DNA from: Clostridia bacterium
GTDB lineage: Bacteria; Bacillota; Clostridia; Christensenellales; Borkfalkiaceae
Assembly (NCBI GenBank): GCA_017545865.1
Contig: JAFWXO010000006.1
Location: forward strand, 1 to 35,930
Length of the DNA: 35,930 bases
Reading direction: 5' to 3'
Shown here: positions 1 to 35,930 of the stretch, piece by piece
How the letters are laid out: each line of letters begins with the position of its first letter
Position numbering within the stretch: position 1 is the first letter of the stretch
Made by a program: the position numbers and the translations under genes
Notes under the pieces: generated by a model
Seen by the model: the letters and a program-made list of their open reading frames with translations, nothing else
What the model was told of the DNA's origin: nothing
The model's database searches: none

Positions 1-193
1 ATGCGATACAGACATATTATGCGGTATTAGCACAATTTTCACTGTGTTATTCCCCACTCCAAGGCAGGTTCCTCACGCGTTACTCACCCGTCCGCCACTA
101 AGATAAGGGGCAAGCCCCTTAACTTCGTTCGACTTGCATGGGTTAAGCACGCCGCCAGCGTTCGTCCTGAGCCAGAATCAAACCCTTAAGTTT
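1..193 (-). rRNA. rrs: 16S ribosomal RNA, 5' end (partial)
   Basis: On the minus strand this reads from the universal bacterial 16S start (GGTTTGATTCTGGCTCAG, then GACGAACGCTGGCGGCGTGC and GCAAGTCGAACG) into variable region V1/V2. Counting back from the 27F-like site, E. coli position 1 falls near 193. Only about 190 nt of the 5' end lies inside the window and the gene continues to the left. The leader and two tandem promoters lie to its right (up to about 608). Confidence 0.97.
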
Positions 194-412
194 AATTTCT
201 TAAAGCTGAACCGAAGTTCAACTGCTCTAACGATTTTAATTGTTCGTTTTGCTGACTGTTTTGGGTACATAAATGTACTCAATAAATAATTGACAGAAAC
301 TTTTCATTACAAAATATCTTGTAACTCAATTCATTTCCTTCTATTCAATTTTTAATCTACTTAATGAAGAACGACAGTTCTTCGAGTGCTGTTTGCAATC
401 GACAGCCTACTC

Positions 413-441
413 ATAATATCATACGGCAATTTGTTTGTCAA
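413..441 (-). promoter_or_regulatory. rRNA promoter P2
   Basis: On the minus strand a perfect -35 TTGACA (441-436) is separated by 17 nt from -10 TATTAT (418-413). The predicted start is near 406, giving a leader of about 210 nt before 16S. The leader carries a perfect hairpin (GAAGAAC/GTTCTTC, 366-383). No boxA was identified with confidence. Confidence 0.8.
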
Positions 442-579
442 CTAATTTTTCGCACTTTTTCTAATTTTTTTAAAATTATTTTTTGCGATTAAAAATCAGC
501 GTTTTTGCCGACAGATTCGCCACTTTTTTACTAACTTTGATTAGTAACGGTTTGCTAACGACTTGGTCGATGCTCACTT

Positions 580-608
580 ATTAAACTATATTTTTAAGAA
601 AATGTCAA
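580..608 (-). promoter_or_regulatory. rRNA promoter P1 (upstream)
   Basis: Minus strand: TTGACA (608-603), 17-nt spacer, TTTAAT (585-580), followed downstream by P2. Tandem promoters are normal for rRNA operons. Apart from these promoters, the leader hairpin and a terminator, the 194-779 interval holds no gene that I can see. Confidence 0.7.
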
Positions 609-704
609 ACATTTTTTCAATGTTTTTTAAAAATTTTTTTTCAGTACTATATATTGTGTTTTGAAAATAAAAAAGTGAAAGTTTTATACAACCGCGTTAA
701 AAAA

Positions 705-736
705 ACTAAACGGCGCTTATAATAACGCCGTTTTTC
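705..736. terminator. Bidirectional terminator after mnmA
   Basis: Stem AAACGGCG (708-715) / CGCCGTTT (726-733) with a 10-nt loop. A T-run follows on both strands, so it ends mnmA on the minus strand and insulates the rRNA promoters. Confidence 0.75.
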
Positions 737-779
737 GCTTATATATTATATATTATATATAGATAGAAGCCTTTCCTTT

Positions 780-1898
<1,119 letters not shown>

Positions 1899-1950
1899 TT
1901 AGATAATTACCTATTTACTATTTTTTAAAAAAATGTTATCATATAATAGT

Positions 1951-3573
1951 ATGAAGAAATTTTTTGCCAAAAAATTTACCGTGCTTTGCTTGATTATGTA
2001 TCTTCTAACCACTGCGTTTATATATTCGAGCTCGTTTAAAGGTAATGAGGACAGTAAAAGGCAAAGTTTATCGATTTCAAACTTAATATCAAACGTTATC
2101 GAATTTTTCTCTAACGATAAAGTGGTTTTGAAAGATGAAGGAAAAGACAAAACGCTTTATCCTGAAACTATTGACGTTCAAATAAGTAGCGAAATGTTCG
2201 TTGGTAAAATTTGGAAAACTTCCGCCAAGTTTAAACCCGACGGGAACTACACACTTTCAACTATCGTTTACTCATCTTCTAACGAAAGCGTTTTCACCGT
2301 TGATGAAGACGGTGTTATTACGCCTATCGCACCCGGTACGGCAACCCTTACGGTAGAAGATTCGTTTTCTAAAATTTCCACGCAAAAACAAATAACCGTT
2401 ACCGATGAAGTTTACGTTCCAAAAGTTACGTTTACGCCTATGGAAGAAACGCCTTATTTTTCTTCGGGTAACGGAGCAAGCGGAGTTTACTCGATTGACT
2501 ACAAGTATGAAGTGGCGCAAAACAAACTCACCGCCGATTACGATGAAACGGAGTGTGACGTTACGCTTGGAAAAGACCAAATCTTTTTCTATCCCAAAAA
2601 ATCGGGGGCGATTACCTTTAACATCGTTACCACTTTTGATAATTTAAACGGAAAAAATCAAACCCATAGTTATCCTTTTACCGTTAACGTTACGGAAAAG
2701 GCGATGCCATCGTTTAATAAAGACTTTGCCCTTTCTTCAACCACCGTTGATATGCGAACGAGTGAAGCGGGAGTTATTTCTACAAACTACACGGAATTTG
2801 CAAGTGGACTTGACGATACTCAAAAGAGAATTTTCTTCGTTAATAACAACAAACACTTAAAAGTTTACTTAGACGGGGACGACGTTAAGTTTGAAAGCAC
2901 TAAGGTTGGAACTGCAACCGTTAAACTTTACTACCCCACGGCAAGCGGGTTAAAATCACAAACGGTTAACGTTACTATAACCCAAGGCGTTCCGAAAGAA
3001 ATGAAAATCGTTGCAACCAACGATTACGCTATTTTGAACAGTAAATTCACCCTTTCGGTAGTTGGCGACGGCGAAGTTTTCAAAACCGAAGATTTTATTT
3101 GGACTACCGATAACGGAAAAGTTTATAATAACGGTTTTCTTTTCGCATCTGAGCGCGGTGAAGCAACCGTTACGGTAAAACACAAAACGGTTGAAGGGTT
3201 TACCGTTAGCGCAACCTTCCCAGTAAAACTATCTTACGCTACTTACGTTAGAAAAATAGTTGGGCATACGGGTTTATTCTTTATTCACGCCTTCTTTGGT
3301 TTCGTGGTGTTTTATAGATTGATTGAAGTTTTAAAACCTTTAATGAAAAAGAGATTAGGCTCTATACTAACTTTCGCTTCTACCATGATAACCGCAGGGT
3401 TGTCTGAATTTTTTCAATCGGGCTTATTTACAGACGGAAGAACCCCAACTTTTACCGACGTTTTAATCGACGCTTTCGGCGGCGCATTAGCAATAGCGTT
3501 TTGGTTAATACTTTTAAGGTGGAAGGAAAAACGGAATAATAAAAAACAAATTGCAAGCGCAACCGCAGAGTGA
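1951..3573 (+). CDS. Membrane-anchored Ig-like (BIG2-type) protein with C-terminal VanZ-like domain
   Basis: 540 residues from the preferred start MKKFFAKKF at 1951; an in-frame ATG at 1933 would add 6. An N-terminal hydrophobic segment (about 9-29) should act as signal-anchor. It is followed by about 400 residues of extracytoplasmic beta-rich repeats. One repeat, with GVITPIAPGTATLTVED, is a typical BIG2-like Ig fold. The last ~110 residues are a VanZ-like membrane domain with two or three hydrophobic helices and the family-type SEFFQ...GRTPTFTDVLIDAFGG block. VanZ proteins are linked to teicoplanin and lipoglycopeptide tolerance, but the biochemical role is unclear. The Ig-VanZ fusion suggests an envelope role (inference). 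TATCAT (1937-1942) with TTTACT 17 nt upstream is a possible promoter, and no Shine-Dalgarno precedes the start. Confidence 0.85.
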   Translation: MKKFFAKKFTVLCLIMYLLTTAFIYSSSFKGNEDSKRQSLSISNLISNVIEFFSNDKVVLKDEGKDKTLYPETIDVQISSEMFVGKIWKTSAKFKPDGNYTLSTIVYSSSNESVFTVDEDGVITPIAPGTATLTVEDSFSKISTQKQITVTDEVYVPKVTFTPMEETPYFSSGNGASGVYSIDYKYEVAQNKLTADYDETECDVTLGKDQIFFYPKKSGAITFNIVTTFDNLNGKNQTHSYPFTVNVTEKAMPSFNKDFALSSTTVDMRTSEAGVISTNYTEFASGLDDTQKRIFFVNNNKHLKVYLDGDDVKFESTKVGTATVKLYYPTASGLKSQTVNVTITQGVPKEMKIVATNDYAILNSKFTLSVVGDGEVFKTEDFIWTTDNGKVYNNGFLFASERGEATVTVKHKTVEGFTVSATFPVKLSYATYVRKIVGHTGLFFIHAFFGFVVFYRLIEVLKPLMKKRLGSILTFASTMITAGLSEFFQSGLFTDGRTPTFTDVLIDAFGGALAIAFWLILLRWKEKRNNKKQIASATAE

Positions 3574-3583
3574 TTGTTTTTAA

Positions 3584-3731
3584 GCTAAATGCAACATTTG
3601 GTTGCGCTAAATTACTTCGTAGCTAAATTTGCCTATCGGCAAGTGATATTTTACGCTAAGCGTAAAGTGATATTTTGCCTTGTGGCAAAGTGATATTCGG
3701 CGTTGCCGAGTGATATGCTACCTTTGGTAGC
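3584..3731. repeat. Array of seven unrelated hairpins joined by GCTAAAT / GTGATAT linkers
   Basis: Seven short perfect or near-perfect inverted repeats follow each other. Their arms are GCAAC/GTTGC, TAC/GTA, TTGCC/GGCAA, TTTACGC/GCGTAAA, TTTGCC/GGCAAA, TCGGC/GCCGA and GCTACC/GGTAGC. The stems differ in sequence but the linkers do not: GCTAAAT occurs at 3584, 3606 and 3622, then GTGATAT at 3643, 3667, 3690 and 3710. It begins 10 nt after the VanZ-like gene stops. No reading frame is evident. Confidence 0.85.
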
Positions 3732-3760
3732 GTTGTGGATTTAATCTGTTTATTAAAACA

Positions 3761-3801
3761 ATTTTAAGACGTTAGAAACAAGCAAGGCGGATATTATAGC
3801 C
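3761..3801 (+). repeat. Truncated copy of the 110-nt structured element
   Basis: Positions 3761-3788 match 3813-3840 almost base for base (ACGTTAGAAACAAGCAAGGC versus CCGTTAGAAACAAGCAAGAC), 52 bp apart. The match then stops, so only the 5' part of the element is present. Confidence 0.75.
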
Positions 3802-3819
3802 TATTCCAACATAATTTAA

Positions 3820-3933
3820 GCCGTTAGAAACAAGCAAGACAAGGCTCGCGAAGGCTTTGGGGTGAGATTGACCTTTTGGTCATCGAAGTCCAAAGGCTAA
3901 GCAGAAACGCAGTATTGCGCCGTTTGTAACGGC
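3820..3933 (+). repeat. Structured element, copy A (candidate ncRNA or mobile hairpin element)
   Basis: A nested fold can be drawn: P1 GCCGTTA (3820-3826) / TAACGGC (3927-3933); P2 GCAAGAC (3834-3840) / GTATTGC (3912-3918, one mismatch); P3 CTTTGG (3855-3860) / CCAAAG (3890-3895); P4 TGACC (3869-3873) / GGTCA (3878-3882) with a TTTT loop. Unpaired blocks shared with copy B (15928-16037) include ACAAGGCTCGC, TGAG, CGAAGTCC and AAGCAGAAACGCAGT. Stem sequences differ from copy B but pairing is kept. It lies 10 nt upstream of tRNA-Arg. I do not recognise the family, and the transcribed strand is unknown. Confidence 0.75.
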
Positions 3934-3943
3934 TTAAAAAAAA

Positions 3944-4020
3944 CTAACCGTAGCGTAGCTGGATAACGCCCAAGACTCCGACTCTTGAGATCACAGGTTC
4001 AAATCCTGTCGGTTAGACCA
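3944..4020 (+). tRNA. tRNA-Arg (anticodon CCG), CCA encoded
   Basis: A 77-nt cloverleaf. Acceptor CTAACCG (3944-3950) pairs with CGGTTAG (4010-4016), then discriminator A and CCA. The D stem is GCGT/ACGC with AGCTGGATA in the loop. The anticodon stem is CAAGA/TCTTG around loop CTCCGAC, with anticodon CCG at 3978-3980. The variable region is 5 nt. The T arm is ACAGG-TTCAAAT-CCTGT. It decodes CGG. Confidence 0.96.
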
Positions 4021-4026
4021 AAAATA

Positions 4027-4060
4027 AAAAGAGATGCAAGCGCATCTCTTTTTTATTTTT
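4027..4060. terminator. Terminator shared by tRNA-Arg (+) and the XRE regulator (-)
   Basis: Stem AAGAGATGC (4029-4037) / GCATCTCTT (4042-4050), with T-runs after it on the plus strand and an A-rich 5' side that gives T's on the minus strand. It sits right after the tRNA CCA. Confidence 0.8.
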
Positions 4061-4649
4061 TCTTATATTTTTTAGGGGTTATCATAGACCATAAAACGAT
4101 GGCGACTTGTAAGGGAACGCCAAGGATAAATAACGGCCATAAAGTATACTTTAAAGTGTAAACGAAAACGGTTGCTAAAATACTCCAAACGAGCGCGGTT
4201 ATGATAATAAAGGTAAACTTTCTCTTACCCCATATTCCGTTAAACACTAAAAGAACAATGCAAGAGATGGGAACTGCCGTTACGAATACTTGCCAAGTAA
4301 CTACTTGATGAAGAGTTATTGCGTAAACGAAAAATATAACAGCAATAAGCCACACCAAAGAAACGGCAAGAAGAGTTATCCAAATCTTGTTTGAAAATTC
4401 CTTCTTTTGAGCCTTTTCGCTAATGATAACTTCGCCCGTTCGTTCGGTGGTTAGATAGTCAAGCGAAACGCCGTACATATCGGCAAGCGCTTTTAAAACT
4501 TCAACAGGGGGAGTAACGTCACCCCGCTCCCATTTTGAAACGGACTTATCAGTATAATTAAGCCTTTCCGCAACTTCTAATTGAGTTATTTTCTTTTGTT
4601 GCCTAAGCGCGAGTAAATTCTCGGCTATTATATCTTTTAGTTCCTTCAT
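4053..4649 (-). CDS. XRE-family regulator with C-terminal membrane domain
   Basis: 198 residues from the ATG at 4649. A Cro/CI-type helix-turn-helix fills residues ~7-62 (QLEVAERLNYTDKSVSKWERG), then a polar linker, then four hydrophobic helices to the C terminus (for example IWITLLAVSLVWLIAVIFFV). This plan, a DNA-binding domain tethered to the membrane, is common in Clostridia and usually senses envelope conditions; the ligand is unknown. I prefer 4649 over the in-frame upstream ATG at 4697 because a promoter sits just upstream and the HTH begins there. There is no Shine-Dalgarno, so the transcript should be leaderless. Confidence 0.85.
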   Translation of the reverse strand: MKELKDIIAENLLALRQQKKITQLEVAERLNYTDKSVSKWERGDVTPPVEVLKALADMYGVSLDYLTTERTGEVIISEKAQKKEFSNKIWITLLAVSLVWLIAVIFFVYAITLHQVVTWQVFVTAVPISCIVLLVFNGIWGKRKFTFIIITALVWSILATVFVYTLKYTLWPLFILGVPLQVAIVLWSMITPKKYKKK

Positions 4650-4655
4650 ACGCCG

Positions 4656-4684
4656 ATTATAACAGTATTTTTCAAAAAAATCAA
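4656..4684 (-). promoter_or_regulatory. Promoter of the XRE-membrane regulator, leaderless
   Basis: Minus strand: TTGATT (4684-4679), 17-nt spacer, TATAAT (4661-4656). The ATG A at 4649 lies 7 nt beyond the -10. Confidence 0.7.
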
Positions 4685-4798
4685 CAAAAAAACGCAAACT
4701 CTCACACTAAGAGAGTTGCTCTAACCCTATCTATTTTGCATAGAAATAAGGTTGAATATTTTTCAAGTTTTAAAATCAGTTTAGTAGAGATGATTCCA

Positions 4799-4826
4799 TT
4801 GATTTTTGCGCTTTTTCAAGTATAAA
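4799..4826 (+). promoter_or_regulatory. Candidate promoter of the glycolipid locus
   Basis: TTGATT (4799-4804), 16-nt spacer, TATAAA (4821-4826). A Shine-Dalgarno AAGGAA lies before the ATG at 4856. Confidence 0.5.
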
Positions 4827-4855
4827 CTTAAATAAAAAAGCAAAAAGGAATTATT

Positions 4856-6634
4856 ATGAGCAAAATTTCAAACAAAACTAACGTTATTCCTGTGTTTTAC
4901 GCTTGCGATGAAAACTTCGTTAAGTACGCCGTGGTTTCTATAAAATCACTAATAGAAAACGCTTGCGAAGAAAATTTTTACAAAATTTATATACTCAATT
5001 CGGGCATTTCCGAAAACGCCAAAAATATCGTTAAAGAGTTGGAAAGGGACTATGCAACAATAACTTTCGTTAACGTTTGTTCGCTTTTAGAAAAGTCAAG
5101 CAATTTTCCGCTTAGAGATTATTACTCAAAAACAACTTACTATCGCTTTTATATCTCAGAACTTTTCCCTGAGTACGATAAGGTTTTGTATATCGATAGC
5201 GACACCGTTATTTTAAGCGACGTTTCTAATCTATATAATATAGATATAGGCGAAAACTTGGTTGGCGCTTGCAACGAGCAAGTTATGATTCAAACTGAAG
5301 TTTACGGCAATTACGTTGAAAGTGTTTTAGAAATTGATAGGCACAACTATTTTAACGCCGGCGTTATGATTATAAACGCCAAAGAGTTTAGAAATCAAAA
5401 GGTTTTAAACGAGTTTTTCTCGCTATTAAAAATCTACCCGTTCGTAGTTACGCAAGACGAAGACTATCTCAACGTTATTTGCAAAGGGAAAGTTCACTTT
5501 TTAAACCAAGGTTATAACGTTGAAGTTTACGGCGATATTCCCGTTTTGGAAAAGGACTTTAAGATTATTCACTATATAATGGTTTCAAAACCGTGGCACT
5601 ATAAAGATTGTAGATTAAAGGAATACTTTTGGCGCTACGCCGAAAAAACGAACGTTTATAACGAAATTTTATCCGATTTAAACTCGTATACGGACAGCGA
5701 AAGGGAAAGAGATAGGCTCGGCGCTGAAAAACTTATGCAAACGGCTATTTACGAATCGGAAAGGCTTGATAGGTTTTCAAACGTTATAAAAACCACCCGC
5801 CCCGACAGGCTTAAAGTCTTGGAAAAAATACGCCTACTTGAAAAGGAAAAAAAGTTTGACGTTGACGTTGAAGACGACCCCGAAACTATAATCTTAAAAC
5901 CCGAAAAGGTTGATTACCTATCCAAAAAACTAAGCACGAGATTTTTTACCAAAATTGCAAACCGCATGGCAACTTGGTACTATGAAAAGGAAATTAAAAA
6001 GGGAAACTTTATCATAAAAAACGTTATCGGGCTTGAAAACTACAAGTCGGTAAAAGGCGGTTGTTTTCTAACTTGCAACCATTTTAGCGTTTACGATAAT
6101 TACGCCGTTTGGAGAGCGATTAAAAGCGAATTTAAGGCTGGAAAAAGGCTCTATAAGGTAATTCGCGAAGGAAATTACACTAATTTTAAAGGCTTATACG
6201 GGTTTTTCTTTCGCCATTGCAACACCTTACCGCTATCAAGCAACGTTAAAACGATGAAAAACTTTTTTACCGCCGTTGAAACGCTAATTTCTCGCGGAGA
6301 AACTATCCTTATCTATCCCGAACAAGCGATGTGGTGGAATTACAAAAAACCACGCCCTTTAAAGAGCGGGGCGTTCAAATTTTCGGCAAAGACTAAAGCG
6401 CCGATAGTTCCTTGCTTTATCACGATGGAAAAGTCTGGAAGACCCGACGACGGCGGTTTTGACATTCCCGCCTATACCGTTTGGATTTTACCGCCGATTT
6501 ATCCAAAAGAAGAACTTTCAGAAAAGGAAAACGCGGAGTATTTAATGAAGGAAAACTACCGCGTTTGGAAAGAGTTATACGAAAAGATTTACGATAAACC
6601 CTTAGATTACGAAAAGTTATGTTTTACTGTTTAA
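4856..6634 (+). CDS. Fusion of a GT8 glycosyltransferase and a PlsC-type acyltransferase
   Basis: 592 residues in two domains. Residues ~9-265 are a GT8 (galactosyltransferase/LgtC-type) domain: N-terminal VIPVFYACDENFVKYAVVSI, metal-binding YIDSDTV (DSD 114-116), FNAGVMIIN (167-174), and a C-terminal HY...KPWH block (239-248). After a helical linker, residues ~370-560 resemble 1-acylglycerol-3-phosphate acyltransferases. The catalytic HX4D is NHFSVYD (H409, D414), and YPEQ (487-490) stands where FPEG is usual. GT8 enzymes use UDP-sugars; PlsC enzymes move acyl groups from acyl carriers at the membrane. Together they suggest one protein that glycosylates and acylates a lipid or glycan (inference). 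The next gene overlaps it by 16 nt. Confidence 0.88.
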   Translation: MSKISNKTNVIPVFYACDENFVKYAVVSIKSLIENACEENFYKIYILNSGISENAKNIVKELERDYATITFVNVCSLLEKSSNFPLRDYYSKTTYYRFYISELFPEYDKVLYIDSDTVILSDVSNLYNIDIGENLVGACNEQVMIQTEVYGNYVESVLEIDRHNYFNAGVMIINAKEFRNQKVLNEFFSLLKIYPFVVTQDEDYLNVICKGKVHFLNQGYNVEVYGDIPVLEKDFKIIHYIMVSKPWHYKDCRLKEYFWRYAEKTNVYNEILSDLNSYTDSERERDRLGAEKLMQTAIYESERLDRFSNVIKTTRPDRLKVLEKIRLLEKEKKFDVDVEDDPETIILKPEKVDYLSKKLSTRFFTKIANRMATWYYEKEIKKGNFIIKNVIGLENYKSVKGGCFLTCNHFSVYDNYAVWRAIKSEFKAGKRLYKVIREGNYTNFKGLYGFFFRHCNTLPLSSNVKTMKNFFTAVETLISRGETILIYPEQAMWWNYKKPRPLKSGAFKFSAKTKAPIVPCFITMEKSGRPDDGGFDIPAYTVWILPPIYPKEELSEKENAEYLMKENYRVWKELYEKIYDKPLDYEKLCFTV

Positions 6635-7203
6635 CAATTTTAATATCAATGGCGGTAATTTCCGCCGTTAACGTTTTTACCGTTGCGCCGATTTACGGTT
6701 ACGAGTTTTACGAGATTATTATTTGGACTACCGTTTGCACTATTTCCGCTATCGTTATAGACGGGGTATGCGCTCTCGTTGTTAGAAGGCTTTTACCTAA
6801 AAGGTGGTTTGAAGGGATAAAAAAAGGCTTTGTTGCAACACCGAAAGAGAGCAAGTTTTATCAAAAGATAGGCATTAAAAAATGGAAAGACAAGGTTATC
6901 GATCTTGGAGTTTTCACGGGGTTTAGAAAGAACAAGATTTACGACCCCAAAAACAACGAATACGTTTTAAGATATGTTCTTGAAGCCAACTACGGCGTTG
7001 TTTGCCACTTGGTTGGCGTGGGACTTGGCGTGTTTTGCGCACTCTGCGCCCCAAAAAACCTATGGCTAACGATAGGCGTTCCCGTGGCGGTGGTAAACTT
7101 AGTTTTATCAACCCTACCCGTTTTCGTTTTGAGATACAACCTTATAAAACTACACAAACTCTACCGAGTTAACGCATTATTAAACAAAAAAAGCAGTGAA
7201 TAA
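6619..7203 (+). CDS. Small membrane protein similar to CrtO-type glycosyl acyltransferases
   Basis: 194 residues with two hydrophobic segments at each end and a polar middle. The middle block FYQKIGIKKWKDKVIDLG...F.KNKI resembles the glycosyl-4,4'-diaponeurosporenoate acyltransferase (CrtO) family, whose members acylate a sugar on a membrane lipid. Its start overlaps the GT8-acyltransferase gene by 16 nt, so translation is probably coupled. A second acylation step in the same glycolipid pathway is a reasonable inference. No carotenoid genes are nearby, so the substrate is unlikely to be staphyloxanthin. The stop codon lies inside the downstream terminator. Confidence 0.65.
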   Translation: MFYCLTILISMAVISAVNVFTVAPIYGYEFYEIIIWTTVCTISAIVIDGVCALVVRRLLPKRWFEGIKKGFVATPKESKFYQKIGIKKWKDKVIDLGVFTGFRKNKIYDPKNNEYVLRYVLEANYGVVCHLVGVGLGVFCALCAPKNLWLTIGVPVAVVNLVLSTLPVFVLRYNLIKLHKLYRVNALLNKKSSE

Positions 7204-7218
7204 TTCACTGCTTTTTTT
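7187..7218. terminator. Bidirectional terminator between convergent genes
   Basis: Stem AAAGCAGTGAA / TTCACTGCTTT around the TAA stop of the CrtO-like gene, with an A-run before and a T-run after. It serves both converging genes. Confidence 0.85.
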
Positions 7219-7741
7219 AATCAAACGCTTTATCGAGCGCTTTGTTTATCGCTTCATAATTAAGATATGGGTCATCATAACTTGCAAGCCTTGCCATATT
7301 CGTGTATTCATACGAATAACTGCCAAACCTCATTATAACACCTGCAGTATCATAAACTTTTTTACTGCTGCTATCATAAAAATATATAGCGTAAGTATTA
7401 TCGACACCTATCCAAAAATAACCGTCGCCAAATTCATCAATCGTACCGGACAAAACGTCTGCATTTTCAGGCTCGTCTAACGTTTTAAAAATTGCCTTGT
7501 TCATTTTAAAAGCCTTGGCATCATCGCCCTTTAACCCACCGTTTACACACGATGAGCAAGTGGTAACGCTTAAAATAATTATCGATAAAAATACAATCGG
7601 CACTCCAACAAGCGCTATTTTAAACCATTTTTCAGCCTTTTTTTCATTATAAAACTTAACGCACTTGTCTTTTAATTTTGTAAAAATATTAGGGGTTTTA
7701 TCATTATTTTCCATCTTGTTTTCACTTTTGTTTTCGTTCAT
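7217..7741 (-). CDS. Single-pass membrane protein of unknown function under XRE control
   Basis: 174 residues, no family recognised. Residues ~1-40 are charged and predicted cytoplasmic. One hydrophobic helix (IALVGVPIVFLSIIILSV, ~43-60) is followed by a CSSC pair and an extracytoplasmic ~110-residue domain rich in Tyr and Asp. The ATG at 7741 has a good Shine-Dalgarno (AAAGGAGAAA). Its promoter is near-perfect and holds an operator in the spacer, and the neighbour on the other strand is a small XRE repressor, so regulation by that repressor is very likely. Confidence 0.75.
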   Translation of the reverse strand: MNENKSENKMENNDKTPNIFTKLKDKCVKFYNEKKAEKWFKIALVGVPIVFLSIIILSVTTCSSCVNGGLKGDDAKAFKMNKAIFKTLDEPENADVLSGTIDEFGDGYFWIGVDNTYAIYFYDSSSKKVYDTAGVIMRFGSYSYEYTNMARLASYDDPYLNYEAINKALDKAFD

Positions 7742-7761
7742 TAAAATTTCTCCTTTTTCGT

Positions 7762-7790
7762 ATTATATGATACATATTTGTATTTGTCAA
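7762..7790 (-). promoter_or_regulatory. Promoter of the membrane-protein gene, spacer occupied by an operator
   Basis: Minus strand: TTGACA (7790-7785), 17-nt spacer, TATAAT (7767-7762). The 16-bp operator at 7768-7783 fills the spacer, so a bound repressor would block RNA polymerase. Confidence 0.8.
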
Positions 7791-7813
7791 GTATGTTTGA
7801 TACTTTTTTGTAT
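7768..7813. promoter_or_regulatory. Two operator sites, 30 bp apart, between divergent genes
   Basis: TGATACATATTTGTAT (7768-7783) and TGATACTTTTTTGTAT (7798-7813) are direct repeats with two differences. Each is internally dyad-symmetric (ATACA/TGTAT; ATAC/GTAT). Start-to-start distance is 30 bp, about three helical turns. Site 1 lies in the spacer of the minus-strand promoter; site 2 overlaps the -10 of the plus-strand regulator. Confidence 0.7.
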
Positions 7814-7816
7814 AAT
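7811..7816 (+). promoter_or_regulatory. -10 box of the small XRE regulator, leaderless
   Basis: TATAAT at 7811-7816, with the ATG A at 7823, 7 nt downstream, and no Shine-Dalgarno. No good -35 is seen at 17-18 nt; the partial TTGTCA is 21 nt away, suggesting a weak promoter. Confidence 0.55.
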
Positions 7817-7822
7817 GATATT

Positions 7823-8035
7823 ATGGATATGAATTTTAGCAAAAACAACATAGCCGAATTGCGAAAATCAAAAAACTTAACGCAAAGGCAGTTGGCGCAA
7901 GCAATAGGAACGAGCCAAGCAAACTTATCGCGTTGGGAACAAGGCGTTATCACCCCAAGCGTTATTGAGTGCTGGAAAATAGCCGACTTTTTTGACGTTA
8001 GTATTGACGTTATTTGTGGAAGAAGAGAATATTAA
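7823..8035 (+). CDS. Small XRE-family transcriptional regulator
   Basis: 70 residues, almost entirely one Cro/CI helix-turn-helix (NIAELRKSKNLTQRQLAQAI ... QANLSRWEQGV). Start chosen at the ATG at 7823 (MDMNFSKNN); an upstream in-frame start at 7778 would run through the operators and promoter and is unlikely. Two matched operators next to it argue that it represses both itself and the divergent membrane-protein gene (inference from layout). The transcript is predicted to be leaderless. Confidence 0.9.
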   Translation: MDMNFSKNNIAELRKSKNLTQRQLAQAIGTSQANLSRWEQGVITPSVIECWKIADFFDVSIDVICGRREY

Positions 8036-8062
8036 GTTTTAATTTTAAAATTTAAAATAGCC

Positions 8063-8095
8063 AAAACCCCGAAAGTATTTTACTTTCGGGGTTTT
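8063..8095 (+). terminator. Terminator of the small XRE gene
   Basis: Perfect 15-bp stem, CCCCGAAAGTA / TACTTTCGGGG extended by AAAA/TTTT, with a T-run after it. Confidence 0.85.
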
Positions 8096-8101
8096 ATATT
8101 T

Positions 8102-8130
8102 AAAAACTCGGCTTTTAAGCCGAGTTTTTA
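8102..8130. terminator. Terminator of the PAP2 gene
   Basis: Stem AAAAACTCGGCTT / AAGCCGAGTTTTT, bidirectional, directly before the PAP2 stop at 8134. Confidence 0.85.
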
Positions 8131-8133
8131 TTA

Positions 8134-9063
8134 TTATTTATTACCGAGTTTTGAAAACCATTTGAACGTGAGTGGCCATAAAATACCCGCCGTTATAACG
8201 ACTAAGAAATACCTTATCGAACAGGCGATTAAACTGCCGTTAAAGATAGCGTCAAGCGGATAACGAGTTAGTTCTTTTACCGCCAAAACGATTGCTAAGC
8301 CAACCACTACTTTTATAATTTGCGCCCACCAAACTGCTTTCGTTTCAAAGCGCAAATACCTTTGGTCAACGAAATATACCACGAAAAAGCCGATTGAACA
8401 ACCGAGAAGCGTAAACGCGTTTTTCCTTGCCGACTCTAAGTTGTGGATATTATCCTTAGCGTATACTTCCGCAGGGAACGGATACAAGCACACGAATAGC
8501 ATAAACGCCACTACTAACACGAAAAGCGACGCTATTATTATATACATAATCTTGTCGTTTTCTTCCGCCTTTTTAAATAGTGGGTATCCACCGAAAATTA
8601 AGAGCAACGATATTAAAACAGACACCAAAACGTCAAGCGGGGTGTGAACGCCGAGATACATTCTCGATAGCGGAACTAAAACGCAAAGGGCAATAGTGCC
8701 CCAGCGCACCCAAGCGTTTTTGTTTGCGCGGGCAATACCACCAAGTAGCGTTACCGACGTTTGAGTGTGACCGCTCGGAAACGAAAATCCGCTCGCCCCT
8801 TCCCTTGCCGACTCAACGATAGTGAAGTTTGGATCTTTAATCCACGGGCGTGGAATTCTAAACAGCATTTTTAAAAACTGATTGATAATAGTGCCTAAAA
8901 ACCCCGTTATGAGCAGAAAATAGCCTTGGAATTTACTAAAACACCAAAAAACTATTATTCCTATCGCCATAAACGCCGTTTCTTCCCCAAGCAAAGTTAT
9001 CAAGGAGAAGAACGCGTCACACACAGGGTTTCTAATGCTTTCTAAAAAGTAAAGAAAACTCAT
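8134..9063 (-). CDS. PAP2-family membrane phosphatase
   Basis: 309 residues with about eight hydrophobic helices. All three acid-phosphatase motifs are visible: KMLFRIPRP (KX6RP), FPSGHTQTS (PSGH), and SRMYLGVHTPLDV (SRX5HX3D). The family removes phosphate from lipid phosphates such as undecaprenyl pyrophosphate, phosphatidic acid or phosphatidylglycerophosphate on the outer membrane face; the substrate here is unknown. The C-terminal half has extra helices beyond the minimal PAP2 fold. Its ATG overlaps the stop of the metal-binding gene (ATGA), so the two are translationally coupled. Confidence 0.93.
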   Translation of the reverse strand: MSFLYFLESIRNPVCDAFFSLITLLGEETAFMAIGIIVFWCFSKFQGYFLLITGFLGTIINQFLKMLFRIPRPWIKDPNFTIVESAREGASGFSFPSGHTQTSVTLLGGIARANKNAWVRWGTIALCVLVPLSRMYLGVHTPLDVLVSVLISLLLIFGGYPLFKKAEENDKIMYIIIASLFVLVVAFMLFVCLYPFPAEVYAKDNIHNLESARKNAFTLLGCSIGFFVVYFVDQRYLRFETKAVWWAQIIKVVVGLAIVLAVKELTRYPLDAIFNGSLIACSIRYFLVVITAGILWPLTFKWFSKLGNK

Positions 9064-9284
9064 ATATCAAATTTTTCTACGCCTAAAACTGCGTAACCCC
9101 TATCTTCAATCGCAAGCTTAACTGCATTTTCATCAACGGGTTTTTTTGCGGTTATTTCAACCGTTTTATCTATATGCGATGCAACCGCCGTTTTTACTGA
9201 AACGGCTTTTTTAACGGCTTCTACGGCATGTTTTTCACAATTACCGCACATCATACCGTCAACTTTAAAAACGTATTTTATCAT
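9060..9284 (-). CDS. Heavy-metal-associated (HMA) domain protein, CopZ-like
   Basis: 74 residues, one beta-alpha-beta-beta-alpha-beta HMA domain with metal-binding GMMCGNCEKHAV (CXXC). Such proteins bind Cu(I) or similar ions and hand them to transporters. Start chosen at the ATG at 9284, which has a GGAG 6 nt upstream; an alternative GTG at 9296 lies inside the previous gene and overlaps the Shine-Dalgarno. The stop of the large repeat gene is 1 nt upstream and the PAP2 start overlaps its end. No copper ATPase is in the window, so the partner is unknown. Confidence 0.9.
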   Translation of the reverse strand: MIKYVFKVDGMMCGNCEKHAVEAVKKAVSVKTAVASHIDKTVEITAKKPVDENAVKLAIEDRGYAVLGVEKFDI

Positions 9285-9285
9285 A

Positions 9286-12200
9286 TTATGCTCCACTAGG
9301 AATTAACGCTACGATTTCACTAAATATTCTATCAATCGTCCAAGTTTCCCAAACGCCTACGCCGTGTACGCTATCGAAAACGAAGTCAAGTTTAGCAGTC
9401 GTTTCGTCGGATAAGTGCATAACGCCAGCGTGGTCAAGCTCAGCGTAACTTGCTTCTTCCGCGCCGATGCTTACTCTTTCGGCAAACTCTGACATAGGAA
9501 TGTGCGCAACGTCTTCGTATTCGTTGGGGTTGGTAACAACGCCGTATTCATCTTTAATTACTCCAAGATGAGCAAGGGCGAATAAGCCGTGGTCAAGTTC
9601 ATCGTGAGTTAAAACGTCACCCATAACGAACTCTAAACTCTTAATACCGTGTTCGTCCATATCGGCTATTTGAAGGTCGGCAACTCTCGCTTCAACGCCT
9701 ACTTCTAATACCCAGTTTTCACCGATGCGTTCGTACCAAAGGTCTTTAGTTGCCAAGCAGTCAACTGCGCCGTGAACGGGACAAGAACTATCGCCCGTAC
9801 ACCTTGTAAAGCCCATAACTTCACCGATATAAAGACTGTCAATCTTAGTAGCCAAATCGTCGAGCGAAGTGTCTTTTAAGAGAGTGAGCATAGTGTTACC
9901 GTTGGTATCGATAACGTCGCCAAGCGTCATATTGTTAACCTTTGCGTTAATGCCGTTTATGGTCGTACCGCCAGAGCATAAGTATTCTAAAACCTTATTG
10001 CCGTTAGTTTCGATTAAGTCTTCAAGTTTTAACGAGTTAACGTCTAACGATACAGTTCCGTTCAACACGTCGCCAAGGCTAATTTCGGCAAGCAATTTGT
10101 CAACGCCCGTAAGCGCAACGCCACCGTCAGTCCAAGCCGTTCCGTTAAATTCGTAACCCATAAAGTCGCCGACGTATAAAGTTTCAAGTTTCTTGGTTAT
10201 AAGCGTGCCGTCTTGTAAAAGAGCGGGAACGTCAATATCTGCGATCGTAGCGTATAATACGGAAGCGTCGTCACCGTTAGCGTCTTTCCAACCGCCACTT
10301 TCATACTTTAAGCCTAAGAATTCACCGAGTTTAATGCCTTGCAACAAGTCGCCTATTTCAAGCGAACCGAATTCCGATACGCTTCTACCGTAAATTCCGT
10401 AGAATACCTTGCCCGTTATATCGGTATTGTCGATGGCAACGCCGTTGTCGTACCAAGTAGTACCGTCGTAAGTTAAGCCCATAACGTCGCCAACGGAAAC
10501 GTATTTCAATTCGTCTTTTATATTAAGCGTACCGTTCAATACAGCGCTTAAACTTATATCTGCAATAATCTTATCAACGCCCGTTATAGAAACGCTACCG
10601 TTAAGCCAGTCGCTACCCGATTTAACGTAACCCATAAAGTCGCCAACGTATAAAGTTCCGATCCTGTCGTTTAACAAGTTGGGGTTAGCAATAAGCGCGG
10701 AAACGTTAACGTCTGCTATCGTTGAATAGAGTATAGACGCCTTAGTTCCGTCAGATTGTTCCCATCTATTATCGGTATCGTCGTAAGTTAAACCTAAGAA
10801 TTCGCCGAGCGTAACGTTTACGAGCAATTCTTCCATTGAAATTCCGCCACCCGACAAGTCGTTAAGCGTTTTACCGTACATTTCGTAGAAGATTTTATCT
10901 ACCGTTTCAGTCTTAGGCGCGGGAATTTCGTTTTCGTCAACCCAAATAGAGCCGTTGTAAGTATAGCCTAAAATTTCGCCGATTTTTATGCCGTTAAGTT
11001 CAGTTTGAATATCGAGCGTTCCGTCTAAAACTTCGCTAAGTTTAATATCGGCAAGCGTTTTATTAACGCCGGTTACAACCTTGCCACCGTCAAGCCACTC
11101 GTCGCCCGACTTTTCGTATTTCATAAATTCGCCGAAATACAACTCGCCGATTTCGTCAGTGAGCGCTTTGGGGTTATTCATAAGTTCTGTTATATAAATA
11201 TCGGCAATCGATTCGTAGAGCGCGTCGGCAGGAACTCCGCCTTCGTCTTCCCAACGATTTTCGTCTTCGTTATAAACGTAGCCCATAAATTCGCCGAGTT
11301 TAATTCCGCCCATCAATTCGTCGATTTGTAAAGTATCAAAGTCGTTTAAGGTTTTGCCGTATAATTGATACATAACTTTGGAAGTTACGTCGTTTCTTTC
11401 AATGGGGTTACCGTCACTATCGTACCAGTTGCCAAGAGTTGAAGAACAATCGAATAAATCGTGAACTTCACAATAAGCATCGCCCGAACACTCAACGTAG
11501 CCGAAAATTTCGCCAACTTTAGTTTCGTTAATAATGCCTTCAATATCGAGATTTCCGTTAAGCGCGTCAACAAACGAATTAGCGGAAAGTTTATCAAACA
11601 TCTTGCCAACGTAAGCGCCCGTATCGTCAAACCACTTGCCGATACTATCTTCACAGTTAACGTAAGGATCAACTGCGCCGTGAACGGGACAAGAACTATC
11701 GCCCGTACACTTTTTATAACCGAACGCCGAGCCGAGATACAACCCGTCAAGCATAGCGTTAATATCTAATCCGCCGGACATTAAATCAACAACGGAAATA
11801 CCTGCTAAGTTTTTAAGTAAGCCTTTTTCAAGGTCAGGCTTAGTGGAAATCACACCACCTTCGTAAAGTTCCCCGTCACAATCTAAAACGTTTTCGTGAA
11901 CGGGGCAAGACTCGTTTTTAGTGCAGAGTTCAACGCCCATAAACTTGCCGATATTTAAGCAGTTTAAAATGGGCTCTGGGGAGAAGGCGTATTTGTTTTG
12001 TTCATCACTCCAAACGAAAGTTTCGCCAAGCGTTACGCCTGATAAAATTGCCAAGCCTTCGTATTTAGCGTTAAAAGTTTCTTCATCCTTAGAACCGAAC
12101 GACGCTATAATCTCAATAAGTTCTTTATCTTTAAGCGAAGAAAGATACCCGTCTTGAACTTCGTGACCGATATCAAAACCGCTTTCTCTCTTGTCAGTCA

Positions 12201-12855
12201 ACACGCCGAGTTCAACGTTCGCTAAAAGGTTTAAGCCACGGTCTTCAGATACGTATTCAAAAGTTCCATCGGGAAGTAACACTTCTTCGTAAGAAGAACT
12301 TAAAACGCTACCGAGTTTCATTGAACGGAGAACGGAACTGTAACCCGAATTGTCAGTTTCTCCACCGAAAAAGTCAGCCAACGTAAACTGCCTTAAACGG
12401 TTTCTTGCGCCCTCTGAGAAAATAGGATATTTGCCCGTTTCACTGTTTTTAGGTATAAACAAGAACACAACGCCCATACCAACTTCTTGTAAAGCGCCAC
12501 CGCCGAACATCGAGCCGATTGCAAGTTCTTTAAAACTTTCAATATCTTTAGGATTAGCGTTTTCAACGTCAACTCCCATAGTCGTCAAGAAAGAGTTTAC
12601 GTTAAAACCCTTCTTTTCAAGTTCTTTAACGGTAAAGGCTTGCGGATCTTTCTTAATATCAACGATAAAAGCAGTCCACTCCTCAAACGTCATCGAACTT
12701 AAACCGCCTAAGGTTTCTTCCTTAACGCCAACGTCTTTAGGGGTTAAGTTTTTAAACGCCCAGTAACCACCGCCAACGAGCGCCCCCACAACGAGCGCGA
12801 ACGCTACTATCATACCTAAAAAGAACGCGAGCGTTCTTCTCATAAAATTGCCCAT
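9286..12855 (-). CDS. Large secreted or anchored repeat protein with Cys/His motifs, unknown function
   Basis: 1189 residues, no family recognised. An N-terminal hydrophobic helix (~8-30, FFLGMIVAFALVVGALVGGG) follows MGNFMRR and should direct export or anchoring. The rest is acidic and repetitive: units like LGEFLGLTYDD..W, YVGDFMGYVKSG.DWLNG and GVDKIIADISLSAVLNGTLNI recur roughly every 60-130 residues. Four copies of C-x5-C-x-V-H-...-C occur near residues 308, 381, 453 and 1016 (for example CTGDSSCPVHGAVDC), perhaps metal or disulfide sites. A 42-bp exact repeat underlies two of them. Shine-Dalgarno GGAG precedes the ATG. It follows rplI by 51 nt and is tightly linked to the HMA and PAP2 genes. 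A surface role is inference. Confidence 0.8.
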   Translation of the reverse strand: MGNFMRRTLAFFLGMIVAFALVVGALVGGGYWAFKNLTPKDVGVKEETLGGLSSMTFEEWTAFIVDIKKDPQAFTVKELEKKGFNVNSFLTTMGVDVENANPKDIESFKELAIGSMFGGGALQEVGMGVVFLFIPKNSETGKYPIFSEGARNRLRQFTLADFFGGETDNSGYSSVLRSMKLGSVLSSSYEEVLLPDGTFEYVSEDRGLNLLANVELGVLTDKRESGFDIGHEVQDGYLSSLKDKELIEIIASFGSKDEETFNAKYEGLAILSGVTLGETFVWSDEQNKYAFSPEPILNCLNIGKFMGVELCTKNESCPVHENVLDCDGELYEGGVISTKPDLEKGLLKNLAGISVVDLMSGGLDINAMLDGLYLGSAFGYKKCTGDSSCPVHGAVDPYVNCEDSIGKWFDDTGAYVGKMFDKLSANSFVDALNGNLDIEGIINETKVGEIFGYVECSGDAYCEVHDLFDCSSTLGNWYDSDGNPIERNDVTSKVMYQLYGKTLNDFDTLQIDELMGGIKLGEFMGYVYNEDENRWEDEGGVPADALYESIADIYITELMNNPKALTDEIGELYFGEFMKYEKSGDEWLDGGKVVTGVNKTLADIKLSEVLDGTLDIQTELNGIKIGEILGYTYNGSIWVDENEIPAPKTETVDKIFYEMYGKTLNDLSGGGISMEELLVNVTLGEFLGLTYDDTDNRWEQSDGTKASILYSTIADVNVSALIANPNLLNDRIGTLYVGDFMGYVKSGSDWLNGSVSITGVDKIIADISLSAVLNGTLNIKDELKYVSVGDVMGLTYDGTTWYDNGVAIDNTDITGKVFYGIYGRSVSEFGSLEIGDLLQGIKLGEFLGLKYESGGWKDANGDDASVLYATIADIDVPALLQDGTLITKKLETLYVGDFMGYEFNGTAWTDGGVALTGVDKLLAEISLGDVLNGTVSLDVNSLKLEDLIETNGNKVLEYLCSGGTTINGINAKVNNMTLGDVIDTNGNTMLTLLKDTSLDDLATKIDSLYIGEVMGFTRCTGDSSCPVHGAVDCLATKDLWYERIGENWVLEVGVEARVADLQIADMDEHGIKSLEFVMGDVLTHDELDHGLFALAHLGVIKDEYGVVTNPNEYEDVAHIPMSEFAERVSIGAEEASYAELDHAGVMHLSDETTAKLDFVFDSVHGVGVWETWTIDRIFSEIVALIPSGA
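9761..9802 (-). repeat. 42-bp exact direct repeat, copy 1
   Basis: Identical to 11669-11710. It encodes the GDSSCPVHGAVD motif in the large repeat protein and points to recent internal duplication or gene conversion. Confidence 0.9.
11669..11710 (-). repeat. 42-bp exact direct repeat, copy 2
   Basis: Identical at every base to 9761-9802, in the same orientation and the same reading frame. Confidence 0.9.
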
Positions 12856-12906
12856 ACTATCTCCAAATATAACCGAATTATCGGTTGAAAATTGATTTTA
12901 AACGCT

Positions 12907-13350
12907 TTAAAGCGCGATAACTTCTACCTTAATTTTTGCAATTGCATCGGGTAAAAACTTAACTTCAACGTCGTAAACGCCAAGGTTCTTTATAGAGTCT
13001 TTAAGTAAAATCTTCTTCTTGTCTACCGAGTAGCCCTTTTCGGTTAAAACTTCGGCGATTTCCTTAGAAGTAACCGAGCCGAAAACTTTGCCGTTTTCAC
13101 CGCACTTGATTTTCACGGTAACAACTTCGCCGTTAAGTTTAGCGCACTCTGCTTTGAGAGCCTTGATTTCTTCTTGCTTGTGGAAATCTTGCGCATCTTT
13201 TTTAATGCTTAAACTGTTAATTTTAACGGAAGTTGCTTCTTCTGCAAGCCCCTTTTTGATAAGGCAATTTCTTGCGTAACCGTCGGCAACTTCTTTAATT
13301 TCGCCAGCTTTACCAGTTCCTTTAACGTCTTTTAATAAAATTATCTTCAT
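12907..13350 (-). CDS. rplI: 50S ribosomal protein L9
   Basis: 147 residues, usual length. The N-terminal 23S-binding domain has [36 protein letters not shown] long helix (~42-75) links it to the C-terminal domain. Start chosen at the ATG at 13350, with Shine-Dalgarno AAAGGAGAG; an upstream start would add 15 non-family residues. In many Firmicutes rplI is beside dnaB or a DHH phosphoesterase gene; here the next gene is the large repeat protein instead. It may share a transcript with the repeat protein, HMA and PAP2 genes, since no strong terminator separates them; only a T-less 6-bp hairpin near 12878-12893 lies between rplI and the repeat-protein gene. Confidence 0.97.
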
Positions 13351-13383
13351 ATTCTCTCCTTTATAGGTGTGTATCTTATAAAA

Positions 13384-13412
13384 ATTGTATATCAAATAAC
13401 CGTTTTTGTCAA
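13384..13412 (-). promoter_or_regulatory. rplI promoter
   Basis: Minus strand: TTGACA (13412-13407), 17-nt spacer, TACAAT (13389-13384). Confidence 0.75.
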
Positions 13413-13471
13413 TGTATAAATCGTATATTTTAAAATATACTATTTATAGACAATTTACAAAGGGGGAAATT

Positions 13472-13618
13472 ATGAATAAAAATACGATAGATTGCGACGT
13501 TGCAAGTTGCTTATACAACTGCCTTGGCAAAGAGTGTACTTTAAAAGGCGTGAAAATAACTACCGACTGCACCGACCTTACTTGCTGTGGAAGTTATAAA
13601 AATAAACACGCGGAATAA
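13472..13618 (+). CDS. DUF1540 small cysteine-rich protein
   Basis: 48 residues, MNKNTIDCDVASCLYNCLGKE and a second half ending DLTCCGSYKN. The spacing of cysteines matches the short DUF1540 family found in spore-forming Firmicutes; function unknown, perhaps metal binding. The start is set by a strong AAGGGGGAA Shine-Dalgarno before the ATG at 13472; an in-frame upstream extension to 13406 lacks one. It is divergent from rplI and ends at its own terminator. Confidence 0.85.
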   Translation: MNKNTIDCDVASCLYNCLGKECTLKGVKITTDCTDLTCCGSYKNKHAE

Positions 13619-13650
13619 AAAAAAGCATAGGAAATTTCCTATGCTTTTTA
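13617..13650. terminator. Terminator of the DUF1540 gene
   Basis: Stem AAAAGCATAGGAAA / TTTCCTATGCTTTT, nearly loopless palindrome, T-rich after it; works on both strands. Confidence 0.8.
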
Positions 13651-13656
13651 AGTTAT

Positions 13657-13674
13657 ACGTTGCTACCGCAACGT
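13657..13674. terminator. Hairpin downstream of the GH31 gene
   Basis: ACGTTGC / GCAACGT with a TACC loop. There is no clear T-run on the minus strand, so it may protect the 3' end rather than terminate. Confidence 0.4.
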
Positions 13675-13698
13675 TACAATAGATTTTACAAAATATAA

Positions 13699-15642
13699 TC
13701 ATTTAAAGCATTTTAGCACTTTCGCACCCTTTTTAACGAACGCAACGTACTCGTTTATCTCAACGTCAATTTCATGCAAGCGTTCGCCACAGTATTCTTT
13801 ACCATCCTTAGTAAGTACCCACTTGCCCTTAGGTAAATATGCCAAAACGCTCTTTGCGCCCTGCTTTGTTACGGGCGCAAACAAAATATCTTCGCCAAAC
13901 ATATATTGTCCCTTTGTTTCCCAACAATTCTTGTCGTCAGGAAATTCAAAAAACATAGGACGAATAATCGGCCACCCTTTTTGCGACGCTACCTTCATTT
14001 GCTCGCTAATATACGGGCGCAATTTCTCACGAGTAGCCAAAATACCCTTAATAATCTCAAACGCCTGCTCGCCAAAACTCCAAATTTCGTTAGGGTCGCC
14101 ACTTTGTTCAATAATGGGGCGGTCTTCGCTATGTCGAACGCGACTACCATGCAAGCGCATTACGGGACAAAACAATCCAAACTGAAACCAACGCACGATT
14201 AGTTCACGGAAATATTCGCTGGTCGTGTCACCGTCGTAAAAGCCACCTATATCGGTATTCCACCACACGATTCCACACATAGCCATGTTTTGAGCCGCAT
14301 AAACTTGACGTTCCAAACTCTCAAAAGTAGATGCTATATCACCCGACCACACGAGCGAGGCATACTTTTGACTGCCGAAATAGCCACCACGAATAAGGGT
14401 AACTATATCATCCCTACCCATAGCCTTTTGTCCTTCGTAAACAAGCCTTGCGTAATCAACGGGATAAGTGAGCGCAGTCATATCATATCTGCCATTATAA
14501 TTGATACAGTTATCAAAATGTTCAGGATAAATTTCAGGTTCAGACACGTCGAACCAAAAGGCATCAACGCCCTTGTCGGCGTAATTTTCTTTTAATTTAC
14601 CCCAAACAAACTCGCGCGTTCGAGGGTTAGCCACGTCAATTTCCGCCTGCCAACCGTAAAAATCAAACAGCTTATTAGAGCCGTTTGCCGTACGAATCAA
14701 CATATTATTGTCATACATATACTTGTAATTTTCGCTACGTTCGTTTATAGTCGGCCACATTGAAACGATTAGTTTGGTATTACCTTCGTGAATCTCGTCC
14801 GCCATAGCCTTAACGTCGGGCCAGTACTTTGGATCAAACTTATAATCGCCCTGCTCCGTCCAATGGAAATAGTCAATGATTATAGCCGAAAGCGGAATAT
14901 TTAACTCACGATAACGTCTAACAACTGAAAGCACTTCATCCTGCGATTCATAACGCAACCTGCTTTGCCAAAAACCCGTCGCCCAGTCTGGCATCACGGG
15001 CGCATGCCCAGTAAGGTCAGCCAAAACCTCACTCGTTTCTTTAGGACTACCAGCAATAACCACGTAATCAACCGCTTTACAGCAGTCACTATGCCACCTA
15101 GTTCTGTTTTTTGCAAACTCCACCCTTCCAATCGATGGAACGTTCCACAAAAAACCATACCCCTGCGAAGAGTACACGTATGGAACTACGCTTTTTGCGT
15201 TAATATGTTTTATATCGTGCACTGTTCCCTTAAGGTCAAATTCGTTATCCCACGAATGCCCCATACCAAACAGTTTTTCATCGCTCGGCTCAAAACTAAC
15301 GTCAGCGGAATACGTTTCGTGTCCTACGTTTCTATATTGACGGCTTCTACCGCCAAAAGTATATTCTCGCTTTTCACGTATAACGCATTTTTTATTTATA
15401 TAAAACTGCACTTCGCCGTTTCTCACGGTAACTGACAACGCGCCATTTCTCATTGATACGCAATTTTCACTCTGCTCAATCTCGGCATCCACCGAGCAAG
15501 GCATCAGATTATAGTTAGTATCAACCACTTTACATCCTGGAAAAGCCTGAAAGCGAATAGCATTGTTTCCACACGCCATAATTTTGACAACTTCGTTTGC
15601 TAAAGTAATCTCAATCTCTCCATTTCGCACCATTACGTTCAT
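13699..15642 (-). CDS. GH31 family alpha-xylosidase / alpha-glucosidase
   Basis: 647 residues. It hydrolyses terminal alpha-linked glucose or xylose by a retaining mechanism. The catalytic barrel shows YRELNIPLSAIIIDYFHWTE, the nucleophile region KGVDAFWFDVSEPE (D365) and the acid/base region LVWSGDIAST, plus downstream MRLHGSR. The layout (N-terminal beta-sandwich, barrel, short C-terminal sheet) is closest to YicI-like alpha-xylosidases, but substrate choice cannot be read here. There is no signal peptide, so it is cytoplasmic. Start chosen at the ATG at 15642, which has AAGGAGAGGGAA in front; the in-frame ATG at 15684 has none. Confidence 0.93.
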   Translation of the reverse strand: MNVMVRNGEIEITLANEVVKIMACGNNAIRFQAFPGCKVVDTNYNLMPCSVDAEIEQSENCVSMRNGALSVTVRNGEVQFYINKKCVIREKREYTFGGRSRQYRNVGHETYSADVSFEPSDEKLFGMGHSWDNEFDLKGTVHDIKHINAKSVVPYVYSSQGYGFLWNVPSIGRVEFAKNRTRWHSDCCKAVDYVVIAGSPKETSEVLADLTGHAPVMPDWATGFWQSRLRYESQDEVLSVVRRYRELNIPLSAIIIDYFHWTEQGDYKFDPKYWPDVKAMADEIHEGNTKLIVSMWPTINERSENYKYMYDNNMLIRTANGSNKLFDFYGWQAEIDVANPRTREFVWGKLKENYADKGVDAFWFDVSEPEIYPEHFDNCINYNGRYDMTALTYPVDYARLVYEGQKAMGRDDIVTLIRGGYFGSQKYASLVWSGDIASTFESLERQVYAAQNMAMCGIVWWNTDIGGFYDGDTTSEYFRELIVRWFQFGLFCPVMRLHGSRVRHSEDRPIIEQSGDPNEIWSFGEQAFEIIKGILATREKLRPYISEQMKVASQKGWPIIRPMFFEFPDDKNCWETKGQYMFGEDILFAPVTKQGAKSVLAYLPKGKWVLTKDGKEYCGERLHEIDVEINEYVAFVKKGAKVLKCFK

Positions 15643-15701
15643 TTCCCTCTCCTTCAAAATCATTAGCCTAATGCTAAAATTCATTTATACAGGTTAATTT
15701 T

Positions 15702-15730
15702 ATTATAACGCATCTATTCCCTTTTTTCAA
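15702..15730 (-). promoter_or_regulatory. GH31 promoter
   Basis: Minus strand: TTGAAA (15730-15725), 17-nt spacer, TATAAT (15707-15702). Confidence 0.75.
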
Positions 15731-15750
15731 TAACATTATTTAGAAAATAA

Positions 15751-15786
15751 AACACCCTGCAGTTAGTTTGCAGAGTGCTTAAAAAT
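15751..15786 (-). terminator. Second terminator after the rpsF operon
   Basis: Stem CACTCTGCA / TGCAGGGTG (one G-T pair) followed on the minus strand by TTTTATTTT. Confidence 0.6.
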
Positions 15787-15876
15787 ATTTTTTATTTAAC
15801 TTTTTTTTGTTATAAAATTTAATATACCTAAAGCAAAAAGTTTTTGTAACTTTCGGTCAAAAATTTTGCAAATAAA

Positions 15877-15914
15877 AAACTCCCGTTAATAAGTAACGAG
15901 AGTTGTTTTTTTAT
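15877..15914. terminator. Terminator after the rpsF-ssb-rpsR operon
   Basis: Stem AACTCTCGTTA / TAACGGGAGTT (15904-15894 / 15889-15879 on the minus strand), T-run on both sides. Together with the hairpin at 15751 and element B it fills the 15685-16047 gap; no gene is seen there. Confidence 0.75.
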
Positions 15915-15927
15915 TGTAGTTTTTAGA

Positions 15928-16037
15928 CTTTAGAAGCAAGTATAACAAGGCTCGCAAAGTTTACGGGATGAGTTAGACCTTTCGGTCAACGAAGTCCGTA
16001 AACGAAGCAGAAACGCAGTTATACGCCGCTTATAAAG
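15928..16037 (+). repeat. Structured element, copy B (candidate ncRNA or mobile hairpin element)
   Basis: Second full copy of the element at 3820-3933. P1 CTTTA (15928-15932) / TAAAG (16033-16037), continued by AAGC/GCTT; P2 GTATAAC (15940-15946) / GTTATAC (16018-16024); P3 GTTTACGG (15959-15966) / CCGTAAAC (15996-16003); P4 GACC (15976-15979) / GGTC (15984-15987) with a TTTC loop. P1, P2 and P3 differ from copy A on both arms yet still pair. It ends 10 nt from the rpsR stop, pointing toward it. Confidence 0.75.
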
Positions 16038-16047
16038 GATAAAAAAA

Positions 16048-16299
16048 TTATTCGCCCTTGAAGGGAAGTAAATCAGCGATTCTTGCTCTCTTGATTGCTT
16101 TAGCAAGTGCTCTTTGGTGTTGAGCGCAAACGCCGGTCATACGACGGGGAAGGATTTTGCCCTTTTCCGTAACGAATCTTTTGAGTTTTGCAACGTCTTT
16201 ATAATCGATAGCTTCAACCTTTTCTACGCAGAAAGTGCAAACCTTTTTTCTGGGCGCTTTCTTGAAAGGCTTTTTAGCTACGGTGGTTTTTTCTTCCAT
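16048..16299 (-). CDS. rpsR: 30S ribosomal protein S18
   Basis: 83 residues with a slightly long basic N terminus. [19 protein letters not shown] begins the conserved core, and [23 protein letters not shown] is the RNA-binding helix. CXXC plus CAQH marks the zinc-binding form. It binds the platform of the 30S subunit as a partner of S6. Last gene of rpsF-ssb-rpsR, 15 nt after ssb. Confidence 0.98.
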
Positions 16300-16314
16300 A
16301 ATCTATCTCCTTAA

Positions 16315-16725
16315 TTAAAATGGCAAATCGTCATCGTTATCAACAGGTTCGAGTGACAATCTTTCTTTCTTTACAGGTTTAGCAAATTCTTGGCCTTCTT
16401 CTTCGCCACGATTAGTAGTTAAAAATTCAACTTCGCTCGCAACGATATCGGTAACCGTTCTCTTAACCCCGTCTTTATCTTCATAAGAACGGTTTTGAAG
16501 GCTACCAACAATGGCAATTTTGCTACCTTTTTTCAAAAATCTACCGCACGGTTCTGCTTGACCTCTCCAAACGATAACGTTAAAAAAGTCTGCTTCTCTG
16601 TTGCCGTCGGCATTAGTGAAATTTCTGTTTACTGCTATTGAAAAACGGCAGTAGGGAACGCCACCTGAAGTTTCAGAAACTTCGGGATCACGCGTTAAGT
16701 TACCAATCATATAAACTTTGTTCAT
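16315..16725 (-). CDS. ssb: Single-stranded DNA-binding protein
   Basis: 136 residues. OB-fold from MNKVYMIGNLTRDPEVSETS through RFLKKGSKIAIVGSLQNRSY, then a short acidic linker and the DNDDDLPF C-terminal tip that docks partner proteins. It coats ssDNA in replication and repair. Placed between rpsF and rpsR as in most Firmicutes. The linker is short for the family. Confidence 0.98.
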   Translation of the reverse strand: MNKVYMIGNLTRDPEVSETSGGVPYCRFSIAVNRNFTNADGNREADFFNVIVWRGQAEPCGRFLKKGSKIAIVGSLQNRSYEDKDGVKRTVTDIVASEVEFLTTNRGEEEGQEFAKPVKKERLSLEPVDNDDDLPF

Positions 16726-16740
16726 AATCTCTCCAAAAAA

Positions 16741-17022
16741 TTACGCTTTAGTAATCAATCTTCTGATAACGCCGTCGGAAATACCTGCAATTCTCTTAAG
16801 TTCAGCAACAGCAGAAGTTGCAGCCTCAAAAGTCATAAGCACGTAGAAACCTTCAGTCTTGTAGTTGATAGGGTATGCGAGTTTTTTAACTCCCCACTTG
16901 TCAACTTTCAATACGTTACCACCACAGTCTTTAACTACTGATTCGAATTTAGCAATGATCGCGTCTTTTTCTTCATCAGTTAAAGTTGCGGTAAGAATGT
17001 AGAGCATTTCGTACTTTCTCAT
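16741..17022 (-). CDS. rpsF: 30S ribosomal protein S6
   Basis: 93 residues, MRKYEMLYILTATLTDEEKDAI ... GVKKLAYPI ... GFYVLMTFEA, the full ferredoxin-like S6 fold. The start is the ATG at 17022, preceded by a strong AGGAGG; the longer frame runs into the leader. First gene of the operon. Confidence 0.98.
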   Translation of the reverse strand: MRKYEMLYILTATLTDEEKDAIIAKFESVVKDCGGNVLKVDKWGVKKLAYPINYKTEGFYVLMTFEAATSAVAELKRIAGISDGVIRRLITKA

Positions 17023-17046
17023 ATTTTTAACCTCCTGGACATAGTG

Positions 17047-17068
17047 GAATACGGTTGACCTCGTATTC
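17047..17068 (-). promoter_or_regulatory. rpsF leader hairpin, candidate S6:S18 autoregulatory site
   Basis: In the leader, between promoter and Shine-Dalgarno, the minus strand folds GAATACG (17068-17062) / CGTATTC (17053-17047) with loop AGGTCAAC, so a CCG lies at the loop/stem edge. S6:S18-binding leaders of rpsF operons carry a CCG in a hairpin that mimics the 16S site. The match is suggestive only. Confidence 0.5.
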
Positions 17069-17095
17069 AAGGTTTGGCTCATAAAGAGCGATATA

Positions 17096-17124
17096 ATTAT
17101 ATAATACTTTTTAAGCCTTGTCAA
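17096..17124 (-). promoter_or_regulatory. rpsF-ssb-rpsR promoter
   Basis: Minus strand: TTGACA (17124-17119), 17-nt spacer, TATAAT (17101-17096). Predicted start near 17089, giving a leader of about 67 nt. Confidence 0.85.
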
Positions 17125-17158
17125 CTTTTTGTTTTAACTATTTTAACTTGTGGTAAAC

Positions 17159-17797
17159 TTACTCTTTAACCACATTATTTTGGGCTAAATACTCTTTTAC
17201 CGTTAAACCGCCGAGGAAAAACACTTCTTTTTTTAATACCGTTGGATGATCGCCACCGTAAACGGATAAGAGTTTATTCACCAAATAGTCTGGGCGGAGC
17301 GTAACGTTGCCAAATTTTAGTTCGGCGTATAACGTATCCCCTTCAAAATACAAGTTTTTTATTCTATCGCGAACTATTTTTTCTTGCCCCGCGCGGTTAT
17401 CAAACACGGAAAACTCGGCGTTTGATAAAACTTCACGAACGTCAAAAACGTTTAAGCCCTTTATTTCATAAAGAGCGCTCGTTATATCGCCTGCAACGTT
17501 CACTTTCTTATTAACTTTATAGGCTTCTTTTCCCCTAATACCTTTCGGGCTACAAGCGTTGAAAAGCTCTAAAAAATCATCGCCGTCGTAAGGCGTGTCA
17601 AAAAGGCAATATTCGCTCTCGCTTTTAAGCCCAAGCGCAATCGGCGAACTCAAATATAAAAGAACGTGCGGATTAAAGCCCTGAGAATAATTTATGGGAA
17701 TATCCATACGCCTAACGGTCTTAGTAAAATGCCTAAGAGTATCAAGGTGCGGAATAAATTCCGCGCCGTTTAATTTTGAATATTTAAGTAGTATCAT
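17159..17797 (-). CDS. DUF2344 / TIGR03936 radical-SAM-linked protein
   Basis: 212 residues. LKYSKLNGAEFIPHLDTLRHF and RRMDIPINYSQGFNPHVLLYL-like blocks are typical of the DUF2344 family, which is almost always next to, or fused to, the TIGR03960 radical SAM protein. The pair is thought to act on RNA or a ribosomal target, but this is not established. The start overlaps the upstream gene by ATGA, so it is coupled. No terminator separates it from the rpsF promoter. Confidence 0.9.
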   Translation of the reverse strand: MILLKYSKLNGAEFIPHLDTLRHFTKTVRRMDIPINYSQGFNPHVLLYLSSPIALGLKSESEYCLFDTPYDGDDFLELFNACSPKGIRGKEAYKVNKKVNVAGDITSALYEIKGLNVFDVREVLSNAEFSVFDNRAGQEKIVRDRIKNLYFEGDTLYAELKFGNVTLRPDYLVNKLLSVYGGDHPTVLKKEVFFLGGLTVKEYLAQNNVVKE

Positions 17798-19911
17798 AAT
17801 TTACCAAAATAATCTTTCAACCTTTGAAGGTTTAAAAGTTTTTCTTTTAAATTTCTAACGTTATAAAAGTAGTGGTTTGACGCTTCGTAACCTAACGCTG
17901 CGTCCTTTATCACTTCGCCGATAAGCAAATAAACGTCCTTTTCACTTTCGCTAAGAACGGCTAAGATTTCCGACTTGTACTTTGACGGCTGTCTTTTATA
18001 AAAAGAGTAAAGCGTTTGATGATAGTCCGCCCTAAAGTGAAGATAGGCAACTAAAGCGTAGGACTTAACCTTTTCAAGCAAATCGTCGCCGTCAATTTTT
18101 TCAAGCAGATCTAACCCTTCCTTCCACTTTTCTGTCATGCTTTTATAAGCGGACGTATACTGCTCGTAACTATACGGCCATATCCACTGTTCGTACTTAT
18201 CAAAGGAGTTGCCAACCATAAAGCCACCCCTATCTTCGTACTCAACGCCCCACATATTTCCATAACCAAGGTTTTTAGGCGAATAATAGAGCGGGCTACA
18301 CGCATAAGGAAACTCTTTGAACGCATCGCAAAGGGCAATAACCGCCCTATGAACTGTTTTTGCGTTATCGCCAAAGGTATCTTCATACCATTTTTCAAGT
18401 GAAACACCGCTTGAAAAAGCGCTTGCCATTTGCAAAGATAACGAAGGGTATCCGCCAAGCGTCCAACTAAGCATATAGTTTTCAACGCCGATATCTTTAA
18501 GGTTTTTTAAATGCTCGTAAACTAAATCGTAGGTTGGAAGGCTTGGCACGGCGGAAATCTCCCAACTGTTATTCACTTGAATTTTAGCGTAAGTTTTTCT
18601 GCCTTTACTCTTAGCGTAAAGCAAAAGTTCTTTACTCGTTTGGCTAGGACCTACGTTTGAAATGGAATACTCTGGAATTTTAGTTTTGACGCCCTGCTTT
18701 TCAATCTCCATTTCAAGTTCGCTAACCAAAATTATTGAAACGCTTTCGTCAAGCATATCTATCGCGCGCTTTTTGTCTTCCATTGAAAAGCCAAGCTTTT
18801 CAACCCACGCCCAAAGATTTGCAAGAATTTTAGCGCTACTACCGCTATCTTTTATTGCTTTTGCTATAATATTGTTGATTAAAACGGGGTATTCGCAAGG
18901 TGAAACGTTTAAGCAGTTTTTACAATTCGTTTTTCCCCTTGACCAGCAGTGAGTTAAATTTTCACTCATCGTGATAGTGATAATTCCACCAAGCCCGCTA
19001 ACGCTACTAACTAAATCGTAAACGGCGTTATACAAATAATCTCTTACCGCTTGGCTCGTTAAACAAAGCGCAACTTCGCTACCGTCAACGTGCCCTTTAA
19101 TTTCTTCATTTTTTAATTCGCTTAATAAAAGACCGCGCGGTTCGTTAAAGTATAAATATACTTTAATTCCAAACCTTTCGCACCTTTTTATAAGGTTACT
19201 AAGTTCTTCACGCCTTTTTTCGTAACCCGCCGATAACCTTTCGCAAAAAGGATAGGGCGAAAGTTCGGAAAGAACGGTGTGAATCCAAATTCCGTTAACG
19301 CCAACTTGCTGGTACTGGCTTAACAACTCGTTGCTTAAATACTCGTTGCTATCCATTGAAAACACGTCGCCACACGGGGTTAAATACCCGTAAATAATCT
19401 TATCGCACCCGTTTGACGAATAGGTTTTACTACTTAAAGGATTGTTTGAGAAAAAGTTGAAAGGCTTGCCTTCGCTACTTCCAAGTTCCAGCATAAATTT
19501 ACAAACCTTTTCTGTTTCAACTATCTCGCTTTCGCTAAGCGGAGAATAGGTTATTTTATCGCACTCAGGCTTAAATCTACCAAGTTTTACGCACAAAAAG
19601 TCTTCTTCTTTGAGAAGATATTCCATTTTTTCTCTCGTGATTGATAAAAGGGTGCAAATATCGTCTAAATCGAGCAAGTACCAGTTGTTTCTAATAATCG
19701 TGATATACCCCGATTTTTCCCACTCCGAGTTATATTCAACGCTTGAAAGCCCGAGTCTTTTAGCTTCGGTTTCTACAACGCTTTTCTCGGTTGAAAGAAC
19801 TTTTGCTATTTTTTCCGTTGGAACGAAACCGTAATTTCTAAAAATAACCGCCTGCCACTTAGTTGGAAAGTTGAGCATCGGCTCAACCACTTTTTTAATT
19901 TCAGGATACAT
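17794..19911 (-). CDS. Putative TIM-barrel glycoside-hydrolase-like protein
   Basis: 705 residues, family not identified with certainty. The N-terminal ~130 residues are helical with an HTH-like stretch (PTEKIAKVLSTEKSVVETEA). From ~165 on the sequence looks like a GH20/DUF4838-type barrel: GVNGIWIHTVLSEL, then ERFGIKVYLYFNEPRG, GGIITITMSENLTHCWSRGK with a CKNCLNVSPC cluster, ANLWAWV, and NYMLSWTLGGYPSLS. It has no signal peptide, so it would act in the cytoplasm. Good Shine-Dalgarno (GGGGAG) before the ATG at 19911. It sits between the radical SAM gene and DUF2344, which is unexpected. Function not assigned. Confidence 0.7.
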   Translation of the reverse strand: MYPEIKKVVEPMLNFPTKWQAVIFRNYGFVPTEKIAKVLSTEKSVVETEAKRLGLSSVEYNSEWEKSGYITIIRNNWYLLDLDDICTLLSITREKMEYLLKEEDFLCVKLGRFKPECDKITYSPLSESEIVETEKVCKFMLELGSSEGKPFNFFSNNPLSSKTYSSNGCDKIIYGYLTPCGDVFSMDSNEYLSNELLSQYQQVGVNGIWIHTVLSELSPYPFCERLSAGYEKRREELSNLIKRCERFGIKVYLYFNEPRGLLLSELKNEEIKGHVDGSEVALCLTSQAVRDYLYNAVYDLVSSVSGLGGIITITMSENLTHCWSRGKTNCKNCLNVSPCEYPVLINNIIAKAIKDSGSSAKILANLWAWVEKLGFSMEDKKRAIDMLDESVSIILVSELEMEIEKQGVKTKIPEYSISNVGPSQTSKELLLYAKSKGRKTYAKIQVNNSWEISAVPSLPTYDLVYEHLKNLKDIGVENYMLSWTLGGYPSLSLQMASAFSSGVSLEKWYEDTFGDNAKTVHRAVIALCDAFKEFPYACSPLYYSPKNLGYGNMWGVEYEDRGGFMVGNSFDKYEQWIWPYSYEQYTSAYKSMTEKWKEGLDLLEKIDGDDLLEKVKSYALVAYLHFRADYHQTLYSFYKRQPSKYKSEILAVLSESEKDVYLLIGEVIKDAALGYEASNHYFYNVRNLKEKLLNLQRLKDYFGKL

Positions 19912-19913
19912 AG

Positions 19914-20204
19914 TTAAACTCCCCTTTTAACGATTGGACAATCACTTTGCAAACCGCACGCCTTGCAACCCGTTTGGCAACCGCCGGTTACTTCCCCTTG
20001 ATAAGCGCGCCCCTTTTCTTTAAGCAAGAATTTCTTTGAAACGCCAACGTTGATAAACTCCCATGCAAGAATTGAATTCTCGTCAATTTTCGCCTTATAG
20101 GTTTGTTTTTCAACGTTTTCTTCAATAAACGCGCTATCCCAGTTTTCACGAGATAAGAACTCGCCCCAACTGTCGAACTTACTTCCTTTAAGGTAAGCGT
20201 TCAA
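19914..20204 (-). CDS. C-terminal part of TIGR03960 radical SAM protein, separate frame
   Basis: About 96 residues, AYLKGSKFDSWGEFLSREN... then WEFINVGVSKKFLLKEK and a Cys-rich end (GGCQTGCKACGL). This is the normal C terminus of TIGR03960 proteins, which in relatives is continuous with the upstream gene. Here it opens in the -1 frame. Only a TTG (20204) could start it, overlapping the upstream TGA as TTGA. Either it is reached by -1 frameshifting or reinitiation, or the gene is broken. Confidence 0.8.
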   Translation of the reverse strand: MNAYLKGSKFDSWGEFLSRENWDSAFIEENVEKQTYKAKIDENSILAWEFINVGVSKKFLLKEKGRAYQGEVTGGCQTGCKACGLQSDCPIVKRGV

Positions 20205-21694
20205 GATAACTTTCGCAACTTTCTATCACCGCGCGCAAGCACCGTTTCAAGTTCAGAAGTAAAATAATCGTTCCAACTAACGGTAACGCCTTTTGCAAAA
20301 AGGTGCTTTCTAACTTGTTCAAGCCTTTCTTGAACTAACGATTGAGAAGCAAATTCTTCCCATTGAAAAGGAGTGAAAGGCTTTGGAATAAAGGTTGACA
20401 AGCTAACGTTAATTCTAAGCCCGCGAAGGCGTTTTGGGTTCTCGGCGTAAACGCTCTTTATAGTTTCGATAACACGCCTAATGCCGATAATATCTTCTTC
20501 AGTTTCGGTGGGTAGCCCCATCATAAAGTAAAGTTTTATAAGCGAATAGCCAAGTTTGAAAGCCTTTTCCGCTCCGCTTTTAATATCTTCATCTGAAATA
20601 TCTTTGTTGATAACGTTTCTAAGCCTTTGAGTGCCCGCTTCGGGAGCGAAAGTAAGGCTGTTTTTTCTCGCTTCTTGCGCGTAGAACTCGTCAAAAGTGT
20701 CAATTCTAAGCGACGGGAGAGAAACTTTGGTGTAAGACGGCAAGTTTTCTTTAAGCGAAGTAAGTAGCGGTTTTAAATTACTATAATCGCTCGTTGATAA
20801 ACTGTTAATAGAAAGAGTGTCAAAACCCGTTGAGCGAATTAAAGAACAAGCCTGCTCGGTTAAGGTTTTAACGCTCTTGCTTCTAACGGGGCGGTAAATA
20901 AACCCCGCTTGACAAAACCTACAACCGCGATAGCATCCGCGCATAACTTCAATAACCGCTCTATCGTGCACCGCTTCAATATTGCCAACCGTTTGAGTTC
21001 TTGGGAAAACTGCGTTTTCTAAATCTAAGCAAATTGCCTTTTCAACTTTCTTTCCTTCAAAGCCGATAATTTTACCATTTTCGTCATAAACGGGGTACGT
21101 TAGCGACGGAACGTAAACGCCCTTTATCTCAGTTGCTTTTTGTAAAAATTCCGCCCTATTGCTAACTTTTAACTTAAGCTTAGCAAGTTCGCGCATACTG
21201 TCTTCCCCGTCGCCGATAACGAACAAATCAAAAAAGTCCGCCACGGGTTCTGGGTTAACGGCGCAAGGCCCACCGCCTTGAATAATGGGATCGTTTTCAC
21301 CCCTATCTTTTGCAAGAAGGGGAATACCAGCCAAGTCAAGCATATATAAAACGGTGGTGTAAGAAAGTTCGTATTGAAGGGAAAAACCCACCATATCAAA
21401 CTCTTTAAGCGGTATTCTTAACCCTAAAGAATAAAGCGGGATATTATTCTCCTTTAACGCGCTACCAAAATCAGGCCAAGGCGCAAAACACCTATCCGCC
21501 ATAGCCCCGTCAACGCGGTTGATAACTTCTTGCACGATACGAATTCCAAGGTTGCTCATAGCAACTTCATAAACGTCAGGAAAGCAAATGCAGTAGTTAA
21601 ATTTTTCTTTTTTAATAGTTGGCTCGCCACACTCACCGCCGATATATCTCGACGGGCGTTCAACAGTCAACAAAATTTCGTCTAAAGTTTTCAT
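20201..21694 (-). CDS. TIGR03960 radical SAM protein (N-terminal and core domains)
   Basis: 497 residues. A B12-binding-like N-terminal domain (YCICFPDVYEVAMSNLGIRI) is followed by the radical SAM core with EVMRGCYRGCRFCQAGF (C254, C258, C261 for the 4Fe-4S cluster) and FAPEAGTQRLR. The reaction is not known; the family pairs with DUF2344 downstream. The frame ends at LARGDRKLRKLS, about 100 residues short of the family length; the missing part follows in another frame at 19914-20204. The start ATG at 21694 is 7 nt past a -10 box with no Shine-Dalgarno, so the mRNA should be leaderless. Confidence 0.93.
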   Translation of the reverse strand: MKTLDEILLTVERPSRYIGGECGEPTIKKEKFNYCICFPDVYEVAMSNLGIRIVQEVINRVDGAMADRCFAPWPDFGSALKENNIPLYSLGLRIPLKEFDMVGFSLQYELSYTTVLYMLDLAGIPLLAKDRGENDPIIQGGGPCAVNPEPVADFFDLFVIGDGEDSMRELAKLKLKVSNRAEFLQKATEIKGVYVPSLTYPVYDENGKIIGFEGKKVEKAICLDLENAVFPRTQTVGNIEAVHDRAVIEVMRGCYRGCRFCQAGFIYRPVRSKSVKTLTEQACSLIRSTGFDTLSINSLSTSDYSNLKPLLTSLKENLPSYTKVSLPSLRIDTFDEFYAQEARKNSLTFAPEAGTQRLRNVINKDISDEDIKSGAEKAFKLGYSLIKLYFMMGLPTETEEDIIGIRRVIETIKSVYAENPKRLRGLRINVSLSTFIPKPFTPFQWEEFASQSLVQERLEQVRKHLFAKGVTVSWNDYFTSELETVLARGDRKLRKLS

Positions 21695-21700
21695 ACGCTT

Positions 21701-21729
21701 ATTTTACCATATAAAGATTTATTTTTCAA
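21701..21729 (-). promoter_or_regulatory. Radical SAM operon promoter, leaderless
   Basis: Minus strand: TTGAAA (21729-21724), 17-nt spacer, TAAAAT (21706-21701); ATG at 21694. Confidence 0.7.
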
Positions 21730-21744
21730 CTTTAAATTTAAACA

Positions 21745-21775
21745 AAAAACGGCAATTACTTGCCGTTTTTTATTT
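21745..21775. terminator. Terminator of the AraC regulator
   Basis: Stem AAAAACGGCAA / TTGCCGTTTTT with loop TTAC; T-runs on both strands. Confidence 0.85.
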
Positions 21776-21790
21776 TTTATAGAAGTATAC

Positions 21791-22582
21791 TTAATTTTTA
21801 TTAGTTTTGCTTGCTTTTACAAAGTTTAAAGGGCTCATGCCAACGTGCTTTTTGAAAAACCTACTAAAATACGCAACGTCGGCAAATCCTAAGATTTCCG
21901 AAATTTCGCTTATGGTTATTTCTTCAAGTTTTAGCAAAACTTTTGCCTTTTCAACGACCAACCCGTCCCTATACTGCAAAGGAGTCATACCGAATTGCTT
22001 GTTAAATAAATTATAAAACTGCGAAGTGCTTAAAAAACAAAGTTTTGCAAGGTGATTGCAATCAAGCGGTTCGGCAAAATGCTCGGCAATATACACGCCC
22101 GCCGAATAAATTTTGCTCTTTTTATCCGATTGATTATCTTGCCTTAACTTCTCAAACAAGAAAAGGAGTTTTTGCATCTTTAACAAATTATCGCTTGAGT
22201 ATAAACACAAATTTTCAAGTTGGCTTAACGCTTCTATACACTCGTTTCCAAACGTATCGGTAATCTTGAGCGGTTTATTAGAAAATAATACAATCTCTCC
22301 CTTTACTTTCACCGTGAAGTCAAGCCTAAAAAACTCAACGTCGTCAGAAACCACTTTTAAAGTGTGCTTAGAGTCATAAGGAAGGTATACAACCGAGCCG
22401 GGCGTGAAAGTTATTTTTTCATCGTAATATTCGTAAACACCCTCCCCTTTTATACAAAACAAAAAACCGTTACATAATCTTTTCTTGACGTTTAAATAAC
22501 GGTAAACGGGCTTTTGGCGGATTAAGTTTATTCCCGATAGGGAAAACTCGTGTTTACTCAATTCTTTTAGTGGAATTATCAT
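21791..22582 (-). CDS. AraC-family transcriptional regulator
   Basis: 263 residues. The N-terminal ~150 form a cupin-like sensing domain (ITFTPGSVVYLPYDSKHTL). The C-terminal ~100 hold the double AraC helix-turn-helix: CNHLAKLCFLSTSQFYNLFNKQFGMTPLQY and ISEISEILGFADVAYFSRFFKKHVGMSPLNF. Such proteins usually activate sugar-use genes. It is divergent from the esterase gene at 22716, the likely target. Start ATG at 22582 with GAGGT upstream. Confidence 0.93.
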   Translation of the reverse strand: MIIPLKELSKHEFSLSGINLIRQKPVYRYLNVKKRLCNGFLFCIKGEGVYEYYDEKITFTPGSVVYLPYDSKHTLKVVSDDVEFFRLDFTVKVKGEIVLFSNKPLKITDTFGNECIEALSQLENLCLYSSDNLLKMQKLLFLFEKLRQDNQSDKKSKIYSAGVYIAEHFAEPLDCNHLAKLCFLSTSQFYNLFNKQFGMTPLQYRDGLVVEKAKVLLKLEEITISEISEILGFADVAYFSRFFKKHVGMSPLNFVKASKTNKN

Positions 22583-22598
22583 AACTTACCTCGCGATA

Positions 22599-22628
22599 AG
22601 TATACATCTTTTAATTTTTATTTGTCAA
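22599..22628 (-). promoter_or_regulatory. AraC gene promoter
   Basis: Minus strand: TTGACA (22628-22623), 18-nt spacer, TATACT (22604-22599). Confidence 0.7.
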
Positions 22629-22669
22629 GAAAATCGGAAGATTGTCCAAGTAATTAAGAAAAATGCACA

Positions 22670-22698
22670 TTAACTTTAAAGCCCGTTTGTGCTATGCT
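22670..22698 (+). promoter_or_regulatory. Esterase gene promoter
   Basis: TTAACT (22670-22675), 17-nt spacer, TATGCT (22693-22698). The -35 is poor, as expected for an activator-dependent promoter. Confidence 0.55.
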
Positions 22699-22715
22699 AA
22701 AACAAGGAGAGCCTT

Positions 22716-23954
22716 ATGAATAACGATTCTTTATGCATAATGCAAATTTTTGACGAGTATGAAAAGAGATTTGCAAAGGCTAAATTTGACAAAAAATTCA
22801 TTTTGCCAACCGATTTAAGCCAAAAGCAAAAGATTTTAGACGGCGTTTACAAAATGCTTTGTTTTAGCGATGCTCTCGTTCCCACCGTTTCCAACTCTAA
22901 AATAGAAAAACAAAGAGATTTAGGCGATTACGTTGAATATCAAGTAACGTACGAAACTTGGAAAAACGTTTTTGGCTCTGCAACGGTTATGATTCCTAAA
23001 AATAATAAACCCGTCCCCGTAACGTTTATTCTTTGCGGGCACGGCAAGAAAGGAAGATTGACCGAATCTTACGCGCTTATGGCTCACAGGCTTGCAAAAT
23101 GCGGAACTGCAGTTATCGTTCCAGATAACATCGGGCAAGGCGATAGAGAGTTTATGGGGCACTGGAACGTGGTGTCGCCTTTTAACGCGGGGCTCAACCT
23201 TCAAGGGCTTATCGTTGCCGAAACGCTTGCTTTAATTAAAGCGGTAAAAAGCCACCCTAAGTTTGACGGCGAAAATATGTGCGCTTTAGGTAACTCCGGC
23301 GGTGGAACGCTTACGATGTTTTTAACGGCGCTTGCGCCCGAACTTAAAGCCGTAGCGTCAAGCGGTTATCCAAGTGAGTTTGAAGGGCTTTTATCTAAAG
23401 AAAAAACTCATTGCGCGTGCAATTTACTTAAAGGTTGCGTTTGCGGGCCTGAAATGTGGGAAATTTTTTCCCTATTCGCGCCAAAACCCCTTCTTCTCTC
23501 TCAAGGATGTTACGACACTTTGATTCCGTTAGAATTAGCAAAAAGAAACGCAAGAAAGGTAAGCCAAGTTTACACATCTATCGGCGCTCAGCAAAACTTT
23601 AAGTTTGAAATCACCGCTACAAAACATCCTTGGGCGGAAGAAGATAGAATTTTAATTTCAAACTTCTTGTTAAAAGTTCTCGGTCTTAAGCCTTGCGACG
23701 AAATTGACGAGCAAGCGATTATCGATATACTTGATGACTGTAGCGTTAAATTACCCGAAAACGCCATCGGCGTTGACGAACTCGTGTTTAACCTTACGGG
23801 CGTTAAAACCCCAAAAGATATAAAGTTGCAAGATATTATTCACCCAACTTTCAACGGTGAAAAAATTGACGCTTCTACAATAGATATAAACTTTAATAAT
23901 GACGACGTTTTGAGAATTTTTGCTCAAATGGAATATTCTTTAAAGACTGTTTAG
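22716..23954 (+). CDS. Alpha/beta hydrolase, acetyl-xylan-esterase-like
   Basis: 412 residues. FILCGHGKKGR gives the oxyanion loop; GNSGGGT is the nucleophile elbow (Ser); SQGCYDTLIP is the likely acid; TKHPW holds the likely His. The fold and order match large cytosolic Abhydrolase_7 / AXE1-type esterases that remove acyl groups from carbohydrates; the true substrate is unknown. There is no signal peptide. Residues ~325-412 are an extra C-terminal extension of unknown role. Shine-Dalgarno AAGGAGAG before the ATG at 22716. Divergent from an AraC regulator, so sugar-inducible expression is likely (inference). Confidence 0.85.
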   Translation: MNNDSLCIMQIFDEYEKRFAKAKFDKKFILPTDLSQKQKILDGVYKMLCFSDALVPTVSNSKIEKQRDLGDYVEYQVTYETWKNVFGSATVMIPKNNKPVPVTFILCGHGKKGRLTESYALMAHRLAKCGTAVIVPDNIGQGDREFMGHWNVVSPFNAGLNLQGLIVAETLALIKAVKSHPKFDGENMCALGNSGGGTLTMFLTALAPELKAVASSGYPSEFEGLLSKEKTHCACNLLKGCVCGPEMWEIFSLFAPKPLLLSQGCYDTLIPLELAKRNARKVSQVYTSIGAQQNFKFEITATKHPWAEEDRILISNFLLKVLGLKPCDEIDEQAIIDILDDCSVKLPENAIGVDELVFNLTGVKTPKDIKLQDIIHPTFNGEKIDASTIDINFNNDDVLRIFAQMEYSLKTV

Positions 23955-23962
23955 TCTTTTTT
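23941..23962 (+). terminator. Terminator of the esterase gene
   Basis: AAAGAC / GTCTTT around the stop codon, followed by TTTTTT. Confidence 0.65.
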
Positions 23963-24008
23963 ATCAAACACGAACACACTATTAGGTAATAACCTTAGAA
24001 AAATCAAT

Positions 24009-24050
24009 ATAATTCAGGGGGCGTGGCAAATGCTATGCCCCCTGAATTAT
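24009..24050. repeat. Strong 14-bp perfect hairpin without T-run
   Basis: ATAATTCAGGGGGC (24009-24022) and GCCCCCTGAATTAT (24037-24050) flank a 14-nt loop. It is G+C-rich in an A+T-rich gap and lies between two ordinary terminators. No T-run follows. Confidence 0.8.
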
Positions 24051-24060
24051 TTCAATAAAA

Positions 24061-24087
24061 AACCCTTTCAATTTTGAAAGGGTTTTA
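24061..24087. terminator. Terminator of the oxidoreductase operon
   Basis: AACCCTTTCA / TGAAAGGGTT with loop ATTT; A- and T-rich flanks, bidirectional. Confidence 0.8.
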
Positions 24088-24101
24088 AATATTGTTTAGT
24101 T

Positions 24102-25112
24102 TTAAACGTTTTTAGAAGATTTGTAAATTTCTTCAATAATCTTTACTGCCTTTTTGCCTTCGCACGCATCAACAACAAGCTCATTTTCGCCGTTGATTGC
24201 GCCTATCAAGTTTTCAATTTGACGTTTGTGAAGTTCGCTATCAATATTAGTTGAATCACTTGCCGCGCTAACTTTTTCAAGGTTTTCAATCTTTTTCTCA
24301 ACGCCGTCTATCATTATCTTTTCAACAACGTTTTCCGATAAGATAACGTAACCCTTATCGCCGAAAATTGAAATCTTTCTTTCAAAACCGGGAACAACGC
24401 AAGTTGAAGCGGTTATAACGCCAAGCGCGCCGCTATTAAATTCCACGGTTGCAACTGCCGTATCTTCAACTTCAATATTGTGAGATAAAGTTGCAATTTT
24501 ACCAGTCACACGCTTAACGTCACCTGCAACGTATTCAAGCAAGTCAACCCCGTGAATACCTTGATTCATCAACGCTCCGCCACCGTCAAATTTAAGCGTG
24601 CCTTTCCAAGAACACGAACTATAATACTTTGGTGAACGATAGTAAAGCATATCGAGTTTACACAAAGTAATCTTGCCAAACGCCCCGTTTTCAATTAGAT
24701 TTTTAACCTTTACAATATCACTTGAAAACCTAAGTTGAGAAATTACCGTAACGAGTTTTTTAGCCTTTTTAGAAGCCTTGATAACAAGGTCGGCGTCTTT
24801 TGTGGATAAAGCCATCGGCTTTTCAAGAACAACGTGTTTACCTGCCTTTAACGCATCGATAGCGTTTGGCGCGTGGAAACAACTCGGGGTGCAAATGCAC
24901 ACAACGTCAATATCGCTTGAAAGCATGGCTTGATAGTCGTTAAACGCCTTAACGGCTCGTTTTTCGGCAAAACTTTCAGCAAAACTAAAGTTGTTATCGG
25001 CAACGCCAACGAGCTCAGCATTTGGAATACGGCTTATAGCTTCCGCATGCACGTTCGCTATCATACCGCATCCAAGTATACCGAATTTTATTTTGCGATT
25101 AGTAGTATTCAT
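24102..25112 (-). CDS. Gfo/Idh/MocA family NAD(P)-dependent oxidoreductase
   Basis: 336 residues. N-terminal Rossmann fold with FGILGCGMIANVHAEAI, then the family EKPMALS block, with a C-terminal sheet domain (GGGALMNQGIHGVDLLEYV). It oxidises or reduces a sugar, inositol or related polyol with NAD(P). Last gene of the operon, 6 nt after the aminotransferase; the Shine-Dalgarno is weak, so coupling is likely. Confidence 0.94.
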   Translation of the reverse strand: MNTTNRKIKFGILGCGMIANVHAEAISRIPNAELVGVADNNFSFAESFAEKRAVKAFNDYQAMLSSDIDVVCICTPSCFHAPNAIDALKAGKHVVLEKPMALSTKDADLVIKASKKAKKLVTVISQLRFSSDIVKVKNLIENGAFGKITLCKLDMLYYRSPKYYSSCSWKGTLKFDGGGALMNQGIHGVDLLEYVAGDVKRVTGKIATLSHNIEVEDTAVATVEFNSGALGVITASTCVVPGFERKISIFGDKGYVILSENVVEKIMIDGVEKKIENLEKVSAASDSTNIDSELHKRQIENLIGAINGENELVVDACEGKKAVKIIEEIYKSSKNV

Positions 25113-25118
25113 AAAGGT

Positions 25119-26477
25119 TTATTTTGCCTTTTTTTGTTGTTCGGCAGCATTGTCCATACCGTGCCATCTACCGCCCGAAGTTTTATCTTCGTCACCTTCT
25201 AAAAGGTCTTGGTAGTTTTCGCAAACTTTTCTATACGCTGCAGCATAGCGTTCAATCCACTCTTTATCAAATTTAACGAATCTTGGAACGTTAAAGCACT
25301 CGATATATTCAGAGGGAGCGCACTTTTCATCGTCAACCCTAACGTCGCGATCGCTAAACGCGATACGGCTTGGCTTTTCAGTGTTCATAAGATTGAAAGT
25401 CTTGAAGAACTTGTGAGTATGTAAACAGAAGTTAATACCTTCCCAAGCAGTGAACGCGCCGTTAAATTCCGCGCTTACCGCTTGACAGAAACGCTTAGAA
25501 GAAAGACCGCCAAGTTCTTCACGCTTATAAACTGCAGCGGCGCAGTAGAAACCACCCATAGTAGAGCCTTCTGCTTCGTTAGTTCTAACGGGATATACGC
25601 CGGGTAAATCTTCAATAAGGTCAAAGAAGTAGTTCATAGCCTTTCTAATTTCGGCAGTTCTTTCATCGTAATATTTAAGTTGACCTAAAGCAAGAGCGGA
25701 AGACACTTGGTTTGCTCTACCTTTGCAACCGCCAACGCCGATATGGAAGTAGTCTTTAAGATCTTCGCTTTCAATAATGTAGTTTGCGTTGTTTCTTTCG
25801 TAGTGACCAAATGCGATAGCGCGTTCGTAAAGTTTTCTATCGTCGGTTACGAACATACCAAGTTCGCCCGCAGCGAAAGATTTCATACTCATCATACTCA
25901 TTGCCGCGATATGACCAAATGTTCCAGTCTTTTTGCCTTTATACATAGAGCCGTGGCAGTGAGAACAGTCTTCAATAACGTAAAGATTATGCTTGTTAGC
26001 AATTGCCATAATCTTATCCATATCACAAGGATAGCCAAGGTAGTGAACTACCATAATCGCCTTAGTTTTAGGAGTAATGCAACGTTCTAAATCTTCAGGG
26101 TCTAAACTTAAATGCTCGTCAATATTGCAAAATACTGCCGACGCGCCAAAGTTGATTGCTTGCGAAACGCTACCCCAGTAAGTTTTGGTGGGGCAAATAA
26201 TTTCATCGCCAACGCCAAGACCGATAGCAAACATAGCAGCGGTAAGCGACATAGTGCCGTTAGTGAACGCTAAAGCGTACTTTCTGCCTTGCCATTTAGC
26301 AAACTCGTCTTGAAACTTAATAGTAATATCCGTGCCGGAGAACTTGTTATTTCTAACGACGTCTAAAACGGCTTGTTCGTCTTCTTCAGTAATAATGGGC
26401 CACTTAAAATCGCTAACGGGAGCGCATTGGCCTTTTTCGAATAAAGGTTTTCCACCTAAAAGTGCTAAGTTTGACAT
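25119..26477 (-). CDS. DegT/DnrJ/EryC1/StrS-family PLP aminotransferase
   Basis: 452 residues, long for the family. LALLGGKPLF at the start and WPIITEEDEQAVLDVV are typical of the AHBA-synthase / scyllo-inosose aminotransferase branch. The YVIEDCSHCHGS block binds PLP and the MSMKSFAAGELG Lys is the expected Schiff-base residue. It swaps a keto group on a sugar or cyclitol for an amino group, or acts in reverse. With the downstream Gfo/Idh/MocA gene it resembles inosamine or amino-sugar pathways (inference). Shine-Dalgarno AAGGAGA. Confidence 0.92.
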   Translation of the reverse strand: MSNLALLGGKPLFEKGQCAPVSDFKWPIITEEDEQAVLDVVRNNKFSGTDITIKFQDEFAKWQGRKYALAFTNGTMSLTAAMFAIGLGVGDEIICPTKTYWGSVSQAINFGASAVFCNIDEHLSLDPEDLERCITPKTKAIMVVHYLGYPCDMDKIMAIANKHNLYVIEDCSHCHGSMYKGKKTGTFGHIAAMSMMSMKSFAAGELGMFVTDDRKLYERAIAFGHYERNNANYIIESEDLKDYFHIGVGGCKGRANQVSSALALGQLKYYDERTAEIRKAMNYFFDLIEDLPGVYPVRTNEAEGSTMGGFYCAAAVYKREELGGLSSKRFCQAVSAEFNGAFTAWEGINFCLHTHKFFKTFNLMNTEKPSRIAFSDRDVRVDDEKCAPSEYIECFNVPRFVKFDKEWIERYAAAYRKVCENYQDLLEGDEDKTSGGRWHGMDNAAEQQKKAK

Positions 26478-26488
26478 AATTTATCTCC

Positions 26489-27403
26489 TTATTTATCTAA
26501 ATCTAAATTTAATAATTTAATCGCGTTTCCGCGAACGAGTTTATAATAATTTTCAGGGCTAATATACCCGTCGTCTAAGAACTTATCAAAGAACGCGTTT
26601 ATATCGTATTGATGAGTGTTGAACGACGCGCAAACGTCGTAACCAAGAAGCACTCTATCGGAAAATTCTTCAATAAACCTTGCAGCGTATTCAGGGTCAC
26701 GCCTTAAAGCGTTAAGCCCACTACCTGCCGATAAGTCGCAATACAAGCCTTCATAGTCACGCAAAAGCTTAGCAATTCTACCGTCAATTACCTTGCCCGT
26801 TGGGTAACCAGAACGCTCTTCGTCGGTAACGTCACCAGACATTTCCGCCCAGAACACTTGAGAGTGACCAAGAATTTTAAGGTTTTTGTGTTTTTTGAGC
26901 ATTTTTTCAAGGCGGGGAAGCCCCAAATCGTCAACCATACCGTACATGTAACCTATGCGGGGTGAAAGGTGGATAGTAACCGGCATATCGCACTCGCTTG
27001 CGTGATAGAACAAATTGTCCATCTTAGGATCGTCAACGTAAAGTTGAGCGGTAACTTCGCCTATACCCTTAGCGCCGAGCGATTTATAGTGGTTGATAAC
27101 GAAGGAAAGATCGGCGCTGTCTGAATTATAGCAAGCGCGCGGATCAACGTTGCAAAACCATAAAAACCTATCGGGGTGCTTGTCTACGAGATATTTAATT
27201 TCAGTAGTGTTGAAAGTCTGAAAATGGCTTTCTGGTGAAGCAAGGGGTAAAAGTAGACCCTTTTCAACGTTCAACTTATCGTAAATCTCAATAAGATCTT
27301 CACCACTTACCCAAGTATGGTCCATATTCCACTTGGGCGCATACTCAGGGAAAGGAATCGCGTGAGCGTGTATGTCTATCTTTTTAATTTTTTTTACGTC
27401 CAT
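26489..27403 (-). CDS. Amidohydrolase-family (PF04909-like) metal-dependent hydrolase or decarboxylase
   Basis: 304 residues from the ATG at 27403, which has AAGGAGAA upstream; the in-frame start at 27445 lies in the promoter region. KKIDIHAHAIPFPE gives the metal-binding HXH. Later come VTIHLSP and ILGHSQVFWAEMSG, and a C-terminal LLGYDVCASF Asp. The set matches the TIM-barrel amidohydrolase-2 family, which cleaves lactones or C-N bonds or decarboxylates. First gene of the operon with the aminotransferase and oxidoreductase. Confidence 0.88.
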   Translation of the reverse strand: MDVKKIKKIDIHAHAIPFPEYAPKWNMDHTWVSGEDLIEIYDKLNVEKGLLLPLASPESHFQTFNTTEIKYLVDKHPDRFLWFCNVDPRACYNSDSADLSFVINHYKSLGAKGIGEVTAQLYVDDPKMDNLFYHASECDMPVTIHLSPRIGYMYGMVDDLGLPRLEKMLKKHKNLKILGHSQVFWAEMSGDVTDEERSGYPTGKVIDGRIAKLLRDYEGLYCDLSAGSGLNALRRDPEYAARFIEEFSDRVLLGYDVCASFNTHQYDINAFFDKFLDDGYISPENYYKLVRGNAIKLLNLDLDK

Positions 27404-27520
27404 GATTTTCTCCTTGTACTTATAGTATATCTTTAATTTAATCAAATTAAAATGGGTAAATTTGCTTGTTTGTTGGACAATATTGCTCTTTTTACCATAA
27501 ATTATAAAAAAATGCGATAA

Positions 27521-27548
27521 AAAACCCTTACTTTAAGCAGTAAGGGCG
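27521..27548 (-). terminator. Terminator of the second AraC gene
   Basis: Minus strand: CCCTTACT (27546-27539) / AGTAAGGG (27532-27525), then TTTTTT. Confidence 0.85.
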
Positions 27549-27552
27549 CAGT

Positions 27553-28407
27553 TTAGTTGTTTCTTGTTTTTTTAGGCGAAACGCCTTTTATTTTTTTATA
27601 GCAACGGTAAAAATAACTCACGTCTTCAAAACCGCAGGCGTAAGCAACGTCTTCAATGTTATTATCCGTTGTTTTAAGCATAGCTTCGGCTATTGAAATG
27701 CGGTAAGAATTGATATATTGTATCGCAGTTAAGCCCGTTTCTTCTTTAAACAAACGGCAGAAGTGATATTTTGTTACGCTACAAAGTTCCGAGAGTTCTT
27801 CAACGGTTATTTTCTTAGCGTAATCTTTAAAAATCTTGGCAAGCGCAGGGGAAATAAGTTCAGCGCGCTTTGTATAAGCCTTAGAGTTTTCCGCAGACTT
27901 TTCCCCGTTTACGTAACCACGGAAAAGAAGAACGAAAAATTCCGTTACCAACGAATAAACGACTAAGCGGTAATTTTCTTTTTGCCCCGTAACTTCTTCA
28001 AACACGTTGCGCGCTATCGCTTGCAAACGCTCGTTATTAGTTATGTGGTTGCAAAATTTTTGCCCTTTGGTTATGAGCGCGCGCCTGAGATCCAACCCGT
28101 TTGGATTTAATTCCTTTAAAAAATCAAGATTTAAAATAATAGATATGTACTTCCCGTCTTCATAACCGATATTAACGCTTGAGTGAACTTCAAACGGGTT
28201 TACAACGGTTATATCCCCAGGGTTTGCAACTATCATTTCGCCGTCTATCATTAAAGTAGACGTGCCTTGATAAAAATATTTTATTTCTATTTCTTCGTGG
28301 AAGGCTTTCTCAACGGCGCGCATATTCCCGTCCGCAACCACGATCTTAAAGTCGCTTAACGGGAAAAGTATATGCTGTTCAGTAAGCGTTTCGTTCTTAT
28401 TTATCAT
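27553..28407 (-). CDS. AraC-family transcriptional regulator (second)
   Basis: 284 residues. Cupin-type N-terminal domain (EIKYFYQGTSTLMIDGEMI ... DITVVNPFEVHS) and a C-terminal double HTH (VEELSELCSVTKYHFCRLFKEETGLTAIQY; IEDVAYACGFEDVSYFYRCYKKIKGVSPKK). It lies just upstream of the amidohydrolase operon on the same strand. That operon's promoter has a poor -35, so this protein is its likely activator (inference). Starts 4 nt after the membrane gene ends; no clear Shine-Dalgarno. Confidence 0.93.
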   Translation of the reverse strand: MINKNETLTEQHILFPLSDFKIVVADGNMRAVEKAFHEEIEIKYFYQGTSTLMIDGEMIVANPGDITVVNPFEVHSSVNIGYEDGKYISIILNLDFLKELNPNGLDLRRALITKGQKFCNHITNNERLQAIARNVFEEVTGQKENYRLVVYSLVTEFFVLLFRGYVNGEKSAENSKAYTKRAELISPALAKIFKDYAKKITVEELSELCSVTKYHFCRLFKEETGLTAIQYINSYRISIAEAMLKTTDNNIEDVAYACGFEDVSYFYRCYKKIKGVSPKKTRNN

Positions 28408-28411
28408 AATT

Positions 28412-28951
28412 TTAAGCGCTTATTTCATCGCAAGTCGCTAAATATTCTTTCCTTTCTCTTTTGGCTTTGCCGTCAAACACCATAGTTACTATTTGAACGG
28501 CTAAAACAATAACTGCCCCCGCAGAAAAAATTATTCCCAGCAATACGTTATTGCCTGCGTCAAATATAGAATACGTCAAGAAAATTTCAATCGCCAACAT
28601 AATTATAACGATAATTCTTAGTATAACGTTTGCCGTAAATAAACCTTTGCCAAATCTCAATTCTCCACCTTTTTTAACTTTTGAAGAATTTACGAGCGCA
28701 AGCACGCCAAAAATTATTTTATATATGGCGTGAATTCCAATGGGAATATAACAAGCCAAAGCAAACGGTAAAAATATAACTAACACAATAGCAAATCCAA
28801 GCCCTTCAAGGCCTTCAATCTTGCCCGCTATTGCTCCTGTCTTTATGCAAAGGTAAAACGAAAGAAAAAGCGCAATGCACAAAACTGCGTCAATGATATT
28901 AAGAATTCCTGACGTAGTTAAAAATTTCAATCTTTTACTGGTGTTTTCCAT
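28412..28951 (-). CDS. Four-helix integral membrane protein, unknown
   Basis: 179 residues, no family recognised. Four hydrophobic segments (about 14-36, 48-75, 105-127, 136-160) with a basic cytoplasmic C terminus (KAKRERKEY). Shine-Dalgarno AAAGGAG before the ATG at 28951. Probably co-transcribed with the AraC gene that follows by 4 nt. Confidence 0.75.
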   Translation of the reverse strand: MENTSKRLKFLTTSGILNIIDAVLCIALFLSFYLCIKTGAIAGKIEGLEGLGFAIVLVIFLPFALACYIPIGIHAIYKIIFGVLALVNSSKVKKGGELRFGKGLFTANVILRIIVIIMLAIEIFLTYSIFDAGNNVLLGIIFSAGAVIVLAVQIVTMVFDGKAKRERKEYLATCDEISA

Positions 28952-29011
28952 ATTAACTCCTTTAAGGCTAATAGTATTTGCAATAAATACTAAAGATATG
29001 CCTTTTTCTTT

Positions 29012-29040
29012 ATTATATCAAAAAAATTGCGGTTACACAA
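29012..29040 (-). promoter_or_regulatory. Promoter of the four-helix membrane gene
   Basis: Minus strand: TTGTGT (29040-29035), 17-nt spacer, TATAAT (29017-29012). Confidence 0.6.
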
Positions 29041-29061
29041 TACCCAATTTTGATAATAGTA

Positions 29062-29090
29062 TTGACGAAACTTTTAAAACGCGTTATCAT
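29062..29090 (+). promoter_or_regulatory. Promoter of the DUF308 gene
   Basis: TTGACG (29062-29067), 17-nt spacer, TATCAT (29085-29090). Confidence 0.65.
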
Positions 29091-29122
29091 AAATATACAA
29101 TATATTAAAAGGAGTTTATCAT

Positions 29123-29608
29123 ATGGCAAAAAAATCAACGATTAAATTTGACTTTTCCACAAACGCTTTGATAACTTGCGCTATTTACGCGATTATCGGT
29201 GTTTTACTCATTGTCTTAAAGTCTGGCTCTCTCGGTATTTTAATGACGGCGGTTGGCGCTCTACTTATCGTTTTGGGCGTGCTTGACGCTGTTAAGGGGG
29301 ACGTTGTTAAGGGCGTTATAGAAGCGCTTATCGGCGTTGCAATCATAGTGTTCGGCTGGCTTATAGCAGGAATCGTTCTTTTAGTGTTCGGCGTTTTGCT
29401 CATCATTAAAGGCGTGTTAGACCTTTTAAAAGTTTATAAAAAAGGTTTTATGGCAAGCCTTTCGTCAATCGTAACTATCGTTATCGGTGTAATACTCGTA
29501 ATCTCTAAATTTGCGCTCATTGATTTGTTCTGCATTATAGCAGGCGTAATTTTCATTATCAATGCAGTATTAACTTTGTTCGGCAATCCGCTTAAAAAGA
29601 AAAAATAA
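29123..29608 (+). CDS. DUF308 (HdeD-like) membrane protein
   Basis: 161 residues, five or six short hydrophobic helices with repeated IGVLLIVLK..GILMTAVGALLIVLGVLD and GVAIIVFGWLIAGIVLLVFG units, typical of the duplicated DUF308 family. Function unclear; HdeD itself is an acid-resistance membrane protein. Shine-Dalgarno AAAAGGAG. Confidence 0.82.
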   Translation: MAKKSTIKFDFSTNALITCAIYAIIGVLLIVLKSGSLGILMTAVGALLIVLGVLDAVKGDVVKGVIEALIGVAIIVFGWLIAGIVLLVFGVLLIIKGVLDLLKVYKKGFMASLSSIVTIVIGVILVISKFALIDLFCIIAGVIFIINAVLTLFGNPLKKKK

Positions 29609-29616
29609 GAAAATTT

Positions 29617-29645
29617 AAACGGCTACTTTCGTAGCCGTTTTTTTT
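29617..29645. terminator. Terminator between DUF308 and SDR genes
   Basis: Stem AAACGGCTAC / GTAGCCGTTT with loop TTTC, then T-run; works in both directions. Confidence 0.85.
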
Positions 29646-29649
29646 ATGC

Positions 29650-30447
29650 CTATTTGTTTTTGAGTATTCCTTTTATTATCTTAAACCTTAGCCATTTTGG
29701 AAGGGCGTTTAACAAAAGCAAAAGTTTATTTCTATTTAGCGTGTAAACAAACTTGGGCTTTTTAGCGTTCAAAATCTTAAACGCTTTTTTTGCAACTTTT
29801 TCGGGTGGAACGCACTTTGCTTCCACCTTTTCAACTATGTTTTTAAAGCGTTTGGCGTTAACTTTATAAAGTTCGGTTTTTAAGCAAAATCTATCAAGCG
29901 CGGTAGTTGACGCGCCAAGCATACCCGTTGCAACCGCTCCCGCTCTTATTACTGAAACGTGAATATCAAGGAGTTGAAGTTCCATTTTTAAAGCGTACGA
30001 ATACCCGTCGAGCGCGGATTTAGTTATAGCGTAAATTCCAGTAAAAGGAAGAGGGTCAAGCGAGGCAAGTTCGCTCGTTGTTATTATTATTTTTGAACTT
30101 GGTTTTAAGAGTGGCAAAAACGCTTTGTTTATATTAAAAGCGCCGTATAGGTTGATTTTAAAGGCTTTATCAAAATCTTCACCACTCATTTCAACCAAAG
30201 AATCAAGCGTGTAAACGCCTGCAAAATGCACTATTGCCGAAAGGTTATCGGTAAAACTTTTAACCGTTTCAAACGCAGTTTTAACGGAAATTTCGCTCGT
30301 AACGTCAGCGATAACGGGAATAACGTTTTCGGTTTTTTCTTCCACTTTTCTATCGAGCGCAAACACGGTGTATCCGTTATCAACGAACTCCTTGGTGGCT
30401 TTTCGCCCCATACCGCCGTACGCTCCAGTAACAAGCACGTATTTCAT
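29650..30447 (-). CDS. Short-chain dehydrogenase/reductase
   Basis: 265 residues. TGAYGGMG near the N terminus binds the NAD(P) cofactor, IVHFAGV is the NAG-like motif, and IITTSELAS with GIYAITKSAL (YXXXK) is the catalytic set. The C-terminal ~60 residues are basic and hydrophobic, seen in membrane-associated SDRs. Substrate unknown. It begins 6 nt after the DUF1351-RQC-HRDC gene and may be coupled to it. Confidence 0.92.
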   Translation of the reverse strand: MKYVLVTGAYGGMGRKATKEFVDNGYTVFALDRKVEEKTENVIPVIADVTSEISVKTAFETVKSFTDNLSAIVHFAGVYTLDSLVEMSGEDFDKAFKINLYGAFNINKAFLPLLKPSSKIIITTSELASLDPLPFTGIYAITKSALDGYSYALKMELQLLDIHVSVIRAGAVATGMLGASTTALDRFCLKTELYKVNAKRFKNIVEKVEAKCVPPEKVAKKAFKILNAKKPKFVYTLNRNKLLLLLNALPKWLRFKIIKGILKNK

Positions 30448-30453
30448 AATCGC

Positions 30454-32025
30454 TTAATCCTTGTTTTCATTATTAACGTTATTTATCACTTCTTGCAAAA
30501 ACAAATTTCCATACCTATCAAACCACTTTTTGCGAAGACTTCTTCTTGATAGAACTTCTTGTTCCGTCAAGGGCTTTTCCGTTGCTAAATAAACTAAAGC
30601 TTTATCGTATATAATGCGGTTACAAGGAATTTTATTTTCGTTACTAATGCGGTTTCTCAGTTCTGTTAAACGCTTTAAAAGTTCAAGGTCGGTTAAAATT
30701 TCGCCGTCTTCGTCAACGGTAACGCTAACCCCGTCAACTTCAATCTTGTTTTTAGAAGATTTCCCGTTGGCGTTTACGATTTCTTCAACGGCGGATATAT
30801 TCTCGTTAGTAATACTGCCAACCCCTTTATTTTTATTTAGCCTTAAAGTGGGATAAGCGCCGAGAGTTCTCCTTAAAAAATCTTCGTTAACCAAATATTC
30901 AACTATTTCGTTAACGCATGCGGAATTTAAACTCTTTAACGCGCCGTAACCACAGATATAGTTAAAATTGTTGTTATAAATTTCTTTATTACGACAACCC
31001 CTTAAAACTCTAACGAGCATCGTAGCGCCGAAATAATTGCTTTTAGCCATCTCACTATATACGTTTAAAACGGCGTTTATAACTTCTTTCCCGCTTGCTA
31101 TAACCAGGGTTTCCTTTTCTTGCTCTTTTACCTTTTGCGCTATTTCAGTCAATCGCTCTTTAAGGCTGTTATCTATGCCGAATATCGTGTCCCCCGTGTA
31201 AGGGTTTGTAAAGTTTATTACTGAATTTAAAATTTCATAGTCGCTTAATTTAACTTCTCTTTGCAAAGGGGCAATTTCATCGTTGCAAACAAACGCTTGA
31301 TTAGTTTTATCTTCTTGGCTATCAATATCTTTAACGTTAGAAATATCGTTTAATGAGTTTCTAAACTCTTCAACTTTTTCCAACGACAGCGTTTGATAAT
31401 ATAAAACCAAAAAGTTGTTTTTATCATTATCGTTTAACGATAAAATATAAGTTATATCTTCCGCAATTTTTCTAATTTTTGAAACTACCGCCATTTGCCA
31501 CTTTCTTTTTGAGCAACTATTATTTAGCCAAGCGCTTTCTAAAAACAACGGGTTTTTAAAAATATTATCAACGTGTTTTTCCAAATTGTTATATAAAGCG
31601 ATATTTCTTGCAAAGGTGTAAATTTCGTATTGTTTTGCTTTTTTATCGTTTTCCCTTATAAAACGATCAACTTTTTTAAAGGGAACTTTTATTAAATCTA
31701 ACAAAAAATCAATCTTTTCTTTAACCGTTTCAAGCGGAGCGTTGTAGCCTTTAACTATTTCTCTTTTTGCTTTTTCCAAAACGCCTTTAACAAATTTTAA
31801 CTCGGCGTGGTGGTCTAATGCAATATCGTAATTTTCTATTCCGTATTCAAATTGAGAATAATAACTAACGCCGTTTTCTATGCTCGTTTTTAACTGCTCG
31901 TAATTTTCAAACAACACGTTACCGGGGGTTTGCTGAGTGTGAACAACCAAATTAAAATTATTAAACGGCGACTCGTTTTTTCTTTTACTAATTTCAGTCG
32001 TTTCGTTGTTAGCGTTTTTAGACAT
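30454..32025 (-). CDS. DUF1351-RQC-HRDC fusion protein without helicase domain
   Basis: 523 residues. Residues ~35-135 match the phage protein family DUF1351 (YEQLKTSIENGVSYY..., then a coiled coil with KAKREIVKGYNAPLE and FLLDLIKVPFKKVDRFI). After an acidic linker (~228-255), ~312-397 read as an RQC winged helix, with NYFGATMLVRVLRGCRNKEI and YGALKSLN. Residues ~445-515 are an HRDC domain (LELLKRLTELRNRISNENKI ... LATEKPLTEQEVLSRRSLRKKW). RQC and HRDC normally sit behind a RecQ helicase and bind DNA forks and ssDNA; no Walker motif is present here. A DNA-binding role is inferred. Shine-Dalgarno AAAAGGAGAA. Confidence 0.8.
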   Translation of the reverse strand: MSKNANNETTEISKRKNESPFNNFNLVVHTQQTPGNVLFENYEQLKTSIENGVSYYSQFEYGIENYDIALDHHAELKFVKGVLEKAKREIVKGYNAPLETVKEKIDFLLDLIKVPFKKVDRFIRENDKKAKQYEIYTFARNIALYNNLEKHVDNIFKNPLFLESAWLNNSCSKRKWQMAVVSKIRKIAEDITYILSLNDNDKNNFLVLYYQTLSLEKVEEFRNSLNDISNVKDIDSQEDKTNQAFVCNDEIAPLQREVKLSDYEILNSVINFTNPYTGDTIFGIDNSLKERLTEIAQKVKEQEKETLVIASGKEVINAVLNVYSEMAKSNYFGATMLVRVLRGCRNKEIYNNNFNYICGYGALKSLNSACVNEIVEYLVNEDFLRRTLGAYPTLRLNKNKGVGSITNENISAVEEIVNANGKSSKNKIEVDGVSVTVDEDGEILTDLELLKRLTELRNRISNENKIPCNRIIYDKALVYLATEKPLTEQEVLSRRSLRKKWFDRYGNLFLQEVINNVNNENKD

Positions 32026-32067
32026 ATCGCTTTTCTCCTTTTAAAAGCCCGTTATCGCGGCATTTAT

Positions 32068-32096
32068 ATTTTAGCACATTTAAACTGTTATTTCAA
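32068..32096 (-). promoter_or_regulatory. Promoter of the DUF1351-RQC-HRDC gene
   Basis: Minus strand: TTGAAA (32096-32091), 17-nt spacer, TAAAAT (32073-32068). Confidence 0.7.
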
Positions 32097-32100
32097 TATT

Positions 32101-32136
32101 AAAAAAGGGTTTGCCCACCGCAAACTCTTTTTTTTA
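32101..32136 (-). terminator. Terminator after the exonuclease remnant
   Basis: Minus strand: GAGTTTGC (32127-32120) / GCAAACCC (32114-32107), then TTTTTT. Confidence 0.7.
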
Positions 32137-32141
32137 ACGCT

Positions 32142-32537
32142 TTATATCTTAACTTCAATTATCATTTTTGCAAGCGTTAAAGTTTCTAAATCTTTAGTTT
32201 CTTTTAAGCGTTCTCTAACGCCTGCGCCGTAGTTTATAAACGCGCTTATTTCATCGCTATCATCTGCTTTTGCAAGGTTTACTTCTTCTTCAAATTTATT
32301 GCCGTAATATGTTAAAAATTTATTGTCAAACTTGCTATTTCTTGCGTAAACTTCGCATCCGCTTGTAAATTCTTTTAGGCTTTTTAGCACGGTTTTTACG
32401 TTTGGCGCGCCGTTTAGCATTAAATTGTTTATACCGGTTATTTCTTCTATGTGCTTAGGAATATATTTATCGAAAGCAACCAGCGAAGAAAAGTTTCCAA
32501 CAATTTCGCCGTTTACTCGCCATATTTTGCATAATTT
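32142..32537 (-). pseudogene. 5'-truncated DEDDh-type 3'-5' exonuclease remnant
   Basis: The open frame from 32537 reads RVNGEIVGNFSSLVAFDKY, then IPKHIEEITGINNLMLNGAP, then YARNSKFDNKFLTYYG. This is the middle of a DnaQ/PolC-epsilon-like exonuclease (ITGIT..ML..AP and HN..FD..FL in relatives). The N-terminal DXE catalytic motif is missing: an in-frame stop at 32540 and a terminator hairpin at ~32588 lie upstream. The expected HN before FD is RN. An ATG at 32420 would give only 92 residues. Almost certainly non-functional. Confidence 0.75.
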
Positions 32538-32587
32538 TTACGCCGTTTAATAACTTTTATAGCGTTCAAAAAACCAAGGTAACCAAA

Positions 32588-32617
32588 AAGGTCACCAAGT
32601 TTGGTGACCTTAATTTT
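32588..32617. terminator. Terminator of the 266-residue gene
   Basis: Stem AAGGTCACCAA (32588-32598) / TTGGTGACCTT (32601-32611), T-runs on both sides. Confidence 0.8.
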
Positions 32618-32631
32618 TAAATGTATACGCC

Positions 32632-33432
32632 TTAAATATGATAGCCTAACGTCTCTAAAGAAAAAATCATAAAATATTGCAAAGCCTCGGCTAAAGATAT
32701 TTTTTCTTTTTCCATTACGATTTCAACCAAGCGTTCCTTGTCCTTACTTAACTTCAATTCCACTACGGGGTTTTCAAGCGTTTGCCATTCTCGGTCAGGA
32801 TTAGCGTGTCCCCAATGCGATACCGCTATGCCTGCCCAACCTGTGCTAAGAATTGTAACACAATTTCTTTGCGTAATGGAAGAAAGAACTGCTTTTGCAG
32901 GAGTTAAATTCTTCTCCTTCATAATTGTGCAAATCATGTCTTGAGCAATTGCATCATCAGCGTAATTGATAGAAAGCGTAGGCACTTTTCGTTTTTTGGG
33001 AGCATCAGACAAAAATACTTCCTTGAAAACTTCTAATTTGGTTTCATCATCAGCGTCTGACAAATACGACTGCTCATAATCCTTCCAGTCAGCAACAATG
33101 ACGCTTTCCACCATGTTAGTAAATAAGCCTATTTTTTCTTGGTAAGCAATACGATTTTCTAATAGCAATTTCCCTAATTCCAAACTAGCAGAAGATGCTT
33201 TAATTAACTCAGTCCATTTATAAAATCCTGACAATTTTGCTATGACGTGCTGGGCATTCATCAAAGTAAATGAGCCTTCTTCGTCTATGTCAAAATTCAT
33301 CACAATATCATCAATGTCATGAAAAAAGCGAGGACTATATTCATAGAAACCCTCGTCTTCGTTGTACACTTTCGTGTTGTAGTCTTTTAATAGACTTTTA
33401 GCCTGTTGTTTAAAAAAATCAATAGTAATCAT
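32632..33432 (-). CDS. Hypothetical protein with an N-terminal QAKSLLKDY...HVIAKLSGF..W domain
   Basis: 266 residues, family not identified. The first ~85 residues (FKQQAKSLLKDY, then SFTLMNAQHVIAKLSGFYKW) resemble a small helical N-terminal domain of several unrelated Firmicute proteins. The middle is acidic, then comes a ~100-residue C-terminal region (VPTLSINYADDAIAQDMIC ... SLAEALQYFMIFSLETLGYHI). No membrane segments or catalytic motif seen. Codon choice lacks the core rule described in the findings, hinting at transfer. Shine-Dalgarno AAGGAGAAA. Confidence 0.75.
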   Translation of the reverse strand: MITIDFFKQQAKSLLKDYNTKVYNEDEGFYEYSPRFFHDIDDIVMNFDIDEEGSFTLMNAQHVIAKLSGFYKWTELIKASSASLELGKLLLENRIAYQEKIGLFTNMVESVIVADWKDYEQSYLSDADDETKLEVFKEVFLSDAPKKRKVPTLSINYADDAIAQDMICTIMKEKNLTPAKAVLSSITQRNCVTILSTGWAGIAVSHWGHANPDREWQTLENPVVELKLSKDKERLVEIVMEKEKISLAEALQYFMIFSLETLGYHI

Positions 33433-33843
33433 AATAATATTTCTCCTTAAATATTCAGTTTATTGTCTATAAAAAATGCGTTCGTAAACTTGTGCGACAA
33501 TAAACCTTTCAATAAAGATTATATTATCTAGAAAATGGCTGATATAAAATCTTTGCACGAACGAGCACGCTTGCCATAGCGTTATAGTTATTATAGCACA
33601 AGAATAAACAAATGTCAATATGGTTAATTTATAATAATCGTTGTTCAATGTGTAGAGGTTTTTTTGTTTAAGAAAAGGAAGGTCGCCATTTTTTAGTTTC
33701 CATTACTATTCACATTGTAAACATAAACAATAAAATACAGTAAATAAAAAAAGGGATAAAATAGATTTCTATGAAAAATAATACCTATACTTTATGTGTA
33801 ATTTTTACGGGAGTTATAAACTAAAGATAAAACCTTTTAGGGG
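33433..33843. other. Gene-poor A+T-rich interval
   Basis: No supported gene: a 62-codon minus-strand frame at 33460-33648 has no Shine-Dalgarno and no family features. It contains the upstream region of the 266-residue gene. A GGGG-rich hairpin-like stretch followed by T's begins near 33836 and runs to 33877. Confidence 0.6.
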
Positions 33844-33897
33844 GTGGGGTTAAATGCCCTGCCCTTAATTTTTTACAAAGAAAAAGAACGTAAATAT

Positions 33898-34245
33898 ATG
33901 TTCGATTTACGTTCTTATTGGTACTCCCTGCGGGAAATTGATGCAAACACCAAGAATAACGCTATCGTTTATTGCGAACTATGCGGACTTGAATGGTCGG
34001 ATATCGACTTCGACAACGCTACGATAACCATAGCAAGGTCGCTCACCGCTGTCCGTAGGGTTGGGTTAGTATTAAAAGACCCTAAAACGAACATCACTAT
34101 GCAAATCGCTGCTGGAGTGCCTATCGTAACGGTTGCAGGTCGAGCGGGTCACGCGCGAACCAGCACTACCACCGACATATACAGCCACTTCCTAAAAACA
34201 GCCGACCGTTCCGCCGCCCAAAAACTGGAAGAAATATTCGACTGA
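33898..34245 (+). pseudogene. Internally deleted tyrosine recombinase (integrase)
   Basis: From about 33955 the frame reads CELCGLEWSDIDFDNATITI, which is the integrase catalytic-domain start, up to VLKDPKTN. It then jumps in frame to ITMQIAAGVPIVTVAGRAGH and STTTDIYSHFLKTADRSAAQ, the integrase end with the Tyr nucleophile. About 60-100 residues between, including the HXXR motif, are missing, as is the whole N-terminal core-binding domain. A perfect hairpin GAACGTAAAT/ATTTACGTTC (33886-33914) covers the ATG at 33898. Likely an inactive remnant of a mobile element. Confidence 0.75.
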
Positions 34246-34248
34246 ACA

Positions 34249-34284
34249 TAATGACCCTAACGTACGCTGTTGGGGTTATTTTTA
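34249..34284 (+). terminator. Terminator after the integrase remnant
   Basis: AATGACCCTAAC / GTTGGGGTTATT with one G-T pair and one mismatch, then TTTTTA-rich. Confidence 0.6.
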
Positions 34285-34329
34285 TTGTCCTTTTTCTAAA
34301 GAAATTCTTTAGATATGCGAAGAACCCAC

Positions 34330-34370
34330 TTGATTAAATTTTTTATTTGTGGTATAATGATAAAAATACC
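34330..34370 (+). promoter_or_regulatory. Promoter of the XRE control gene with overlapping operator
   Basis: TTGATT (34330-34335), 17-nt spacer, TATAAT (34353-34358). GGTAT (34351-34355) and ATACC (34366-34370) form an inverted repeat across the -10, a likely autoregulatory operator. Confidence 0.65.
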
Positions 34371-34387
34371 ATTCAAGGGGAATTTTT

Positions 34388-34588
34388 ATGGCAGTAAGTT
34401 ACGACAAATTGTGGAAAAAACTTATAGATAAAAAGATGACAAAGAACGCGCTACGCGTGCAAGCTGAGATGTCTTCTTCCACTATGGCAAAGATGAGCAA
34501 AAACGAAACCGTATCAATGAACGTAATGCTCCGTATTTGCAAGGTATTACAATGCAATATCGGCGATATAATGGACGCAGAAGATTAA
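34388..34588 (+). CDS. Small XRE/HTH_26-type control protein
   Basis: 66 residues, a single helix-turn-helix: MAVSYDKLWKKLIDKKMTK then MSSSTMAKMSKNETVSMNVM and LQCNIGDIMDAE. This is the HTH_26 subgroup often found before methyltransferase genes as a control protein. Shine-Dalgarno AAGGGGAA. It lies 23 nt ahead of the Dam-like gene and probably sets its expression. Confidence 0.88.
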   Translation: MAVSYDKLWKKLIDKKMTKNALRVQAEMSSSTMAKMSKNETVSMNVMLRICKVLQCNIGDIMDAED

Positions 34589-34611
34589 AGTAAATTAAAG
34601 GAGTACTAAAG

Positions 34612-35430
34612 ATGTCTACTATTGAACCGTTTATTAGATGGGCAGGCGGAAAATCGTGGTTTGTTTCTTTCATGCATAATCTAATAAAAAACATAAATAT
34701 TAACCACTATCATGAGCCATTTTTAGGCGGAGCTGCTGTTTTCTTTTCGCTTGATTTACCTAAAAAATCATATTTATCAGATGCAAATGAAGACCTTATA
34801 AATACTTATTTGCAAATAAGAGATTGTCCCGATGCAGTTATAACAGCCTTTTCTCAATTTACTAACTCTGAAAAAAACTATTATGAAATACGCAATTTAA
34901 AATTTGATAATAATATTGAGCAAGCAGCACAGTTTATTTTTTTAAACCAAACATCCTACAATGGAATTTATAGAGTGAATAAAGATGGAAATTATAATGT
35001 CCCCTATGGGTTTAGAAAAAATTGGCATTACGATTGCAATAGAATTCTTGAAGCAAGCAAAAAATTACAAAATACAAACATTAGCTGTAATGATTTTGAA
35101 AGCAACAAATACAAGATAAAACCTAATGATCTTGTTTTTTTAGATCCCCCATATACCGTTTCGCACAATAATAATGGATTTATAGAGTATAATAAGAAGC
35201 TTTTTTCTTTACAAGATCAATATAGATTAAGCAAGTACATTGACTATATAGAATACTTATATTATTTACTACAAACGATAAAAGTGAACAATAATACCCA
35301 TAAACGTTATTGGATCTCCGAGTTTGCCACAAAAAAATTATTCGTCCATACAATAGAGCAACAAAAAGAAATTGTCAATAGTATTAAAAGCACATTTGCG
35401 CTTTTAGATAAAATGAGCAGCTCAATTTGA
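34612..35430 (+). CDS. Chimeric Dam-type adenine methyltransferase with HsdS-like tail
   Basis: 272 residues. Residues 1-~210 are a Dam/MboIA-type N6-adenine methyltransferase: RWAGGK (SAM binding, 9-14), EPFLGGAAVFF (35-45), FLNQTSYNGIYRVN (110-123), catalytic DPPYT (178-182), and LFSLQDQYRLSKYI. From about 212 the sequence stops matching that family. EYLYYLLQTIK ... SEFATKKLFVHTIEQQKEIVNSIKSTFALLDKMSSS is typical of the end of type I specificity subunits (HsdS). The last ~60 residues of a normal Dam are absent, so activity is doubtful. Codons lack the core bias. Shine-Dalgarno AAAGGAG; 9-nt overlap with the convergent gene. Confidence 0.82.
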   Translation: MSTIEPFIRWAGGKSWFVSFMHNLIKNININHYHEPFLGGAAVFFSLDLPKKSYLSDANEDLINTYLQIRDCPDAVITAFSQFTNSEKNYYEIRNLKFDNNIEQAAQFIFLNQTSYNGIYRVNKDGNYNVPYGFRKNWHYDCNRILEASKKLQNTNISCNDFESNKYKIKPNDLVFLDPPYTVSHNNNGFIEYNKKLFSLQDQYRLSKYIDYIEYLYYLLQTIKVNNNTHKRYWISEFATKKLFVHTIEQQKEIVNSIKSTFALLDKMSSSI

Positions 35431-35445
35431 GTTGCTCATTTTATC
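35407..35445. repeat. Inverted repeat joining two HsdS-type 3' ends
   Basis: GATAAAATGAGCA (35407-35419) and TGCTCATTTTATC (35433-35445) pair perfectly, as do CTCAA (35421-35425) and TTGAG (35427-35431). Each arm encodes the same LLDKMS-type end of an HsdS-like tail, one on each strand. Confidence 0.85.
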
Positions 35446-35930
35446 AAGTATATTAAAGTAATTTTCTATGTCTTCAACTATTCTCTCTTGAATATCTAAA
35501 GGATGAATATTTAACTCTATCTTTATTAGATTTGTTTTACTAATACGCTTTCGAGTAGAGCCTGAACACTTCATTAAAACTTGTTGTTGAAACGCATTAG
35601 AGCTCAAATAATACATAAGATATTTTAGATTATAATGACTATCGGGCGCAATCCAACACACGTCAACTGCCGTAATACATTTTTCATCCATTTGCGGTAA
35701 TATACAGCAAGTCATTTCGTTAGCAACAAGACGATTAATAAGTAAATAACCTTCTTTTATCTCTTTGCAGTTATTTTGTGTGAAAAAATCTTCATCAACG
35801 TGGCAAAATGGTTTATTTAAGAAAACATTTTTACCTATATGCTTTAGTTGGACAAGTTTTATGTTCCCATTTGGATTCATATTTCCCGAAAGAACCCAAT
35901 CACCATCGCCAATATTTTCACTTTTTACTA
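35422..35930 (-). CDS. Type I restriction specificity (HsdS)-like target-recognition domain, partial
   Basis: The frame is open to the window edge, beyond an internal ATG at 35880: GDWVLSGNMNPNGNIKLVQL continues upstream. It has IKLVQLKHIGKN, NLKYLMYYLSS, STRKRISKTNLIKIELNIHP and ERIVEDIENYFNILDKMSNSN, all HsdS features. HsdS chooses the DNA target for type I methylation and cleavage. At least 169 codons are visible, one half-repeat. HsdM and HsdR are not in the window. Its C terminus mirrors the tail of the facing Dam-like gene. Confidence 0.85.
   Translation of the reverse strand, partial: VKSENIGDGDWVLSGNMNPNGNIKLVQLKHIGKNVFLNKPFCHVDEDFFTQNNCKEIKEGYLLINRLVANEMTCCILPQMDEKCITAVDVCWIAPDSHYNLKYLMYYLSSNAFQQQVLMKCSGSTRKRISKTNLIKIELNIHPLDIQERIVEDIENYFNILDKMSNSN

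Follow-up and report, generated by a model that had tools for sequence, protein, structure and literature searches.

Introduction

The attC sites of integrons are imperfect palindromes that lie behind stop codons in a fixed orientation; their active strand is the one complementary to the coding strand, and their shape is conserved more than their sequence, between ends of the form RYYYAAC ... GTTRRRY. Group IIC introns insert behind terminator hairpins, likewise in one orientation, and require a reverse transcriptase. The pneumococcal BOX element is a small hairpin repeat comparable to ERIC/RU, and we know of no strict stop-codon location for ERIC/RU, MITE-like or BOX repeats. ERIC/RU and other MITE-like repeats are treated in PMC2759123 and PMC2229807. 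REP palindromes, according to PMC3733652, are high-copy sequences found mostly downstream of coding regions, with GTAG termini that often give the flanking open reading frames (ORFs) their stop codon and with unpaired GA residues in the P. aeruginosa GTAG-24 stems. PMC2267715 covers 40 genomes, two of them Clostridium, and we found no open-access paper that names the hairpin family described below.

The window analysed here is a stretch of 35,930 nt, contig 6 of the 1.59 Mb genome of a Clostridia bacterium (assembly GCA_017545865.1). Two hairpins in it are members of a large dispersed family of imperfect palindromes of about 129 nt in Clostridia, and we report how these compare with the systems above. 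Loci and genomes are given their numbers (L and G) where a sentence depends on them.

Results

Two hairpins of the window and their neighbours

The initial annotation had reported two diverged structured blocks of about 110 nt that share their loops. Both are present in the places it gave (Table 1) and fold far below the energy of shuffled sequence (z -5.84 for positions 3815-3935 of copy 1 and z -6.57 for positions 15922-16042 of copy 2, both on the + strand and against dinucleotide shuffles); the size was slightly underestimated, the model giving about 129 nt. The copies are 76% identical to one another by blastn and have the reported loops in common. The three helices said to differ in sequence and still pair are all complementary, except that the middle helix of copy 1 contains a single G.A mismatch. 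A tRNA and a ribosomal protein gene do adjoin the copies as described; in the family at large a tRNA neighbour is not the rule, and a stop codon at one end is the most frequent one, followed by a hairpin or a further full or half copy. A copy also precedes tRNA-Arg(CCG) at L060 and, by eye, at L176. The rpsR product matches NCBIfam TIGR00165 with 103.5 bits (cut-off 38.75). Its stop codon lies 1 nt from copy 2, its coding strand is the element's - strand, and its probable terminator is found downstream of copy 2 in the sense of the gene. An arrangement resembling the half copy that stands before copy 1 is present at L024.

Positions 3620-3735 of the window hold, by eye, a tandem series of short hairpins whose stems differ and which are separated by an invariant AGTGATAT linker, and an array of this kind with AGTTATAT stands behind tpiA at L248 (also by eye).

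Table 1. Positions of the two copies and of neighbouring features in the window.
Feature	Position	Strand	Basis or remark
Half copy: element 5' arm plus a further module, immediately preceding copy 1	3762-3812	+	Read from sequence
Copy 1 of the element	3813-3940	+	R1 match, 143.1 bits, E 6.7e-35
tRNA-Arg(CCG), adjoining copy 1	3944-4020	+	Copy 1 directly 5'
Hairpin then T-run, probable terminator of rpsR	15878-15904	-	By eye
Copy 2 of the element	15919-16046	+	R1 match, 142.3 bits, E 1.1e-34
rpsR, gene for 30S ribosomal protein S18 and host of copy 2	16048-16299	-	ORF

A large dispersed family

Chance is excluded as the source of the resemblance, since copy 2 matches its own genome 17 times (itself included) at E < 1e-6, among 38 blastn matches with E values up to 10. 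When fifteen of the copies in this genome were aligned with MAFFT regardless of structure, 40 pairs were predicted, 25 of which carry two-sided changes, and one-sided changes are nearly absent. A search of the genome and its relatives with the structure model R1 found many further copies in both. All R1 genome counts are lower bounds, only part of the candidates having been scored. The own genome has at least 35 matches at E < 1e-4 (150 of 783 candidates scored), and at E <= 1e-12 the nine genomes of the genus hold at least 25 (own genome), 66, 76, 45, 58, 37, 3, 31 and 52. Matches occur in at least 70 of 101 genomes of the bacterial family (E <= 0.001), in at least 54 of 297 genomes of the order (E 1e-6) and in at least eight of 291 genomes of the class (E 1e-7), four of which, from two families, lie outside the order.

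The distant copies examined came from the order search (23 copies in 18 loci) and the class search (eight loci, three of them within the order). All three loop motifs are present in 16 of the 23 order-search copies and in six of the eight class-search copies, and in none of the 4600 and 1600 shuffles, respectively, made for comparison. One match, L309 in G152, has none of the three motifs and was judged a chance palindrome. An exact pattern matched 34 stretches in seven named Clostridia metagenome-assembled genomes, five of them from ruminant guts by title. For the closer copies, 205 matches were reduced to 188 distinct copies, drawn from the best listed matches and not a random sample; a pattern designed around the inner stem hit just 51 of these 188 and was set aside.

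The element had at first been assigned to no recognised family, and this stands: neither copy has an Rfam match at gathering score, the three and one hits obtained at E up to 10 all having E >= 4.8, and Rfam gave none on the element at four distant loci. A phage, plasmid or viral origin was rejected as well: at E 1e-5, neither copy 2 nor the one distant member searched gave a blastn match, and exact patterns had no match in viral contigs. Of the initial interpretation, the structure and the covariation hold, and the object itself is a high-copy dispersed repeat and not a pair of RNA copies.

Placement at gene ends

In 104 of the 188 copies a stop codon lies at one and the same end of the element, which starts at -17 to +3 nt relative to it. 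The reverse arrangement, in which an oppositely directed gene stops at the far end, occurs once in the 188, and start codons are found at either end in none of them. Among 30 copies of the own genome, an ORF flanks the + strand element on its right in 29; every one of these ORFs points at the element, and in 20 the stop codon falls within the same interval. The commonest registers are -7 (37 copies), -1 (26) and 0 (15). Stop-adjacent copies often provide the stop codon of the host gene, which in register -7 is the element's own TAA, and TAA ends 84 of 87 element-bearing ORFs compared with 151 of 187 other ORFs of the same stretches (p = 3e-4). The 84 other copies comprise 32 behind a hairpin that abuts a T-run (35 in a second terminator scan), 25 behind another copy or half copy, two at a contig edge and 25 others; the ORF rule missed several neighbours that were recognised by eye, for example rpsR at L142 and L106 and tRNA-Arg at L072 and L176. 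Of 31 distant copies, 22 lie within -20 to +10 of a stop codon, one is reversed and four have no upstream ORF that we found.

The copies at L068, L096, L100 and L102 stand, by eye, directly behind apparent T-box leader terminators. L304 carries a cobalamin riboswitch at 157-331.

Placement of this kind might also be that of an mRNA element maintained by the host at the start of the 3' UTR or in an intercistronic gap, and kept behind core genes. Its long hairpin would block exonucleases, guide processing or tune ribosome release at the stop, roles that have been reported for some REP elements. The fixed stop position and orientation in distant copies, the copies after rplA and rplJ (L150 and L175) and after obg (L078), and the terminator-like hairpin that lies downstream in 44 of the 104 stop-adjacent copies all favour such a role. 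However, in the 32 of 188 copies that stand behind a terminator-like hairpin the mRNA may already have ended, several orthologues of host genes are without the element, and the folding strand (below) also argues against it. We regard an mRNA element as the main rival explanation, though less likely than not.

Fit of the arms to the host gene

In the -7 class, the final sense codon contributes bases to the two outermost pairs, which nevertheless match in 34 and 31 of the 37 copies, compared with 20.1 and 23.6 of 37 in shuffles. In the -17 class (seven copies), where the outer arm is coding, eight of the ten outer pairs match in all seven copies, one in six and one in three. When the outer arm is coding, the opposite arm tends to complement that gene. 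At queA the fit of arm to gene is seen in several families, the identity being tested for L158 and judged by eye elsewhere. A 3' arm fitted to the coding sequence also counts in favour of an mRNA element.

Pairing and covariation

Covariation was assessed in 131 copies, drawn from five genomes of the genus and three from other genera. In this alignment, which leans to structure and whose copies were picked by the structure model (with A3-A5 fitted to the model, which favours paired copies), 95.1% of cells pair, and two-sided changes occur at 36 of the 40 pairs, in agreement with the covariation originally claimed. Cells with two-sided changes number 1046, compared with 298 in shuffles that ignore relatedness, and pairing falls to about 40% when the partner is shifted by one base. 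The distant set gives the same picture, with two-sided changes at 34 of 40 pairs. Wobble is rare on both strands: on the + strand, and with one constant G-U pair excluded, 4997 cells comprise 4690 Watson-Crick, 61 G-U, 48 A-C and 198 other combinations, and a control of seven tRNAs, too small to carry weight, has 154 Watson-Crick, 4 G-U and 0 A-C. The constant G.U is kept in 121 of the 131 copies, and a G.A at columns 15/151 in 122.

Two-sided changes could in principle arise with no selection on shape, through template switching at hairpins or exchange of inner hairpins between copies. The scarcity of wobble intermediates counts for this, as does the inner stem that changes as a block between gapA orthologues; template switching has been proposed, in PMC8794818, as a source of two-sided changes in the stems of RNAs. 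Nevertheless, copies at least 95% identical differ by 22 single and 8 double changes (57 copy pairs), while at 70-80% identity double changes are 5.4 times singles, and singles first with doubles later is what stepwise compensation predicts. Loops and mismatches also survive in distant copies, where copying of one arm from the other would erase them, and the arms pair with protein-coding codons. We consider this origin of the covariation very improbable.

The folding strand

The initial annotation allowed for either an RNA or a hairpin DNA shape. In energy calculations with RNA parameters, the + strand (complementary to the mRNA) folds more stably in 169 of 182 copies; with DNA parameters it does so in 176 of 182, and it is the better folder in 26 of 31 distant copies. 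On our reading, the difference lies in purine-purine mismatches on the + strand. The best-folding strand complements the host mRNA, and G-U pairs are almost as scarce as A-C; selection acting on a single RNA strand would predict otherwise, and the balance leans to hairpin DNA. For an mRNA element the same figures are adverse: its strand is the weaker folder in those 169 copies, and its wobble, which appears as A-C on the + strand, amounts to 48 cells and so does not exceed that of the other strand (61).

The + strand might itself be transcribed, as an antisense RNA to the gene end or as the leader of whatever transcript lies downstream, which at copy 1 would be tRNA-Arg. It is the strand that folds best and that carries the conserved G.A and the constant G.U, and copy 1 lies on the strand of the tRNA. 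Against this, promoters are not enriched upstream on that strand, good sites being found in 4 of 183 regions, compared with 12 in the sense of the gene and 7 in shuffled sequence, and the consensus has, by eye, no T-run behind the hairpin on the + strand. Moreover, at 123 of the 188 copies the downstream ORF runs in the sense of the gene, which leaves no convergent ORF to transcribe the + strand at those places. We hold a functional + strand RNA to be very improbable.

Recent spread and long retention

In G026, six copies at unrelated genes are 96-99% identical (L150, rplA; L151, nrdD, named via its cluster with L073; L152, YloV/DAK2 family; L160; L163, aspartate kinase; L166, DegV); these near-identical copies record recent spread within genomes. 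Where the same gene carries a copy in two species, the two are mutual best matches in just 11 of 64 directed comparisons (32 of 33 pairs, one pair having a copy absent from the set). Other copies have apparently been kept vertically, namely those at gapA in three species, at L077/L172 and at rpsR (L142/L170). Copies also occur at queA and rpsG in distant families (the genes mostly named by eye), as a host function would lead one to expect, and this counts against mobility. G000 and G054 have nine neighbouring genes in common, of 25 and 27 sampled, where we estimate that chance would give fewer than one; this overlap, too, is in favour of an mRNA element. Recent movement and long retention both occur.

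Nineteen host proteins were scanned. GAPDH, S18, TIM, NrdD, Obg, L1, L10, QueA and L27 exceed their cut-offs, as do YhbY, PRPP synthetase, dihydrolipoyl dehydrogenase, YloV, aspartate kinase and DegV; PurF and acyl-CoA synthetase fall below, and two host proteins have no family.

Orthologues that lack the element exist: in G041 the next gene begins within 9 nt of the obg stop, and gapA is followed by its terminator-like hairpin. These sites come from diverged congeners, whose flanks are too diverged to resolve an insertion junction. The comparison comprised 38 matches, 30 with loci examined, and five of these loci (one place twice), all in G065, have a clear copy. Weak matches of 22-33 bits at L253, L257 and L259 mean that G041 is not a fully clean element-free reference; they perhaps represent a diverged sister family.

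G041 has few R1 copies, and another palindromic repeat stands there behind tpiA, behind rpmA and behind the gene orthologous to that at L077 (L253, L257 and L266), to which R1 gives weak scores of 24.9 (L253) and 32.7 bits (L257). A recurring module is found just behind many copies in the sense of the gene, GTTGTAATAGGC in G000 and CATTTAATAGGCTT in G026 (L067, L078, L081, L143, L159 and L169), and half copies occur too; the repeats are thus composite.

Candidate partner enzymes

The Y1 (RAYT) transposase PF01797 is found in 0 of the nine genomes of the genus and in 5 of 14 control genomes. Integron integrase TIGR02249 exceeds its cut-off in 0 of the nine, with weak matches in 8 of 9 and in 14 of 14 controls. 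Reverse transcriptase PF00078 occurs in one of the nine, G065 (at least 45 copies), and in neither of the genomes with at least 66 and at least 76 copies. A shared partner among RAYT, reverse transcriptase and integron integrase was accordingly rejected for these nine genomes.

Discussion

We give roughly even odds (about 0.5) to the reading that the element is a non-autonomous mobile hairpin aimed at gene ends, similar in outline to REP and attC and acting mainly as folded DNA. Recent spread, stop-codon targeting, strand bias and kept pairing count for it, as does a copy number that ranges from at least 3 to at least 76 in nine genomes of one genus; the want of a partner among the enzymes searched and the vertically kept copies count against it. 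Such a hairpin would move as folded template-strand DNA, by means of an enzyme whose existence we infer. Its active form would be a folded single strand complementary to the host mRNA, and a candidate protein might recognise the G.A mismatch and the purine-rich internal loops and insert the element behind gene ends, where it would do little harm and could provide a stop codon. Once the element is in place, compensatory changes would fit its distal arm anew to the coding sequence of the host gene, perhaps aided by template switching or by copies exchanging their inner hairpins. REP elements and attC sites operate in such outline.

More tentatively, and short of an even chance, the family may constitute a class of mobile hairpin DNA in Clostridia, undescribed in the literature searched, that is inserted by an enzyme specifically at stop codons and terminators in one direction, with the template strand active and the distal arm refitted. 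Placement to nearly a single codon, with the REP and attC enzymes not found, would point to an unknown route of insertion. Annotation is affected too, because the element gives the stop codon of many genes, some of them core genes, and hundreds of natural copies offer a test of how arms co-evolve, whether by stepwise compensation, template switching or exchange.

Among small non-autonomous hairpin repeats of about 100-170 bp that are mostly intergenic, the element is like ERIC/RU, MITE-like and BOX repeats. It would differ from these, for which we know of no strict stop-codon location, in its placement mostly at stop codons. It resembles group IIC introns in standing behind terminator hairpins in one orientation, but a reverse transcriptase is present in just one of nine genomes.

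High copy number and an intergenic location downstream of genes are shared with REP/RAYT systems. The length differs (about 129 nt here, 20-40 bp for REP), as do the lack of a Y1 transposase in the nine genomes, the variable outer arm with no invariant GTAG/CGTC tag (by eye, CGTC stands near one end of many copies, and GGTC, GGCT and others are seen as well) and the single orientation to the gene, where many REP families are opposite-orientation pairs. Like attC, the element is a palindrome behind a stop codon in fixed orientation whose better-folding strand is complementary to the coding strand and whose shape is kept more than its sequence. Unlike attC, it has, by eye, no core boxes, its conserved end letters being TAGA and TATA; its host genes are core genes and not cassettes, and no integron integrase exceeds the cut-off in the nine genomes. 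Because the defining enzymes of both systems were not found in those nine genomes, we file the element under neither. By analogy, REP is its closest counterpart in placement and attC in strand and position, and at most the element would work like them.
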